Made by a program: the position numbers and the translations under genes. Of a DNA stretch of 64,000 bases, positions 1 through 64,000 are shown in pieces (within the stretch, counting starts at the first letter, position 1; each line of letters opens with the position of its first letter). Origin of the DNA: Methylosinus trichosporium OB3b. Its GTDB lineage: Bacteria; Pseudomonadota; Alphaproteobacteria; Rhizobiales; Beijerinckiaceae. The stretch is taken from assembly GCF_002752655.1 (NCBI RefSeq), contig NZ_CP023737.1, positions 1,178,001 through 1,242,000 of the forward strand. Direction: 5' to 3'. The notes under the pieces are model-generated. The model ran no database searches. It was not told where the DNA came from and worked only from the letters and a program-made list of their open reading frames with translations.

Positions 1-888
1 GATGAGCGCTCCTGCTATCTCTTCTATTATGATCTCGACGGCGACACGCGCCGATTCTGCATCGATCCTTATGATGCGACGAAGATGGCGGATCGACTCT
101 ATTATTCGAAGGAGAGCCCGTTCCGCCATGCGCTGATGGGCTTTCTGTTCCAGTTGCACTGGTCGCTGCTGCTCAGCGATCTCGCCGACGACGGCGGCGT
201 CATCGTCGGCGTCGCGGCGATTCTGCTGATGGTCTCGACGCTCGCCGGTCTCTACCTGTGGTGGCCGGCGCCGGGTAAATGGAGGTCGGCGCTCACCTTG
301 AAACGTGGCGCGCGCGCGGAGCGGCTCAATTACGATCTTCACAAGCTCGGCGGCGTCTATTCCGCCGCCGTGCTGCTCTCCGTGCTGATGTCCGGCCTCT
401 ATATGAACTTGCCGACGCCCTTCCTCTGGATCGTCGATCATGTCGCGCCTCTGACCGAGGGCGGGCGCGTCCCGAGCCTGTCCGAGCCGGCGGCGGGACG
501 TCCGAGCATCGGCTTTCCGGCGGCGGTGGCGGCCGCGGTCGCGCGCTCGCCGCAGGGACATGTCGAGCGGGTCGATTTTCCGGGCGACGCGCAGGGCGCC
601 TTCACCGTCTATCTGAACGATGTGACCGGCGTCGGCCCCTTCATCCGCTCGCGCACTTTGACCGTGGATCGCTATTCGGCGGCGGTCCTGCGGGTCCACG
701 ACGTCACGCAGGGCACGGCCGGCGACGCCTTTCTCCGCTGGCAATGGCCGCTCCACTCGGGACAGGCGTTCGGCATGACCGGGCGCCTGATGGTGCTCGC
801 GAGCGGCCTCCTCTGCCCGCTCCTCTTCGTCACCGGCCTCATTCGCTGGCTGCAGAAGCGGCGGGCGCGCCGCGCCACGCGCCGGTGA
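1..888 (+). CDS. PepSY-associated membrane protein (5' end outside window)
   Basis: The reading frame is open from base 1, so the gene begins before the window and 295 C-terminal residues are visible. Three hydrophobic segments can be seen, including one around GVAAILLMVSTLAGLYLWWP and one near the C-terminus, with a large periplasmic-looking loop between them. The WWP motif followed by a basic stretch and a conserved DLHKLGG helix is typical of the PepSY-TM family, inner-membrane proteins often found beside TonB-dependent siderophore receptors and thought to help reduce or release iron. The family call is firm; the iron role is inferred from family context, since the upstream neighbour is not visible. 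Confidence 0.8.
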   Translation, partial: DERSCYLFYYDLDGDTRRFCIDPYDATKMADRLYYSKESPFRHALMGFLFQLHWSLLLSDLADDGGVIVGVAAILLMVSTLAGLYLWWPAPGKWRSALTLKRGARAERLNYDLHKLGGVYSAAVLLSVLMSGLYMNLPTPFLWIVDHVAPLTEGGRVPSLSEPAAGRPSIGFPAAVAAAVARSPQGHVERVDFPGDAQGAFTVYLNDVTGVGPFIRSRTLTVDRYSAAVLRVHDVTQGTAGDAFLRWQWPLHSGQAFGMTGRLMVLASGLLCPLLFVTGLIRWLQKRRARRATRR

Positions 889-956
889 AAAGGCTTTCGT
901 CAGATGACGGCAAGCTTTTCTTGACTCCACTTCCGTTGAATGCAAAGCTCACCCCT

Positions 957-1325
957 ATGGCCGAGATGCTCCGATCGCTCCCTTTCAAACGGCTCGCCGT
1001 TGCGCTCTACGCGCTCACGGTGGTCGTCGGCGCGTTCGGCTTCGCTATTCATCGCGCTCATGGCGGGGCGGGGGTCAGTATTTTCGCTGATCGCGCTGAT
1101 TTCTGCCATGACGGCGAGAAGGCCCAGGGGACTGCGCCGACGCCGTTCGTCGTCTGCTGCGACGCCTGTGTGTCCAGCGCTCCGCCGATTTTGCCGAGCA
1201 TCATTACCCATATCGTTTATCGGTTCGAGATTTCGACCCGTTTCGAATTCGCTGCGCGGCTCGGCCGCGATCTGGACGAAAGTCCTGACAATCTCCGCTC
1301 CCGCGCGCCGCCGGTCCTCGCCTGA
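957..1325 (+). CDS. Small membrane protein with CCDAC motif (DUF2946-like)
   Basis: A 122-residue protein with one N-terminal transmembrane segment (ALYALTVVVGAFGFAIH) and a CCDACVSS motif in the middle, resembling the small DUF2946-type proteins that often follow TonB receptor or PepSY genes. The ATG at 957 is chosen because the hydrophobic segment starts just after it; the same frame is open further upstream inside the preceding gene. It lies 68 bases behind the PepSY gene on the same strand and may be co-transcribed. The cysteines and histidines suggest metal contact, but this is inference. The family assignment is tentative. Confidence 0.5.
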   Translation: MAEMLRSLPFKRLAVALYALTVVVGAFGFAIHRAHGGAGVSIFADRADFCHDGEKAQGTAPTPFVVCCDACVSSAPPILPSIITHIVYRFEISTRFEFAARLGRDLDESPDNLRSRAPPVLA

Positions 1326-1896
1326 CATCGGACCGTCGACGGCGCCGTTTCGCGCCCGACACTCCCTGAATTTTCCTGCTCGCATGCGACCGCCTCTCCC
1401 GGCGTAGCCGATGTGCAGGAATCCAAGGGCCCTCGTTTCGCGCTCCCCCTGACACGAAACGATAAGCGGAGGATTTCCGCGGGCGCCCGCCGGCTGCGAT
1501 GGCGGACCCCGCGTCTCGAACGCCACTGACATGATCGTCCCGCAGCGCCTCACGGCGCGTCCCCCAATGTGGTCCGATCATGGGCGTCGAGACGCGGTTC
1601 GCAGCCGACGAGGCTCGCGGAATCCGTCGGCCGAATCGAAAGGGTCGGATCTTCTCCGACATCAGCGTCACAGCGTGATCGGGCTCGCGGCAGGATGCGC
1701 CGCTCGCCTTGCGTCCCTTGCCGCGTTCCTCAGATCGGCCGTCACTGGGCGGCGCTCCTCATCTCCCGAGAGGAGCGCCGCCCTCGGACGGCTAGACAAC
1801 CGTTTTTGCAGCAGATTGAAGCGACGCCGAATATCTGCGCCATCGGGAGCCGCTGGCGGACCGCGAGTCTTCAGGCTCGCATCCGCCGCCTCACGA
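1326..1896. other. Gene-free stretch
   Basis: No convincing gene is seen here; open frames in this part are antisense or shifted shadows. Around 1856-1882 lies a half copy of the GGACCGCGAG-type intergenic repeat that forms a full hairpin at 12530-12586. Confidence 0.4.
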
Positions 1897-2913
1897 TCAC
1901 CCTTCGCCGCGCGGCGGCGGGGCCATGAACTCCGGCCCCACCGGATCGACGATTGTCTCGGCCAGAATCGCGTCGATCGCCCGCATCGCCGCCTCGTCCA
2001 GGCGCCAGCCGGAAATTTCGGCGATGGGCGCCAATTGCTCGGGCCGGCGGGCGCCCCAGAGCGCAATATTGGTCCAGGCCGTGTCGAGCACGAAGCGCAG
2101 CGCGAGATGAATAACGCGCTTGCCGTAATTATCCCGAGCGAATTGATCGAGCCGGGCGACGGCGTCGAGATAATGCGCGCGGCGCGGCGCCTGGAACTTC
2201 GGATCGCGTCGTCTCAGATCATCGCCCTCGAAGCGGGTTTCCTCGGTGATCGTTCCGGCGAGCAGACCGCGGCACAGAGCGCCATAGCAGAGCGTGACGA
2301 TGCGCTCGCGCGTGCAATAGGGCAGCACATCGGCCTCGATTCCGCGCTCGAACAAATTATAGGGCGGCTGCGCCGTCTGCAGCGGGGCCACGGCGCGAAA
2401 CGCGTCCATCTGCGCGGGCGAGAGATTGCTGACGCCGATGGCGCGGATTTTTCCCGCCTTGCGCAGCGCCTCCATCCCCGCCGCCGTCTCCTCTATCGGC
2501 GTCGCTGGGTCCGGCCAGTGGAGCTGATAGAGATCGATCGCATCCGTGCGCAGACGCCGCAGCGAATCCTCGACCTCGGTCTCGATCCGCGCGCGGCTGG
2601 CGTTGCGGAACGGCTTGCCGTCCCGCCAATCGAGCCCGACCTTGGTGGCGATGAGCGCGCGCTGGCGGCGCCCGCCCTCGGCGAGCGCCTTGCCGACGAT
2701 CTCTTCGGCGCGGCCGAAGCCATAGACCGGCGCCGTGTCGATCAGCGTGACGCCATGATCGAGCGCCGCATGGATCGTGGCGATCGCCGCGCGCTCGTCG
2801 CTGCCGCCCCACATCCAGCCGCCGATCGCCCAAGTGCCGAGCGCGATGCGCGACGCCGGCACGGGCAGCCCGTCGATCGATATGCTCTCCAGCGCCGATG
2901 TCTTCTCCGCCAT
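1897..2913 (-). CDS. Aldo/keto reductase
   Basis: A 338-residue NAD(P)H-dependent oxidoreductase of the aldo/keto reductase superfamily. The catalytic tetrad is visible: Asp59 and Tyr64 in DTAPVYGFG, Lys91 in ATKVG and His132 in QLHWPDP. The start at 2913 is preferred over 2928 because a good ribosome site (AGGAGGGG) precedes the second ATG and lies inside the first few codons of the longer frame. The gene follows fahA with almost no gap, so it is probably the last gene of the tyrosine degradation operon. Its substrate cannot be read from the sequence. Confidence 0.9.
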   Translation of the reverse strand: MAEKTSALESISIDGLPVPASRIALGTWAIGGWMWGGSDERAAIATIHAALDHGVTLIDTAPVYGFGRAEEIVGKALAEGGRRQRALIATKVGLDWRDGKPFRNASRARIETEVEDSLRRLRTDAIDLYQLHWPDPATPIEETAAGMEALRKAGKIRAIGVSNLSPAQMDAFRAVAPLQTAQPPYNLFERGIEADVLPYCTRERIVTLCYGALCRGLLAGTITEETRFEGDDLRRRDPKFQAPRRAHYLDAVARLDQFARDNYGKRVIHLALRFVLDTAWTNIALWGARRPEQLAPIAEISGWRLDEAAMRAIDAILAETIVDPVGPEFMAPPPRGEG

Positions 2914-2924
2914 GGCTCCCCTCC

Positions 2925-3938
2925 TCACGCCCCTCGCGCCGCAACCGCCTGCTCTATCGCCCCGAAGATCGAGCGGCCGGCCGCGTCGCGCATCTCGATC
3001 CGCACTCTGTCGCCCGGCTTCAAAAAGGGCGTGCGCGGCGCGCCGCCGCGCAGGGTTTCGACGACGCGCTGCTCGGCGATGCAGGAATAGCCGAGCCCGC
3101 CTTCCGCGATCGGCCGGCCCGGCCCGCCGTCGGCGGCGCGGTTCGACACTGTGCCGGAGCCGATGATCGAGCCCGCCGCGAGCGCGCGCGTCCGCGCCGC
3201 ATGAGCGATCAGCGCGCCGAAGTCGAAGGTCATGTCGCAGCCGGCGTCGGGCCGCCCGAGCGGCGCGTCATTGACGAAGGAGAGCAGCGGCAGCGCCAGC
3301 TTGCCGCCGCTCCAGGCGGCGCCGAGCTCGTCCGGCGTCACCGCCACCGGCGAGAAGGATGAGGCCGGCTTCGACTGAAAAAAGCCGAAGCCCTTGGCGA
3401 GCTCGCTCGCGGTGAGCCCGCGCAGAGTGACGTCGTTGACCAGCATCACCAGCGCGACATGGCCGAGCGCCGCCCCGGCCGCCACGCCGAGCGGCGCGTC
3501 ATCGGTGACGACGGCGACCTCGGCCTCGAGATCGAGCCCATATTTCTCGTCGAGAAAGGGAATGGGCGCATGCGGGGCGAGAAAACCGTCGGAGCCGCCC
3601 TGATAGATCAGCGGATCGTTCCAGAAGGACGGCGGCATCTCGGCGCCGCGCGCCTTGCGCACCAGAGCGACGTGATTCACATAGGCCGAGCCGTCCGCCC
3701 ATTGAAAGGCGCGCGGCAGCGGCGACAAGCAATCCCGCTCGCGAAAACGAATTTCCGGAACGAGCCCCGCCTCCAGCGCCTCGGCGAGCTCGGCCAGGCG
3801 CGGCGCCGCCTGCGCCCAATCGTCGAGCGCGGCCTGTAGAGTGGGCGCGACGGCCGCCGCTTCTGTCGCGCGGGTCAGATCGGTCGAGACGACGACCAGC
3901 CGTCCGTCACGGCCGCCGCGCAGCGAAGCGAGTTTCAT
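2925..3938 (-). CDS. fahA: Fumarylacetoacetate hydrolase family protein
   Basis: A 337-residue FAH-superfamily hydrolase. It carries the metal-binding core of the family (LDLEAEVAVV, in which the glutamates match the metal ligands) and the GSGTVSN segment near the C-terminus. It lies directly behind homogentisate dioxygenase on the same strand, so the natural role is the last step of tyrosine degradation, splitting fumarylacetoacetate into fumarate and acetoacetate. It is shorter than the roughly 420-residue eukaryotic enzyme but matches the short bacterial form found beside hmgA. A related acylpyruvase activity cannot be excluded. Its end abuts the aldo/keto reductase gene, suggesting translational coupling. 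Confidence 0.88.
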   Translation of the reverse strand: MKLASLRGGRDGRLVVVSTDLTRATEAAAVAPTLQAALDDWAQAAPRLAELAEALEAGLVPEIRFRERDCLSPLPRAFQWADGSAYVNHVALVRKARGAEMPPSFWNDPLIYQGGSDGFLAPHAPIPFLDEKYGLDLEAEVAVVTDDAPLGVAAGAALGHVALVMLVNDVTLRGLTASELAKGFGFFQSKPASSFSPVAVTPDELGAAWSGGKLALPLLSFVNDAPLGRPDAGCDMTFDFGALIAHAARTRALAAGSIIGSGTVSNRAADGGPGRPIAEGGLGYSCIAEQRVVETLRGGAPRTPFLKPGDRVRIEMRDAAGRSIFGAIEQAVAARGA

Positions 3939-3947
3939 GTCGTCTCC

Positions 3948-4052
3948 CTAGAGCGCTTTCCGATCGAACGGAATCGTTCGATCGATCAGAATTCGCTCAA
4001 ACAAAAGCATTCTAGAGCGCTATCCGATCCGATCGGATCGGATAGCGCTCTA
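3948..4052. repeat. CTAG-ended intergenic palindromes (copy 1)
   Basis: Two adjacent palindromic units. Bases 3948-4012 read CTAGAGCGCTTTCCGATC and onward, and recur in reverse complement at 19742-19811. Bases 4013-4052 are a perfect 40-bp palindrome that recurs at 8485-8524 with two central changes. The last three bases supply the TAG stop codon of hmgA. This is a dispersed REP-like family. Confidence 0.85.
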
Positions 4053-5345
4053 TGGCGCGCCGTCGAAGCGGCGCGGCAGGCCCGACCAGCAGTCGGCGTA
4101 ATCCTTCTGCAGCGTCGGCAGAGTCGCTGCGTAAGAGGTGAGATGCTGCGGCAGGCGCGTCTCCAGCATGAAGGCGAGCGTCCCCTCGAGCTTCGCCGGG
4201 GCCAGCGTCTCGCGCGTCGCTCGCTCGAAGGCCTCGGCGTCCGGTCCATGCGGCAGCATGGCGCCATGCAGCGAGGCGCCGCCCGGCGCAAAGCCGCTCT
4301 GCTTGGCGTCATAGCGCCCATGAATGAGCCCCATGAATTCGCTCATCAAATTGACGTGGAACCAGGGCGGACGAAAGCTGTGCTCGGCGACGAGCCAGCG
4401 CTCGGGAAAGATCGCGAGATCGATGTCGGCGACGCCAGGCTCGCCGGAGGGCGAGGTCAGCACGGTGAAGATCGACGGATCGGGATGATCGAAGAGGATC
4501 GAGCCGACCGGCGAGAAGCGCGCCAGATCATATTTGTAAGGCGCGAGATTGCCGCGCCAGGCGACGACGTCGAGCGGCGAATGATCGAGGCTGCAGGCGA
4601 AGAAGCCGCCGCCCCATTTCACCGTGAGCCGGGAGGGCGTCTGCTCGTCCTCGAAGGCGGCGACGGGCGCGAGAAAGTCGCGCGCCTCGGCGAGGCCATT
4701 GGCTCCGATCGGCCCGCGCCAGGGCAGCGTGAAGGGCGCGCCGTAATTTTCGCAGACATAGCCGCGCGCCGCGGCGCCGGCGAGCTCGGCGCGGAATTTC
4801 ACCCCGCGCGGAATGACGCAGATTTCGCCCGGCGCGACCTCGAGCCGGCCGAATTCGGTGGCGAGGCGCAGCGCGCCCTCTTGCGGCAGGATCATCAGCT
4901 CGCCGTCGGCGTCGGTGAAATAATCGTCGATCATCGAGCGAGTCGCGAAATAGAAGCCGATCGAAACGCCGCGCCGCGAATCGACGTCGCCGGCCGTGGT
5001 CATGCTGCGCACGCCTTCGACGAAGCAAAGATCGCCGAGCGGCATGGGCGGCGGGTCCCAGCGATATTGCCCGATCGGCAGATCGCTCTCGCGCGCCGGC
5101 GCGCTGCGCCACAAGGGGATCTCGATGCGCTCGAAGCGGCCGAAATGACGCACCGAGGGGCGAATGCGATAGAGCCAGGAGCGCAGATTGGCGCCGCGCG
5201 GCGCGGTGAAGGCGGAGCCGGAAATCTGCTCCGCATAGAGCTTATAAGGGCAGCGCTGCGGCGAGTTCTGGCCGGGCGGCAGAGCGCCGGGCAGCGCCTC
5301 GCTCGCGAATTCATTGCCGAAGCCGGAGAGATAGGCGGAGGTCAT
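4050..5345 (-). CDS. hmgA: Homogentisate 1,2-dioxygenase
   Basis: A 431-residue ring-cleaving non-haem iron enzyme that opens homogentisate to maleylacetoacetate. The N-terminus ([19 protein letters not shown]) and the HGPD segment near the C-terminus are diagnostic. Iron ligands are visible: the His and Glu of [19 protein letters not shown]; the His of GGASLHGAM probably completes the site. Length matches the family. It is transcribed leftward, upstream of fahA, and its stop codon falls inside a palindromic repeat unit. A 334-base gap filled by inverted intergenic repeats separates it from hpd. Confidence 0.97.
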
Positions 5346-5404
5346 AGGCCGCCCGCCTCTGCTGCTCTCGCAGGCAAGGGCGCTTCCTTCTCCCGAAGGG
5401 CTAC

Positions 5405-5602
5405 CGCGTCATGGCCGGGCTTGTCCCGGCCATCCACGCAACGCCGCGGAACAATGCTTGGAAAGCGGCTGTGATTGGTCGGCTTATCGCCACCGCCGAG
5501 TCGCGGAGACTGTCGCCGCAACGTCGACGTCGCGCGAAAACATGCGAGAAACCTCGGCGTCGCGGCGTGGATGGCCGGGGCGAGCCCGGCCATGACGGCC
5601 CT
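5405..5602. repeat. Inverted intergenic repeat pair
   Basis: Two copies of a GC-rich unit in opposite orientation. The left one (about 5409-5445) reads ATGGCCGGGCTTGTCCCGG and onward; the right one (about 5563-5602) is its near reverse complement (GGATGGCCGGGGCGAGCCCG). Translated, the units give the AIHA / GHDG peptides seen in many Hyphomicrobiales intergenic repeats. Together they look like a small non-autonomous mobile repeat between hmgA and hpd. No gene is seen in 5346-5679. Confidence 0.65.
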
Positions 5603-5679
5603 TCTCTGCAAGGGAGAAGGAGTCGCGCTCGACCGTCGCGGGTCTTTTTCCAGGCGGAGAGAGCCGACTCGCCTGCGGC

Positions 5680-6783
5680 TCATCGCGCCGCCTCCTTCAG
5701 CACGCCGCGTTTCAGCTGATCGTCCTCGATCGATTGGAACAAGGCGCGGAAATTGCCTTCGCCGAAGCCCTCGTCGCCCTTGCGCTGGATGAATTCGAAG
5801 AAGATCGGCCCGATCACCGTCTTGGAGAAAATCTGCAGCAGCAGCCGCGGACGAGCGCCGCCGGCTCCGTCGATCAGAAGGCCGAGCTCGCGCAGCGTCT
5901 CGACCGGCTCGCCATGTCCGGGCAGACGTTCGTCGATGCGCTGATAATAGGAGACGGGCGGCGCCGGCATGAAATCGAGCCCGCGCGCGCGCAGCGCCGT
6001 CACCGTAGCGTAGATGTCGTCGCAAGCGCAGGCGATGTGCTGAATCCCCTCGCCTCTGTAGGCCGCAAGATATTCCTCGATCTGGCTCTTGTCGTCGGCG
6101 CTCTCATTGATGGGAATGCGTATCTTCCCGCAAGGGCTGGTCATGGCTCGCGAATGCAGGCCGGTGAGCTTGCCCTCTATGTCGAAATAGCGAATCTGCC
6201 GGAAAGCGAAGAAGCGCTCGTACCATCCGGCCCATTCGTCCATATGGCCGCGATAGACATTATGCGTCAGATGATCGAGCGTCGTGAGGCCGACGCCCTG
6301 CGGATGCGGATCGCGCGTCGCGGTCCAGCGGAAATCGACGTCGAAGATCGAGCCGGTCTCGCCATAGCGGTCGACGAGATAGACGAGCGCGCCGCCAACG
6401 CCGACGATCGCCGGAATATTCAGCTCCATCGGCCCGATCTTTGTCTGCGCCGCTGTCGCGCCCATGTCGAGCGCGCGACCGAAGGCGAAGGCCGCGTCCT
6501 TCACACGAAAGCCCATGGCGCAGGCCGAAGGGCCGTGAGCGCGCGCGAAAGCGGCGGCGAAGCTGTCGGGCTCCGCATTCAGCACGTAATTCACATCGCC
6601 CTGGCGATAGAGCGTCACATCCTTGGAGCGATGGCGCGCGACGGCGACAAAGCCCATCTGCTCGAACAGAGCCGCGAGCGCGGCGGGCTCGGGATGCGCG
6701 AATTCGACGAATTCGAAGCCATCCGTTCCCATCGGATTGTCGTCGGAAACGCGCGGCGCTCCAGCTTCGAGAGAAGGCTTCAT
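5680..6783 (-). CDS. hpd: 4-hydroxyphenylpyruvate dioxygenase
   Basis: A 367-residue Fe(II) dioxygenase converting 4-hydroxyphenylpyruvate to homogentisate, the step before HmgA. Two VOC-fold halves are present. Ligands appear as His in LDHLTHNV, His in GIQHIA and Glu in FFEFIQRKGDEGFGEGNF. The start at 6783 follows a strong AAGGAGG ribosome site; the frame is open further upstream but that part overlaps the divergent maiA gene. Together with hmgA, fahA and maiA it completes tyrosine to fumarate plus acetoacetate. Confidence 0.96.
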   Translation of the reverse strand: MKPSLEAGAPRVSDDNPMGTDGFEFVEFAHPEPAALAALFEQMGFVAVARHRSKDVTLYRQGDVNYVLNAEPDSFAAAFARAHGPSACAMGFRVKDAAFAFGRALDMGATAAQTKIGPMELNIPAIVGVGGALVYLVDRYGETGSIFDVDFRWTATRDPHPQGVGLTTLDHLTHNVYRGHMDEWAGWYERFFAFRQIRYFDIEGKLTGLHSRAMTSPCGKIRIPINESADDKSQIEEYLAAYRGEGIQHIACACDDIYATVTALRARGLDFMPAPPVSYYQRIDERLPGHGEPVETLRELGLLIDGAGGARPRLLLQIFSKTVIGPIFFEFIQRKGDEGFGEGNFRALFQSIEDDQLKRGVLKEAAR

Positions 6784-6866
6784 TCGCGCCTCCTTGTGAT
6801 TCGAACACGCCATTCGACATATTGCTGCGCAGATGATTTTGAAGCCCCGGCGCCGGAGAATTCGCG

Positions 6867-7499
6867 ATGAAGCTCTATGATTACTTTCGCTCCTCGGCCG
6901 CCTATCGGGTGCGAATCGCGCTGGCGTTGAAAGGGCTCGAGGTCGAGCGCGTCTTCGTGCATCTCGCGCGCGGCGAGCAGCGCCTCCCCGCCTTTCTCGC
7001 AAAGAACCCGCAAGGGCTCGCGCCGGCGCTCGAGCTCGATGACGGAACCGTGCTCACGCAATCGCTGGCGATCATCGAATATCTCGACACGCTCACGCCC
7101 TCGCCGCGCCTCGTTCCGGCAGATCCCTTGCGCGCAGCCAAGGTGCGCGGCGTCGCTCTCGCCATCGCATGCGACATTCATCCGCTCAATAATCGCCGCG
7201 TGCTCGATTATCTGCGCGGGCGCCTCGGCCAGAGCGAGGAGGCGGTCGATCTATGGGTCCGCCATTGGGCGCTGACAGGCGGGCTGGAGGCGATCGAGCG
7301 CCTCGTCGAGCCGGGGCCTTATTGTTTCGGCGCCGAGCCGACGCTCGCCGACGTCTGCCTCATTCCGCAAATGTTCGCGGCCCGCCGCTTCGCGACGCCG
7401 CTCGCCGCTCTGCCGAAGCTGCTCGCCATAGAAGCCCATTGCGCCGCGCATCCGGCCTTCGCCGCGGCGCATCCGGCGCGGCAGCCGGATGCAGAGTGA
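6867..7499 (+). CDS. maiA: Maleylacetoacetate isomerase
   Basis: A 210-residue zeta-class glutathione-S-transferase fold enzyme that isomerises maleylacetoacetate to fumarylacetoacetate using glutathione. The N-terminal thioredoxin-like domain has the SSAAYRVRIAL active-site segment; the usual Ser-Ser-Cys is Ser-Ser-Ala here, as in a number of bacterial members. The family segment NPQGLAPAL is present. It is divergent from hpd with 83 bases between the starts, which should hold both promoters. Confidence 0.93.
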   Translation: MKLYDYFRSSAAYRVRIALALKGLEVERVFVHLARGEQRLPAFLAKNPQGLAPALELDDGTVLTQSLAIIEYLDTLTPSPRLVPADPLRAAKVRGVALAIACDIHPLNNRRVLDYLRGRLGQSEEAVDLWVRHWALTGGLEAIERLVEPGPYCFGAEPTLADVCLIPQMFAARRFATPLAALPKLLAIEAHCAAHPAFAAAHPARQPDAE

Positions 7500-7660
7500 T
7501 CGGGCCCCGGCGATTGACCATGTGCTCCGCCTAAATTAGCTCCGCTGTCGACATAGAGGCGACGCGGGAAGCGATCTATCGTCCAAAGGAATTTGGTGGC
7601 GGGATTGCCGAAATTTTAACGAAGATGTAGCGTCCGGGTGTTTCAAGTGGGGGCGCAGCT

Positions 7661-7933
7661 TTGGACGCGGGCACGATTACGGCGTTGACTGAGTTGGCGA
7701 AAATGGTAGGCGTGCCGGGCGCGGCGCTACTTATTATCTCACTTGGAATCGCCATCAAGAGCGACAAGATCGCAGAAACTTGCAGGGGGATCATCCGAGA
7801 CTGGCAGGACCATTCTCGCAAGTGCCGGGAATTGGATCACCGCATTGCGCGAGATTCGGAAACCATCGGCCTTGAAATTGCTCGAAAGAGCGAGCAGGTG
7901 GTCAAACGCATTGGAAGGGGAGCGGGAAAATGA
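7661..7933 (+). CDS. Small membrane protein, unknown function
   Basis: A 90-residue protein with one hydrophobic segment (GVPGAALLIISLGIAI) followed by a charged helical tail that could form a coiled coil. It would start at TTG 7661, behind a GTGGGGG stretch that could serve as ribosome site. The stop overlaps the next gene's start by four bases (ATGA), so the two are translationally coupled. Lower GC than the neighbours and no recognisable family suggest acquisition. Confidence 0.45.
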   Translation: MDAGTITALTELAKMVGVPGAALLIISLGIAIKSDKIAETCRGIIRDWQDHSRKCRELDHRIARDSETIGLEIARKSEQVVKRIGRGAGK

Positions 7934-8487
7934 GCATCTCCACCTCGTTGCTCATACTCATCTCCATCGTCTTCGTCGGAGTTCGAGTAGTTTCATATTT
8001 CCTCAGCGCCGACTTGGATCGGCTGGAAAAGCTAGCCAAGTGGTCGGGGAAATATTCATCATCGGCACGCGAACTGCTGTCCATGACCGATGCGATGCCG
8101 CCGTCAGTTGTTCGCGAACTTGGCTTCTGGAACGAGGCGGTAGTCGATAGAAGGTTCCCATTTTTGCTTGCGGTAGCACTCAGCAATAAAAGGAGAGAGC
8201 TCCTTAACGGCGCGAATCTCAGCAGCACGACTGACGATGATGATAAACGAATATTTATGCAAAAAAACCCGGCGCTAGAGGATATATACTACGATACACT
8301 CGTGTACGCTCTCATGACTATAGGATATTCTCATTGGCTCTGGGGGCTGATAATACGCACAGCGCTTGCCGATATAGTTGCAGAGCACAAGAAAAGACGG
8401 TTGAAGAGCTTTTCCAGCGCCGTGCAACAAAACGTCAAGCTGACGAGAGCGTCGTCGGACTGCGCCAGCTTTGTAGCGTCCACCTAG
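7930..8487 (+). CDS. Membrane protein, unknown function
   Basis: A 185-residue protein with an N-terminal transmembrane helix (LLILISIVFVGVRVVSYFL) and a second hydrophobic stretch around residue 135 (YALMTIGYSHWLWGLI). No family recognised. Base composition is clearly less GC-rich than in flanking genes. The TAG stop is contributed by the first bases of a CTAG-ended palindrome (8485-8524), so the original C-terminus may have been different. It is coupled to the 90-residue membrane protein upstream; a two-gene membrane or defence-type pair is possible but unproven. Confidence 0.55.
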   Translation: MSISTSLLILISIVFVGVRVVSYFLSADLDRLEKLAKWSGKYSSSARELLSMTDAMPPSVVRELGFWNEAVVDRRFPFLLAVALSNKRRELLNGANLSSTTDDDDKRIFMQKNPALEDIYYDTLVYALMTIGYSHWLWGLIIRTALADIVAEHKKRRLKSFSSAVQQNVKLTRASSDCASFVAST

Positions 8488-8571
8488 AGCGCTATCCGAT
8501 CCAATTGGATCGGATAGCGCTCTAAAATTCTTTCGTTCGAGCGAATTCCGTTCGATCGGAAAGCGCTCCAG
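8485..8571. repeat. CTAG-ended intergenic palindromes (copy 2)
   Basis: Bases 8485-8524 form a perfect 40-bp palindrome related to 4013-4052. Bases 8525-8571 (TTCGTTCGAGCGAATTCC and onward) match part of the second unit seen at 3948-4012 and 19742-19811. The TAG at 8485-8487 ends the upstream gene. Confidence 0.85.
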
Positions 8572-8682
8572 CCGGCTCTTTGCCCAACGCGGCGACACGA
8601 TGCGCCAAAGCTGCAGGAGATGGGAGCGACCTTTTCGACGACGAACAGGTTGCGTGGTTCGTTCTTATTTCACCATGTCGCC

Positions 8683-9357
8683 TCACCGTCTCCGGCCGGC
8701 GGCGCGCAGGCGCGGGATGCAGCGCTCGAGATTGGCGCGGGCCGCCGCGTCCCAGAGCGCGCGCGTCTCGGGGCGGCGAAAGATCGGCGCGCCCTCGCGT
8801 GCAAAACTCTCTAGCAGATTCGCCTGATCGGACGCGAATTGCGTCTCGTCGACGCCGGCCGATTCCGTCCTGATCTTGCGCGTGTTGTCGGCGAACGCCT
8901 CCCAGGGCGCAGCGAGCGGGCTGAGATCGAGATCGACAAACAGATCGAGATCGCCGGCGAAGCCCGGATAATGCGCCGCCGCCGCCCGCGCATGGGCGTG
9001 ATCGGCGGTCGCCGTCACGAGATCGGCGACCGCCTGCCGCTCGCTTCCGCACAGCAGCGTGCAGCGGCGAAACGCCTCGACGCTGTCGCGCACATTCTGC
9101 GCATCGCTATGCGCGCGCCCATCCGCCTCGCGGGCGCGATGCACGACGTCGTGCCAGAAAATGGCGATGGCGATGAGATCGGGACGCGCGGCGAGGCGCT
9201 CGAACCGCTCGAGCCCAACGAGCAGAGCGTCGATGTGCTCCCAAGTGTGATAGGCCCGATGCGCCTGCCGATAAGCGGCGTCGAGAACCGCATAGGCGCC
9301 CGGCTCATGCGCTGCTTCTATCCTGCGCCAAAATCGTCTGCGAATAGGTTCGTTCAT
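8683..9357 (-). CDS. HD-superfamily metal-dependent hydrolase
   Basis: A 224-residue protein with the pattern of predicted HD phosphohydrolases of the COG4339 type: YHTWEHIDALL near residue 42, FWHDVVH near residue 72 and a later TADHAHAR. These supply the His and Asp metal ligands expected in the fold. The start at 9357 is chosen because the conserved region begins soon after; the longer open frame overlaps the next gene. It follows the cyclase gene on the same strand with a 19-base gap, so it may be the last gene of that operon. Substrate unknown. Confidence 0.75.
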   Translation of the reverse strand: MNEPIRRRFWRRIEAAHEPGAYAVLDAAYRQAHRAYHTWEHIDALLVGLERFERLAARPDLIAIAIFWHDVVHRAREADGRAHSDAQNVRDSVEAFRRCTLLCGSERQAVADLVTATADHAHARAAAAHYPGFAGDLDLFVDLDLSPLAAPWEAFADNTRKIRTESAGVDETQFASDQANLLESFAREGAPIFRRPETRALWDAAARANLERCIPRLRAAGRRR

Positions 9358-9376
9358 CGCGTCTTCCAAGAAATCT

Positions 9377-11626
9377 CTACTTGCGCCCCGGCGCCCATGC
9401 CGGCGTCCAATCGTCGCCGGAAGGAGGCGCCTGCTCGAGCGCGGCGAAACGCTCCACCAGCGCGCCATAGAGATCGCGCCACTGCGGCTCGGCCCGGGCG
9501 CGCAAAGCCTCCGCCCGCTCGCGCGCTTCGCCGAAAGCGCGGCCACGATAGCACGCCATCATCGCGTCATGCTCGCTGCGCCAGTCGCCGAAGGCGGCGC
9601 CCGTCGCGACCGAGGCGTCGCCCGCCAGAGCGAATATCTCGGTCGGCGCGCGGCGTCCCGCCACGATCGCCGCGCCGAGCGAAAGCCATGCGAGATCCGG
9701 GGCGGCGGCGCGCACGGCGCCGGAGGCGATGATGTCGGTGCGGAACGTCTTGCACAATCCTTCGAGGCGGGAAGCGAGATTCACATCGTCGCCCAGGATG
9801 GAGTAATCGAAGCGGCGCGTCGAGCCCATATTGCCGACGCTGCACGGCCCGAGATTGACGCCGATCCCCATCGCCGCGGGACGGTGCGGATGGCCCTGCG
9901 CCTCGGCCTTGGCGGCGCGCTCGGCGTTGAGCCCGGCCAGAGCCGCGCGCATCGCCAGCACCGCCATCGCCGCCTTGCGCGGATGATCGGCGACGTCGAG
10001 CGGCGCGTTCCAGAAAGCGACGATGGCGTCGCCGACATATTTGTCGATGGTCCCCTCGCTGTCGAGGATCGCGTCGGTCATCGGCGTCAGATAATCATTC
10101 ATGAACAGCGTGAGCTCCTGCGCGCTCATGCCTTCCGACAGCCCCGAGAAATCGCGCAGATCGGAGAACATCACGGTGAGCTCACGCGTCTCGCCGCCGA
10201 GCGCCAGACGCTCGGGATGCGCGACGAGCCGGTCGACCACCGCGGGCGCGACGAATTTGCCGAAGGCGTTGTGCACGCGCTGGCGCTGGAGCTGATCGAA
10301 ACGCCACAAGGTCAAGGCGCCGACGCCATAAGCGATCACGGCGGCGAGGCTCGGAAAGGCGGGATCGAGCAGCAGCGCCTCGCGCTCGAAGGCGTAGAAC
10401 GCGCCGCCGAAGGTCGCGGCGACGGCGCCCGCGGCCACCGCCGCAGAGACGAAGGGCGAGGCGACGAGCAGCGCCAGCGCCACGAGCGCGTAGGCGAGCC
10501 CGGCGACGAGAAGCTCCAGCCCCGGCGCCCAGTCGGGCCGCGACAGCAGCGCGCCCGAGAGCAGCGATTCGAGCATTTGCGCATGAATGTCGACGCCGGC
10601 GGCCGCGGGCTCGAGCGGCGTCGCGCGAATGTCGCCGGCGCCGACGGCGACGACGCCGATGAGAATGATGCGCCCGTCGATCGCCTCGCGCGGCGCGCGG
10701 CCGTTCAGCACATCGGCGGCCGAGACCCGCCGCTGCGGCGCCACGTCGGCGTAGCGCGGGCGGATGTCGCCGGCGGCGCCGCTGGCGATCTCGAGTTCCC
10801 CCACCTTCACCGCATTGACGCCGGTGCGTTGTCCGAAGGCCGCCTCGCCGCTGGCGTTGGAGGAGCGGATCACAATGGTCGTCGCGCCCTGCGCGACGCG
10901 CAGCGCCTCGAGCGCCAGCGACGGCACGACGCCCTGCGGGCCGACGGCGACGAGCGGAATGCGCCGCACGGTCTGGTCGCGGTCGGGCCGCCAATTGGTC
11001 GCGCCGAGCCCCTGCGCCGCCTCGGCCAGCTCCGGCAACGGCGCGACGACCGCGGGGAAAGCGACGAGAAACTCCTCCGGATCGTCGCCGGCGATGGCGA
11101 CGCCGGTCTTGGGCGGCGGCAGCGGGCCCGCCCCCTCTTCCGAGAGCGTCATGCCGAGCACCACTGGCGCCGCGGCGATGGCCTTGGCGAAGACGCGGTC
11201 ATTGGATGCGGCGCCGGCGGCGGCGGCCAGGATTTTCTTCTTGGCCGGCCCTTCGGGCAGCTCGCGCAGGAAAAACTCGAGGCTCGCACGGTCCGGCTCG
11301 GCGAAGACGCAGTCGAAGGCGATGACCGCCGCGCCCATGGCGGCGAGCCGGCTGGTCAGCTCCGCCAACCGTGTGCGCGGCCAGGGCCATTGGCCGAAAG
11401 CCGAGAGGCTCGCCTCGTCCACGGCGACGACGCGAACGGGCGTCTCGGGGTCATAGCGGCGCGGCGACAGACGCTGAAACGAATCGAAGACGAAATTGCG
11501 CAGATCGTCGAGCAGCCGCGGCTGCGCCCGGCCGAAGGTCAGCACGCTCGTCGCGACGGCGGCGGACAAGATGAGATAGAGAGGCGTGCGCCGCTTCAGC
11601 CCGCGCACGCGCTCGGCCACGCGCAT
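9377..11626 (-). CDS. CHASE2-domain adenylate/guanylate cyclase
   Basis: A 749-residue membrane receptor cyclase. An N-terminal hydrophobic segment is followed by a CHASE2 extracytoplasmic sensor (VDEASLSAFGQWPWPR, then VIAFDCVFAEPD), a block of membrane helices around residues 330-410 and a class III cyclase domain. Catalytic features are visible: FSDLRDFS with metal Asp, DKYVGDAIVAFW with the second Asp, and NLASRLEGLCK with transition-state Asn/Arg. The start ATG overlaps the stop of the FecR-domain gene (TGATG), indicating tight coupling. Likely role: conversion of a periplasmic signal into cAMP or cGMP; which nucleotide cannot be decided here. Confidence 0.92.
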   Translation of the reverse strand: MRVAERVRGLKRRTPLYLILSAAVATSVLTFGRAQPRLLDDLRNFVFDSFQRLSPRRYDPETPVRVVAVDEASLSAFGQWPWPRTRLAELTSRLAAMGAAVIAFDCVFAEPDRASLEFFLRELPEGPAKKKILAAAAGAASNDRVFAKAIAAAPVVLGMTLSEEGAGPLPPPKTGVAIAGDDPEEFLVAFPAVVAPLPELAEAAQGLGATNWRPDRDQTVRRIPLVAVGPQGVVPSLALEALRVAQGATTIVIRSSNASGEAAFGQRTGVNAVKVGELEIASGAAGDIRPRYADVAPQRRVSAADVLNGRAPREAIDGRIILIGVVAVGAGDIRATPLEPAAAGVDIHAQMLESLLSGALLSRPDWAPGLELLVAGLAYALVALALLVASPFVSAAVAAGAVAATFGGAFYAFEREALLLDPAFPSLAAVIAYGVGALTLWRFDQLQRQRVHNAFGKFVAPAVVDRLVAHPERLALGGETRELTVMFSDLRDFSGLSEGMSAQELTLFMNDYLTPMTDAILDSEGTIDKYVGDAIVAFWNAPLDVADHPRKAAMAVLAMRAALAGLNAERAAKAEAQGHPHRPAAMGIGVNLGPCSVGNMGSTRRFDYSILGDDVNLASRLEGLCKTFRTDIIASGAVRAAAPDLAWLSLGAAIVAGRRAPTEIFALAGDASVATGAAFGDWRSEHDAMMACYRGRAFGEARERAEALRARAEPQWRDLYGALVERFAALEQAPPSGDDWTPAWAPGRK

Positions 11627-12498
11627 CAATAGGCGGAGCCCGCGCCGCCCCCCACGCCGCCCTCGCCCGGAGGCTCGGCCGTGGGCGCAGCCGGCGCCGC
11701 CGGCTGATGGACGCTCCCGGCATGGCTGCGCACGAGCGACTGGCCCGCCCAGAACATGTTCAGCGTGTCTAGCCCCGGCCCCCGGTCGCTGTCGGCGGAG
11801 CCGAGCAGCGGCCGGTCGCCGCCGAGCAGGCGCTCGGCCTCCTCCTCGGTCGGCAGAATGTCGGCGCCGCCATGCTGGGCGAGCTCGCTCGCCAGCTCCT
11901 TCTGCAGGCCGGAGACGATCTCGGCCGAGACGCGAAAGGCCTCGCCGATCTCGCCGCTCGGCGAGACGCAAACGCCCGCGCCGGCGCGCGAGAGCACGCG
12001 CGAGCCGCCCTTCGTGCGAATGGTCAGCGCGCCGAACTGATCGACGATCAGCGCGCCGCATCTGGGGCGGCTGAGATCGACCAGAACCGTGCCGCCGCGC
12101 ACGGCGATCGTCGCCGTCGGCGTCTTGATCGAGGCGCCGCCGCCATGGCTGACGCCGCCGCCGACGAACCGCAGCACGCCCTTCGTCGCGCTGATCGTCT
12201 GCTCGCCGCCGCTCGTGCCGGAAAAGACGAAACGGTCGATCGTCACCTGGCTGCTGCGGCCGACCGTCAGAGTCGAGCGGTCGCGAAACACGATCTGCGC
12301 GCTCCCCGCGCGATCGGTCTCGACCCGCTCACGATCGACGACCGAAGCGCCGAGCGCCAGCGGTTTCGCCGCCTGCCCCGGCGCCGTCCCCCGCGCCGAT
12401 TGATTGACGGCGCCGATGCTGCCGACCGATTCCGCGGCGGCGGCCGATACGGCGAGGACGAGGCCGGCCGCGATCGCAAATCTCGCCGCTGAGGTCAT
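11626..12498 (-). CDS. FecR-domain periplasmic protein
   Basis: A 290-residue protein with a clear signal peptide (FAIAAGLVLAVSAAAA) and a FecR-like beta domain (IVFRDRSTLTVGRSSQVTIDR; IKTPTATIAVRGG). It is not the anti-sigma type, since it lacks a cytoplasmic part and a transmembrane anchor in the middle. The start at 12498 is supported by a GAGGAAGG ribosome site. FecR-domain proteins of this class commonly sit beside CHASE2 cyclases, as here, and may be the periplasmic partner of the sensor. The C-terminal 40 residues are rich in Pro, Ala and Gly. Confidence 0.85.
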   Translation of the reverse strand: MTSAARFAIAAGLVLAVSAAAAESVGSIGAVNQSARGTAPGQAAKPLALGASVVDRERVETDRAGSAQIVFRDRSTLTVGRSSQVTIDRFVFSGTSGGEQTISATKGVLRFVGGGVSHGGGASIKTPTATIAVRGGTVLVDLSRPRCGALIVDQFGALTIRTKGGSRVLSRAGAGVCVSPSGEIGEAFRVSAEIVSGLQKELASELAQHGGADILPTEEEAERLLGGDRPLLGSADSDRGPGLDTLNMFWAGQSLVRSHAGSVHQPAAPAAPTAEPPGEGGVGGGAGSAY

Positions 12499-12529
12499 GC
12501 CGGCCTTCCTCTCGTGTGGTTTCGAGAAG

Positions 12530-12586
12530 CGAGCCTGAAGGCTCGCGGTCCACAGCCCGCCCCTGGACCGCGAGCCTTCGGGCTCG
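12530..12586. repeat. Hairpin repeat (GCGAGCC family)
   Basis: Two 23-base arms in inverted orientation (start CGAGCCTGAAGGCTCGCGG; end CGCGAGCCTTCGGGCTCG) with an 11-base loop. Between the FecR-domain gene and the outer-membrane protein gene. A half copy lies at about 1856-1882. It could also act as a terminator or processing hairpin. Confidence 0.7.
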
Positions 12587-12623
12587 CTCTCGCCCGTTTT
12601 CAAATCCAGCGCCGCGCGCATTC

Positions 12624-14030
12624 TTAAAACCGCGCCACGGGGCCGAACCATACCGAGAGATTGTCGGTGCGGAAATTCGGCAAATTGGAGTCATAACGGG
12701 CGTATTCGAAGGCCGCCGTCACCCCGACGAATCGCGTGAGCGGCGCCTCGACGAGCACACCCGCCGCCCAGCCCGTGTCGCGCCGCGCCCGCGCCGGATC
12801 GAGCAGCGGATCGGCGGCGTCATAAGAGCTGTGGAACACGCGGCCGAAGGGGGCGAGCGACCATTTCCCCGCGCCGGCGAGCGGCGAATCGAAATCGAAG
12901 CGCAGCAGCGCCTGGCCCTCGACCTGATCGAAGCTCTGCGACAGGCGGGCGGCGTTGGCGCGGGTGAAGGCGGCGCGCGTCTCGAGCCGGATATTCTCCC
13001 GCGGCGCCCACAGTCCGGCGAGCGAGGCGGTCACCGCCCCGCCCGTGCCGAGCGCGGCGGCGGAGGGGAAGAGCCCGGTCGAGGCGACCGAGAGATAGCG
13101 AATCTCGACGCCCGGCTCGACGACGACGTCCTCGCGCAAGGGCGCGGCGACAGAGACGCCGGCGCCGCCGGAATTGAGATAATTGGAGCCTCCGACATAG
13201 GAGGTCATGCCGGTCACATAAGGCTTGACGCCGACGCCCGGCGCCGCGACCGGATCGAGCGCGAGGCGCGGGCCGACCGAGAGGCCGAACACGCCGACAT
13301 TATATCCCGGAAGGTGGAATTGCTGCGTGGCGTAGCCCTTGACGCGCGTCTCCAGCTGCGCCCCGCTCTGCGTGTCGAGATCGGTGTCATTGGCGACATC
13401 GACGAGCTCGAAGGCGTTGAAATCGGCGCGGCGCTGCAAGGGCGAGACGATGCCGGCGCCGCCGGCGACGAACAAGCCGTTGTTCGGAAAGAAGGAGCCG
13501 TTGGACTGCGAGCGCAGCCCGGCCTGCAGCCGCGCCGACCAGCGGCTCGGCTCGCTCTCCTTCAGCGCCTCGCCGAGAACCGACTCGATCTGCGCGCGCT
13601 GGGCGGGGCCGAGCGCCCCGCTCTCGAGCGCGGCGCGTAGATGCAGCGCCGCCGTCTCCCCGGCGCCGAGCCGCGCATAGAGAAGGCCCAGCTCCTTTCG
13701 CGCGCGCGAAAGATTGGGGTTGAAGGCGAGCAGACGCTCGAGCGCGCCGATGGCGGCCTCGTAATCGCGCAGCTCGGCCGAAACCATCACATAGCGAAAA
13801 GCGGTCTCGTAATCGGCGGGATGGAGCCGCGTCTCCTCGGCGAGCCGCGCCTGCTCGGCGCGCGCGTCCTGCGCCCGCGCCACCGGCGCGCAGCAAGCCG
13901 CGAGCGCGCCGAGCACGACAGCCGCGCCGCTTCGCGCATATTGGAAACCGCCCACGAAAACCCCTCGCCCGAGCGCCCCGCTGCGGAAGCGGAGCTTTCC
14001 GATCCGCAGTAGGAGGGGAAGGGCGCGCAA
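12624..14030 (-). CDS. TPR-containing outer-membrane beta-barrel protein
   Basis: Up to 468 residues. After a probable signal sequence ending near PVARAQ come tetratricopeptide-like helices (about residues 60-150: YETAFRYVMVSAELRDYEAA, then NPNLSRARKELGLLYARLG), followed by a long region of alternating polar and apolar residues ending in Phe, as expected for an outer-membrane barrel. The layout resembles surface lipoprotein assembly modifier (Slam/DUF560) proteins. The exact start is uncertain, as several in-frame ATG/GTG codons precede the signal peptide. Same strand and order as the FecR-domain and cyclase genes, so a three- or four-gene operon is likely. Confidence 0.75.
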   Translation of the reverse strand: MRALPLLLRIGKLRFRSGALGRGVFVGGFQYARSGAAVVLGALAACCAPVARAQDARAEQARLAEETRLHPADYETAFRYVMVSAELRDYEAAIGALERLLAFNPNLSRARKELGLLYARLGAGETAALHLRAALESGALGPAQRAQIESVLGEALKESEPSRWSARLQAGLRSQSNGSFFPNNGLFVAGGAGIVSPLQRRADFNAFELVDVANDTDLDTQSGAQLETRVKGYATQQFHLPGYNVGVFGLSVGPRLALDPVAAPGVGVKPYVTGMTSYVGGSNYLNSGGAGVSVAAPLREDVVVEPGVEIRYLSVASTGLFPSAAALGTGGAVTASLAGLWAPRENIRLETRAAFTRANAARLSQSFDQVEGQALLRFDFDSPLAGAGKWSLAPFGRVFHSSYDAADPLLDPARARRDTGWAAGVLVEAPLTRFVGVTAAFEYARYDSNLPNFRTDNLSVWFGPVARF

Positions 14031-14183
14031 AGGTCAAGCCGAGGAGAGAGGTTTCGCGACCCTGATCCGCCGGAACCTATCCTTCGCAAAATGGTTGTGC
14101 AGTCGGCGCACGCCGAAACGGCTCGGCGCGCAGCGACGTTTGCGTCGACGGTTTTTGCGTATCGACTGAGAGAGCCCGCCAAT

Positions 14184-15110
14184 ATGCGACCCTGTCATTC
14201 CGCCCGGCGCCGCGCCACGCCGCTCTCGCGACGTGTCGTGACGACGGTCTTGCCGAATGTTTCGATGCTGCTGCTCGCGGGCTGCGCCGGCGGCGTGCTC
14301 GACCCCAAGGGCCAGATCGGCGCCGCGGAAAGCAAGATTCTCCTCAACGCTTTCGGGACGATGCTGGTCGTCGTCGCGCCGACCATCCTCAGCGCTCTCG
14401 CCTGCGCCTTTTGGTTCCGCGCTTCCAATCGCCGCGCCCGCTATCTGCCCGAATGGTCCTTCTCCGGCCGGCTCGAGCTCCTCAATTGGGGCATTCCTCT
14501 TCTCGTCATCCTCTTTCTCGGCGGATTGATCTGGATCGGCTCGCATCGGCTCGATCCCTTCCGGCCGATCGACGCCGCAAGAGCGCCGCTCGAGGTGCAT
14601 GTCGTCTCGCTCGATTGGAAATGGTTGTTCATCTATCCTGAACAATCCGTCGCCAGCGTCAATGATCTCGTTCTGCCGGTCGACACGCCGGTGCATTTCT
14701 CGCTCACCTCGGCGACGGTGATGAACTCGTTCTTCGTGCCGCAGCTCGGCGGCATGATCGCGACCATGCCCGGCATGGTGACGCAGCTACATCTGAAGGG
14801 CGACCATATCGGCGATCTCTGGGGCCTGTCGACGCAGTTCAGCGGCGACGGCTACGCCGGCATGCGCTTCGCTGCGCGCGTCCGCTCGCAGGCGGAATTC
14901 GAGCGCTGGATCGAGGAGGCGCGCAAAAGCGCCTGCGATCTCGACGAGGCGGGCTACGCCGCTCTGCTGCGTCCGAGCCAAAATGTGCGGCCCTTCACGT
15001 TTCGCTCGGTCGCGCCCGCGCTGTTCGACGACATAGCGATGCGAAAGCTCACCAACGCCTCTGGCGCGGCGCCCGCCGCGCACGGCGCCTGCACGGAGGC
15101 GACGCGATGA
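14184..15110 (+). CDS. cyoA: Cytochrome o ubiquinol oxidase subunit II
   Basis: A 308-residue lipoprotein subunit. The lipobox LLLAGC follows a basic N-terminus, two transmembrane helices come next (TMLVVVAPTILSALACAFWF and WGIPLLVILFLGGLIWIG) and then the periplasmic cupredoxin-like domain (SLDWKWLFIYPEQ, VMNSFFVPQLGGMI). It lacks the CuA cysteine pair, as expected for a quinol rather than cytochrome c oxidase. The start at 14184 is the ATG best placed before the lipoprotein signal. The stop overlaps the cyoB start. Confidence 0.95.
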   Translation: MRPCHSARRRATPLSRRVVTTVLPNVSMLLLAGCAGGVLDPKGQIGAAESKILLNAFGTMLVVVAPTILSALACAFWFRASNRRARYLPEWSFSGRLELLNWGIPLLVILFLGGLIWIGSHRLDPFRPIDAARAPLEVHVVSLDWKWLFIYPEQSVASVNDLVLPVDTPVHFSLTSATVMNSFFVPQLGGMIATMPGMVTQLHLKGDHIGDLWGLSTQFSGDGYAGMRFAARVRSQAEFERWIEEARKSACDLDEAGYAALLRPSQNVRPFTFRSVAPALFDDIAMRKLTNASGAAPAAHGACTEATR

Positions 15111-17119
15111 AGCTCTTCGGCGCTCTGTCTTGGGACGCGATCCCGTGGAACTCGCCGCTGCCCCTGATCGCCGGCGCGGTCGTCATCGCCATCTGCATCG
15201 CTATCGCGGCTTGGGTCGTGCTGGCGGGCCATCTCCCCTATCTCTGGCGCGAGTGGATCACCAGCGTCGACCACAAGCGCATCGGCGTCATGTATATTCT
15301 GCTCGGCCTCGTGATGATGCTGCGCGGCTTCGCCGACGCCGTGTTGATGCGCTCGCAGCAGGCGATGGCCTATCGCGCGCCGGGTTATCTTCCGCCCGAG
15401 CATTTCGACCAGATCTTCTCCTCGCACGGCACGATCATGATCTTCTTCGGCGCCATGCCGCTGACGATCGGGCTGATGAATTTCGTCATTCCATTGCAGC
15501 TCGGCATGCGCGACGTCGCCTTTCCGACCTGGAACTCGACGGGATTCTGGCTCACCGCGACGGGCGCGCTTCTCGTCAATATCTCGCTCGTCGTCGGCGT
15601 GTTCTCGCGCGCCGGCTGGCTGCCCTATCCGCCGCTCTCCGAGCTCGAGTTCTCGCCCGACGTCGGCGTCGATTACTATCTCTGGGCGCTGCTCATCTCC
15701 GGCATCGGCACGCTCGTCACCGGAATCAATTTGGTCACCACCATTCTGAAGATGCGCGCCCCCGGCATGGGCTATCTCAAAATGCCGATGTTCTGCTGGA
15801 CCGCGCTCGCCTCCAGCCTGCTGATCGTCGCCGCCTTTCCCATTCTCACGGCGACGCTCGCCATGCTCGCGCTCGACCGCTATCTCGGCTTTCATTTCTT
15901 CACCACCGCCGGCGGCGGCAATATGATGATGTTCATCAATCTCATCTGGGCCTGGGGACATCCGGAGGTCTATATCCTCGTCCTGCCCGCCTTCGGCGTC
16001 TTCTCGGAAGTGATCTCGACCTTCTCCGGCAAGCCGCTGTTCGGCTATCGCTCGATGGTGCTGGCGACGCTCGGCATCTGCATCATCTCTTATCTCGTCT
16101 GGCTGCATCACTTCTTCACCATGGGCGCCGGCGGCACGGTCAACGCCGCCTTCGGCATCGCCACATCGGTGATCGCGGTCGTCACCGGAGTCAAAGTCTT
16201 CAACTGGGTGCTCACCATGTATGGCGGACGCATCCGTTTCGCGACGCCGATGCTGTGGTCGATCGGCTTCATCGTCACCTTCGTCATCGGCGGCATGACG
16301 GGCGTGCTGCTCGCCGTTCCGCCGGCGGATTTTCTGCTGCACAATAGCCTCTTCCTCGTCGCGCACTTCCACAACACCATCATCGGCGGCGTGGTGTTCG
16401 GCGTTTTCGCCGGCGTCGCCTATTGGTTCCCGAAAGCCTTCGGCTTTCGCCTGCACGAAGGCTGGGGCGTCGCCGCCTTCTGGTTCACGCTCGCGGGCTT
16501 CTGCGCTGTCTTCATTCCGCTCTACATGCTCGGCCTGCTCGGCATGCCGCGACGCATGCAGCATTACGACATGGAGATGTGGCGCCCGTGGACGCAGGCT
16601 GCGATGATCGGCGTCTATCTCTTCGCGATCGCGTTGATCTGCCAGATCGTCCAACTCGTCGTCAGCATTCGCCGGCGCGATTCCCTGCGCGACGACACCG
16701 GCGATCCCTGGAACGGCCGCTCGCTCGAATGGGCGACATCCTCGCCGCCGCCGTCATTCAATTTCGCCGCCGAGCCGAATGTGCGCGGCGAGGAGCCATA
16801 TTGGGAAATCAAACGGCGCGCCATCGAGACGCAGCAGAACGATGCGCGCTATGAGGCGATCGCCATGCCGCGCAACAACGCCACCGGCTTCGTCACCGGC
16901 TTCTTCGCGACCGTCACCGGCTTCGCGATGGTGTGGCGCATCTGGTGGCTGGCGGCGCTCGGACTCGCTGCGGCCTATGCCGTGTTCGTCTGGTATGCGT
17001 GGCGCGACATATCGGAAGAAGAGATCTCCGCCGAGGAGGTCGAGCGCATCGATCACGCTCATCGCGAGCGCCGCGCCGATTGGCTCGCGAGACAATCGCA
17101 GACCAGGGAAACGACATGA
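15107..17119 (+). CDS. cyoB: Cytochrome o ubiquinol oxidase subunit I
   Basis: A 670-residue haem-copper oxidase catalytic subunit that reduces oxygen to water and pumps protons. The Cu-B site WAWGHPEVYILVLPAFG (His and cross-linked Tyr), the His pair in WLHHFFTMG, and the haem ligands in HFHNTIIGG are all present; the low-spin haem His is in FSSHGTIMIFFG. Length and helix pattern match E. coli CyoB. Overlaps cyoA by four bases and cyoC by four bases. Confidence 0.97.
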   Translation: MKLFGALSWDAIPWNSPLPLIAGAVVIAICIAIAAWVVLAGHLPYLWREWITSVDHKRIGVMYILLGLVMMLRGFADAVLMRSQQAMAYRAPGYLPPEHFDQIFSSHGTIMIFFGAMPLTIGLMNFVIPLQLGMRDVAFPTWNSTGFWLTATGALLVNISLVVGVFSRAGWLPYPPLSELEFSPDVGVDYYLWALLISGIGTLVTGINLVTTILKMRAPGMGYLKMPMFCWTALASSLLIVAAFPILTATLAMLALDRYLGFHFFTTAGGGNMMMFINLIWAWGHPEVYILVLPAFGVFSEVISTFSGKPLFGYRSMVLATLGICIISYLVWLHHFFTMGAGGTVNAAFGIATSVIAVVTGVKVFNWVLTMYGGRIRFATPMLWSIGFIVTFVIGGMTGVLLAVPPADFLLHNSLFLVAHFHNTIIGGVVFGVFAGVAYWFPKAFGFRLHEGWGVAAFWFTLAGFCAVFIPLYMLGLLGMPRRMQHYDMEMWRPWTQAAMIGVYLFAIALICQIVQLVVSIRRRDSLRDDTGDPWNGRSLEWATSSPPPSFNFAAEPNVRGEEPYWEIKRRAIETQQNDARYEAIAMPRNNATGFVTGFFATVTGFAMVWRIWWLAALGLAAAYAVFVWYAWRDISEEEISAEEVERIDHAHRERRADWLARQSQTRETT

Positions 17120-17775
17120 CGACGATCGAAGCCCCCGCGCTCGGCCGCCCCGCAGACCCCTACAAGGTCCACCGCACCGAAATGCTGGCGACCGGCCATG
17201 GCGACGCCGGTCCGGCGTCGACGCGCGTCGTCGTCGCCTTCGGCTTCTGGATCTTTCTGCTCAGCGACATCGTCATGTTCTCGGCCTTCTTCGCCGCCCA
17301 TGCGGTGCTGCAGAACGCGACCGACGGCGGCCCCGCCGGGCGCGATTTGTTCGATCCGACGCGAGTGGCGATCCAGACCGGCGTTCTCCTCCTATCGAGC
17401 TTCACCTGCGGCGTCTCCGCTGTGGCGACCAATGCGCGCAGCCATGTCTGGACGCAGGCGGCGCTGCTCGCGACCGGCCTGCTCGGCGCCGTCTTCCTGC
17501 TGCTCGAGGCGCATGAATTCGCCGGCATGATCGCGAGCGGCGCGGGACCGCAGCGCAGCGCCTTTCTCTCGTCCTTCTTCGCGCTCGTCGGCCTGCACGG
17601 AGCGCATGTCGGCGTCGGTCTGTTGTGGCTCGGCACGATGATGGCGCAGCTCTTCGTCAAAGGCTTCACGCCGATCCTCTATCGGCTGATCTGCTTCAAT
17701 CTCTACTGGCATGTGCTCGACATCATCTGGGTCGCGATATTCACCGTCGTCTATCTGATCGGAGAAGGCCGATGA
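17116..17775 (+). CDS. cyoC: Cytochrome o ubiquinol oxidase subunit III
   Basis: A 219-residue subunit with five transmembrane helices. Family landmarks include FGFWIFLLSDIVMFSAFFA, EAHEF and GLHGAHVGVGLLW. It starts at ATG 17116, overlapping the end of cyoB, and its stop overlaps the start of the cyoD fusion, so the four cyo genes form one tightly packed operon. No cyoE follows. Confidence 0.95.
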   Translation: MTTIEAPALGRPADPYKVHRTEMLATGHGDAGPASTRVVVAFGFWIFLLSDIVMFSAFFAAHAVLQNATDGGPAGRDLFDPTRVAIQTGVLLLSSFTCGVSAVATNARSHVWTQAALLATGLLGAVFLLLEAHEFAGMIASGAGPQRSAFLSSFFALVGLHGAHVGVGLLWLGTMMAQLFVKGFTPILYRLICFNLYWHVLDIIWVAIFTVVYLIGEGR

Positions 17776-18908
17776 GCGAGATCGAGGAGCGCGGCGCCGA
17801 AGATGTCGCGCCCGGCTTCATGGACGCGCCCGGCCACGGCCTGCGCGAGGGGCTGCTCACCTATTCGATCGGCTTCGTCCTCGCCGTCCTGCTCACCGCG
17901 GCGTCCTTCTATCTCGTTCGCACGACGTTCATTTGGGGACCGGGAATCATCATGGCGCTGGTCGCGCTGGCGATCGCGCAGATCGGCGTGCATCTCGTCT
18001 TCTTCCTCCATCTCACCACCGCGCCGGACAACACCAATAATGCGCTCGCCCTCGCGTTCGGCGTGCTGATCGTCACGCTCGTCGTCGGCGGCTCGCTGTG
18101 GATCATGTCGCATCTCGCGCATAATGTGATGCCGGATCGCATGATGGCGCGCATGGATCTCGACGGCGTGGCTGCCGAGAGCGCGCTGCGCGTCGATGGC
18201 GTCGTCGCTCCCATGGAGCCGCAGCCGATCGAGGCGGGCGTCGCGGGACGCGTCGCGTCCGTGCATTGCGACGCCGGCATGCATGTCGAGGCGGGGCGGC
18301 TCTGCGCCGAGATCGATCCGCGGCCCTATCGCGCCGCCGTCGCGCAGAGGAGCGGTGAGACACGAACCGCGGAGGCTCGCCTCGAGGCGCTTCGCGCAAC
18401 GCTCGATCGAACGCGCGCCGCTCTGCAGCGCGCCGAAGCCCGCGGCGCCGGCGGCCGAACCATCGGCCGGCTCCGTCGCTCGGTCGAGCGACAGCAAGCC
18501 GGCGTGGAGCGCGAGGAGGCCGATGTCACGCGCCTGCGGACGGCGCGCGCCGCCGCCGAGAGCGCGCTCGCGCAAACGCGCATCGTCGTCCCGGTCGAGG
18601 GACGGATTCGTTCGCGCGATATCGAGCCGGGCCGCGAGGTTTCGGCGAAGGCGCCATTGTTCGTGGTCGCGCCCGACCAGGCGCGCGTCACCGCCGCGCT
18701 GGACACTGCGCAGAGCGGCCGCATCGCCGTCGGCGACAAGGCCATCTTCACGGTCGACGCGCTGCCCGGTCAGGCTTTCTACGGAAAGGTGACGAAGATC
18801 GCGCCGGCGCGAAATGGCGAAGCCGCGACCATGGACATGACCGCGTCCGATCCACGCCGGATGCTGAAGCCCGGAATGGCGGCGACCGCGCGCATCTTCG
18901 CGCGATAG
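17772..18908 (+). CDS. cyoD: CyoD fused to HlyD-like periplasmic adaptor domain
   Basis: A 378-residue protein in one uninterrupted frame. Residues 1-120 are a normal subunit IV with three helices, ending LWIMSHLAHNVMP where E. coli CyoD stops. Residues 135-378 are a membrane-fusion (periplasmic adaptor) domain: a biotinyl-lipoyl half (PIEAGVAGRVASVHCDAG), a coiled coil of about 90 residues rich in Arg, Ala and Glu, a second lipoyl half (RIVVPVEGRIRSRDIEPG) and a beta barrel (GDKAIFTVDALPG). CyoD's C-terminus is periplasmic, so the adaptor would lie on the correct side. No inner-membrane pump or outer-membrane channel gene is adjacent. Function of the fusion is unknown. Confidence 0.9.
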   Translation: MSEIEERGAEDVAPGFMDAPGHGLREGLLTYSIGFVLAVLLTAASFYLVRTTFIWGPGIIMALVALAIAQIGVHLVFFLHLTTAPDNTNNALALAFGVLIVTLVVGGSLWIMSHLAHNVMPDRMMARMDLDGVAAESALRVDGVVAPMEPQPIEAGVAGRVASVHCDAGMHVEAGRLCAEIDPRPYRAAVAQRSGETRTAEARLEALRATLDRTRAALQRAEARGAGGRTIGRLRRSVERQQAGVEREEADVTRLRTARAAAESALAQTRIVVPVEGRIRSRDIEPGREVSAKAPLFVVAPDQARVTAALDTAQSGRIAVGDKAIFTVDALPGQAFYGKVTKIAPARNGEAATMDMTASDPRRMLKPGMAATARIFAR

Positions 18909-18922
18909 CTCCAGCAATGAAT

Positions 18923-19642
18923 CTAACGCACCGCCTTTCGCCATCCGGCGGCGAGCGCCTGCGCCTCCGAGCAGAACCAGCGCTTGCCGGCGCCGTTCAT
19001 CGTCACGCGCGCATAGCCGCGTCCCTCGGGCAGATGGTAGATGCGCTCTCCCCTGCCATTCACATTGCCCTTGATCGCGCAGGCCACGCCCCGCTCAGGC
19101 GCGGCGCCGCTCGCCCGCGGAACGAAGGGGATGGCGGCGCCCCAGATCGTCTCGAAGCGCGCGGCGAAGGCGAGGACGGCCTTGCGATCGCGCAGCACGA
19201 GGAGGTCGTTGTCCTGTCTTTTCAGTCCGGACGCGGAAAGATTGGCGGAGCCCGATCGCAGCACGCGATCGTCGATGGCGTAGGCTTTGAGATGCATATA
19301 GGGACCGGGCGTCTTCATGCGGACGTCCTCCGCGATCCCGCGCAGCAGGTCGACCGCGTGGTTCTGGCCGGGGTCGAGGACGATACGAATGGCGACGCCG
19401 CGCCGGCGGGCGTCGACGAGCGCATCCACGATTTGTCGATCCGTCAGCGTGTAGGCCGCGAGGTCGATGCTCCGGCGCGCCGAACCGAGCAGCGCGAGAT
19501 CGATGCGCTCCAGGTTTTCCACGGGCGCATAGTGAATTTCCGTCTTTGCGGCGACGGCGAGCGCGGGCGCCGCCGTCGCAATGACCGTGAGCACGAAAAG
19601 GCGCTTCTGGCGCTCCACGTCGCTTCTCCAATGCAGTTCCAT
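18923..19642 (-). CDS. Phospholipase D-like nuclease, single HKD motif
   Basis: A 239-residue protein with an N-terminal hydrophobic signal (RLFVLTVIATAAPALAVAA) and one HKD motif, HLKAYAIDDRVLRSGSANLS, where His, Lys and Asp are at the expected spacing. Single-HKD proteins of this length (Nuc/endonuclease type) act as dimers that cut nucleic acid, or less often lipid, in the periplasm. The start at 19642 is the last ATG before the signal peptide. It faces the cyo operon tail to tail. Confidence 0.8.
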   Translation of the reverse strand: MELHWRSDVERQKRLFVLTVIATAAPALAVAAKTEIHYAPVENLERIDLALLGSARRSIDLAAYTLTDRQIVDALVDARRRGVAIRIVLDPGQNHAVDLLRGIAEDVRMKTPGPYMHLKAYAIDDRVLRSGSANLSASGLKRQDNDLLVLRDRKAVLAFAARFETIWGAAIPFVPRASGAAPERGVACAIKGNVNGRGERIYHLPEGRGYARVTMNGAGKRWFCSEAQALAAGWRKAVR

Positions 19643-19741
19643 GACGAGTCCGCGTCTCGACGTGAGAACATATATAGAACATTGAAAAGCATGTCCACCT
19701 CCCACGCGACGACGGCGCTGCGGCGTCGCTCTCGCGAGGGG

Positions 19742-19811
19742 CTAGAGCATTATTTCGTTTGAGCGAATTCTGATCGATCGAACGATTCCGTTCGATCGGA
19801 AAGCGCTCTAG
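19742..19811. repeat. CTAG-ended intergenic palindrome (copy 3)
   Basis: Reverse-complement copy of 3948-4012, beginning CTAGAGCATTATTTCGTT and ending GCGCTCTAG. Its last TAG (minus strand, 19808-19810) is the stop codon of the frameshifted histidine-kinase gene. Confidence 0.8.
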
Positions 19812-21462
19812 AGAAAATCTGCGTCATCGCGTCTTCTCGCGCGAGTGCAAGCCGGCGACGTGCAGGAGATGATCGCCGACGAACAGGGATAGGTCGCGGC
19901 GGGCGCGCTGTTGATGAGATGCGCCAGCTTGCGCCTCAGATCTTCCGCGCCGATCGGCTTATGGAGCATTTCGAAACCGCGCGCATGCGCCTCGGCGATG
20001 CACGCGGGATCCGTGTCGCCCGTCATGATGAGAGTCGGTATGGCCCGCCCGGCGCGCTCGCGTATCCGGCACGCGGCCACCGTTCCTGTCGGCCCACGAC
20101 CCAGATGAAAATCGGCGAGAATGGCGTCGATATCGGCTTTCGTCCCCTCGCGAGATCCAATGCGTCGTCCCCGGAAGCGGCGACCAGCACGTCATAACCC
20201 CAGCTTTCGACCATGGTGAGCAGACCGACGCGCAAGGCCGGATTGTCTTCGATCAACAACACGCAACCTCTGTTCGCCGCGCGAGGCGTCGATGTTCGTC
20301 GGGTCGCGTCGTCTGCGGGAAGCAGAATAGAGAAGCGGGAGCCGCGGCCGACGATGGACGTGACCTTGATCTCCGCGCCGACGAGCCGCGCGAGCCGCGC
20401 GACCACCGAAAGGCCTAATCCCAAGCCTTGGACGCGGTCGCCGCCGGGGCTCGTCAGGCGATAGAATTCCTCGAAGATCAATTCCTGCTGCGGCTCCGGA
20501 ATCCCGACGCCGGTGTCGATCACCTCGACCGCGATCCGCCCGGCGCGGCGCCGCACCGCCAGCAGAATGCCGCCGCGCGCGGTGTAACGCATCGAATTCT
20601 CGATGAGGTTCCGCACCATGCGCTCGAGCAGAACCGGATCGGCGCGGGCGTTCCGCAGCTCGCCGTGAAAAACCTCGAGGCGCAATCCCTTGTCATTGGC
20701 GGCGAGAGAATATTCGCGCGACAATCGCGTCAGCAATTGCGCCACGTCCACGGAGTCGATCCGAGGCGTCACGAGGCCGGCGTCGAACTGCGAAAGATCG
20801 AGCACGCCGGACAGCAATCCGTTCAATCCGGTCAAGGCGCTGTCCATGATGTCGAGCGCTTTCGTGACCAGATCCGGCGCGTCTCTGCGACGCCGCAGCA
20901 TCGCCTGCGCCAACACCAGCGACTGCACCGGCTGACGCAGATCATGGCTTACGGCCAGCAGGAATTTCGACCGGGCGAGGCTCGCGCGCTCGGCTTCGGC
21001 CTTTGCGCGATCCGCGGTCTCGATGGCTCTGCGCAAGGATTCCTGCTGGACGAACAGCCGCGCATACACTTGCACCTTGGCGCGCAGCAATTGGTTGCTG
21101 ATCGGCTTGATGAGATAATCGCTCGCGCCTTCGGCATAGCCGCTCAACGCGTCATCGACGCCGACGAGGGCCGCAGTCAGAAGAACGACGGGCGTTTGCG
21201 CGGTTCGCGCATTGGAGCGCAATCTCGCGCAGACCTCGCGTCCGTCCATATCCGGCATCCGGATATCGAGGAGGATCAACGCATATTCCTGCGTCAACGC
21301 CAACGACAGAGCGTCGAAGCCGCTCGCGGCTTCATGCACGTCGATAGCGGCGCCGCTCAAGGCTCTGCGGACAGCGAGGCGCGTCGGCGCGTCATCGTCC
21401 ACGACCAGGATCCTGATCGTCGCAACAAGAGACGAGCATTCATCGACGGAAAGCTCGTCCAT
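19808..21462 (-). pseudogene. Hybrid kinase (REC-HisKA-HATPase-REC) with frameshift in last receiver
   Basis: Begins at 21462, just behind the CheR gene. It has an N-terminal receiver (LVVDDDAPTR; LLDIRMPDMDG with phospho-Asp), a HisKA box (SHDLRQPVQSL), HATPase motifs (NLIENSMRYT, DTGVGIPEP, GLGLSVVARL) and a second receiver starting VLLIEDNPALRVGLL. Near 20136-20145 the frame breaks: reading on in another frame restores the receiver (ADIDAILADFHLG with the Asp, LIMTGDTD, HKPIG). One extra base in a four-G run would restore a single gene of about 550 residues. This could be a sequencing error or a real mutation that removes the last receiver. The CheR-linked context suggests a signalling phosphorelay. 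Confidence 0.75.
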
Positions 21463-21463
21463 T

Positions 21464-22339
21464 TCAGATGCTCCCCCGCGCTCGCTGCCTCACGGGCTTT
21501 CGGTAGATCCGATAAGTATCATGCATGACGTCGAAATCCTCGAATGAACGAGACGGATCGAAAATAGCTTCGGCTCGTCCCAATAACAAGAATCCACCGC
21601 GTTGAAGGCTGCGCCCGAACAGGTCCAGACCGCGCTCCTGCAATTGGCTCCCGAAATAAATCAGCACATTGCGACAAACGATGAGCTGCGCCTCGAGGAA
21701 GACGTCATCGCTCACGAGATTGTGCTGAACGAACTCGATCGAATGACGAAAGCGATCTGCAATGAAAATCTCGGCTCCACGCCCCTCGAAATAGTTGTCG
21801 AATCGACCGAGGCCGCCGCTCGCTATGTAATTGCATCGCCATTGCTCCAGCTCGCCTCGACTCCAACGTCCTGCGCGCGCGGCGGCGAGGAGATCGACGT
21901 TGAAGTCGGTCACGATGAGCCGCATTCTCGCGGCGAGCCCCAGCTCGGAGAGCAGGATCGACAGCGAATAGGTCTCCTCGCCTCGCCCGCAACCGACCTG
22001 CCAGACGTTGATGCGCGGAAAGCTGTCCAATTGGAGGGCGATGACCTCGCGCAGATAGCGCCAGACGTCCGGGTCGCGAAAAAACTCCGATGTCGGAACC
22101 GACATTCCATTGATAATCGTCCGCGCGACGCCCTCGTCCGACAACAGGGAGGCGAGAAGATCGAGCGGGCGCGCGACGCCCTGCGTCTCGCACAGGCGGG
22201 TCAGACGCCGCTTGACGCCCGACTGCGCGTAGCCGGTGAAATCATATCCCCAGCGCTGCTCCAGCGCCGTCAGAACCAGCGCCAATTCGACGTCCTCGAT
22301 CGCGCCACGGCTCGCGAGCGTCAGCGTCAGATCAGCCAT
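21464..22339 (-). CDS. cheR: CheR-type protein-glutamate methyltransferase
   Basis: A 291-residue S-adenosylmethionine-dependent methyltransferase. It has the helical N-terminal domain (FTGYAQSGVKRRLTRL), the PTSEFFRDPDVWRYL segment, the SAM-binding WQVGCGRGEETYSLSILL and the FDVIxCRNVLIYF-type motif (LIVCRNVLIYF). The start at 22339 overlaps the end of the upstream hybrid kinase by 13 bases. No chemoreceptor lies in the window, so it may belong to a non-chemotaxis two-component pathway as in other CheR-kinase operons. Confidence 0.92.
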   Translation of the reverse strand: MADLTLTLASRGAIEDVELALVLTALEQRWGYDFTGYAQSGVKRRLTRLCETQGVARPLDLLASLLSDEGVARTIINGMSVPTSEFFRDPDVWRYLREVIALQLDSFPRINVWQVGCGRGEETYSLSILLSELGLAARMRLIVTDFNVDLLAAARAGRWSRGELEQWRCNYIASGGLGRFDNYFEGRGAEIFIADRFRHSIEFVQHNLVSDDVFLEAQLIVCRNVLIYFGSQLQERGLDLFGRSLQRGGFLLLGRAEAIFDPSRSFEDFDVMHDTYRIYRKPVRQRARGSI

Positions 22340-25300
22340 TGGTCCATGGCGGTCAATAGGCGATCGAGATCGATCGGCTTGGAGAGATAGGCCGTGGCGC
22401 CCGAGCGAATGCACTGTTCCGCGTCGCCGGGCATCGCCTTGGCGGTGACGGCGACGATGGGCACGCGGGCGAAAAGAGAACGCATGCGCCGTATCAGCTC
22501 ATAGCCATCCATATCCGGCATCATGATATCCGTCAGCACGATATCGAAGACGGCTCCATCGGTCAGCATCGCCAGCGCCTTGGCGCCGTCGGCGGCGACC
22601 TCGACATCGAAGCCGTTGGCGCGCAGCCCTTTGGACAAGGCCAGAAGATTTCGCGGATCGTCATCGACGACCAGCACGCGGCGACCGCGCGAGGATGTTG
22701 GAGCGTCCATGACGACGAGATCGCCGTTCGGCTCCTCGATGGCCTGGAGCACTTCCTCGCGAAGGCGACTATGCGCGCGCCCCTTGAAGACGATGCTCTC
22801 GGCGAAAGTGCGCAGCCGATAAATATCCTCTGTCGTCAGATCATGCGCCGAATAGACGACGACGGGAGGATGCGCGCCCGGCTCGGCATGCACGCGCTCG
22901 AGCAAAGTGAAGCCGGACATATCGGGGAGCATCAGATCGAGGATCACCGCGTCGAAATGCGTGTCCGTCAGCCGATGCATGGCTTCGTCGCCCGAGCCGG
23001 CGACGACGATGTCGATGGCGTCGCGTCGAAACAGCCTCCTCAGCGCGTGGGCGTCGCTGGCGCTATCGTCGACGACGAGCACGCGGCGGCGTCCCGACGC
23101 CGCGACGCGCGCTTCCATCATCGCCGTGAGCGCTGCAAAAATATCGTCGCGCTTGACCGGCTTGTCGACCGTTTCGAGCGCGCCGGCGGCTTTCGCCGCA
23201 ATGGCGGCTTCGGCGTCGCCCGTGATGACCGCGACCGGCAGCTTGGCGCCGTTCGCGGCCGATTTCAGGCCACGCAGAGCGTCGAGGCCGGACATATCGT
23301 GAAGATCGAGATCGAGGAGAACAACGGATGGCGCAGCCCGCGCCGCGGCGGCCAGCGCGGCCGCCCCGCTGCTCGCCACGGAGACGCGATAGCCACGCCC
23401 CGAAATGAGCTCCGCGAGGAGGGCCGCGAGATCTGGATCCGCCTCGACGAGCAGAATGGTCCGCTCGCCAGGCTCGACTTCCATTTCTGTGACGGCCGAT
23501 GGCGGCGTTGGTCTCGCCATCATGTTCTCGTCGACGGCCGCACGCGCATCATCGGCAACGCCGTTCGGAAGAATGAATGAGAAAACGCTGCCCTGACCGA
23601 GAATGCTCTGCACCTCGATGCGGCCGCCCATCAATGTCACGAGATCGCGGCTGATCGTCAGCCCGAGGCCGGTGCCGCCGTAGCGGCGCGAGGTCGTGCC
23701 GTCCACTTGCTGGAAGGCGGTGAACACGGATTCGATCTGGTTCGGAGCGATGCCGACGCCGGTGTCGGACACCGAGAAACGAACGCCGCCGTCCATCGGC
23801 GACGCCGTGACGCGGACTTCTCCCCGATCAGTGAACTTCACAGCATTTCCGACCAGATTCAGCAAGACCTGAATGAGACGCCGCCCATCGGCCCGAATGA
23901 CGGACGGCGCACCCGGCGCCGTCTCCACCGTCAGAGCGACGCCCTTGCGGTCGGCCGGGGCGGCGAACGTCCTGGCGATGGACGCCAAGGCGTCGTCGAT
24001 GCGGACGCTCTCCTCGACGAGCTCCAGCCTGCCGGCCTCGATCTTCGAGAGATCGAGAATGTCGTTGATGAGCGCGAGGAGATGATGGCCGCTTTCGCCG
24101 ATGACTTTCGCCGATTCGGTGTGCTCGGCGTCGAGCTCGTCGTCGTCGGCGAGCGTATCGGCGAGGATCAGAATGCTGTTGAGCGGCGTGCGCAGCTCGT
24201 GAGACATATTGGCGAGGAACTGCGATTTGTATCGGCTCGCCTCGGCCAGCTCCTCCACTTGACGTTCGGCGTCGCGTCGCGCCGCCGCCAGATCCTCGGC
24301 TTGCGCTTCGAGCCTTTGCTTTTTTTCCACCAATCGGTCGTTGGCGATCTGCAACTCCTCTCTCTGCAGACGCAGCTCCTCTTCCGACGCCTGCAATTCA
24401 TCCGTCTGGGCGCGGAGCTCCTCGGCCTGCAGGCGCGTTCGCTCGAGCAGCGCGACGGTCTTCAAATTGCGCTGAAGCAGGCCGAGATTGAGCCCGACGA
24501 TCGGCATGGCGAGGTCGAGCAGCTCCTTGTGGCTGTCCTCGAACGCGCCGTAACGGGCGAATTCGAGGACGCCCAGAACGCCTTCCGCCGAGCTGACGGG
24601 CACGCAGACGACGATATCCGGGGGGCCCGAGGTCAAGCCCGAGCCGATGACGCGAGTCGTCGTCGGCAAGCCTTCGACGATGATCGTCCGGCGACTGGCG
24701 ACACATTGGCCGGGCAGACCCTCTCCGATCGCGAACGACTCCCGCAGCGCGACGCCCGGATCGCAGGCATAGCCGCCGACAGCCTGAAACGTCTCGCCGC
24801 CCGCATCGCGAACATAGAAGAGCGCCAGCCCCATCGAAAGTTGCGGCGCGAGAAAATTCAACAGCGCGTCGGCGAAGGCGGCGGGAGAGGCCGCGAGCTG
24901 CAAGGCGATCGAGAGCTCCGCCAGCTCCGCATTCAGCGCGCGGCGCCGCTCGCGGCGAATCAAAGCCTCCTTGAAGAATTGCAGCGCCGCCGCCATCACG
25001 CCGAGCTCGTCGCGACGATCGCGCGCCGGAATCGCGACAGAGAGATCGCCCTCCGCCAGTCGACGCATGGACTTCGTCATGGCGGTGATCGGCCGCACGA
25101 TCGCCGTGCTCACCACGGCCGCCGTGACGAGCCCGAGAAGAATCGCGATGACAGAGCCGATCACGGCGTTTGTCGCGGTCTGCTCGACATCGCTCGTCGC
25201 TTGCGGCCCGAGATCGCCCTGATGGACGAGATTGGCGCGCTTCAGCGCATTGACCGCCCCTTCGATCGTGGGTCCCAATCGATCGCGTAGATCACGAGCG

Positions 25301-25824
25301 AGCCGATCCCGCTCGCGTTCGGTCGAGCCGGCGGCGTCATTCTCATTCGGTGTGACGGCGCGGGGCGCGGAGAGCGCGACGACCTGCAGAAAAGTCGCGA
25401 CATAGTCGCGACCGTCGGCCTCGATGCGTTTCAGAGTGTCGAGCGCTGGGCGATTCCGCTCGAATTGCCGTATCGCGTCCGTCACCAGCGGGCCGAGGCG
25501 ATCGGCTTCGGCCCGCAGGCGACGAACCGAGTCGTCTCTCGCATCGAGGAGCCAATCGCCGGCTCTCAGGCGAATTTCGTCGAGACTGCTCTGAAGATCC
25601 GACAGCGCATTGTTTTGTAGCGCGATTTTTCTGTATTCGACGAAATCCCGCCTGGCGCTGGTCAGCCCCTGATACGAAACCGTCGCGACCGAGACCAGCA
25701 GACAGACGAGCAGGCCGAAGCCGCCGGTTATTTTCGTCGCGACGCTGAAGCGACTGAGGAACGCAATGAGCATATTGGCATTCACCGAATGATCGCCCGA
25801 CGGAGACGGAAGGCGAGTATGCAC
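22327..25824 (-). CDS. Large hybrid sensor kinase with three receiver domains
   Basis: Up to 1165 residues; the likely start is the Met before LIAFLSRFSVATK (near 25773). Order: transmembrane helix, four-helix periplasmic sensor (residues 50-200), second helix, HAMP (RPITAMTKSMRRLAEGDL), GAF-like domain (LGVLEFARYGAFEDS region), long coiled coil, HisKA (SHELRTPLNSIL), HATPase (NAVKFTDRG, DTGVGIAPNQ, GLGLTISRDL) and three receivers (VVLLDLDLHDMSG, AVILDLMLPDMSG, IVLTDIMMPDMDGYE, each with an Asp). It heads the operon with cheR and the second hybrid kinase. It resembles multi-receiver stress or biofilm regulators; the signal is unknown. Confidence 0.93.
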   Translation of the reverse strand: MHTRLPSPSGDHSVNANMLIAFLSRFSVATKITGGFGLLVCLLVSVATVSYQGLTSARRDFVEYRKIALQNNALSDLQSSLDEIRLRAGDWLLDARDDSVRRLRAEADRLGPLVTDAIRQFERNRPALDTLKRIEADGRDYVATFLQVVALSAPRAVTPNENDAAGSTERERDRLARDLRDRLGPTIEGAVNALKRANLVHQGDLGPQATSDVEQTATNAVIGSVIAILLGLVTAAVVSTAIVRPITAMTKSMRRLAEGDLSVAIPARDRRDELGVMAAALQFFKEALIRRERRRALNAELAELSIALQLAASPAAFADALLNFLAPQLSMGLALFYVRDAGGETFQAVGGYACDPGVALRESFAIGEGLPGQCVASRRTIIVEGLPTTTRVIGSGLTSGPPDIVVCVPVSSAEGVLGVLEFARYGAFEDSHKELLDLAMPIVGLNLGLLQRNLKTVALLERTRLQAEELRAQTDELQASEEELRLQREELQIANDRLVEKKQRLEAQAEDLAAARRDAERQVEELAEASRYKSQFLANMSHELRTPLNSILILADTLADDDELDAEHTESAKVIGESGHHLLALINDILDLSKIEAGRLELVEESVRIDDALASIARTFAAPADRKGVALTVETAPGAPSVIRADGRRLIQVLLNLVGNAVKFTDRGEVRVTASPMDGGVRFSVSDTGVGIAPNQIESVFTAFQQVDGTTSRRYGGTGLGLTISRDLVTLMGGRIEVQSILGQGSVFSFILPNGVADDARAAVDENMMARPTPPSAVTEMEVEPGERTILLVEADPDLAALLAELISGRGYRVSVASSGAAALAAAARAAPSVVLLDLDLHDMSGLDALRGLKSAANGAKLPVAVITGDAEAAIAAKAAGALETVDKPVKRDDIFAALTAMMEARVAASGRRRVLVVDDSASDAHALRRLFRRDAIDIVVAGSGDEAMHRLTDTHFDAVILDLMLPDMSGFTLLERVHAEPGAHPPVVVYSAHDLTTEDIYRLRTFAESIVFKGRAHSRLREEVLQAIEEPNGDLVVMDAPTSSRGRRVLVVDDDPRNLLALSKGLRANGFDVEVAADGAKALAMLTDGAVFDIVLTDIMMPDMDGYELIRRMRSLFARVPIVAVTAKAMPGDAEQCIRSGATAYLSKPIDLDRLLTAMDQWLI

Positions 25825-26190
25825 GCAACAACGCAGGCTGTCACTTCATTCGCGTCGGAGAGCATGGTCACGTAACGCATTCCGTCGTTTCTTCACCCGA
25901 CCCGAGCGCGCGAAATTTCGCGTCGACGATTCTGACCGATCAACGCGGCCGTCGAGGACATATCGCCCGAAACCCGGCCTGTCGCCTGCGGCTCCAGCGT
26001 TCACGCGATCGAAAGATGCGTTCGGCGCTTGCGCCTGTGGCGGACATATATAGCTATTACTAGACATTATCGGGACGCCCGCCTCCGACGTCTTCATCGT
26101 CGGCGCCGGGCCTGGGCCTCACTCTGGCGCTGGAGTTCACGCGGCCGCCGTCGTCCGCCGCGATCGTCGAAGGCCGGCGTCGGCCGATGG
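25825..26190. other. Gene-free stretch
   Basis: No gene with coding character is seen. It should contain the promoter of the leftward kinase operon near 25830-26060; the sequence around 26040-26055 (ATATATAGCTATTACTAG) is unusually AT-rich for this genome. The right edge holds the 3' side of the pirin gene. Confidence 0.4.
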
Positions 26191-26889
26191 TCACACGGCG
26201 TCGACGACAATGATCTCGCTGTCTTCCAGCGCGGTGACGCGCAGGACCTCGACATCGCTGATCGCGGCGCCGTCGCGCGCGTTCACCCGCACATCGTCGA
26301 TCCGCACGGCGCCGCGCGCCGGAACGAGATAGGCTTTGCGGTCCCGGCCGAGCGGATAATCCGCGGTTTCGCCGGAAAGAAGCGTCGCGCCGACGACCCG
26401 CGCATCGGCGCGGATGGGCAGCGCGTCATCGTCCGCCTCATATCCAGAGGCGAGCGTGACGAAACGGCCCGATCGCTCGCCCTCGGGGAAGGGCCGCGAG
26501 CCCCAGCCGGGGGCTCCGCCGAGCGCCCTCGGCAACAGCCAGATCTGAAAGATCCGCGTCGTCTCATTCTCGAGATTATATTCGGAATGCGCGACGCCCG
26601 AGCCGGCGCTCATCACCTGCACATCGCCGGCCGCGGTGCGGCCCTTGTTGCCCAGGCTGTCCTGATGCGTGATCGCGCCCTCGCGCACATAAGTGACGAT
26701 CTCCATGTCGCGATGCGGATGCGTCGGAAAGCCGGAGCGAGGCGCGATCGTGTCGTCGTTCCAGACGCGCAGATTGCCCCAATGCATTCGCTCGGGATCA
26801 TGATAGCCGGCGAATGAAAAGTGATGCTTGGCGTCGAGCCAGCCGTGATCGGCGCCGCCGAGGCTGGCGAAGGGTCTCAGTTCGATCAT
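26191..26889 (-). CDS. Pirin family protein
   Basis: A 232-residue bicupin. Landmarks: HHFSFAGYHDPERMHWGNLRV near residue 22, FPTHPHRDMEIVTYV (metal-binding His pair) and SAGSGVAHSEYN with the later metal His and Glu. Members include quercetin dioxygenases such as YhhW and redox-responsive regulators. It is divergent from a LysR gene 114 bases away, which is the likely regulator. Confidence 0.92.
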   Translation of the reverse strand: MIELRPFASLGGADHGWLDAKHHFSFAGYHDPERMHWGNLRVWNDDTIAPRSGFPTHPHRDMEIVTYVREGAITHQDSLGNKGRTAAGDVQVMSAGSGVAHSEYNLENETTRIFQIWLLPRALGGAPGWGSRPFPEGERSGRFVTLASGYEADDDALPIRADARVVGATLLSGETADYPLGRDRKAYLVPARGAVRIDDVRVNARDGAAISDVEVLRVTALEDSEIIVVDAV

Positions 26890-27003
26890 CTCGCAAATCT
26901 CCTGTCGCGTGATCGGCCGCTGTCGTGGAGACGGGATTTAAGGGTTGCGGGCCCTTCTGTTCAGTCGGATAATTTCGGTCGAACTATTCGAGAAAGTCGA
27001 AAA

Positions 27004-27933
27004 GTGACGCAACCGGGCGCGCCCAGCTTCGATCAGCTGACGATCTTTCTGGCCATTGTCGACGCCGGCAGCTTCGCCGGCGCGGCCCGGCGGCTCAATC
27101 GCGCCGTGTCGGTGATCAGCTATGGGATCGCCAATCTCGAGGCGCAGCTCGGCATAGAATTGTTCGCACGCGAAGGGACGCGCAAGCCGCGGCTCACCGT
27201 GGCGGGACGCGCGCTGCTGGTGGAGGCGCGGGCGATCACGCGCGGCGTCGACGATCTGCGCGCCAAGGTGAAGGGCCTCCTCGATGGGCTCGAGGCGGAG
27301 GTCGATCTCGCCGTCGATGTGATGCTGCCGACGGAGCGGGTCGGCGGCGTGCTGCGCCAATTCGCGCAGCAATTTCCGACGGTGCAGCTGCGGCTGCATA
27401 TGGAGGCGCTCGGCGCGGTGACGGCGATGGTGCGGGACGGCGCGGCGATGATCGGCGTGTCGGGTCCGCTCGCGCTCGGCGTCGAGGGTATCGAGAGCAG
27501 AGCGGCCGGATCGGTGGCGCTGGCGCCTGTCGCCGCTCCCGATCATCCTCTGGGACGCATGGCGCACATACCGCCGGGAGCTGCGCGCGAGCATACGCAG
27601 CTCGTGCTGACCGATCGCTCGCGCTTCACCGAGGGGCGCGACTTCTCGGTGATCAGCCCGCGCAGCTGGCGGCTCGCCGATCTCGGCGCCAAGCAGGCCT
27701 TGCTGCGCGAAGGCGTCGGCTGGGGAAACATGCCTCTGTACATGGTCGCGAGCGATCTGGCGTCGGGCGCATTGGTGCGGCTCGCCATGCCGGATCATCC
27801 GGGCGGCCTCTATCGCTTTTCGTGCATTTGGCGGCGCGAGGCTCCGCCGGGACCGGCCGCCGCCTGGCTGCTCGATCGCTTCGTCGCGCTCGGCGCCGCC
27901 GATTTGCCGGTCGAAGGGCAGAGCGACATTTGA
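27004..27933 (+). CDS. LysR-type transcription regulator
   Basis: A 309-residue regulator with an N-terminal winged helix (FDQLTIFLAIVDAGSFAGAARRLNRAVSVISYGIANLEAQLG) split here into recognisable pieces: SFAGAARRLN, then NLEAQLGIELF, and a C-terminal effector domain. The GTG at 27004 is chosen because the DNA-binding domain begins a few residues later; the longer open frame would overlap the pirin gene. Probable target is the divergent pirin promoter. It is the last chromosomal gene before the integrated element. Confidence 0.9.
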   Translation: MTQPGAPSFDQLTIFLAIVDAGSFAGAARRLNRAVSVISYGIANLEAQLGIELFAREGTRKPRLTVAGRALLVEARAITRGVDDLRAKVKGLLDGLEAEVDLAVDVMLPTERVGGVLRQFAQQFPTVQLRLHMEALGAVTAMVRDGAAMIGVSGPLALGVEGIESRAAGSVALAPVAAPDHPLGRMAHIPPGAAREHTQLVLTDRSRFTEGRDFSVISPRSWRLADLGAKQALLREGVGWGNMPLYMVASDLASGALVRLAMPDHPGGLYRFSCIWRREAPPGPAAAWLLDRFVALGAADLPVEGQSDI

Positions 27934-27989
27934 CCGCCGCCGCGCCGCGCCGCGGAGATTGGTAATGATCGCGACAACAATGCTTTTAT

Positions 27990-28037
27990 TGGTGGGCCGG
28001 GCAGGACTCGAACCTGCAACCAGACCGTTATGAGCGG
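27990..28037. other. Left attachment site (attL), tRNA-Ile 3' fragment
   Basis: Identical to 58838-58885: CCA end, acceptor 3' strand, T arm and part of the anticodon arm of tRNA-Ile on the minus strand. Sequence diverges directly after GAGCGG, so this is not a full tRNA gene. Confidence 0.9.
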
Positions 28038-28119
28038 TGGGACAGTGCGCGATCGCGTTCGAAACCGTTGATTTTCTGCCGGTCTCGCGAGGCTCCGTTC
28101 GCTTTTAGTTCCGGCTTAT

Positions 28120-28141
28120 CGGTGGTCAATCGGTGGCCCGT
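28120..28141. promoter_or_regulatory. Possible integrase arm site, left
   Basis: The string CGGTGGTC, two or three bases, then CGGTGGCCCGT occurs here and again at 58771-58793, close to both ends of the element. Such directly repeated motifs inside the att sites fit arm-type binding sites of a tyrosine integrase. The role is inferred from position only. Confidence 0.4.
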
Positions 28142-28242
28142 GGGGCGTCGGATTGGCGTCACCGGCTCCATCGAGGCCGGGTCGAGCTTGATTGCGATGC
28201 AATCATTGCTTACTTTGCCGACAGGTCCTTCTGGAGGCCGTC

Positions 28243-28485
28243 GTGGCGAGCATCACTATCCGTAATCTGGACGATGATTTGATGCGTCGCCTGCGCGTGC
28301 GAGCGGCCGAGCATGGCCATTCGATGGAAGAAGAAGCGCGAGAAATTTTGCGGCGAGCGGTGAGCGGCGTCGTAGCGCCCGAGAATCTCGGTCAGGCCAT
28401 TCACGCCCGCTTCGCCGCCATCGGCGGGGTGGAGCTGGAGCTTCCCGCGCGCGGCCCGATGCGCGAGCCGCCGTCATTCTCATGA
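28243..28485 (+). CDS. vapB: FitA/VapB-like antitoxin, ribbon-helix-helix
   Basis: An 80-residue antitoxin starting at GTG 28243 behind a GGAGG ribosome site. The N-terminus (ASITIRNLDDDLMRRLRVRA) is a ribbon-helix-helix DNA-binding fold, followed by the EEEAREILRRAV helix and a C-terminal toxin-binding tail. It overlaps the first codons of a VapC-type toxin, but the toxin frame breaks off after 11 codons at 28514, so this copy has no partner in place. Just upstream, ATTGCGATGCAAT resembles a small operator. Its last 156 bases, plus the toxin start, are repeated at 34965-35149 beside an intact toxin. Confidence 0.85.
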   Translation: MASITIRNLDDDLMRRLRVRAAEHGHSMEEEAREILRRAVSGVVAPENLGQAIHARFAAIGGVELELPARGPMREPPSFS

Positions 28486-28514
28486 GCGACGCCGTTATCC
28501 TGCTCGACACCAAT
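28330..28514. repeat. 185-bp direct repeat, left copy
   Basis: Covers the antitoxin C-terminal half and 11 toxin codons. It matches 34965-35149 with a handful of differences. The two copies flank the 6.4-kb nitrogenase-like operon. Confidence 0.9.
28482..28514 (+). pseudogene. Truncated VapC toxin start
   Basis: Eleven codons (MSDAVILLDTN) identical to the start of the intact toxin at 35117. The match ends at 28514 and unrelated sequence beginning CTAGAGCGCTCG follows. This marks the left junction of the inserted nitrogenase-like operon. Confidence 0.85.
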
Positions 28515-28533
28515 CTAGAGCGCTCGAAGCCAT

Positions 28534-29550
28534 TCAAAAGAAATGCGTCGAGCGCAGATCGAAATCGCAGTTGCCGGTGGTTCGATAGCGATCGAACCAA
28601 GCCTTCTCCATCTGGCCGACATTGAAATAGACTCTGTCGTTCCGCTCGTCGCCGGACACGAGGCAGAGTTCTTGTCGCGATGGCGCCGCATGATAAGCGG
28701 TGCGCCATTTTTCTGATAGCTCCACCACGACCTCCTCGCACGAGCGGGCCTCGGCCCAGCTCAGCGCCTCTTCGTCGAGGCGAAGATCAACAGCCATTTC
28801 CTCGGCTTCCGCGGGCGTCGAGCGGACGAACTCGATCCATTCCCGCTCGCTTCGCCAATTTGCGTAATCAGAGCGCAGGCTGGCTCTGACCCGGGGCGAG
28901 AGCATCTCGAAATCGCTTCGCGTCAGCCGCTCGGCTTCGAGGCGCCGCGCTAAGCCGGAATAGAACAGTGGAAGAGACCAGCGTTCGCTATCCGCGCCCC
29001 CGACGCCGTCCAATTCGTCGAACAACGCCTCGAGCGAGGCCAGGTTGTCGCGGAGCAGAATCACCCGCTGCTGGAGGCGAAAGCCCATATCGCGTGCGAG
29101 ACGCAGCGTTTCCATCTGGAATTGATAATTGCCGGGCATATTGTTCCAATAATCATGTTTGTCGCCATGACCGCTGAAGGTCGCGACGATCGTGTCGACG
29201 CCAAGTCGGCGTCGCTTCTCGAGCCATTCGCGCATCTCTGTTCGCGTGCGATGGGCGACGCCGCCGAGCAGAGCGTTACGTGAGACCCAATTCTGCATCT
29301 CGTCGATGCGTTGCACTCCCTCCAGGGTCTCGTCGTCATGATCGTCACTATTGCCGAACCACGGCCAGATCTCAAAGTCGGGACGATGCGCGGCGCGCCA
29401 AGCGACGAAGCGTTCGATGAGCGCGAGATAGCGCGGGAAGAGGACGCCCGATGTTTTGTAGGAACGCAATTGGCAATAGCGGCAATGATGATAGCAGGTC
29501 GTTCCATTCGCGTGCAGGGTGATGCCGGTGATGATGATCTCGCGCCCCAT
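28534..29550 (-). CDS. Radical SAM protein of the nitrogenase-like operon
   Basis: A 338-residue protein starting one base after the stop of the binding-protein gene. The canonical CxxxCxxC cluster motif is Cys19, Cys23 and Cys26 in TTCYHHCRYCQL. It is followed by features of a TIM-barrel radical SAM core (FEIWPWFGNSDDHDDET, VATFSGHGDKHDY). No NifB-type NifX domain and no clear SPASM domain is seen, though two more Cys lie near the C-terminus (ELCLVSG, GNCDFD). As the last gene in an operon led by a NifD homologue it may make or modify a metal cofactor or a small metal-binding molecule. Substrate unknown. Confidence 0.85.
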   Translation of the reverse strand: MGREIIITGITLHANGTTCYHHCRYCQLRSYKTSGVLFPRYLALIERFVAWRAAHRPDFEIWPWFGNSDDHDDETLEGVQRIDEMQNWVSRNALLGGVAHRTRTEMREWLEKRRRLGVDTIVATFSGHGDKHDYWNNMPGNYQFQMETLRLARDMGFRLQQRVILLRDNLASLEALFDELDGVGGADSERWSLPLFYSGLARRLEAERLTRSDFEMLSPRVRASLRSDYANWRSEREWIEFVRSTPAEAEEMAVDLRLDEEALSWAEARSCEEVVVELSEKWRTAYHAAPSRQELCLVSGDERNDRVYFNVGQMEKAWFDRYRTTGNCDFDLRSTHFF

Positions 29551-29551
29551 T

Positions 29552-30700
29552 TCAACGTCTCTCGTTTTCCGGTGTCCGCGCAAAGCGCTCGCCGTCGCGC
29601 GCTCGCGCATTTTCCTCGAGGCTCAGCGCCTCGTCGAGCGCCGCTTCGGACAATGCGACGCCAAACGCCTCCTCATAAGCGCGCGAGAACTTCTCCCGCA
29701 TCTTCGGCGCCATCTTTTCAGGATAGAGGATTTCCACGAGCCATTGCAGCATCAGCGGCTCTTCGAGCAGTCCCTCCATTCGCGCCCCGCCCATCGGCTC
29801 CCGATAGACGCGGCGCGTCCTGACGGCGGGGAGGCAGCGAAAGGCCGGATCAGCGAGAAAGCTCGCAACGGCGTCGCTCTCGATGAAGCCCGATAGAACG
29901 ACCACGTCGGGCGCGAGCGCCATGAGCTCCTCCTTCTGTGGAAATCGCTCCGTGCGGACGATGTTCTGCGCGCCGACCATCTCGAGCAGCGAGGCGATTC
30001 TCGTCCAGGAGACGGCGAGAACGACGGGCTCTAGCTGATAGAAATAGGCGACGCGCGGAGGGGCGCCAGATAGAGGAACGGTCGCGATGACCTCGTTCAT
30101 CTCGCGCCGATAGCGTCGAGCGAGCTCGTCGAAACGTGGTCGTTGTCGCGAGACATCGGCGAGCAGACGCCACGTCTCTTCCATGTTCGTCGCATTGGTG
30201 CGTGCGGGGTCGGCGTCGAGCGGCACGACCGGCGCGCCGAGCGCGCGCAGTCCGCTCGCCATCCAGCTCCACGAGAGCGCGGCGTCGGCGTGTAGCGCGA
30301 GAAAAGCTTCGGGGTCGCCTGGAATGGCGCTTTCCCCCCGTGTCGGCGCATGAGCGAGCCTGCTAGCATCTGGAAAGACGAAACGCAGGAGACGACGCGA
30401 CAGCTCGTTCGTCTCCCCTTCTACAGGGAGGCCGGCGATATGTTCGATGCCGTCGAGCGTCGCATAGTGCCAGGCGACGGGTGCGTAGATGACCGCGCGC
30501 CGCGCAGGTCCATCGAGCATGATCGGCGCGCCGGCGATGCTCGCAATGCTCGATCCGGCTTTGCGCGGCGCGACGCTCGGTCCAATTAGCGCATAGAGAA
30601 AGCAGGGCAGGCAGACACAAAAGCACAGGCTCGCGCCGCCGAGCCGCCGGCGGTTCGCCGGCGGCTCCTCGATCGATTCGCCTCGCAGGCCTCTGCGCAT
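29552..30700 (-). CDS. Periplasmic metal/siderophore-binding protein
   Basis: A 382-residue protein of the type III (FecB/BtuF/TroA) binding-protein fold. After a basic N-terminus comes a hydrophobic, Cys-containing segment (LCFCVCLPCFLYALIG), either a signal or lipoprotein anchor. Fold landmarks: AVIYAPVAWHYATLDG, the AFLALHADAALSWSW segment after a short loop, and VAYFYQLEPVVLAVSWTRIASLLEMVG. No permease or ATPase gene accompanies it, so it must either share another ABC transporter or act as a chaperone for the ligand brought in by the TonB receptor encoded just upstream. Confidence 0.85.
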   Translation of the reverse strand: MRRGLRGESIEEPPANRRRLGGASLCFCVCLPCFLYALIGPSVAPRKAGSSIASIAGAPIMLDGPARRAVIYAPVAWHYATLDGIEHIAGLPVEGETNELSRRLLRFVFPDASRLAHAPTRGESAIPGDPEAFLALHADAALSWSWMASGLRALGAPVVPLDADPARTNATNMEETWRLLADVSRQRPRFDELARRYRREMNEVIATVPLSGAPPRVAYFYQLEPVVLAVSWTRIASLLEMVGAQNIVRTERFPQKEELMALAPDVVVLSGFIESDAVASFLADPAFRCLPAVRTRRVYREPMGGARMEGLLEEPLMLQWLVEILYPEKMAPKMREKFSRAYEEAFGVALSEAALDEALSLEENARARDGERFARTPENERR

Positions 30701-30706
30701 GACCGG

Positions 30707-32944
30707 TCAAAACTTCGCAGCGACCGAGAAGGCGGCGGTTCTCGACGCGCCGAGATAACTGTCAGTCAGCCAATAGTGCGTGTCCGCGACATTGTTGACG
30801 TTGACGCGGAAGATCAACGGCGTTCCCGCGAGAACCGTCTGATAGCGCAGGCCGAGATCGAATGTCGTGTAGGCTGGAACTTTTAACGTGTTGTAGATGT
30901 CCGAATAGAAGTTGCCGACATGGTTGACGCCGCCCGTCATGGTGAGGCCGGCGAGCCAGGGCAGATCATATTCGGCATAGAATTTCACCATATGATTGGC
31001 TACGTCCCAGGGGCGCTTGCCTTCGAGCTGGGCGTTGGTGGCGTTGGAGACGCGCGGATCGAAGATGGTCACTCCGCCGAGCAGCGTCAAACCCTCGAGG
31101 ATTTTTCCGGAAACTCCCAGCTCGACGCCATTGTGGCGTTCGCGGCCGTCCTGAACGAGCGTGCGCGTGCCGTCGCCATTGAAGCGGGTGAAAGCATAGC
31201 CGCGCTCCGTGTCGAAATAGTTGAAAGTGAGAAGCGCGCCGCCGAGCTTGGCTTTCACGCCCGCCTCATAGCTGGAGGACCGCGTCGGCGGCAGAACCAC
31301 GCCGGCGTTGGTGGCGTTGTTGGGCGCGATCTGTCCCTGATCCAATCCTTCGAGATAGGAGAAGTAAGTCGAGAGCCAGTCGGTGGGCTTCACGAGGATC
31401 GATGCCGCCGGAACCCATGCGGAACGGTCATAGGCGGACTGTCGCGCATTGGTCTGCGGATTATAGGTGTATTGCTTGACCGTGGCCTGTGTTACGCCGG
31501 CCATGATTGTCAGATATTGCGTGATGTCGATCTGATCGCCGATAAAAAGATTGAAATTCTGGGTGGTCTGCCGCAATTGCGCCGATGCGTCGACGCTGTT
31601 GAAGTAAGCAGGTTTCGCGATATAGACAGGTCCGGCGAAGACGCTGCTGGCGCCGGGATAATAGGGCGTGTCCTCCGACCACCAATTGCGCGGAACCGTG
31701 AAATTCTGCGAAACGCCGTTGACGCCGACGGTGAGCGTATGAGCCGCGCCGAAGCTGTCGAATTTGGCGTCGAGATATTGATAGGCCGACATGCTCGAGG
31801 TGTGGAACCCGTCCGAGGCCCAGACCGTCTGATCATAGGCGCCGTCGGCGGAGACGAAGTCATTCTCGGTCGCGAGGAAGGAGGACTGCTGATCCGCGAA
31901 GCGGAAGCCGGTTCGCGAGCCGAGGAAGGGCGCGAGCTTCACGGCCAGCGTCGTGTCGGCGTGAGCGATCTGCTTGTGATTATAGGTCCACTTCTGACTC
32001 CAATCGCGCGAGGAATCAGGCGCCCCCGGATAGTTGGGCGTGTCGTAATAGGCTCCCCAGGACGCTTCGAGGGCATGGATGAGATTGTTGCGGTAGCCGG
32101 CTTCGATCTGCCAGAGCGCGTCGGGGCCGAGATGAACGTCGAGCGCCGCGGTGACGAGCTGGCGGTTGATCGTCTGATCGGAGATTTGAGTCGGCCCATA
32201 TTGCTCGACGATATTGACGCGATAGCCGAGTTCCGGATGTCCCGGAACTGGCCCGCCGAAGTCGCCGTGGACATAGCCGGACGAGTTGTTGAAGGCGCCG
32301 AGAGTCACATTGGCGAGCGGCGTCGCGGTGGGACGCTTCTGCACGAAATTGATCATGCCGCCTGGCGCATTTTGTCCGTTCAAGAAGCCGGTGACGCCCG
32401 TCACGACTTCGACGCGCTCCTTGTCCTCGAGGTCCTGAACATTGGACCCGAGCGTCTTGAATCCGTCCTGTGTCTGCATGACGCCGCTGCTCGAGCCAAA
32501 GCTCGCAGTGCCGAAGCCGCGTATCGTCACGCTAGCCGAATCGGTATAGCTCGCGGGCACGTAATTCTGGAGGAAGGGCGACACCTTCGCGAGATCGGTG
32601 AGAGTGTAGACCTGTAGATTGTCGACGAGCTCGCGCGAGAGCACGCTCACATTGAGCGGCGTGTCGAGGATGCGCCTCTGAGTAAAGGGACCGACGCCGG
32701 AAATAAGCGACGCTGCATAGCCGTCAGCGGCCGAGCCGTCGCTCTGCAACGCTTGGTCGGGCGTGCGCACGGGCGCGGCGACGTCGATCGGCGGCAGCGA
32801 TGTCGGACCGTCCGCATCCTGCGCTCGGCGGCTCTCGGCGCGTGCGATCGTCGTGACACTCGCGAAGGATGCGGCGACGCATGCGAAGCGCGCAAAGCGG
32901 AGGAATTCGGCGTCGGACCTACTCGTTCGATGCTTCTCGGCCAT
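30707..32944 (-). CDS. TonB-dependent outer-membrane receptor
   Basis: A 745-residue receptor of the siderophore type. After a signal peptide (VAASFASVTTIARA) comes the plug domain (TPLNVSVLSRELVDN, VTIRGFG, NAPGGMINFVQKRP) and a beta barrel ending in KF. The start at 32944 follows a GAGAGGTGAG ribosome site. It lies between the NifD-like gene and the binding-protein gene with short gaps, so the operon imports a metal chelate or similar compound. There is no N-terminal STN signalling domain, unlike the receptor at the right edge of the window. Confidence 0.93.
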   Translation of the reverse strand: MAEKHRTSRSDAEFLRFARFACVAASFASVTTIARAESRRAQDADGPTSLPPIDVAAPVRTPDQALQSDGSAADGYAASLISGVGPFTQRRILDTPLNVSVLSRELVDNLQVYTLTDLAKVSPFLQNYVPASYTDSASVTIRGFGTASFGSSSGVMQTQDGFKTLGSNVQDLEDKERVEVVTGVTGFLNGQNAPGGMINFVQKRPTATPLANVTLGAFNNSSGYVHGDFGGPVPGHPELGYRVNIVEQYGPTQISDQTINRQLVTAALDVHLGPDALWQIEAGYRNNLIHALEASWGAYYDTPNYPGAPDSSRDWSQKWTYNHKQIAHADTTLAVKLAPFLGSRTGFRFADQQSSFLATENDFVSADGAYDQTVWASDGFHTSSMSAYQYLDAKFDSFGAAHTLTVGVNGVSQNFTVPRNWWSEDTPYYPGASSVFAGPVYIAKPAYFNSVDASAQLRQTTQNFNLFIGDQIDITQYLTIMAGVTQATVKQYTYNPQTNARQSAYDRSAWVPAASILVKPTDWLSTYFSYLEGLDQGQIAPNNATNAGVVLPPTRSSSYEAGVKAKLGGALLTFNYFDTERGYAFTRFNGDGTRTLVQDGRERHNGVELGVSGKILEGLTLLGGVTIFDPRVSNATNAQLEGKRPWDVANHMVKFYAEYDLPWLAGLTMTGGVNHVGNFYSDIYNTLKVPAYTTFDLGLRYQTVLAGTPLIFRVNVNNVADTHYWLTDSYLGASRTAAFSVAAKF

Positions 32945-33037
32945 GTTCTCACCTCTCGAAGATTCGTGCGAACAGACGCGTGTCGTCGATGCCGTGACGA
33001 CAGCGATCATATTCCGGGTTTTTGTGGAGCTGAAAAA

Positions 33038-34591
33038 TTAGGCGCGCTGTTTCCAGGGCGTCGCGACGATGCGTCGCCAGGTCGCGTTCGTCGCTTTATC
33101 GAGCGCCTCCGCGAGACAGGCGAACCCGTCGTAACCCCAGAAGGCGTTGCCTTTTCGATCAAAGAAGGGAGAGAAGGGCAGAGCGACCTGCGCGCGCTTT
33201 CGCCATTCATATTCGCCGCGCGATTCGCCGTCGCCGAAATGCAGGACGAGATCGGGCTTGGCCTCGGCGAGATAGGAGTCGATCGCCGCTTCGTCGGGAT
33301 GATCGGCGTCGCATCTGAGGCGCGGCGTTCGGCGCTTGCCCGTCTTGCCGATCCAGCCGGAGGCGTCGCCGATGCGCAGTCCCAAGAGACGATAGGGCTC
33401 GAGCTGTGTCTCCGTCATCGGACGAAAATGCAACATGAGCTTGTTCCGCAGACGCGGGCGATAGCGCTCGATGGTCGCGCGCACCAGCGCCTCTCCACGC
33501 GCGATCGTCTGCTCGGCGCGGCGCGCGGTTCGGCGATCAAGACGCTCACCGATCGCGCGCAACGAAGCCGTCGTCATGGACGGACTCTCGAAGCAGGTCC
33601 AGATGATCGGCGTCGAGAGCCATTGACGCAAAAGATCCGCATAGCCGCCGCGCATGTCCTCGTCCATCACATCGACGGCGCCTGCGAAGCCGATGATGAA
33701 GCGGCAATCCTTCATGCGCGCGAGATCTAGGCTCGAGGATTGCGTGATCTCGTGAACCGTTTCAATGCCCATATCGGCGAGCAGCTTGGAGACGATCCAG
33801 ACGAGCGCCGGCGCTTCGCGCGCGTAGGGCAGAGCCACGTGCATCTTCTTCGAGGAGGGGCGGCTGAAGATCCGGGAGGCGGACTGCAGCGCGGCGGCTG
33901 TCTCGACCGCCCAAGATTTGTAGGTGTCGAGAGGCAGCACGAGCCTCTGCGTTCGCCGCATCTCGATTTTCGCAATGCCCTTCACGTTCGAGTCGAGCAG
34001 CGCCACGGGGTCCTCGCTCGTAACAGCGAAGCCGCGCGCCAGCGGAAACAATTCGACGGCTTCGCTCATAGCGCGTCGCAACCGCTCGTCGCCGCCGTCC
34101 TCGAGATCGTCCGCGCGAAGATCTGTGCAGAAATGCAGCGCACTGAAGCTTTCGATCCCTTGAGCGAAGCCGGGCGCGCGCAGCCGAAGGCTCTGCCCAT
34201 AGGCGCCGCAGCCCACCGGGCCGTGATCGAGCGGAATCATGTCGAGCGCGGACGCCCAGCTGGCGACGCTGCGGCCGTGCAGACCGCCGCTGCAGAAGTC
34301 GATCTTGCCGGCGTCCGGATAGGACGGCGGCGAGAAATAGCGCGGACGCGCCGGATCGCGACTTTCGTCGGCGCGTGGCGCAGGCTTCTCCCCGGCGCAG
34401 AGCTTGGGCTTGCGGCCGCGCGGGTCCTTTCGATAGTCGACGTCCGGAGCCGGCGCGATCGTCTGAACTGGGACGGGCGACGCAGGCTCGATAACGATGC
34501 CCGTCTTTCCAGCAGAAGGACCGGTTCGCCAACGGATCGACTGACTCTTCGCGCGTTTCGGCAAGAATGGGTTGAGGGAGCGCATCTGCAT
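33038..34591 (-). CDS. Stand-alone NifD-like nitrogenase component 1 homologue
   Basis: A 517-residue protein that aligns by eye along its length with the nitrogenase alpha subunit. DHGPVGCGAYGQS matches NifD SHGPVGCGQYS, and FCTDLRADDLEDGGDERL matches FTSDFQERDIVFGGDKKL. P-cluster ligands Cys100 and Cys128 are present, but the third is Asp194 (SEDP instead of SECP). Cys296 (MKDCRF) sits where the cofactor Cys is expected, while the cofactor His near the C-terminus (MHSW) is replaced by PFFDR. The first 90 residues are an extra, Arg/Pro-rich extension. No NifK, NifH or NifEN gene is near. Fold assignment is strong; catalysis of N2 reduction is very unlikely. Confidence 0.88.
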   Translation of the reverse strand: MQMRSLNPFLPKRAKSQSIRWRTGPSAGKTGIVIEPASPVPVQTIAPAPDVDYRKDPRGRKPKLCAGEKPAPRADESRDPARPRYFSPPSYPDAGKIDFCSGGLHGRSVASWASALDMIPLDHGPVGCGAYGQSLRLRAPGFAQGIESFSALHFCTDLRADDLEDGGDERLRRAMSEAVELFPLARGFAVTSEDPVALLDSNVKGIAKIEMRRTQRLVLPLDTYKSWAVETAAALQSASRIFSRPSSKKMHVALPYAREAPALVWIVSKLLADMGIETVHEITQSSSLDLARMKDCRFIIGFAGAVDVMDEDMRGGYADLLRQWLSTPIIWTCFESPSMTTASLRAIGERLDRRTARRAEQTIARGEALVRATIERYRPRLRNKLMLHFRPMTETQLEPYRLLGLRIGDASGWIGKTGKRRTPRLRCDADHPDEAAIDSYLAEAKPDLVLHFGDGESRGEYEWRKRAQVALPFSPFFDRKGNAFWGYDGFACLAEALDKATNATWRRIVATPWKQRA

Positions 34592-34613
34592 TCGGGCGTC
34601 TCATTAGGTAGTG

Positions 34614-34650
34614 TGGTTATATAACCAGGCGAAGCGGAGCCTCCTGTCAA
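34614..34650 (-). promoter_or_regulatory. Promoter and palindromic operator of the nitrogenase-like operon
   Basis: On the minus strand a perfect -35 hexamer TTGACA (34650-34645) is followed after 18-20 bases by TGGTTATATAACCA (34627-34614), a perfect 14-bp palindrome covering the -10 position. The first ATG is 23 bases downstream. A protein binding the palindrome would block RNA polymerase. The half-site TTATATAA resembles ModE-type Mo-boxes, but other metal regulators fit equally. Confidence 0.6.
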
Positions 34651-34788
34651 TAATTTTTTATTTGTTTGTAATCGGATAAAGCGCTGTCTGTTTACTGACA
34701 TTCGATCTTGCAACTTTCGGACAACGTTCGCTTATCGAGCTCCCCTCAAAAAATGTCGCAATTTCAAACAGTAGCACGCTACGATCGC

Positions 34789-34966
34789 TATGTCGCCATG
34801 CCTCCGGCGCGCCTTGTAGGGCTTTCGATAACGTCACCAGCAGGTCGAGGAGCGGACGCTTCGGCTTGGCCAGACTTGCCTCTTCGACCATATTGCTTTC
34901 CGGCTGAACACGCGCGAGACGGCCGCGAGCGAGTTGCGGGGGCCATATGGCTTCGGACGATGCGGA
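34789..34966. repeat. 178-bp repeat of the hsdM upstream region, left copy
   Basis: Matches 51889-52066 with few differences, including the first codons of hsdM (MASDDAE). Here it is joined to the antitoxin tail rather than to hsdM. Confidence 0.9.
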
Positions 34967-35120
34967 AGAAGCGCGCGAAATTTTACGGCGAGCGGTGAGC
35001 GGCGTCGTAGCGCCCGAGAATCTCGGTCAGGCCATTCACGCTCGCTTCGCCGCCATCGGCGGCGTGGAGCTGGAGCTTCCCGCGCGCGGCCCGATGCGCG
35101 AGCCGCCGTCATTCTCATGA
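34947..35120 (+). CDS. Chimeric 57-residue antitoxin tail with HsdM start
   Basis: The frame starts with the HsdM initiation codons (MASDDAE) and runs without a break into the last 51 residues of the antitoxin (EAREILRRAVSGVVAPENLG and on to PPSFS). The ribbon-helix-helix DNA-binding part is lost and the toxin-binding part is kept. The TGA stop overlaps the toxin ATG (ATGA), as in the original pair. Whether it is translated and neutralises the toxin is not known, but the toxin gene behind it is intact, which suggests it does. Confidence 0.7.
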   Translation: MASDDAEEAREILRRAVSGVVAPENLGQAIHARFAAIGGVELELPARGPMREPPSFS

Positions 35121-35149
35121 GCGACGCCGTTATCCTGCTCGACACCAAT
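34965..35149. repeat. 185-bp direct repeat, right copy
   Basis: Second copy of 28330-28514, here continuous with the complete toxin gene. Confidence 0.9.
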
Positions 35150-35560
35150 GTCGTCTCCGAGCTGATGCGATCGAAGCCGGCGAAGGCGGTCCTGGACTGG
35201 TTCGCCGCACAGGACTCGACCAGGCTGTTTTTCAGCGCGGTGAGTGAAGCCGAGCTGCGCACGGGCGCGGCGATTCTTCCCGCCGGCAAGCGCCGCGATA
35301 GCCTGACCGCCACCATCGACATCATGATCAGCGAGGATTTCGCGGGCCGCATCCTGCCATTCGACAGCGGTGCGGCCAAAGCTTATGCGGCCATCGCCGC
35401 GGCCCGTCGGGCGGCGGGCCAGCCGATCATGGAAGCCGATTGCCAGATCGCCGCCATCGCCCGCGCCCGAGGAGCTGCGGTGGCGACGCGGAATGTCCGC
35501 GATTTCGAGGGGTGCGAAGTCGCGATCGTCGATCCATGGCGATCTTCCAGCGTCCCGTAG
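35117..35560 (+). CDS. vapC: VapC/FitB-type PIN-domain toxin
   Basis: A 147-residue RNase of the PIN family. The acidic metal-binding residues are visible in LLDTNVVSELM (Asp, Glu), SEAELRTGAAIL (Glu) and PIMEADCQIAAIA (Glu, Asp), followed by the ATRNVRDFEGCEV signature with the last Asp. Such toxins cleave tRNA or other RNA when the antitoxin decays. It is complete, but its antitoxin is only the 57-residue chimera directly upstream; a full antitoxin lies 6.6 kb to the left in the same element. Confidence 0.92.
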   Translation: MSDAVILLDTNVVSELMRSKPAKAVLDWFAAQDSTRLFFSAVSEAELRTGAAILPAGKRRDSLTATIDIMISEDFAGRILPFDSGAAKAYAAIAAARRAAGQPIMEADCQIAAIARARGAAVATRNVRDFEGCEVAIVDPWRSSSVP

Positions 35561-35777
35561 CGCGTCGAATATCGATGCAAGACCTTCTCGGAGCGTCGTT
35601 TCACGCATTCGGTCGGACAGAAGGCGATGCGCTTTCGTCGACCGACGAGAGGTGATAGGCAGCGCCGTCCGAGCCATTGCCGAGCCGGACGGCCCTCCCC
35701 TCCTCTCTCGATCGCGCGCGCTCGTTCTCGCGACGGACGGATGCGAGCGGACTGCATGAGGCGAAGGAAGGGAGACG

Positions 35778-36170
35778 ATGAAAGGGTTGATCGTCGATGA
35801 GCCATGGATCGGCGCGATCCTCTCCGGCCGCAAGAGCTGGGAGATGCGCTCCTCGAGGACGACGCATCGCGGCCGCTTCGCCCTGATCCGGAAAGGATCG
35901 GGTCTGGTGGTGGGCCTCGCCGATCTGATCGGCTGCGAGCCTGCGATCGTATCCCTCGAAGCGTATGCCGCCGCAGAGGCGAGACATTGCATACCGGCCG
36001 AGCGCCAGAAAGCCGCCTTCGAGGGCCGCTGGCGCATCCCTTGGGTATTGGCCGATGTGGTCTCGCTCGCTCGGCCGGTCCCCTATGTTCATCCGCGAGG
36101 AGCGGTGACATGGGTCGTGCTCGCGGACGACGTCGCCGCGACGATCGCCGATGCGCTCTCTGCGCCATAG
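35778..36170 (+). CDS. ASCH-domain protein
   Basis: A 130-residue protein starting at ATG 35778 behind AAGGAAGGGAG. The start of the ASCH fold is clear (KGLIVDEPWIGAILSGRKSWEMRS), with the conserved GxKxWE-type segment and a later VVGLADLIGC strand. ASCH domains bind RNA or modified nucleotides and are common in accessory islands. It stands alone between the toxin and the CRISPR array; no partner gene is evident. Confidence 0.8.
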   Translation: MKGLIVDEPWIGAILSGRKSWEMRSSRTTHRGRFALIRKGSGLVVGLADLIGCEPAIVSLEAYAAAEARHCIPAERQKAAFEGRWRIPWVLADVVSLARPVPYVHPRGAVTWVVLADDVAATIADALSAP

Positions 36171-36471
36171 CGTTGGGCCGGGGCGGCGCGAGGCGCCGGG
36201 AGCAGGAGCCGCCCGCGCTCCGAGCACAGGCGCGACCCCCGTGAGGAATCGAGCAGTTTTCTAAGACATCCATACCTCGGCGTGGCTACGAAAACCGCGG
36301 CGGCGGCGCCAGGCCGGCTCCCCTTATTGGGCTTTCGCAGCACCGACGCCCGTGTGACGGACGCTCTTGTGCTTCCGAACATTCCGTCCCGAAGCCCAGC
36401 CTCTGCGCTGTGGCGACGCTTGCTTCGTCGAGGCGGAGAATCATGGCCGAACGCGCCGCCGCTGTGGCGGG
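36171..36471. other. Gene-free stretch at leader-distal end of the CRISPR array
   Basis: No gene is seen. The sequence is GC-rich and lacks an AT-rich leader, which agrees with the array being read from the other side. Confidence 0.4.
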
Positions 36472-38951
36472 GCTTCAATGAGGTCCGGGCGGTGAAGCCC
36501 GGAAATACCAGCTGCATCACGAGATCCTCGAGCCCGTAGGCGAGGCTTCAATGAGGTCCGGGCGGTGAAGCCCGGAAATACCCACTGGGTCTTGCCGTAG
36601 GTCGTTCCTTCTTCGACGCTTCAATGAGGTCCGGGCGGTGAAGCCCGGAAATACTCCGCGACGGTCGCCAATGTCTCCCGCGGCACCGGGGAGCTTCAAT
36701 GAGGTCCGGGCGGTGAAGCCCGGAAATACCTCTCGATGCGGAAGCCGCCGCCGTCGCAGCCGCCGCGCTTCAATGAGGTCCGGGCGGTGAAGCCCGGAAA
36801 TACTATGGCCGAGCGGATCGGCCTCGGGCTCAGAGCCTATCGCTTCAATGAGGTCCGGGCGGTGAAGCCCGGAAATACGGCGGTGAAGCAGGAACTTGGG
36901 CTAACATCGCCCGAGGCTTCAATGAGGTCCGGGCGGTGAAGCCCGGAAATACGTTCAGTGCGATGAGATTTGGTCATTCACCTACGCCAAGGCTTCAATG
37001 AGGTCCGGGCGGTGAAGCCCGGAAATACAACGTCCGTCCGGCCCGCGCGAGCTTACGCCTCGTGGCTTCAATGAGGTCCGGGCGGTGAAGCCCGGAAATA
37101 CCTCGGTTGCGCTATGCGTAATCGCATGGCGGCCCATCGTGCTTCAATGAGGTCCGGGCGGTGAAGCCCGGAAATACCATTCAACTCGGCGATGGCATGA
37201 GAAAGCTGCGCGTCGCTTCAATGAGGTCCGGGCGGTGAAGCCCGGAAATACGACGCGACGAACCTGAAAGCGACGTCTGCGGACCCTGCGCTTCAATGAG
37301 GTCCGGGCGGTGAAGCCCGGAAATACTTGCTGCGACTGGCACGGGCAATCGGGTGATGACGCTTCAATGAGGTCCGGGCGGTGAAGCCCGGAAATACAAC
37401 GACTACGGGGTCGAGCTGTTCGATCCGAAGATCGAGCTTCAATGAGGTCCGGGCGGTGAAGCCCGGAAATACGCCGTCCGCGGCAAGACCGCAGATATCC
37501 CCGTGACGCTTCAATGAGGTCCGGGCGGTGAAGCCCGGAAATACGAGCGACGATCTGCGCTGCGAAGCCGTCTATGAGCTGCTTCAATGAGGTCCGGGCG
37601 GTGAAGCCCGGAAATACCGACGAGGGTGCGGATGCATGGGCACGATCCGAGGGCGTGCTTCAATGAGGTCCGGGCGGTGAAGCCCGGAAATACCTGTCGG
37701 CGAGATGATGATCATCACGAAGAACAGCCAGCTTCAATGAGGTCCGGGCGGTGAAGCCCGGAAATACGGGAATCGACTTCTCAAAGATACCGTCCTTGGC
37801 CGCCTGCTTCAATGAGGTCCGGGCGGTGAAGCCCGGAAATACCGCCGAAGAGGTTGGTATCGGAGAGCAGTTCGTCAGCTTCAATGAGGTCCGGGCGGTG
37901 AAGCCCGGAAATACTTGCCGCCGAGGCGCATGCGGCCCCAGAGCTTACGGATCGCTTCAATGAGGTCCGGGCGGTGAAGCCCGGAAATACCAGTCGCTAC
38001 ATCGCGTGCCTATTATCCCTCCATCGCTTCAATGAGGTCCGGGCGGTGAAGCCCGGAAATACGCGACAGGAACGACCGCGACATTGCTCCTGGGGATGCT
38101 TCAATGAGGTCCGGGCGGTGAAGCCCGGAAATACCCCGGCGAGAAGGTCAACCCGATCGATCCGTCGCGCCCGCTTCAATGAGGTCCGGGCGGTGAAGCC
38201 CGGAAATACCCGAGTATAGCTTCTTATGAGAGACACAAGCGTAAACACGCTTCAATGAGGTCCGGGCGGTGAAGCCCGGAAATACCTTGCGTGCGGGTTC
38301 CTGATGCGGACATCTTCGATGAAGCTTCAATGAGGTCCGGGCGGTGAAGCCCGGAAATACGCGGCGTGGGGTCCGAATCGTCCGCCGCCGTCTCGGGCTT
38401 CAATGAGGTCCGGGCGGTGAAGCCCGGAAATACATCGAGCGCCGGGGCACCAAATCGCAGGCTTACCACGCTTCAATGAGGTCCGGGCGGTGAAGCCCGG
38501 AAATACATATAAGATCGTGGAGCGGAAGGGCTCTCTCTACCCGCTTCAATGAGGTCCGGGCGGTGAAGCCCGGAAATACCTCGGCGGCGTCGATCGGCGC
38601 GGTGATGGCGATCTCCGCGCTTCAATGAGGTCCGGGCGGTGAAGCCCGGAAATACGCATTGTCCCGCATCTCCAAACGCAAGAGACTTGTTGTGCTTCAA
38701 TGAGGTCCGGGCGGTGAAGCCCGGAAATACTCGGCGACCCGACGGATGGATATAAGGGATTCTATGCTTCAATGAGGTCCGGGCGGTGAAGCCCGGAAAT
38801 ACATCATGTTTTACGGGATGATTCACGGCACGTTCACCGGGCTTCAATGAGGTCCGGGCGGTGAAGCCCGGAAATACTATGCAGGCACCGCGCGATCCGC
38901 AGGCTCACCTGCGGGCTTCAATGAGGTCCGGGCGGTGAAGCCCGGAAATAC
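36472..38951 (-). CRISPR. CRISPR array, 34 repeats of 37 bp and 33 spacers
   Basis: Repeat starts run from 36472 to 38915 at a spacing of 71-76, giving spacers of 34-39 bp. On the plus strand each repeat begins GCTTCAATGAGGTCCGGGCG and ends AAGCCCGGAAATAC; all copies appear identical. A 7-bp stem (TCCGGGC/GCCCGGA) with a six-base loop can form. Read on the minus strand the repeat starts GTATTTCC and ends CATTGAAGC, the usual type I form with an ATTGAA(A/G)C 5' handle, and this is also the direction of cas4-cas1 and cas2. Transcription is therefore most likely leftward with the leader at 38952-39169. Confidence 0.97.
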
Positions 38952-39169
38952 CGCCTGCTCGCAGCCGGCGGATTCGAAAGCCCGAAGACCTTCGTTTGCG
39001 AGCGGTGGATCGCCGCCGCTCGTCCGCCGTCGCCAGAGCGTCGGCCCGAGGTGCTCACGATGACAAACAGCCTTGCAAAAACAACCAATTGCGACAAGCG
39101 CGAGCGCTCCCCGGCGAATCCGCCCCGTCGGAGCGCTCGCGCGCCTTCGGCAGCTTAGCGTGAACCGGG
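38952..39169 (-). promoter_or_regulatory. Probable CRISPR leader
   Basis: The 218 bases between the end of cas2 and the first repeat in the inferred reading direction. It contains the only A/T-richer patch near the array (TTGCAAAAACAACCAATTG at about 39072-39090 on the plus strand). No gene is seen. Assignment rests on the orientation argument for the repeat. Confidence 0.55.
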
Positions 39170-39481
39170 TCAGATGACTATCGCCCGTCGCTCGATCGGC
39201 GCGAAGGTCTTGCCGAGGCTCTCCACGGCGAAATCGACATCCTCCGCCGGGCCGAGATCCATGATCAATATGTGATCCTCACGAGGATCGATCAGCGTCT
39301 CCAGCGTCATCGCCATCTGCGCGCGTCGCGACCCGTCGAGCCGGCAATGGAAGACGGAGAGCTGCACCCAGCGGCCATAGCCGTTCATCGTCTTGAACAC
39401 GCGGCGCCAGCGCTTCTGATCGCCGATGTCATAGGCGACGATGTAGGAATGTTCCGAATTGGTTCGGCGAGGGAGAGCCAT
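39170..39481 (-). CDS. cas2: CRISPR adaptation nuclease Cas2
   Basis: A 103-residue ferredoxin-fold protein that forms the Cas1-Cas2 integrase complex. The first strand YIVAYDIGD has the conserved Asp, and RWRRVFKTMNGYGRWVQLSVFHC is the family signature. It follows cas4-cas1 on the same strand after 27 bases and points toward the array. Confidence 0.95.
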   Translation of the reverse strand: MALPRRTNSEHSYIVAYDIGDQKRWRRVFKTMNGYGRWVQLSVFHCRLDGSRRAQMAMTLETLIDPREDHILIMDLGPAEDVDFAVESLGKTFAPIERRAIVI

Positions 39482-39508
39482 GTGTCGCCTCTTGTGTCGC
39501 CTCGGGAC

Positions 39509-41236
39509 TCAGCGGGGGACGATGTGGGGGAAGCTCGCGATCTCGCCGAGCAGGAAGCGCGCCAGCAGCCGCGCCTGCACATGCAGCAGCCGGCGCATCG
39601 AGAGCTGATAGCCGAACACGGGATGGGTGGTCTCCTGATCGAGCCGACGCTCATAGGCTTCGACCAGCGCGCGCCGTCCCTTGGTCGAGAGATTGCAGCC
39701 GCCGGCGCCATAGACGAAATCGCCGGGGGAGACCTCGCCATTGTTGAGCGCGGTGAGAACGGCGGAATCGGCGAGCAGCGGACGGAACGGCTCGAGAAAA
39801 TCGAGCGCCAGCGAGGGGCGGCCCGGGCGCTCGACGTGATAAAAGCCCTTCCACGGATCGAGGCCGACAGTGGTCAGAGAGGCCGTGACGCTGCGGGTCA
39901 AGAGCGCATAGGCGAGCGACAGGCAGGCGTTGACCGGATCGGCGGGCGGGCGGCGGTTGCGCCGCTCGAAGGCGAATTCCGGCAAGGCTTTCACGGCGTC
40001 GGTGAACAGCAGCGGGAGATTGCGGAAATAGACCGCCGCCGCCTCGCCCTCGAGGCCGAGCAGCAGGCTCGCGTCAGTGGCGAGGGCGGCGCGATCGGCG
40101 AGGCCGGTCAGAGCGTCGAGCGGCGCGGCGCGCTTCTCCGCCTCGCCGCGCCAATTGCGGCGCAGCAGCGTGCGCTGATTGCGGATTTTCGCCGCGACGA
40201 GATCGCGCGCGAAGCCGAGACGGCGCGCGGGATCGGCCGCCGCCGCATATTGCGCGGTGCGCGTCGCCGCGCTGCGCGGCCCCTGCCCTCCCGTGGCGCC
40301 GAGAAACCAGAAGCCGGAGGACATCCAGGCGACCGGAATTTCCCGACGCAACAGCTCGTGCATGGCGGGCGTCGAGAGGCTGACCGGGCCGGCGAGCGCC
40401 AGCTCGGAGATTTCGTCGAGCGCGACGACCCGCTTCTCCTCGCCCTCGATCTCGACGACGAGCGTCGCGTCCTTCTTGCCGATGCGCGCGCCGGGAACCT
40501 GCACATAGACCGGCAGCGCCGGACTCGCGGGCGGCGGCGGCGTGCGCGGGATGGCGCCCTTGCGGAACCAGTTCACCTCATCCGGCAGGCAGACGGGCAG
40601 CAGCGAGCAGCGCGGGCATTTCGGCGAAGCGTCGAGCGGCGGCGGCGTGCGGCCGGAGGCGAGCGCGAGCCGCAGCTCGGAGGCGGCGCGCAAGGTCGTC
40701 GTGATCAGCGCCTCGTCGAGGGGAACGCGCACACGCTCGCGGCTCTCGGCGAACCAGAGGGCGCCCTCCTCGCATCGATAGCCCGCCTCGCGCAGCAGCA
40801 GGCCCTGCACGCAGACTTGCGCCCGTTCCGGCAGATAGGCGCCCTCGGCGACATGCGGGCGCTTGCCGACCTTGGTGTCGACGGGGACGACGAAGCCGTC
40901 CTCCGCCTCCAGCGCGTCGATCTCGGCGACGAGGCCGAGCGTCTCGGAGGCGAGCGCGAGACGGCGCGTCTTGAACGGCTTTTCCTCGAGCGCCTCCGGC
41001 GCCGGAAGCGCGGGCGCGCGGCCCTTGTCGCTGCCGCGATGGGCGCGCTTGCCGGCGGCGGTGTCGGCGTTGCCGGCCCATTCGCCCTGCGCCCATTCGA
41101 GATAAGCGAGGCGCGGACAATAGAGCCATTCGTTGATCATGCGCGCCGGGACGAGAGTTTCGTCGCGCACGGCGGGCGGCGCATGCAGGGGCAATTCGCC
41201 CTGCGCGGGAGTCTTGCGTGTGTCGAAATCGGTCAT
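39509..41236 (-). CDS. cas4-cas1: Cas4-Cas1 fusion protein
   Basis: A 575-residue fusion typical of type I-G (formerly I-U) systems. Residues 1-225 are Cas4: the iron-sulfur cysteines appear in YCPRLAYLEW and KCPRCSLLPVCLPDE, and the nuclease core in VVPVDTKVGKRPH. Residues 235-575 are Cas1: LVVEIEGEEKRVVALDEISELAL starts the domain, and the metal ligands lie in LLGLEGEAA (Glu) and FYHVERPGRPSLALDFLEPF (His and acidic residue). Cas4 trims and selects PAM-containing prespacers and Cas1 integrates them. Confidence 0.95.
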   Translation of the reverse strand: MTDFDTRKTPAQGELPLHAPPAVRDETLVPARMINEWLYCPRLAYLEWAQGEWAGNADTAAGKRAHRGSDKGRAPALPAPEALEEKPFKTRRLALASETLGLVAEIDALEAEDGFVVPVDTKVGKRPHVAEGAYLPERAQVCVQGLLLREAGYRCEEGALWFAESRERVRVPLDEALITTTLRAASELRLALASGRTPPPLDASPKCPRCSLLPVCLPDEVNWFRKGAIPRTPPPPASPALPVYVQVPGARIGKKDATLVVEIEGEEKRVVALDEISELALAGPVSLSTPAMHELLRREIPVAWMSSGFWFLGATGGQGPRSAATRTAQYAAAADPARRLGFARDLVAAKIRNQRTLLRRNWRGEAEKRAAPLDALTGLADRAALATDASLLLGLEGEAAAVYFRNLPLLFTDAVKALPEFAFERRNRRPPADPVNACLSLAYALLTRSVTASLTTVGLDPWKGFYHVERPGRPSLALDFLEPFRPLLADSAVLTALNNGEVSPGDFVYGAGGCNLSTKGRRALVEAYERRLDQETTHPVFGYQLSMRRLLHVQARLLARFLLGEIASFPHIVPR

Positions 41237-41242
41237 TGAAAA

Positions 41243-41270
41243 GCCTCTCGCGCAGGATGGTGCGAGAGGC
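41243..41270. repeat. Small hairpin left of the DUF1640 gene
   Basis: GCCTCTCGC and GCGAGAGGC arms around a short loop. The same stem occurs at 41613-41644, so the two hairpins flank the DUF1640 gene. Confidence 0.6.
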
Positions 41271-41285
41271 GGGCCGGCTCGGGCG

Positions 41286-41582
41286 TCAGCGCGTGAGCTT
41301 CATCGCCGCGAAGAGGAAGCCGCCGAGGGCGATCTGCGTGACGACGAGCCAGCGGAGGATGTCGACCTTGAGGTTGGCGGCGCTGGAGTCGATTCTTCCC
41401 TCGAGCCGCGTCTCGATCTTTTCCATCTTGACCTCGAGATCGCGCACGTCCGCTTTGGTGGCGAGCGCGCCGGCGTCGATGCTCACCATAGCTTCCACGA
41501 CGCCGGTAGCTTGATCTTCCGTGAAGCCCCGCTTGCGCAGAGCTTGCGCGACGGCGAGGGTGTCGATGGTGAGCGCAGACAT
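41286..41582 (-). CDS. DUF1640-like coiled-coil membrane protein
   Basis: A 98-residue protein: an N-terminal helical part (TLAVAQALRKRGFTEDQATG), an LATKADVRDLEVKMEKIETR coiled coil and a C-terminal transmembrane helix (VVTQIALGGFLFAAMKL). This pattern matches the small bacterial DUF1640/CCDC90-type proteins. It lies between the solitary CRISPR repeat and cas4-cas1, on the same strand as cas4-cas1. Both sides carry matching hairpins. A role in CRISPR function is not established. Confidence 0.7.
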   Translation of the reverse strand: MSALTIDTLAVAQALRKRGFTEDQATGVVEAMVSIDAGALATKADVRDLEVKMEKIETRLEGRIDSSAANLKVDILRWLVVTQIALGGFLFAAMKLTR

Positions 41583-41612
41583 ACCTCAGGGCCTCAGACG
41601 AGAAAAATGCTG

Positions 41613-41644
41613 GTGCCTCTCGCACCCTAAGATGCGAGAGGCAC
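41613..41644. repeat. Small hairpin right of the DUF1640 gene
   Basis: GTGCCTCTCGCA and TGCGAGAGGCAC arms (12 bp) with an eight-base loop; stem shared with 41243-41270. Confidence 0.65.
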
Positions 41645-41654
41645 ACCGGGCAAT

Positions 41655-41691
41655 TTGCATTAGCGTGTCACGTTACGACTTTCATTGAGAC
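41655..41691 (-). ncRNA. Guide-like segment of the mini-CRISPR
   Basis: Read on the minus strand from 41691, the bases following the repeat are GTCTCAATGAAAGTCGTA. They match 17 of 18 bases of the plus strand at 41807-41824 (only base 12 differs) and diverge after that. Directly 5' of that site is TTC. A spacer with a partial, seed-side match and correct PAM is what CreA/CreR regulatory guides look like. The 3' end given here assumes normal spacer length. Confidence 0.65.
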
Positions 41692-41727
41692 GCTTCAATG
41701 AGGCCCGGGCGTGCGCCCGGGAGATGC
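41692..41727 (-). CRISPR. Solitary diverged CRISPR repeat (mini-CRISPR)
   Basis: A 36-base relative of the array repeat, GCTTCAATGAGGCCCGGGCG then TGCGCCCGGGAGATGC on the plus strand. The first 12 bases are identical; the stem changes from TCCGGGC/GCCCGGA to CCCGGGC/GCCCGGG, a compensated pair, and the loop is shortened. No second repeat occurs at the normal spacing. It lies between the divergent cas operons. In crRNA orientation (minus) it is followed by a guide-like sequence from 41691 leftward. Confidence 0.85.
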
Positions 41728-41735
41728 CCGGCCAC

Positions 41736-41768
41736 ATTTTATGTGAGGCATCAACGTAATAGGGTCAA
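41736..41768 (-). promoter_or_regulatory. Possible promoter of the mini-CRISPR RNA
   Basis: On the minus strand TTGACC (41768-41763) is followed by AT-rich CACATAAAAT ending at 41736. Spacing is 17-21 bases depending on the -10 chosen. It would start transcription just before the solitary repeat. Confidence 0.4.
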
Positions 41769-41803
41769 TGGATCTAATGGGTGGAATGAGCGACATACCG
41801 CTG

Positions 41804-41824
41804 TTCGTCTCAATGAACGTCGTA
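41804..41824 (+). promoter_or_regulatory. Target site of the mini-CRISPR guide, with TTC PAM
   Basis: TTC at 41804-41806 followed by GTCTCAATGAACGTCGTA. This is the mate of the guide-like segment at 41691 and below. It lies in the region between the divergent cas operons, so Cascade binding here could repress cas, DUF3892 or a small RNA transcript. Confidence 0.6.
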
Positions 41825-41859
41825 GACAAGTCGATTCGACTCCTGTAGCTTGGCTCCGT

Positions 41860-41899
41860 CGAAAAGAAAAACGGCGCCATGCGGGAACATGGCGCCGTT
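41860..41899 (-). terminator. Rho-independent terminator (minus strand)
   Basis: A 12-bp perfect stem AACGGCGCCATG/CATGGCGCCGTT with a six-base loop, followed on the minus strand by TTTTTCTTTTC. It would end a short leftward transcript that starts between here and the DUF3892 gene. Confidence 0.75.
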
Positions 41900-41954
41900 A
41901 GCCCGACTGTGGCCGCAGGGCCCGCCGGGATAGATGCTTGGTAAGCACGCTTGC

Positions 41955-41982
41955 ATACTATCACGGCGTGATTTTTCGGCAA
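41955..41982 (-). promoter_or_regulatory. Possible promoter of a short leftward RNA
   Basis: TTGCCG (41982-41977), 16 bases, TAGTAT (41960-41955) on the minus strand. With the terminator at 41860-41899 this predicts an RNA of roughly 85-90 nt with no good reading frame. Confidence 0.4.
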
Positions 41983-42008
41983 GGCCATTGAACTTGAAAG
42001 GAAAAATC

Positions 42009-42293
42009 ATGCAAGAATTCAGGATCGATTGCGTCATCAAGCCTCACCGCGAAAGCACGCATGAGCACATTACCCAGGTCGGTGGGCCGAACAGTGTCGG
42101 AGGTCGATGGCGTGAGCCGGTCGAAACGGTAATCGCGCATATCGAGAGTCGTCTGCGCCGCTACTATGTCGATGAGGGCGGCAAGCGAGTCTACGTCGAG
42201 GTGCGCGAAGGCGTGTCGAAACGAAAATTCATCCAGACTCGGGCCGACGGGGTTTGGAGGAACAATCTGCTCGCCCTGGACAATTGCCGGTGA
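42009..42293 (+). CDS. DUF3892 protein
   Basis: A 94-residue protein beginning MQEFRIDCVIKPHRE, with the repeated pattern of the DUF3892 family (HEHITQVGG, ETVIAHIES, KFIQTRADGVWRNNLLAL). The ATG at 42009 follows an AAAGGA ribosome site. The family has no known function but is often found in accessory DNA. It is the first gene on the cas3 side, 144 bases upstream of cas3, and may be co-transcribed with it. Confidence 0.8.
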   Translation: MQEFRIDCVIKPHRESTHEHITQVGGPNSVGGRWREPVETVIAHIESRLRRYYVDEGGKRVYVEVREGVSKRKFIQTRADGVWRNNLLALDNCR

Positions 42294-42437
42294 GGCTCGC
42301 GTAGAACTTTCGGCGGCTTGCGCTCATGCGCAGGCCGCTCGCCTGTGAATCATCAGCGCGCCCTCCTTGACCTCGGCCATTTGTCGCGCTCGAATGTGCG
42401 CGCTTTCTCGCGGTCATTGCAGCCGTCCGGGTTTCTC

Positions 42438-45141
42438 ATGTCCTTCGAGGCTAATTTCCACACTCTGACCGGCCATTCGCCCTTCTCTTGGCAGAGGCGG
42501 CTCTACGACGATTTCTTCGCCCACGGCAAAACCCCCAGCGCCGTCGATGTGCCGACGGGGCTCGGCAAGACCTCGGTGATGGCACTGTGGCTGATCGCGC
42601 GGGCGCATGGCGCGCCATTGCCGCGGCGGCTCGTCTATGTCGTCGACCGACGGGCCGTCGTCGATCAGGCGACGCGCGAGGCCGAGAAGCTGCGCGACAA
42701 TCTCGCGAGCGACGAGGCCGCCGCCTTGCGCGAAGGCCTACGGCTCGGGAACGGGCGTCTCCCCATCTCCACGTTGCGCGGACAATTCGCCGACAATCGC
42801 GCCTGGCTCGACGATCCCACCGCGCCGGCGATCGTCGTCGGCACCGTCGACATGATCGGCTCGCGGCTGTTGTTCGAGGGCTATGGCGTCTCGCGCAAGA
42901 TGCGGCCTTATCATGCCGGCTTTCTCGGCGTCGATACGCTGGTGCTGCTCGACGAGGCGCATCTCGTTCCGCCCTTCGCGCATCTGCTGCGCGCCATAGA
43001 GACGGACGCCGCCCTCTGGCCGAAAGACGAGGACGACGCGAGGCTCGTCCGCCGCCTCGTCCTGCTGCCGCTGTCGGCGACGCTGCGCGCCGATGCTCGG
43101 CGCCTCGATCGCGCGCCCTTCACGCTCGAGGACGAGCGGGAGGACAAAGCTGTGCAAAAGCGCCTGAGGGCGGCCAAGCGCCTCGTCTTCCGCGAGCTCG
43201 CGGCCGATCCGGACGGGCAGCTCGCGCAGGCGGCGTTCGATCTCGCGACCAAAGAGCCCGCGCGCGTCGTCGTTTTCTGCGATCGGCGCGAGAAGAAGAA
43301 GGGCGAGCCGAGCGCCGACGGCGTTCGCGAGGCGCTGGGCAAGCTCGCGAAGAAAGCTGAGGCTGCCGCCCCCGAGATCGAGACGCTTACCGGCGGTCGC
43401 CGCATGCGCGAGCGTGAGGCGACGGAAAAGCGTCTGACCGAGCTCGGCTTCATCGGCGCGCGCGGCGAGACGAAGCCCGCCGTGCTCGTCGCCACATCGG
43501 CCGGCGAGGTCGGCGTCGATCTCGACGCCGATCACATGATCTCGGACCTCGTCGCCTTCGAGCGCATGGCGCAACGCCTCGGCCGCGTCAATCGCCGCGG
43601 CGAGCGCGCGTCGTCGGAGGTCCTCGTCTTCTGCCACGCCGACGAGCCCGCGCCGAAGAACCCGAAGGAGCCGACGGCGGAGGAGGAGCGCGCGCGGCTT
43701 CCTTTTCGCGCGCGAGAAGCGCTCGAATATCTGCCGAAGCTCGGCGACGGCTTCGACGCATCTCCCGGCGCCTTGCGCGTGCTGGCGCGACAATCGACCG
43801 ACCGCGTGACGAAGGCGACGACCCCCGAGCCATTGCGCCCGGCGCTCACCCGTGCGCTCGTCGACGCTTGGTCGCTCACCTCGCTCGAGACGCATGAGGG
43901 CCGGCCCGAGATCGCGCCCTGGTTGCGCGGCTGGATCGAGGAGGAGGAGCCGCAGACGACGCTGCTGTGGCGGCGATGGCTTCCCGTGCGACGCGCCGTG
44001 GGCGAGGACAAGCCGCGCGATCCGCGCCGATATGCGGCGGAGGTCGACAAGTTTTTCGAGGTCGCGCCGCCCCATGCGAGCGAATTGCTCGAGGCGGAAA
44101 CGCGGCGCGTTCTCGACTGGCTGCGGGCTCGCGCGACGGCGACTCAGAATGTGCGGCGAAAGGACGACGACGATCTTCCCGCCGACAACGATATCGTCTG
44201 CTTCGCGCTCGGCGGGCGCGACGGCTTCACCGCCTATTCGCTGTCCGAGCTGGCGAAGCCGCGCGACAAGAGACAGATGGAGGCGCTGGAGCGCGACATT
44301 ATCGGCCACACGCTCGTGCTCGATGCGCGGTTGCGCGGCTTGTCCGACTTCGGCGCGCTCGGCAAGGATGCGGATACGCCGATCATCTGCGCCGACGACG
44401 ATTCCGAATGGAGTGAAATCATCGGCTTTCGCGTGCGGGCGCAGACCGGCGACGACGACGGCGCGACGACGCGCCCGCGCGACTATCGCTTTCCGAAAAT
44501 GGTCGACGGCGATGGCGAGGCGCGCGAGTCTCTCGTCGTCGAACCTCTCGGCGGCGGCGGCGGCGAGGATGCGCGCTCTATTCGCACGACTCCGCAGACG
44601 CTCGATGTTCATCAGGCCTGCGTCGAGACGACGGCGCACGCCATCGCCGCGGCGCTCGCTCTGCCGCCGCATTATAGCGAGGCCCTCTCCCTCGCGGGTA
44701 GGTTGCACGATGAAGGGAAGCGCGCCGACCGCTGGCAGCGCGCGTTCAACGCGGCGCGTGATCGCCGTGACTTCGGGCTCGACTCCGAGCTCGCGAAGAC
44801 GCGCGGCCCGATCCATCAGCCCACTCTCGACGGCTATCGCCATGAGTTCGGCTCTCTGGGCCGCGCCGAGACCGACGAAACGATTCGCCTCCTGTCGGAA
44901 GAGCATCGCGATCTCGTGCTGCATCTCGTCGCCGCGCATCACGGCCGCGCGCGGCCGGTCATAGAGACGCGCGGCTGCGACGACGGGCCGCCCTCCGTTC
45001 TCGAGGAGCGCGCGCGCCGCGTGGCGCTGCGCTTCGCGCGGCTGCAAAAGCGCTGGGGTCCCTGGGGCCTCGCCTGGTGGGAGGCGCTGTTGCGCGCGGC
45101 GGATCAGAAGGCCTCTCGAGAGAACGAAGCGGGAGGCGGCG

Positions 45142-45158
<17 letters not shown>
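42438..45158 (+). CDS. cas3: CRISPR helicase-nuclease Cas3 (type I-G)
   Basis: A 906-residue effector. Helicase motifs: VDVPTGLGKTSVMALW (Walker A), LLDEAHLVPPF (DEAH), PLSATLRAD and QRLGRVNRRGE. The HD nuclease part is at the C-terminus (LAGRLHDEGKRADRWQRAF, LVAAHHGRARP), the reversed order known for the GSU0052-type Cas3 of I-G systems. The start at 42438 is chosen since conserved sequence (FEANFHTLTGHSPFSWQRRL) begins at once. It unwinds and degrades target DNA after Cascade binding. Overlaps the next gene by 17 bases. Confidence 0.95.
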
Positions 45159-47096
<1,938 letters not shown>

Positions 47097-47106
47097 GGCC
47101 GCGCCC

Positions 47107-49269
47107 ATGCCCGCTCTTCTCGTGACCGTGCGCTTCGTCGAGGGGCGCTATCACGGCCGGCCGGAATGGCCGCCCTCCCCCGCGCGGCTGTTTCAGGCGC
47201 TCGTCGCCGGAGCCGCGCGCGGCGCGCGGCTCCATGAGGACGATATTCGCGCTCTGCGATGGCTCGAAGCTCTCGCTCCGCCGGTCATCTTCGCGCCGCC
47301 GGCGCGCGAGGGCGCGGGCTTCGTCAATTTCGTGCCCAATAATGATCTCGACGCGGTCGACGGCGATCCGACGCGCGTCGGCGAGCTGCGAGTCGGCAAG
47401 ACGATCAAGCCGCGCTACTTCGACGCCGACGCGCCGCTGCATTATCTCTGGGCCTTCGATGAGAACCCTGCGCACGCTCTCGCCGCGCAGATCGGCTCGA
47501 TCGCGGAGCGGCTCTATCAGCTCGGCCGCGGCGTCGACATGGCGCATGCGCAGGCTGTGATCTTGGACGATGAAGCGACGCATCGCCTCGATCTCGAAGG
47601 GCGCGCGCATTATCCAGCCCCGACGCGCGGCGCGCTGCCTCTCGCCTGCCCGACCAATGGCTCCCTCGACAGCCTCATGCTCCGCCATGAGGCCTTCCGC
47701 CATCGTTTTCTCGATGCTGTCGGCGCCGGCAAAAGAAGCGCGGGAGGTCGCGTCTTCGCGCAACCACCCAAGCCACTTATTCGTATCATCGGCTATGACA
47801 GCCCGGCGCGGCTTCTGCTCTATGACATCCGCCGCATCGAGGTGGAGAAGAGCGATCCGCTCTTCGCGCCGCAGCCGCTCACCAAGACCGCGACTCTCGT
47901 CGTCACGCTTCGCGACGCCGCGGCCGCTCGGCTGTGCCGCGCGCTTCCGCCGCCGCGGGCCGCGCTCGTCGAGCCCGTCTTCGTCGGCCGTGGCGCGACC
48001 GATGCCGACAAGACGAGCCGCATCAGGATCATTCCGCTTCCCTCGGTCGGTTTCGTTCATGCCGACCGCGCCATTCGCCGGGTCCTGGTCGCCGTTCCCG
48101 CGAATTGTCCCTTGCCCGTCGACGACATCGAGTGGGCTTTCTCGGGAAGAGACGAAGCGAAAGGCGCCCCGGACAAGGGGATGAGCTGGTCGCTCGTTCC
48201 TGCTTCGGACCGCACTATGCTCAGGCGCTACGCGGCCGAAGGAGAGAAGGCGGCGTCGGTTTGGCGCAGCGTGACGCCGGCCGCTCTACCCGTCGGCCGA
48301 AGATGGGGACGAGGCGGCGGCTTCGCTCGCTCGGAGGCGGAAGCGGCGGCGGCGCACGCCGTGCGGGATGCGCTTCGCCATGAAGGCGTCCATGAGACGG
48401 CTCTCGCCATTCGAGTTCAGCGCGAGCCTTTCGACGCCAATGGCGCACGCGCCGAGAATTTCGCGGGCGCGCGATTCGAGCCGGCGCAATTATGGCATGT
48501 CGAGATTACTTTCGCTGCTCCGGTTTTTGGGCCGCTCGTCATCGGCGACGGCCGCTGGCTCGGCCTCGGCCTCATGGCGCCCGAGGCAGCCCATTCGGAC
48601 GGCGTGCTCGCGTTCTCGATCGACGGCGGTCTCTCGGCGAGTGCCGACCCTATCGACGTCGCCCGCGCTCTACGTCGCGCCATAATGGCGCGAACGCCCC
48701 GTTTGCCGAGTGAAAAGGAGCTGCCCCTTTTTTTCACGGGCCACGAAGAGGATGGGAATCCCGCTCGCTCAGGCGCTCATCAGCATATTGCCTGCGTTTT
48801 CGACGAGGCTCGCCGTCGCTTGTTGATCCTCGCGCCCCATTTGCTCGAGCGGCGAAATCGGCGGTCGGGAGAGACCGAGAACTGGCGACGGCTCGAAAGC
48901 GCCATGAGCGGATTCATCGAATTACGGGCCGGCGTCGCCGGATTGCTGCGTCTGTCGCCGGCGTCCGTCGATCCTCGTGTCGACCCCGTGTTCGCGCCGT
49001 CGCGAGAGTGGCTGAGCGCCACCCGCTATAGGGTTCTGCGACACCAGAAGCGTGGCGACGCGCGCCTGGCGTTCGCCGAGGATCTCGGCAGCGAACGAGC
49101 ACGTAACGGCCTGCCGAGGCCCGAGATATCGATCGTCGAGGTCGGCGGCGGTCGCGGGGGACTGGCGGGAACCGCGCTTCTGCGATTTTCTCGAGCCGTT
49201 CCAGGACCAATTTTGATCGGCCGCGACCGACATTTCGGAGGCGGCTTATTTGTCAACGGTTCGGAGTGA
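47107..49269 (+). CDS. csb2: Type I-G Cas5-Cas6 fusion Csb2
   Basis: A 720-residue protein of the GSU0054 family. The N-terminus (LLVTVRFVEGRYHGRPEWPP) is the Cas5-like RAMP; the C-terminus carries the glycine-rich Cas6 segment (PILIGRDRHFGGGLF). It should process pre-crRNA at the repeat hairpin and cap the crRNA 5' handle. The start at 47107 is ten bases behind csb1; an upstream open frame overlaps csb1 and is discarded. No separate cas6 is present, in line with this fusion. Confidence 0.92.
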   Translation: MPALLVTVRFVEGRYHGRPEWPPSPARLFQALVAGAARGARLHEDDIRALRWLEALAPPVIFAPPAREGAGFVNFVPNNDLDAVDGDPTRVGELRVGKTIKPRYFDADAPLHYLWAFDENPAHALAAQIGSIAERLYQLGRGVDMAHAQAVILDDEATHRLDLEGRAHYPAPTRGALPLACPTNGSLDSLMLRHEAFRHRFLDAVGAGKRSAGGRVFAQPPKPLIRIIGYDSPARLLLYDIRRIEVEKSDPLFAPQPLTKTATLVVTLRDAAAARLCRALPPPRAALVEPVFVGRGATDADKTSRIRIIPLPSVGFVHADRAIRRVLVAVPANCPLPVDDIEWAFSGRDEAKGAPDKGMSWSLVPASDRTMLRRYAAEGEKAASVWRSVTPAALPVGRRWGRGGGFARSEAEAAAAHAVRDALRHEGVHETALAIRVQREPFDANGARAENFAGARFEPAQLWHVEITFAAPVFGPLVIGDGRWLGLGLMAPEAAHSDGVLAFSIDGGLSASADPIDVARALRRAIMARTPRLPSEKELPLFFTGHEEDGNPARSGAHQHIACVFDEARRRLLILAPHLLERRNRRSGETENWRRLESAMSGFIELRAGVAGLLRLSPASVDPRVDPVFAPSREWLSATRYRVLRHQKRGDARLAFAEDLGSERARNGLPRPEISIVEVGGGRGGLAGTALLRFSRAVPGPILIGRDRHFGGGLFVNGSE

Positions 49270-50297
49270 CGCGCTATGGAGGAGAGCTGGGGGAGGCCGT
49301 GATCAAACAAGCACGGGTGGCTGTTTGGTAATGCGTAGATCGACAAAATTGCATTTTCCGTGGCGTGGCCCGGCAGAGTAGAGTCCATGACACAGGTCTA
49401 CTTTCACCGAACGCGCGAGTTTCCCGGACGGCTATCGCAAAACGGGTAAAATTTAATGATCCGTCCGAGCTATTTGAATTCCATTTAAGGCCCCGAAAGG
49501 CCGCAGAGGTGCGAGCGCGTCCTGCTTCGTCAAACGCTATGTCGGAGCCGGTAGAGTTTGTGGTCAATTAAATCCCGCGGAAAATTGGAAAAAACAAAAA
49601 CCGCCGCGGCGGCTCTTTTTGTCGCCGCGGCGTTTAAGTAAGAAAACTTATAAATATAAACCCTCCGGACGAACGAAACTCCCAGGCCAAGGTTTTAAAA
49701 AAACGCCGAAGCGCTTTAAAACTTGGTCTGGGAGTTCCGTCCGGCTTACCGGAGAGAGATTACGTAACGAACAAAACTTCACCGAGGAAAAACAAGGACT
49801 CTCGTAGAAGAAAACCCTCGGCTATTAAAGTTTCGCTACGCCCCTCACACATGCGCCAGCGGAAGCCATGTGCCTGTTGACTGCTTTACGAGGTTATTCG
49901 CCACCCCGGCTCCGTCGATCTTCAACTTAAGGACTATCCGAGCGCTTTGGAGCATCCCACAGTAGCGCGATTTAGATATCAACCCTGCCGTCTTTGCCCG
50001 ACGATTGATACCGAGCCGATTGTCACCGGCGGTGCTTTGGCTGTTGGCTTTGGCGCTGCGCGTAAGGCTTGAATATTAGATCACAATCGCGAAGCTTGTT
50101 CAAGAGTATATTTGATCTAACCAGGCTCCCTCGTTGGCTTTGTGAGGAGGATGCGGGACCATTGATGCGCCTCGTCAGCAAGAGCGGGTCGCAGCCATGG
50201 CGAGGGCAAGGTTATCCTGCGGCTGCCCCAGCGCGAAAACGCGCCAGCCTGTCGGCCCGCTATAACCTCAGTTGCTCAACTGACGGGGAGTGGCTCC
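49270..50297. other. Gene-poor stretch with hairpins
   Basis: No convincing gene. It is more AT-rich than the flanks. It holds a terminator-like palindrome at 49592-49632 and a long imperfect hairpin at 49665-49744, described separately. A 62-codon frame across the hairpin is unlikely to be real. Confidence 0.5.
49592..49744. repeat. GC palindrome plus 80-nt imperfect hairpin
   Basis: CGCCGCGGCG occurs twice around a T-rich loop (49592-49632) and could end transcription from csb2. Next, 49665-49744 folds into a long stem: CCGGACG pairs with CGTCCGG at the ends, ACTCCCAG with CTGGGAGT, and TTTTAAA with TTTAAAA near the loop, with bulges between. It may be a structured RNA or a folded single-stranded DNA site. 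Confidence 0.65.
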
Positions 50298-50936
50298 ATG
50301 GACGTTTTAGCTGCGATATGGTTCACCAAGGATCGGCTTCACCATTCTAACTTGCGCCACAAAGAAAGCGTGCGAATGCCCGCGAGGAGAAGGACGTCGA
50401 CAACTCCGGAAATCGAAGCCGAGCTGACCGCCATCGCCATTGAACGCGGATTGGTTGATTCCAATCTCGATGGCAGATTGAGAGGGGAAGCGCGTTCGCG
50501 AGCTTGGTCGCTCCTCCATAGCCGTCGTTTACACGAAAGCCGACGACGGTTCGATACAGTGCGCATCACGCGTGAAGAGATTATTAACCGATATCAGTCG
50601 CTCTGCGAATTCACCGCGAGCCAGCATCCACGAGGACGGGCGCTCCGTGGTCGTAAAAAAGAGATCATTAGCGTGTGGGTGCAATATATTCATGCGCAGC
50701 GCGCCAAACCTTCGAGTCGCGTCGGCGCCGTATTCCTGGCCAATCGGGTCGGCCAGACACGCGTATGGGCTCTCAATCGGCTGACATTGATCGGAAAGCT
50801 GGAAGGACCGGATGGACCTTGGCAGCCGTCTGTGATCGACCGAGGGGTGGCGGAGGTTCCACACCGAGCGATCGCTCGTGCTCGCAGTGTGGACCAAGAC
50901 CGGATCGATGCTCTGCTCGCCGACTTCGAAGTTTGA
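50298..50936 (+). CDS. Hypothetical protein
   Basis: A 212-residue basic protein preceded by a GGGGAG ribosome site. Residues 27-80 look helical (PEIEAELTAIAIERGLVDS, then RSRAWSLLHSRR) and the middle is rich in Arg and Lys. No family recognised. A second in-frame ATG (MPARRR) could be the real start. It stands alone in the accessory region. Confidence 0.5.
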   Translation: MDVLAAIWFTKDRLHHSNLRHKESVRMPARRRTSTTPEIEAELTAIAIERGLVDSNLDGRLRGEARSRAWSLLHSRRLHESRRRFDTVRITREEIINRYQSLCEFTASQHPRGRALRGRKKEIISVWVQYIHAQRAKPSSRVGAVFLANRVGQTRVWALNRLTLIGKLEGPDGPWQPSVIDRGVAEVPHRAIARARSVDQDRIDALLADFEV

Positions 50937-51888
50937 AGGCCGAGGGGATGCGTCCGAGATTGCCAGCTCTATCAAATTCGGGCCGTCCCCCTTACTTCTG
51001 GAGCGTGATCGTCGTATTCGGTGGAGGCTCGCGCTCGGAATCTACCCGGTTTCCTTGTCGCTCTACTGAACTCCCAAAACCTACAGGCTTCCTTGACCCC
51101 GGATAGCTGTTTGCTGCACGAATAAGCGTCACATGTGCGTTATTTTTTCTCCCGGGCTGGGGAGGTAGCGCCGCGACTATTCATCGCTCTACCGGCTCGC
51201 GGCTGCGTTTGTGTTTTTCATCGCGTGGCAAACCAGATTCTTCTCCGAGGCCTCATCCGGGCATGAACCGGGATTTTTGGGAGCCGCGAGGGGGATGCGT
51301 TCCGTTATTGCAACTCGATAGTATATAGTTCTATTAAATAGAATAGATATATATCTTATTATCGACTTGCAATTACGGAACGCACCCCCCTCTGCTCCCG
51401 GCTATGTGAGTTTCGGCGTCACTTGCGAAGACGAGCCTCTACGGCGTTCGCGGCTAGTAGGAGTCAGGGACTCCGCCGCGAAAGAGGCTGAGGTCTTCAC
51501 CCTACCGCGTTTCTTGGCGGGGCCCCAATGTGGGCATGTCGTTTACTGGGCCTATAAGCGTTGCTCATTCGTTTATTTTACCGAAGCACTAGCATGGTAG
51601 CGCAAGCACTACGATCGTCTCTACGAACGCCCTACAGCGTTCTTGACTTCATTCTGATCGCCGGGCAAATGCTTGAGCCGGAGTAGCCTAGCCGTGCTCG
51701 TTAAAAAGCGACGGTCAAACTATCAAAGCCTTCCATCGTGCGGAGGGAGATGCGATCTCGTGACGAACGGGATGGTGATAGGGATTGCCGAGCGCGCCGC
51801 GCTGGTCCCAGGCTGCATCCCCCAGGATATTTTATGATTTTTCTAGGACTTCGCTTGCGCAGTTGCTCCAGCCGGCTACAAAAACCCT
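50937..51888. other. Gene-free, AT-variable stretch
   Basis: No supported gene. Its main content is the large inverted repeat at 51280-51400. A further small hairpin (GGAGTCAGGGACTCC) lies near 51455-51470. Confidence 0.45.
51280..51400. repeat. Large inverted repeat with AT-rich centre
   Basis: Left arm 51291-51320 (ATGCGTTCCGTTATTGCAA) and right arm 51360-51389 (TTGCAATTACGGAACGCA) are near-perfect inverted copies. The arms extend outward more loosely, and the 39-base centre is almost pure A/T. Origin, transfer or recombination site are all possible. Confidence 0.75.
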
Positions 51889-52066
51889 TATGTCGCCATG
51901 CCTCCGGCGCGCCTTTTTGGGCTTTCGATAACCTCACCAGCAGGTCGAGGAGCGGACGCTTCGGCTCGGCCAGACTTGCCTCTTCGACCATATTGCTTTC
52001 CGGCTGGACACGGGCAAGATGGCCGCGAGCGAGTTGCGGGGGCCATATGGCTTCGGACGATGCGGA
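51889..52066. repeat. 178-bp repeat of the hsdM upstream region, right copy
   Basis: Matches 34789-34966. Here it runs into a longer hsdM remnant, so this is the more original arrangement. Confidence 0.9.
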
Positions 52067-52646
52067 GACGGAGAGGCGGCTGCGGTCGGTGGCCGACCAG
52101 CTGCGGGCGAATTCTGGCTTGAAGCCTTCCGAATATTCCCGCCCGGTGCTCGACCTCTTGTTCCTGCGCTATGCCGACGGGTGCTTCGCCGAGGCAGAGA
52201 AGCAGCTGAAGTCGCGGCCCAGCAGCCCGCCTCGCCGCGCCAACACAGGACGCTTTCAAGGCGCGGGGCGTCGCTTATCTGATGCCTCTGTTCGAGGAGC
52301 TCATGGCGTTCGCCCGGGCGTTGAACGAGGAAGAGCGGCGTCACCTCCAAGAGGGGCCGACCGAAGAGGAACTGGCAGTCTTCGACATCCTCACCCGTCC
52401 GAGCCGAGACCGACGAAGGCCGAGGAGATGAACGTGAAGATCGCCCGCTCACTGCTCGCCAAGCTCGAGCGAGAAGAGCTCATAATCGACTGGCGACTGT
52501 GCGAGGCGGAAAAAGCAGATGTCTGAGAGACGATCCGGCAAGAGCTGGCTTATGACAGGAAAATATGGGACGAAAAAGTGAGGCGAACATATCAGTTTGT
52601 TTTCGAACACCTTCCAAGCACCGATGGAAGACGCGCCTCTATTTAG
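52047..52646 (+). pseudogene. Remnant of type I restriction hsdM/hsdR
   Basis: Starts as HsdM (MASDDAE, SVADQLRANSGLKPSEYS, VLDLLFLRYADGCF), then jumps to the C-terminal part of an HsdR-type subunit: YLMPLFEELMAFARALNEEE, EEELAVFDILTRPS, KIARSLLAKLEREELIIDWR and KVRRTYQFVFEHL, spread over three frames. The middle of both genes and any hsdS are gone. This is a deletion derivative with frameshifts, not a working system. Confidence 0.8.
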
Positions 52647-52857
52647 AACAGAAGCTGAAATATACCGCACACAAATTCATATACAGAAAATATACTTATT
52701 ATCAAATATAAGTCATTACTGACTTAACATACGATAGCGGAGATAATAGCAAAACATAACACTCTTTAAACATATAAAAATATATGTTGATTTTAGATGT
52801 TATGTGCTATTTATGAATTATTCGCCCTGCGAAAAATGCCCATTTTTGCGGTGAAAA
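52647..52857. other. AT-rich spacer
   Basis: No gene. Much more AT-rich than the genome average. The element GAAAAATGCCCATTTTTGCG just before the DUF2293 gene is a small dyad that may serve as its regulatory site. Confidence 0.4.
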
Positions 52858-53178
52858 ATGGCCGACTCTACTAACTTGCGCTCGACTGATAGGTCCCGGT
52901 TCAAAATACCGCAGGTGCTGAAGCACATGCGGTTACACCATCCAAATTGTCCGTCGAAGCATCGAGGCGCCATTGTGGCTCGGGTTGCCGGTCGAGCCTG
53001 GATCGAAGCGAACATCGGAAAAGCCGTCGGCATCACGATGGATTGCTACGTCCGGCATACGCTCACGGAATATGAAGGTCTGCTCGCGAGCGGAATGAAC
53101 CGAGACGTGGCGAGGAAGATGGTCAAATCCAAGGTGGATGAGACGATCGCATCATGGGCGCCAGCGCCGGCGAGCTGA
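52858..53178 (+). CDS. DUF2293 protein
   Basis: A 106-residue protein with the conserved C-terminal pattern of DUF2293: VRHTLTEYEGLLASGMNRDV followed by ARKMVKSKVDETIASW. The N-terminal part (LKHMRLHHPNCPSKHRGAIV) is also family-like. Function unknown. GC is higher than in the AT-rich DNA on both sides, which supports it being a real gene. Confidence 0.75.
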   Translation: MADSTNLRSTDRSRFKIPQVLKHMRLHHPNCPSKHRGAIVARVAGRAWIEANIGKAVGITMDCYVRHTLTEYEGLLASGMNRDVARKMVKSKVDETIASWAPAPAS

Positions 53179-53300
53179 CCGTCATGCCCGTTGATATTGG
53201 GCGGTGGCCGGTGCGTGGTGTTCGTCTCGGGGCGACCCTGGAACCGTGGCGTTTGATGGCACAGGCGCTGCGTAGCCGGGGTGTGAGAGATTGGACGTGA
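53154..53300 (+). CDS. Possible small protein overlapping DUF2293
   Basis: A 48-codon frame starting at ATG 53154 inside the end of the DUF2293 gene. The peptide (PVDIGRWPVRGVRLG and on to RDWT) has a coding-like composition and could be translationally coupled. No family recognised. Confidence 0.3.
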   Translation: MGASAGELTVMPVDIGRWPVRGVRLGATLEPWRLMAQALRSRGVRDWT

Positions 53301-53949
53301 AAGGCAGCCGACACATATGCTATTTGGGTAGTATTTTCCTATCGAGACGATATCCGAGGCTACTCCGAAATGAAATAATCAGACAGCGCTGCTATTCCAA
53401 TATGCCAGATCATTTATGCGGCACTGTATATTTGGATATTTGTTCGGCAAGCCCGTCCTGACCCGGAGCTTTCTCTTAAGTTATCATGAGTCGCTAGATG
53501 ACATTGGCCGAATGACGGGTGTAGGCGTCTACACATTTTCGGTGCCGTCTTAACTTAAAATCGATAACTTGCTTAACATATGCACGAAATAAATGGATTT
53601 TTAACCATATGCTAGTTGTTAAGCTTCGTCATTTCAAATTAATACTATATTAGTATATTTACAAAAACCGGCGTGTTAAGCGTATTGTGATTTCCGTTTA
53701 CCTATGTTCGTTGCAATCTCTATATGTAGGTAGTGGCACGCTCTATCACGTCCGCTCATGCAGTGCATTCTAAAGTCAGTGTCAGGTATCGCGTTTTTGT
53801 CTAACTCAGTGTTGCATTCTCAACACCTATTGACCGCAATAGGACACCATTGCAGCCTACTAACGCCGCAGTGGTTTTGCAAATTTCCGAGAAGAGGGTC
53901 GCCCGAGCGTCGCAAGCGGCAAACCAAGTCAATCCCCGGCCCCTATTTT
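53301..53949. other. AT-rich gene-free stretch
   Basis: About 650 bases of strongly AT-rich DNA without a convincing gene; a 75-codon frame at its right edge does not look coding. Typical of imported DNA next to replication or integration genes. Confidence 0.45.
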
Positions 53950-54483
53950 TTAGAATTCGTCAGGGATAACGAAATTACTATATGATATATTATTATCTAA
54001 GCTTTTTACAGCATATTCTATCACTCTACGCTGGCAAACGATCTTTTGTATATCTACGGTTCCAGTCGGAACGAGCTGCTTCCAGATCTCCGGAGAACAG
54101 AGATCAAATTGGAGCTCGTATTCTTCTCGGCATTCCGGCCAAGGCGGGAAGAATTGGACGAGCCCGTGCCAATGGGGATTGCTGACGGGTTTCTCCAAAA
54201 AGTAGAAGCCTCGAATGCGGTCTTCGCGGCGCTGTCTCCATTTCGGTCCAATTAGCTTCCTATTGATGCGGGCGTCCCATGCGCGAAGTCGATCTCGTAT
54301 GAGAGCGGGTCCGCGATGCGGGCCATCGAACGTCACAGGGTCGTTCGTGGCGAGGGTGATGAATCGATCGAAGCGCCATTGGTTCAGCCATTCGGCGACG
54401 TCAGTGCGCATCTTCGATGGAGGACTGCGAAGAATGTGGCGAAGGGTTGGACCGACGGGTTCATCCAAGCTCGAAATCTCCAT
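53950..54483 (-). CDS. HUH-type Rep-like protein
   Basis: A 177-residue protein with the hallmarks of rolling-circle HUH endonucleases: FDRFITLATNDP (motif I-like strand), NPHWHGLVQFF with the His-x-His pair at residues 104 and 106, and VIEYAVKSL with Tyr157 and Lys160 as the catalytic Tyr-x-x-Lys. There is no helicase domain. Such small proteins start replication of phages or plasmids or mobilise elements by nicking. It is read toward the AT-rich stretch and away from the integrase genes. Confidence 0.7.
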   Translation of the reverse strand: MEISSLDEPVGPTLRHILRSPPSKMRTDVAEWLNQWRFDRFITLATNDPVTFDGPHRGPALIRDRLRAWDARINRKLIGPKWRQRREDRIRGFYFLEKPVSNPHWHGLVQFFPPWPECREEYELQFDLCSPEIWKQLVPTGTVDIQKIVCQRRVIEYAVKSLDNNISYSNFVIPDEF

Positions 54484-54671
54484 GGCGCGAGGAAAATAGC
54501 GCGGGGGCTGGACGCCGAACCGCTCACAAGCGCGTTATAGCGAAGGCGGTGCGGACAGCCGCGAAATTCCAAAAAAATTTTGCCGTTTGTCGCATCGGGT
54601 TGGTCGACGAAGCCGAAACATCGTTCGACGAATTTTGTGCATCGCGTGCTCTCGTCGCTATAAACGCTTAG

Positions 54672-55091
54672 ATGACACAGCTCCCCCACACTATCGATAT
54701 CAACGCGCGGCTTCGATTACGTGAAGCAGCTGCCCGCTACAACATCAGCCCCGCGACTCTCCGCAAACAGGCGAAGCAAGGTTTGCTCGTCATATGGCGA
54801 GTCGCCGGGAAGGACTGGACTTCGATTGCCGAAATAGAAAGGATGTTCGATCTGTGCCGCGTCCCAGCAAAGGAGCCCATCTATGGTTGCGACCGGCCCG
54901 TAGAGATGGCTCTGGAGCCATCGTCAAGGCCGCAAGATGGTTCATCAAGGACGCAGGCAGACAAATTGGCACTGGATGCGGCGCGGGAGAGCGCGAGGAA
55001 GCTGAAAGGCGACTCGCGTGCTACATCGCCTCGAAATACGCGCCGGCAAGGCGAGAGCGCGGTCTGTCTGAGATTCGCATTGCAGATGTGA
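54672..55091 (+). CDS. Excisionase-like helix-turn-helix protein
   Basis: Residues 10-60 form a MerR/excisionase-like DNA-binding domain (LRLREAAARYNISPATLRK, then VAGKDWTSIAEIERMFDL). After residue 62 the frame runs through the start of the integrase gene in another frame, so the C-terminal 78 residues probably have no separate function. Position directly upstream of int suggests a directionality factor for excision. Confidence 0.65.
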   Translation: MTQLPHTIDINARLRLREAAARYNISPATLRKQAKQGLLVIWRVAGKDWTSIAEIERMFDLCRVPAKEPIYGCDRPVEMALEPSSRPQDGSSRTQADKLALDAARESARKLKGDSRATSPRNTRRQGESAVCLRFALQM

Positions 55092-55728
55092 TCAAAATCT
55101 ATCTGGATGACGTCGCGCCAGGCCATGCCCGTCCGCAGAAGACTGCCGAGCGGTGCGATCGGCTCTTGGATTTTTTCGGACATAGGCGGCTCGACGAGAT
55201 CACCGGCGCGCTCTGTCGTGAATATGCTGCGGACCGATACGGCAAGGGATGCGACGAACGCCCCGGCGGCAATCGTGGCAAGGGTGGAGGAGCGAAGCGC
55301 GACCTCGAAGATCTGCGCTCTGCAATCAATCATCATGCGAAAGAAGGATATCACCGCGGCGTTGTGCGTGTGGTTCTCCCTGAACGAGGCAAGGCGCGAC
55401 AGCGCTGGTTGACGCGAGACGAAGCTGCGCGGCTCTTGTGGATTTGCTGGCGCACTCGCGAGGTTCAGGAAGGCGCGCAGACCGACAAGCGCCCTCTGCG
55501 GCACCTTTGTCGGTTCCTCATCCTCGGCCTCTACACGGGCTCGCGCCCGGGGGCGATTCTGACTGCGTCTTGGGAGCGCGGACCGGCCAGATCCTGGATC
55601 GACATCGAGAACGGGATTTTCCATCGGCACGCCGTATCCCTACGCCGTGGGCCGCCTTTTCAAAATCGATGGAATAGAGCGAAGCTGCGCAGCTAAGTCG
55701 GCTTTATGAGCGAGGCAAGCTGCACAGC

Positions 55729-56100
55729 ATGGGTCGGATGACATTGATCACGGGCGGCGAACGACGGCGCCGATGGAGAAACGAAGACCGGACGCGGATA
55801 TTGGCGGCGATCGCCGAGCCGGGCGCGGTGGTCGCCGATGTGGCGCGGCGCGAGGATGTTTGCACGAGCCTCGTCTACAAATGGCGGCGCGCGGCGCAGC
55901 GGGAGGCGAGCGCCGCTGTGTGCGGATTTTCGCCGGTGATCATCGAGCCCGCTCCGCGAGTGGCGACGTCACAGGAACAGCCGCTGCAAGAATCCGCGGC
56001 CGGCGTCGTCGAAGTCGAGCTGAACGACGTGCGTGTGAAGATCAGCGCCACGGCGCCGTCTTCCGTGATCGCTGCGACCTTGAAGGCGCTGCGCTCATGA
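55729..56100 (+). CDS. tnpA: IS66 accessory protein TnpA
   Basis: A 123-residue DNA-binding protein with a helix-turn-helix (RTRILAAIAEPGAVVADVAR, then TSLVYKWRRAA). It is required for transposition of IS66 elements together with TnpB. The stop overlaps the tnpB start (ATGA). Confidence 0.92.
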   Translation: MGRMTLITGGERRRRWRNEDRTRILAAIAEPGAVVADVARREDVCTSLVYKWRRAAQREASAAVCGFSPVIIEPAPRVATSQEQPLQESAAGVVEVELNDVRVKISATAPSSVIAATLKALRS

Positions 56101-56444
56101 TTCCCTTGCCTGCGGGTTGCCGGGTCTGGATCGCCACCGGCCATACGGATATGCGACGCGGCATGCAGGGCCTGGCGCTTCAGGTTCAAGAGCAGTTGCA
56201 ACGCGATCCTCACGCCGGTGACCTCTACATTTTCCGCGGGCGCCGCGGCGATCTCGCAAAAATCCTCTGGCACGACGGGCTCGGCCTGTCGTTATACGCC
56301 AAGCGGCTCGACCGTGGAAAGTTCATCTGGCCCTCGGCGAGCGCGGGCGCGGTGTCGATTTCGGCCGCCCAGATGGCCTATATGCTCGAGGGAATTGATT
56401 GGCGAAATCCGCAATCGACATGGCGTCCAGCAAGCGCGGGATGA
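56097..56444 (+). CDS. tnpB: IS66 accessory protein TnpB
   Basis: A 115-residue protein of the IS66 Orf2 type, with the signature TGHTDMRRGMQGLALQVQ and YIFRGRRGDLAKILWHDG. It has no relation to the RNA-guided TnpB of IS200/IS605. Coupled to tnpA. Confidence 0.95.
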   Translation: MIPLPAGCRVWIATGHTDMRRGMQGLALQVQEQLQRDPHAGDLYIFRGRRGDLAKILWHDGLGLSLYAKRLDRGKFIWPSASAGAVSISAAQMAYMLEGIDWRNPQSTWRPASAG

Positions 56445-56512
56445 GCGAAAAAGCTGGGGTCGGACGCATTTTGGGGCGCCACAAATCGAAAGATTTGTGA
56501 TTCACTCGCTAT

Positions 56513-58123
56513 ATGGACGCCATCGGCAAAGCCCTGTTGGACGAAAACGCCGCGCTGAGAGCCGAGCTCGCCGTCGCGCGCGCGAAGGCGTCGGAAGACA
56601 TGGCGCTGATCGCCGCGCAGAAGCTTCAGATCGCCAAGCTGGAGCGCCAGATATACGGGCAGAAATCGGAGCGGTCGGCGCGTCTTCTCGAGCAATTGGC
56701 GCTCATGTTCGAAGAGCTGGAAGCGAGCGCGACGGAAGACGAGATCGCCGCGGAACAGGCGGTCGCGAAGACGACGGCGGTCGCCGGCTTCGCGCGCAAA
56801 CGGCCGGAGCGCAACACCTTCCCGGAACACCTGCCGCGCGAGCGCGTCGTGATCGAGGCGCCGACGAGCTGCGCCTGCTGTGGCGGCCAGCGCCTGCGCA
56901 AGCTCGGCGAGGATGTGACGCAGACATTGGAGACGACGCCGCGTCAGTGGAAAGTGATCGAGACCGTGCGGGAAAAGTTCTCCTGCCGGGACTGCGAGAA
57001 GATCACGCAGCCGCCGGCGCCATTCCATGTCGTTCCGCGCGGCTGGGCGGGGCCGAGCCTTTTGGCGATGATCGCTTTCGAGAAGTTCGGCCAGCATCAG
57101 CCGCTGAACCGTCAGGCGGATCGTTATGCGCTCGAAGGCGCGCCGATCGCTTTGTCGACCATGGCCGATGCGATCGGCTCCATTTGCGCCGCGCTCGAGC
57201 CACTGCGCCTTCTCATAGAAGAGCATGTTCTCTCTGCCGAGCGCCTGCATGGCGACGATACGATCGTGCCCGTGCTGGCGAAGGGCAAAACCGACACCGG
57301 CCGCTGCTGGGTCTATGTGCGCGACGATGCGCCCTTCGACGGCGCCGGACCGCCCGCTGCGATTTTCTATTACTCGCGTGATCGCAAAGGCGAACATCCG
57401 CAGACCCATTTGGCGAACTACTCCGGCATTCTGCAAGCGGACGCCTATGACGGCTACAACAAGCTGTATGCAGCGGAGCGCAAGCCTGGTCCGATTCTCG
57501 AAGCGGCGTGTTGGGCGCACGCGCGGCGCCCGTTCTTCGTCATGGCCGACATCGATGCGAACGTCCGTCGCAAGGCGGCGGGGAAAAAGGAGATTCCTTT
57601 GTCGCCGATCGCGATAGAGATCGTGCGCCGCATCGATGCGCTGTTCGAGATCGAGAGGTCGATCAACGGCAAGAGCGCGCAAGAACGCCTCGCCGTTCGC
57701 CGAGCGTCGAGCCGACCTCTCGTCGACGCGCTCGAGAGCTATATGCGCGAACAGGTCGCCAAGCTCTCGCGTGGACATGATCTTGCCAAAGCGATGCAAT
57801 ATATGCTGAAGCGATGGCCGGCCTTCACGCTGTTCCTCGACGACGGGCGCGTTTGCGTCTCGAACAATGCAGCCGAGCGTGGACTGCGGGGAATTGCTCT
57901 GGGACGAAAATCATGGCAGTTCTGCGGGTCTGACCGTGGAGGCGAGCGCGCCGCCGCTATGTATGGGCTCATCGTCACAGCGAAGATGAACGGCGTCGAT
58001 CCGCAGGCCTGGCTCGCCGACGTCCTCGCGCGCATCGCCGCGCATCCGGCGCATCGGCTCGATGAATTGCTGCCGTGGAACTGGCGCCAGAAGGATAAAG
58101 CTGCGCCGGCGCTGGCGGCCTGA
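56513..58123 (+). CDS. tnpC: IS66 transposase TnpC
   Basis: A 536-residue DDE transposase. An N-terminal leucine-zipper-like coil is followed by a Cys-rich zinc finger (SCACCGG, CRDCEK) and the DDE core: Asp in [10 protein letters not shown], Asp in [12 protein letters not shown] and Glu in [10 protein letters not shown]. The frame is intact, so the element may still be active. Confidence 0.95.
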
Positions 58124-58125
58124 CC

Positions 58126-58359
58126 ATGCACGTCAACAAGGTCTCTCACGTCACGACCATCGATCGTATCGCTGCGCAGCTCAGCGAAAGCGTCGACTTC
58201 CTCCATGACGTCGCCAATGAAATGGAGCCCGAGGATGGCGTGATCTGGGTCTATGGCCTCGGCGACCTCGAGATCCTGGCATTCACCGACTTCGGCATCG
58301 AAAACCTCGTCGAACTCATCAAAATCCACAAAGAGATGAAGTTGCCTCGAGAGCGCTGA
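58126..58359 (+). CDS. Small IS66 passenger protein
   Basis: A 77-residue acidic protein two bases behind tnpC. It has no recognised domain; similar short frames are found at this place in several IS66 elements of alphaproteobacteria. The sequence IWVYGLGDLEILAFTDFGIE suggests a compact fold. Confidence 0.55.
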   Translation: MHVNKVSHVTTIDRIAAQLSESVDFLHDVANEMEPEDGVIWVYGLGDLEILAFTDFGIENLVELIKIHKEMKLPRER

Positions 58360-58770
58360 CGCGACGGTCCTGCGGCCCACGGCGAATGCTTACGGCACGC
58401 CGACGGTAAGGTCGAGACCAATAAGAGGCAGCCGAGCGTGAAGCTGGCGCCGCGCCTCGCTGCACATCTTGCGCGTTGGCGTCGAATGGACCAACAGCGA
58501 GGCCATGTGGTGACGTTCAACGGCGCTCCCGTCGCGAGCGTCAAGGTCGCCCTGGCGCGCGCCGTGCAGCTCGCCGAGCTGGAATCAGGCGTGACCGCCT
58601 ACACGCTGCGCCATTCGGCTGCGTCATGGCTCGTCGCGAAAGGACTGCCGACCCGCAAGGTCGCCGACTTCCTCGGGACGAGCGAGCAGATGATCATCAA
58701 TCACTACGGCCATCTCGCGCCCGACTATCAGGATGAAGCGGCGCTGGCGATCGGGCGACGTTGAGCGTTT

Positions 58771-58793
58771 CGGTGGTCCAAACGGTGGCCCGT
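58771..58793. promoter_or_regulatory. Possible integrase arm site, right
   Basis: Right-hand partner of 28120-28141: CGGTGGTCC, AAA, CGGTGGCCCGT. It lies between the integrase stop and the tRNA. Confidence 0.4.
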
Positions 58794-58837
58794 CGTAACG
58801 AACGCTGCGACAGCCTCCCCTGCTCCCTTGAATTTCC

Positions 58838-58885
58838 TGGTGGGCCGGGCAGGACTCGAACCTGCAACCAGACCGTTATGAGCGG
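58838..58885. other. Right attachment site (attR)
   Basis: The 3' 48 bases of the tRNA-Ile gene, identical to 27990-28037. Confidence 0.9.
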
Positions 58886-58913
58886 CCGGCTCTAACCATT
58901 GAGCTACCGGCCC
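58838..58913 (-). tRNA. tRNA-Ile (CAU anticodon)
   Basis: The 76 bases on the minus strand fold as a full cloverleaf: acceptor GGGCCGG/CCGGCCC, D arm GCTC...GAGC, anticodon stem GGCCG/CGGTC with loop CTCATAA, T arm with GGTTCGAGTCC, and encoded CCA. A CAU anticodon in a CTCATAA loop is typical of the AUA-reading tRNA-Ile whose C34 is changed to lysidine, rather than tRNA-Met. It is the integration target of the island. Confidence 0.93.
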
Positions 58914-59087
58914 CGCCGCCGTCCGGCGCTCCGGGGAGTCCTGCTCCTATAGCGAAAACCATCGTCTCTGCAACCGCGCCGGCGCGAAATCTATTCCTCG
59001 GCGCGATTGCCAGCGGCGCGCGCCGCGGCTATGCGCTAGATTGACGCGTCATGCCGGGCGGTTCCGGCGCGCAGTTCCGGAGCGGCG

Positions 59088-59837
59088 ATGACCTATTGTT
59101 GCGGAATTCTCGTTCGCGACGGCCTCGTGATGATCGCCGACACGCGCACCAACGCCGGGCTCGACAATATCTCCACCTTTCGCAAGCTGCACATTTTCGA
59201 GCGGCCCGGCGAGCGGGTGATGATGCTCGCCACCGCCGGCAATCTCTCGGTCTCGCAGGGCGCGGTCAATCTCCTCGTGGAAGGGCTGGAAAATCCCGAC
59301 ACCCATGAGGTCGAGACGCTGATGAAGGCGCCCGGCATGCTGCAGGCCGCGCAGCTCGTCGGCCGCGCCGTGCGCCGCTCGCACGCCATCGCCGGCGAGA
59401 GCGGCGAGGCGGCGGGCGTCAGCTTCGACGTGTCGCTGCTGTTCGGCGGCCAGATCGCCGGCGGCGCGCTGCGGCTCTTCATGATCTACACCGCCGGCAA
59501 TTTCATCGAATGCACGCAGGACACGCCCTATCTGCAGATCGGCGAGCACAAATATGGCAAGCCGATCCTCGACCGGGCGGTCGGCTATGACACAGATGTG
59601 CTGGACGCGCTGAAGATCGGACTCATCTCGATGGATTCGACGATCCGCTCCAATCTCTCGGTCGGCCTGCCGATCGATATCGCGCTTCTGCGCCGCGATG
59701 CGCTGCGCGCCGACATATCGACGCGCGTCGACGGCGGCGATGCTTATTTTCGGGATCTGCGCGACAGCTGGTCGCGCGCGCTGCGGGCCGCTCACATGGC
59801 GATCCCGACGCCGCCCTATGACGGCCGCGCCGGATGA
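59088..59837 (+). CDS. Anbu-type proteasome-like peptidase
   Basis: A 249-residue Ntn-hydrolase related to the proteasome beta subunit and HslV. After the initiator Met the catalytic Thr is directly exposed (TYCCGILVRDGLVMIADTRT). The fold continues with the typical ATAGNLSVSQG and FGGQIAGGALRLF segments. Anbu forms open ring or helix assemblies. It is often linked with an ATP-grasp/transglutaminase set, which is absent here; instead it overlaps tsaC by four bases. Confidence 0.88.
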   Translation: MTYCCGILVRDGLVMIADTRTNAGLDNISTFRKLHIFERPGERVMMLATAGNLSVSQGAVNLLVEGLENPDTHEVETLMKAPGMLQAAQLVGRAVRRSHAIAGESGEAAGVSFDVSLLFGGQIAGGALRLFMIYTAGNFIECTQDTPYLQIGEHKYGKPILDRAVGYDTDVLDALKIGLISMDSTIRSNLSVGLPIDIALLRRDALRADISTRVDGGDAYFRDLRDSWSRALRAAHMAIPTPPYDGRAG

Positions 59838-60805
59838 CCGCGCTCGCGCCGGCCGACGCCGCCGCGATCGAGCGGGCGGCGCGCCTGCTGCGTGACGGCG
59901 GCCTCGTCGCCTTTCCGACCGAAACCGTCTATGGGCTCGGCGCCGACGCGACCTCGCCGGCGGCCGTCGCGCGCATCTACCGCGCCAAGGGTCGGCCGAG
60001 CTTCAATCCGCTCATCGCCCATGTCGCCGATCTCGACGCCGCGCTCGCCGAGGCGGCGCTGCCGAAAGCGGCGATCCGCCTCGCAGAGACGCTGTGGCCC
60101 GGCCCGCTCACCCTCGTCGCGCCGCGCGTGGCTGCGGGCTCGGTCTGCGATCTCGCCTGCGCCGGCCTCGCCAGCGTCGCCTTGCGGGTTCCGGAGGCGC
60201 CGGTCGCTCTCGCGCTCATTCGCGCCGCCGGCCGGCCGATCGCGGCGCCCTCCGCCAATCGCTCCGGCCATGTGAGCCCGGTGACGGCCGCCCATGTCAT
60301 CGAGGATTTGGACGGCGCCGTCGATCTCGTGCTCGACGGCGGCCGCGCCGAGCGCGGGGTCGAATCCACGATTCTCTCCTTCGTCGGCGAGACGCCGCGC
60401 CTGCTGCGGCCGGGCGCTCTCGCGCGCGAAACGCTGGAAGCCTTGCTGGGCCGGCCGCTCGAAACGACCGGCGCCGCCGCCGCGGTGGTCGCGCCGGGCA
60501 TGACCGCCTCGCATTATGCGCCCCGAGCGCGCCTGCGGCTCGACGCGAGCGCGCTGCGCGAGGGCGAGGCCGGGCTCGATTTCGCGGGCGCGCTCCGCGC
60601 GCGCGCCGATGCGGCCGCGATGATTGTCGATCTCTCGCCGAAGGGCGATCTCGAGGAGGCGGCGGCCAATCTCTTCGGCCATTTGCGCGAGCTCGACGCC
60701 CGCGGCGCCGATCACATCGCCGTGGCGCCCATTCCCGCCCATGGCCTCGGCGAGGCGATCGCCGACCGTCTGCGCCGCGCCGCCGCGCCCCGCACGAAAG
60801 CTTAG
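59834..60805 (+). CDS. tsaC: L-threonylcarbamoyladenylate synthase
   Basis: A 323-residue Sua5-type enzyme for the first step of tRNA t6A37 synthesis from threonine, bicarbonate and ATP. The YrdC domain (LVAFPTETVYGLGADATSP, KGRPSFNPLIAHV, APSANRSGHVSPV) is followed by a linker (about residues 205-230) and a shorter C-terminal Sua5 domain (GMTASHYAPRARL). The overlap with the Anbu gene suggests a shared transcript. Confidence 0.94.
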   Translation: MTALAPADAAAIERAARLLRDGGLVAFPTETVYGLGADATSPAAVARIYRAKGRPSFNPLIAHVADLDAALAEAALPKAAIRLAETLWPGPLTLVAPRVAAGSVCDLACAGLASVALRVPEAPVALALIRAAGRPIAAPSANRSGHVSPVTAAHVIEDLDGAVDLVLDGGRAERGVESTILSFVGETPRLLRPGALARETLEALLGRPLETTGAAAAVVAPGMTASHYAPRARLRLDASALREGEAGLDFAGALRARADAAAMIVDLSPKGDLEEAAANLFGHLRELDARGADHIAVAPIPAHGLGEAIADRLRRAAAPRTKA

Positions 60806-60949
60806 AAACTATTCAAACTAATCAAATTGTATCGGTTTTTCCGCCACGCTAAGCTTTGCCCGAGGCGAACGCCTCCGGTCGACGAGATGGCGGGGCAGGC
60901 GAGCTCGCCAACGAGGCGAAGCGCCCCGGGGCTGTCAGGAGATCCCGAA

Positions 60950-61468
60950 ATGCTCGGGGTGTTGGTGCGTGATCTGCAGCGTTCGGAGGAGAGGCGGCTT
61001 CATCGCTTTTTCCTGCAACGCCTCCGAAACTGGGCGGACGCCGCCGACGCCACGCAGGAGACCTTTCTTCGCCTGCTATCGAGCGCGCCGCGCGCCGCCG
61101 TCGACAATCCCAAGGCCTATCTGTTCCAGACCGCGCGCCATATCGCCTTCGATCACGCGCTGCGGCTCCGCAAACGCGCCGGCGTCGAATGTCCGGTCGC
61201 CGATCCGCAGGCCGTGCTCTGCGTGCCCTGCGACGCGCCATCCCCGGAGAAGACGCTCATCGATCAGCAGCAGCTTCGGCTGTTCGAGGAAGCGCTGCTG
61301 CGCCTGCCCGCGCGCGCCCGCACGGCGCTGCTGCTGAGCCGCATCGAGGGCTGGACCTATCCGCTCATCGCCGAGCATCTCGGGGTGTCCGCGAACACCG
61401 TCTATAACGACGTGCGAATGGCGATGGCGCATTGCATGAGCGTCATGGCGCGGCTGGAACGCGACTGA
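60950..61468 (+). CDS. FecI-type ECF sigma factor
   Basis: A 172-residue sigma-70 family factor with region 2 (WADAADATQETFLRLLS) and region 4 (LLLSRIEGWTYPLIAEHLGV, NTVYNDVRMAM). The start at 60950 follows AGGAG; a longer frame exists upstream but is not coding-like. With the FecR gene and the TonB receptor it forms an iron-starvation surface-signalling set. Confidence 0.9.
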   Translation: MLGVLVRDLQRSEERRLHRFFLQRLRNWADAADATQETFLRLLSSAPRAAVDNPKAYLFQTARHIAFDHALRLRKRAGVECPVADPQAVLCVPCDAPSPEKTLIDQQQLRLFEEALLRLPARARTALLLSRIEGWTYPLIAEHLGVSANTVYNDVRMAMAHCMSVMARLERD

Positions 61469-61618
61469 ACGTGGCCGGCGCCGCGGCGACATCCACGCCA
61501 CCACTCGGCTTCCGCGCGACGGGAATTTTTGTGAGAATGGTCCCCGTGCGACGTCATAGGAATTGATGGGGCATCGCTTCTCCCCGCCCTTCCCTCGAGC
61601 GAGACGCCGGCGAGCCGA

Positions 61619-62605
61619 ATGACGCAAAATCCTGGTCCCGAGCCGAGCGCTGCGGAGACGATCGACGATCCCTCGATGGCCGAGGCGCTGGACTGGTTCG
61701 TCCGGTTGCAGGCCGCGCCAGGAGATGCGCGGACGGCGCGGGCGTTTCGTGACTGGCTGGAGGGCGATCCACGCCGCGGCGAAGCTTTCTCGAAAGTCGT
61801 CGCGGCCTGGGGCGCGCCGGAACTGCTTCTCGCCGCCCGCAATGTCGCGGCGGCGACCGGCTTCGTCGCGCCTCGGCGAGCCTCACGGCGGCGCGCCCGG
61901 GCCCGGAAGGCGACGACGGCGGCGGTCCTGGCGATACTCGCTCTGGCGCAGGTCCCGGAACTCCTGCTGCGGCTGCGCGCCGATCATCTCACCGTCGCCG
62001 GCGAGCAGAAGCGGATCGCGCTTCCCGACGGCTCATCGATGACCCTCAACACCGGAACCGCCGTCGCGCTGGATTTCGCCGAGGGGCGGCGGCGGGTCAG
62101 CCTGCTGCGCGGCGAGGCCTATTTCGACGTGCTGCCCGATCGCGGCCGCTCGTTCGAGGTGGTTGGACGCTTCGGACAGGTCGTGGTGAAGGGCACCGCT
62201 TTCTCGGTCAAGCTCGATGCGGAGGAAGACGACGTCGTGCTCGGCCGGGGCTCCGTGGATGTGGCGCGGCGCGCGCAGCCGCGCGACCATGCCGTGCTCG
62301 CGCCCGGCGAAACCGTCGCGGTGACGGACGGGGCCGTGTCGCCGGTGACGCACGTCGACACGGCGCGGTCGCTGGCCTGGCTCGAGGGTCGGATCAGCTT
62401 CCACGACCAGCCGCTCGCAAGAGTGCTCGACGATATCCGCCGCTATTATCCGGGACGGATCTTCGTCTTGCGTCGCGGCCTCGAGCAAATCGCCGTTTCG
62501 GGAAATTATCGGCTGGATCGACCGGCCCTCATCGTCGAATCGCTCGCCGAGGCCGCCGGCGCGACGATGACCACGCTCCCCGGCGGCGTCATCATTCTAC
62601 GCTGA
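61619..62605 (+). CDS. fecR: FecR-type anti-sigma factor
   Basis: A 328-residue inner-membrane protein. The cytoplasmic N-terminus has the DUF4880-like start (AEALDWFVRLQAAPGDARTA, FRDWLEGDPRRGEAF), a transmembrane segment follows (AAVLAILALAQVPELLL) and then the periplasmic FecR domain (ALPDGSSMTLNTGTAVALDF, LLRGEAYFDVL) with a DUF4974-like C-terminus. It would relay the receptor signal to the sigma factor encoded upstream. Confidence 0.92.
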   Translation: MTQNPGPEPSAAETIDDPSMAEALDWFVRLQAAPGDARTARAFRDWLEGDPRRGEAFSKVVAAWGAPELLLAARNVAAATGFVAPRRASRRRARARKATTAAVLAILALAQVPELLLRLRADHLTVAGEQKRIALPDGSSMTLNTGTAVALDFAEGRRRVSLLRGEAYFDVLPDRGRSFEVVGRFGQVVVKGTAFSVKLDAEEDDVVLGRGSVDVARRAQPRDHAVLAPGETVAVTDGAVSPVTHVDTARSLAWLEGRISFHDQPLARVLDDIRRYYPGRIFVLRRGLEQIAVSGNYRLDRPALIVESLAEAAGATMTTLPGGVIILR

Positions 62606-62713
62606 GCGCGTAAATTTTTGTGAGATCGCGACGCCTTCGCGGTCTTCACGAGCAGGGCGCGTGATCGCAGGGGGCGATCGTCGCGGCCCGCTCGAGAAGA
62701 CGGGAGCGTCAAG

Positions 62714-64000
62714 ATGATCGTGAGTTCCAGGACGAAAGCGGAGAAACAGTCGGCGGGCGTCCGGCGCCCGACGGCCCTGCTCCTGACGACGACGATCCTC
62801 TGCGCCGGGGCCCTCGTCGCGACGACGGCGCGCGCGCAGGGCTCGGCGCCGACGCAGAACCGCATGGTCTCCTTCGCCATCCCGGCGCAGCCTTTGCCGG
62901 CGGCGATCGACGCCTTCATCCGGGCGACCGGCTGGCAGGTCGGCTACCCCTCGCGCATCGCCGACGGCTTGACGTCCACGCCCGTGTCCGGCGCCATGCC
63001 GCCGGCGCAGGCGCTCCGCTCGCTGCTCGCCGGCACGGGGCTCGGCGTGCGCTTCACCGGCTCGACGACCGCGACGCTGACCGGGCGCAGCGCCGCGATC
63101 CCGCCGGCGGCGCTCGGCGACGCCGTGCCTCTGGACGTCATCGACGTCGGCGCGGAAGGCGCCGGCCGCGCCTATGTCGCCACCCGCAGCGTCGCCGGCG
63201 CCAAGGTCGACACGCCGCTCATCGAGACGCCGCAGACGATTTCCGTCGTGACCCGCAAGGAGCTCGACCAGCGCGCCGTGCAGGACTTCGCCGCGGCGGT
63301 CGCCTACACGCCCGGCATCGCCGTCGTCGATTATCCCGGCGGTCCGGGCGCGCCTGATTATTCGTTGCGCGGCTTCCGTGACGTCGGACTGTTCGGCGTC
63401 TACCGCGACGGCTTGCGCGCGGGCTTCAACAATTACGACACGAATTTCGAGCCGTTCGGATTGGAGCGCGTCGATGTGGTCAAGGGGCCGTCGTCGGTTC
63501 TCTACGGCCAGACGTCCCCCGGCGGACTCGTCAATTTGACCACCAAGCGGCCGACCGCGGCTCCGCTGCATGAAATCGCGCTGCAGACCGGCAGCTACGG
63601 CCGCCGTCAGATCGCCGTCGATTTCGGCGGGCCGGTCGATTCGAGCGGCGATGCGCTGTACCGCTTCACCGGCCTGTTCCGAAACGCCGGCACGCAGATC
63701 GATCATGCGCCGGACGACCGCCTCTACCTCGCCCCGTCGGTGACCCTGAGGCCGGCGGAGAAGACCGAGATCACGCTGCTCGCCAGCTATTTCAAGCTGA
63801 AGATGAGCGCGGCGGAGCAGAGCATTCCCCGCAGCGCGCTCGGCATCATCGGCACGAACGTCTATCTCGGCGTTCCGGGCCAGTCGAATTGGAATGTCGA
63901 GAACATATCGATCGGATACCGGCTCGACCACGAGCTGAATGCGGATTGGAGCCTTCGCCAGAACGCACGCTACATGCATTCGAAGGTCGATTTTCGCTAT
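62714..64000 (+). CDS. TonB-dependent siderophore receptor with STN domain (3' end outside window)
   Basis: Open to the end of the window; 429 residues are visible. A signal peptide (LLLTTTILCAGALVATTARA) is followed by an STN signalling domain (SFAIPAQPLPAAIDAFIRAT), a plug (PQTISVVTRKELDQR, VVKGPSSVLYGQTSPGGLVN) and the first barrel strands. The STN domain and the upstream FecI/FecR genes make it a transducer that senses its own siderophore. Confidence 0.92.
   Translation, partial: MIVSSRTKAEKQSAGVRRPTALLLTTTILCAGALVATTARAQGSAPTQNRMVSFAIPAQPLPAAIDAFIRATGWQVGYPSRIADGLTSTPVSGAMPPAQALRSLLAGTGLGVRFTGSTTATLTGRSAAIPPAALGDAVPLDVIDVGAEGAGRAYVATRSVAGAKVDTPLIETPQTISVVTRKELDQRAVQDFAAAVAYTPGIAVVDYPGGPGAPDYSLRGFRDVGLFGVYRDGLRAGFNNYDTNFEPFGLERVDVVKGPSSVLYGQTSPGGLVNLTTKRPTAAPLHEIALQTGSYGRRQIAVDFGGPVDSSGDALYRFTGLFRNAGTQIDHAPDDRLYLAPSVTLRPAEKTEITLLASYFKLKMSAAEQSIPRSALGIIGTNVYLGVPGQSNWNVENISIGYRLDHELNADWSLRQNARYMHSKVDFRY

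Follow-up and report, generated by a model that had tools for sequence, protein, structure and literature searches.

A putative Cascade-guided regulatory mini-CRISPR in the type I-G locus of Methylosinus trichosporium OB3b and its counterparts in sister loci

Three kinds of crRNA-like regulatory guide are the closest described systems to the element reported here. CreR, a mini-CRISPR beside the cas genes whose guide shows limited, PAM-flanked complementarity to the cas control region, is reported for types I-B, I-E and V-A in the accessible portion of PMC13131331, and the accessible sections of a review place it in Type I and Type V-A (PMC12737573). CreA, the guide of the type I-B CreTA systems of H. 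hispanica and H. hubeiense, is associated with degenerate repeats and has a seed formed by nt 1-5 and 7-11 behind a TTC; the creA of H. hispanica has one degenerate repeat (psiR) and ends in a terminator (PMC8501985, partial text). In CrePA, a crRNA-like RNA and Cascade repress a small protein gene, and the protein, CreP, is typically of the KilA-N kind (PMC12737573). Type I-G systems, in turn, comprise Cas3, Cas8g, Cas7, Csb2 and Cas4-1, with a TTN PAM and an 8-nt crRNA 5' handle that is contacted in the effector by Cas7.1 alone; the accessible sections of the paper describing them make no mention of a regulatory guide (PMC9638904). The comparison also drew on parts of PMC9458426 and PMC12948488. 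The CreR and CreTA literature searched names, in its accessible text, no I-G or I-U case, and no paper was found that joins CreR, I-G and CRISPR as whole words, although the supplement of the original CreR study may list I-G cases.

The window, i.e. the whole stretch of 64,000 nt of the M. trichosporium OB3b genome that was analysed, holds a solitary repeat with a guide and a TTC-flanked partial target, whose coordinates and letters in the original prediction were confirmed to the base:

41692..41727, minus strand: degenerate solitary CRISPR repeat (psiR), 36 nt, GCATCTCCCGGGCGCACGCCCGGGCCTCATTGAAGC; weak match to Rfam CRISPR-DR16
41699-41692, minus strand: 8-nt handle ATTGAAGC, the 3' end of psiR; processing predicted from sequence
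41657..41691, minus strand: guide (psiS) of about 35 nt; its nt 1-18 (41691-41674) read GTCTCAATGAAAGTCGTA and match the target at 17/18
41804..41806, plus strand: PAM TTC, read from the sequence (TTN is the I-G PAM in PMC9638904)
41807..41824, plus strand: target (protospacer) GTCTCAATGAACGTCGTA, 17/18 against the guide and 116 bp away
41613..41644, minus strand: intrinsic terminator of the predicted guide RNA, a 14-bp stem and then the T run CAGCATTTTT, directly after the guide
41741..41768, minus strand: possible guide-RNA promoter TTGACC-16-TCACAT, weak and found by eye, ending just before the repeat

The psiR shares with the array repeat its last 12 nt, CCTCATTGAAGC, and the CCGGGC/GCCCGG stem, while the hairpin loop is changed and one C-G pair is added (by eye). 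CRISPR-DR16 matches it at 27.3 bits against a gathering score of 35 (E 6.6e-4 over 1151 bases), and psiR is not listed in the whole-window Rfam search at the gathering score. The single mismatch within the 18 paired nucleotides is at nt 12, and the earlier claim that the match stops after 18 bases is borne out, with agreement at 1 of the next 18 positions. The handle had been expected to start at 41691; it occupies 41699-41692, and 41691 is the first base of the guide. The strong terminator had gone unmentioned, and the predicted guide RNA folds well (z -6.0); the possible promoter is absent from the output of a stricter scan. The guide seed is also complementary to the repeat handle (41674-41703), and the RNA may fold the one onto the other.

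As in CreR, a repeat-like sequence outside the array could, from its letters, yield an 8-nt handle, and complementarity is limited to the PAM side of a local site that carries the PAM of the system itself (17/18, TTC). As in CreA, nt 1-5 and 7-11 are paired next to the PAM, and the window pairs nt 1-11 without a gap. With its single psiR and its closing terminator, the element also has the anatomy of H. hispanica creA.

The match is unique in the genome: within the 5.18 Mb, the guide 18-mer occurs within 2 mismatches at two sites only, the guide itself and the target. The PAM followed by nt 1-5 and 7-11 is found at one other genomic site, inside an open frame, with about 0.6 expected by chance. 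Whether or not the PAM was required, none of 300 shuffled guides attained the window score in the 600 bp to each side. The best scores of the 33 array spacers were 6 when a TT flank was required and 8 when it was not, as against 15 for the window guide.

The surrounding genes are as follows:

36472..38951, minus strand: main CRISPR array, 34 identical 37-nt repeats and 33 spacers; same strand as psiR
39509..41236, minus strand: cas4g/cas1g fusion (NF049935, 717.9 bits, cut-off 560)
41286..41582, minus strand: small CCDC90-like ORF between the guide gene and cas4/cas1 (29 bits, below the Pfam cut-off of 33.5)
42009..42293, plus strand: DUF3892 gene (PF13031, E 4e-12), the first gene past the target
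42318..45158, plus strand: cas3g ORF (TIGR02621, 627.6 bits, cut-off 400), likely start ATG 42438 (by eye)
45142..46011, plus strand: cas8g2 (TIGR04106)
46008..47096, plus strand: csb1/cas7g (TIGR02570)
46912..49269, plus strand: csb2, a Cas5-Cas6 fusion for crRNA processing (TIGR02165); the ORF is probably overlong at its 5' end

All five members of the type I-G set (Cas3g, Cas8g2, Csb1, Csb2 and the fused Cas4-Cas1) score above curated cut-offs, which confirms that the cas genes of the window are of type I-G, as had been proposed. The repeat does lie between divergent cas operons, but the CCDC90-like ORF separates it from cas4/cas1. Two similar terminator-like hairpins, 41243-41270 and 41613-41644, with arms GCCTCTCGC/GCGAGAGGC, flank this ORF, and related sequence persists in a broken locus of the same genus, L056. 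A few kb from the array, 33038-34591 encodes a nitrogenase component-1-like protein that scores well below the nifD/nifE cut-offs.

Beyond the target, two features of the control region were noted:

41823..41851, plus strand: possible promoter toward the cas genes, TAGACA-17-TAGCTT, directly adjoining the target; on its own weak (8/12, p 0.19)
41870..41899: strong hairpin within the presumed cas-ward transcript's leader; with its T run it reads as a terminator on the minus strand

The target lies between genes, 202 bp upstream of DUF3892 and 631 bp upstream of the likely start of cas3g, and the adjoining possible promoter is weak (p 0.19); a strict promoter scan reported none in the window at TAGACA-17-TAGCTT. 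The hairpin overlaps a weak Rfam ncS54 match. The leader is structured, and no toxin-RNA-like Rfam match was found in the 1151 bases searched. One candidate tRNA mimic was rejected: GCTTGGTAAGC (41936-41946), in the leader before DUF3892, resembled the anticodon arm of tRNA-Thr, and its sole other genomic copy is not a tRNA according to ARAGORN. With GCTTNNNAAGC occurring about once per 52 kb in the collected loci, the resemblance is probably due to chance.

Set against the described systems, the window places a CreR-like mini-CRISPR beside the cas genes, but the effector would be that of type I-G, which has the Cas5-Cas6 fusion Csb2 and lacks a cas11 gene, cas3 is preceded by DUF3892 and a long structured leader, and repression is predicted. 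Unlike in CreTA, the guide gene does not lie downstream of the unit past the target but is oriented divergently from it. With CrePA the window would share the repression of a small protein gene by Cascade and a crRNA-like RNA, but the first gene past the target encodes a DUF3892 protein with no KilA-N match and precedes cas genes.

Intergenic DNA of the window has no real relative in 60 genomes, the sole non-self match being of 35 nt; guide-target covariation was therefore examined across differing guides and not by alignment. Among nine genomes of the same genus, only G004 was found to hold pieces close to the cas4-cas1 and cas3g of the window; these are broken, and the guide region is missing. 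The cas1 matches of G002, G003 and G007 scored lower and stayed under the I-G cut-off. The sample comprised 47 I-G loci in 49 records, collected from genome contigs (20 loci), from whole-genome searches, which are samples and no full census, and from plasmids. The only near-duplicates are three Azospirillum loci (L045, L054, L055; at least 90% alike over 500 bp), and L012, L038 and L039 are aliases of L094, L092 and L088. The loci were scanned for a repeat end outside arrays followed by a TT-flanked local target, and 12 stray repeats were searched again without the PAM condition.

Strong guide-target pairs are present in 8 of the 47 loci: the window, L091 (G285), L092 (G364), L093 (G445), L094 (G057), L104 (G071), L106 (G051) and L145 (G691). 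One more, L146 (G630), is called probable (score 5) on four grounds alone: mismatches begin at nt 6, the flanking triplet is TTA, two psiR are present, and TTGACC-17-TAGAGT follows; 42/300 shuffles reach its score with a TT flank. The other 38 loci, some of them truncated by contig ends, lack such a pair. With handles of up to 2 mismatches, every TT-flanked match scoring at least 7 is one of the eight strong pairs. The TT-flanked matches that were set aside all have 3-mismatch handles. They comprise window 47239 minus, L039/L088 4948/5120, L053, L088 18592, L097, L102, L104 2790, L142 18662 and L183 twice (scores 7-8), L185 twice (score 13), where array repeats form palindromes at the end of a contig, and L093 5520 (score 10), the second repeat of L093. 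Handles with at most 1 mismatch and no such target occur in L044, L039/L088, L087, L146, L101 (at the stretch edge) and L142 (14537, inside cas4-cas1); those of L049, L054 and L185 resemble array repeats, and that at L106 81 is a second repeat.

The paired lengths are 17/18 in the window, 19/22 in L145, 15/17 in L092 and L106, 11/11 and then partial in L104, 19/24 in L093, 10/11 in L094 and 13/16 in L091. The guides differ between strong loci, except for those of L093 and L094, which belong to one genus and are alike. The same combination of guide, local target and PAM is thus kept with different sequences. When the best match was taken without the PAM condition, nine of the 12 stray repeats scored at least 7, and eight of these nine matches were TTN-flanked; the exception, an 8/8 match in L087 with a CGG flank, is reached by 33/300 shuffles. 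The PAM count leans, because five of the eight strong loci were first picked by the TT-conditioned scan; the three pairs first found without it (window, L094 and L092) are all TTN-flanked. Singly, the weaker pairs of L091 and L094 are reached by 58/300 and 15/300 shuffles without the PAM, and by 3/300 and 1/300 with it. The outcome named beforehand as refuting, a repeat kept while the guide-target match is lost, was looked for in these loci. Eight keep repeat and match, and a ninth probably does; stray repeats without a TTN-flanked target also exist, in L044, L039 (= L088), L087 and L045, the last with a 2-mismatch handle and a best score of 7 beside GAC.

Across the eight strong pairs, mismatches fall at nt 1-5 in 0/40 positions, at nt 6 in 6/8, at nt 7-11 in 7/40, at nt 12 in 4/8, at nt 13-17 in 6/40 and at nt 18 in 6/8, after which agreement is near chance, with pairing continued to nt 22-24 in L093 and L145. 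The excess at nt 6 over the remainder of nt 1-11 has p 8e-5, and the pairing pattern was not part of any search criterion. The R-loop formed by Cascade leaves every sixth base unpaired, and the mismatches of the eight pairs have this spacing. The paired stretches coincide with the seed measured for haloarchaeal CreA, nt 1-5 and 7-11 behind TTC (PMC8501985). In a 9 x 9 matrix of guides against target regions, the diagonal scores were 15, 7, 11, 9, 8, 11, 11, 13 and 5 (7-15 for the strong loci, 5 for L146), while the off-diagonal maximum was 6 and the mean 3.6; each guide fits its own locus only. None of 297 comparisons of array spacers with the nine regions reached a score of 7. Of eight loci with an intact divergent layout of cas4-cas1 and interference genes, six have the element (five strong and L146) and two, L100 and L137, do not; a ninth divergent locus, the broken L056, is without it.

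The unit past the target leads to cas3 in the window, L091, L093, L094, L145 and L146, and directly to csb1 in L106; in L092 and L104 it is not a cas operon. Small ORFs past the target vary, with DUF3892 in the window and L091 and others in L092-L094; that of L092 is helix-turn-helix-like (sub-threshold matches), in a unit that approaches csb2 from the opposite side. The L091 target stops only a few bases short of the repeat, and the guide there may therefore limit its own gene too. Read away from the guide gene, sigma-70-like promoter elements follow the target in L093 (TTGACA-17-TAAAAA, p 0.003), L094 (TTGACT-17-TATAAA, p 0.018) and L146 (p 0.044 for the element given above); they are weaker in L106, L145 and the window, and at chance level in L091 (p 0.80) and L092 (p 0.90). 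The promoter score summed over nine loci was reached by 0/1000 mononucleotide shuffles, with L104 read in the wrong direction (p 0.77). Despite differing sequence, the window, L092, L093, L094, L145 and L146 have a strong hairpin close to where the cas-ward transcript should begin, and the small ORF and cas3 of L093 are separated by a perfect hairpin (by eye). Also in L093, the sequence after the second degenerate repeat (5520-5568, which is also a terminator stem) matches 5329 at 12/13 with a TTA flank, between the -35 and -10 of the cas-ward promoter, and is possibly a second guide. L183, an I-G locus on the Cereibacter sphaeroides plasmid CP031754.1, carries, divergent from cas3, a gene for a WYL-domain regulator, and the stray-repeat scan found no mini-CRISPR in it.

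L104 (G071:C382, 2789-3206) has a different content. Its target (3203, minus) is followed on one strand by an isolated tRNA-like RNA (2970-3072) and then by psiR1, guide and psiR2, the same order as in haloarchaeal creTA, where the unit precedes psiR1-psiS-psiR2 on one strand (PMC8501985, partial text). A promoter-like TTGCCG-18-TACAAT stands at the target (by eye). The RNA matches Rfam tRNA at 47.9 bits (E 4e-7) and has a long variable arm and an anticodon loop UUUGCAA, i.e. a class II tRNA-like body with an alanine UGC anticodon. ARAGORN called no tRNA in L104, and no close copy was found among 30 relatives, 23 of which gave short matches of 26-44 nt, mostly to one tRNA arm. L104 is a plausible candidate for a CreTA with a tRNA toxin. 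As the units of L092 and L104 are not cas operons, I-G loci may use guides for more than one purpose.

Taken together, the window element is very probably a regulatory guide for Cascade, of the CreA/CreR kind, a judgement for which the comparison of sister loci is the decisive evidence. The original proposal, a Cascade-guided repressor of a toxin RNA or of the cas/DUF3892 transcripts, is supported as the best reading. Repeat, guide and terminator would form a one-repeat mini-CRISPR gene whose transcript Csb2 would cut to a crRNA-like guide with handle ATTGAAGC, a small RNA predicted to begin with ATTGAAGCGTCTCAATG. The I-G Cascade (Cas8g2, Csb1 and Csb2) would bring this guide to the partial match behind TTC, in the region that separates the divergent cas operons, and, with only about 17 PAM-proximal pairs formed, should bind there without destroying the DNA. 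Bound Cascade would block the promoter reading into DUF3892-cas3g-cas8g2-csb1-csb2, a negative feedback on the Cascade genes that would relax when array crRNAs or anti-CRISPRs draw Cascade off. Such repression of the cas interference operon, in the manner of CreR, is probably the main job of the window guide, since the sequence past the target reads into that operon, which cas autorepression fits better than a toxin does.

The same guided repression could instead guard a toxin, as in CreTA or CrePA, with the leader RNA or the DUF3892 protein being toxic and released when Cascade fails. DUF3892 and the structured leader, which precede cas3, speak against plain cas repression, and the 100 nt past the target fold better than shuffles in six of nine loci (window, L092, L093, L094, L145 and L146; z -2.3 to -5.3), those of L091, L104 and L106 being not clearly structured (z -1.0 to -1.5). 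The differences between small ORFs and the creTA-like unit of L104 point the same way. However, the small ORF of the window points in the same direction as cas3g, inspection by eye showed no T-run terminator in the 145 nt that separate the two (the terminator scan reached 42350), and in L106 the target lies directly before csb1; a toxin target in the window is less likely and, on our estimate, has a rather low probability.

A mini-array might have taken up a spacer from neighbouring DNA and now be a decaying, functionless relic, and the stray repeats kept without a target by several I-G loci fit this picture; since decay would not preserve nt 1-5 in 8/8 pairs yet lose nt 6 in six and nearly everything past nt 17, we consider it improbable. 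Another candidate is an inverted-repeat operator for a protein regulator, with TCAATGA-like boxes near 41682, 41694 and 41810. In its favour, the first bases of the guide resemble the handle's reverse complement, and the predicted fold pairs the two. Sister loci, however, keep the layout with other sequences, with a TTN-flanked match that begins exactly at the repeat end, which leaves the operator very improbable indeed.

A wider and speculative possibility, to which we give little credence at present, is that I-G loci contain an entire set of control elements guided to their sites with Cascade and not described so far, most of which would autorepress cas while some would guard toxins of a new kind, including the L104 tRNA; the leader and DUF3892 of the window could be one of these. 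If so, the class II tRNA of L104, with its alanine UGC anticodon, might lead to serine being inserted at alanine codons once Cascade fails.

With the CreR reports surveyed confined to types I-B, I-E and V-A, or to Type I and Type V-A, and the whole-word search for CreR with I-G empty, the window looks like a known kind of element in a new subtype. The nine natural I-G guide-target pairs, one of them probable, form a test set for seed and PAM, and because the I-G effector is minimal, with the handle contacted by Cas7.1 alone, it offers a test across Cascades of the rule that pairing at nt 1-5 and 7-11 allows binding and no cutting. If the guided-repressor reading is true, RNA-guided self-regulation of cas genes would be extended to type I-G.
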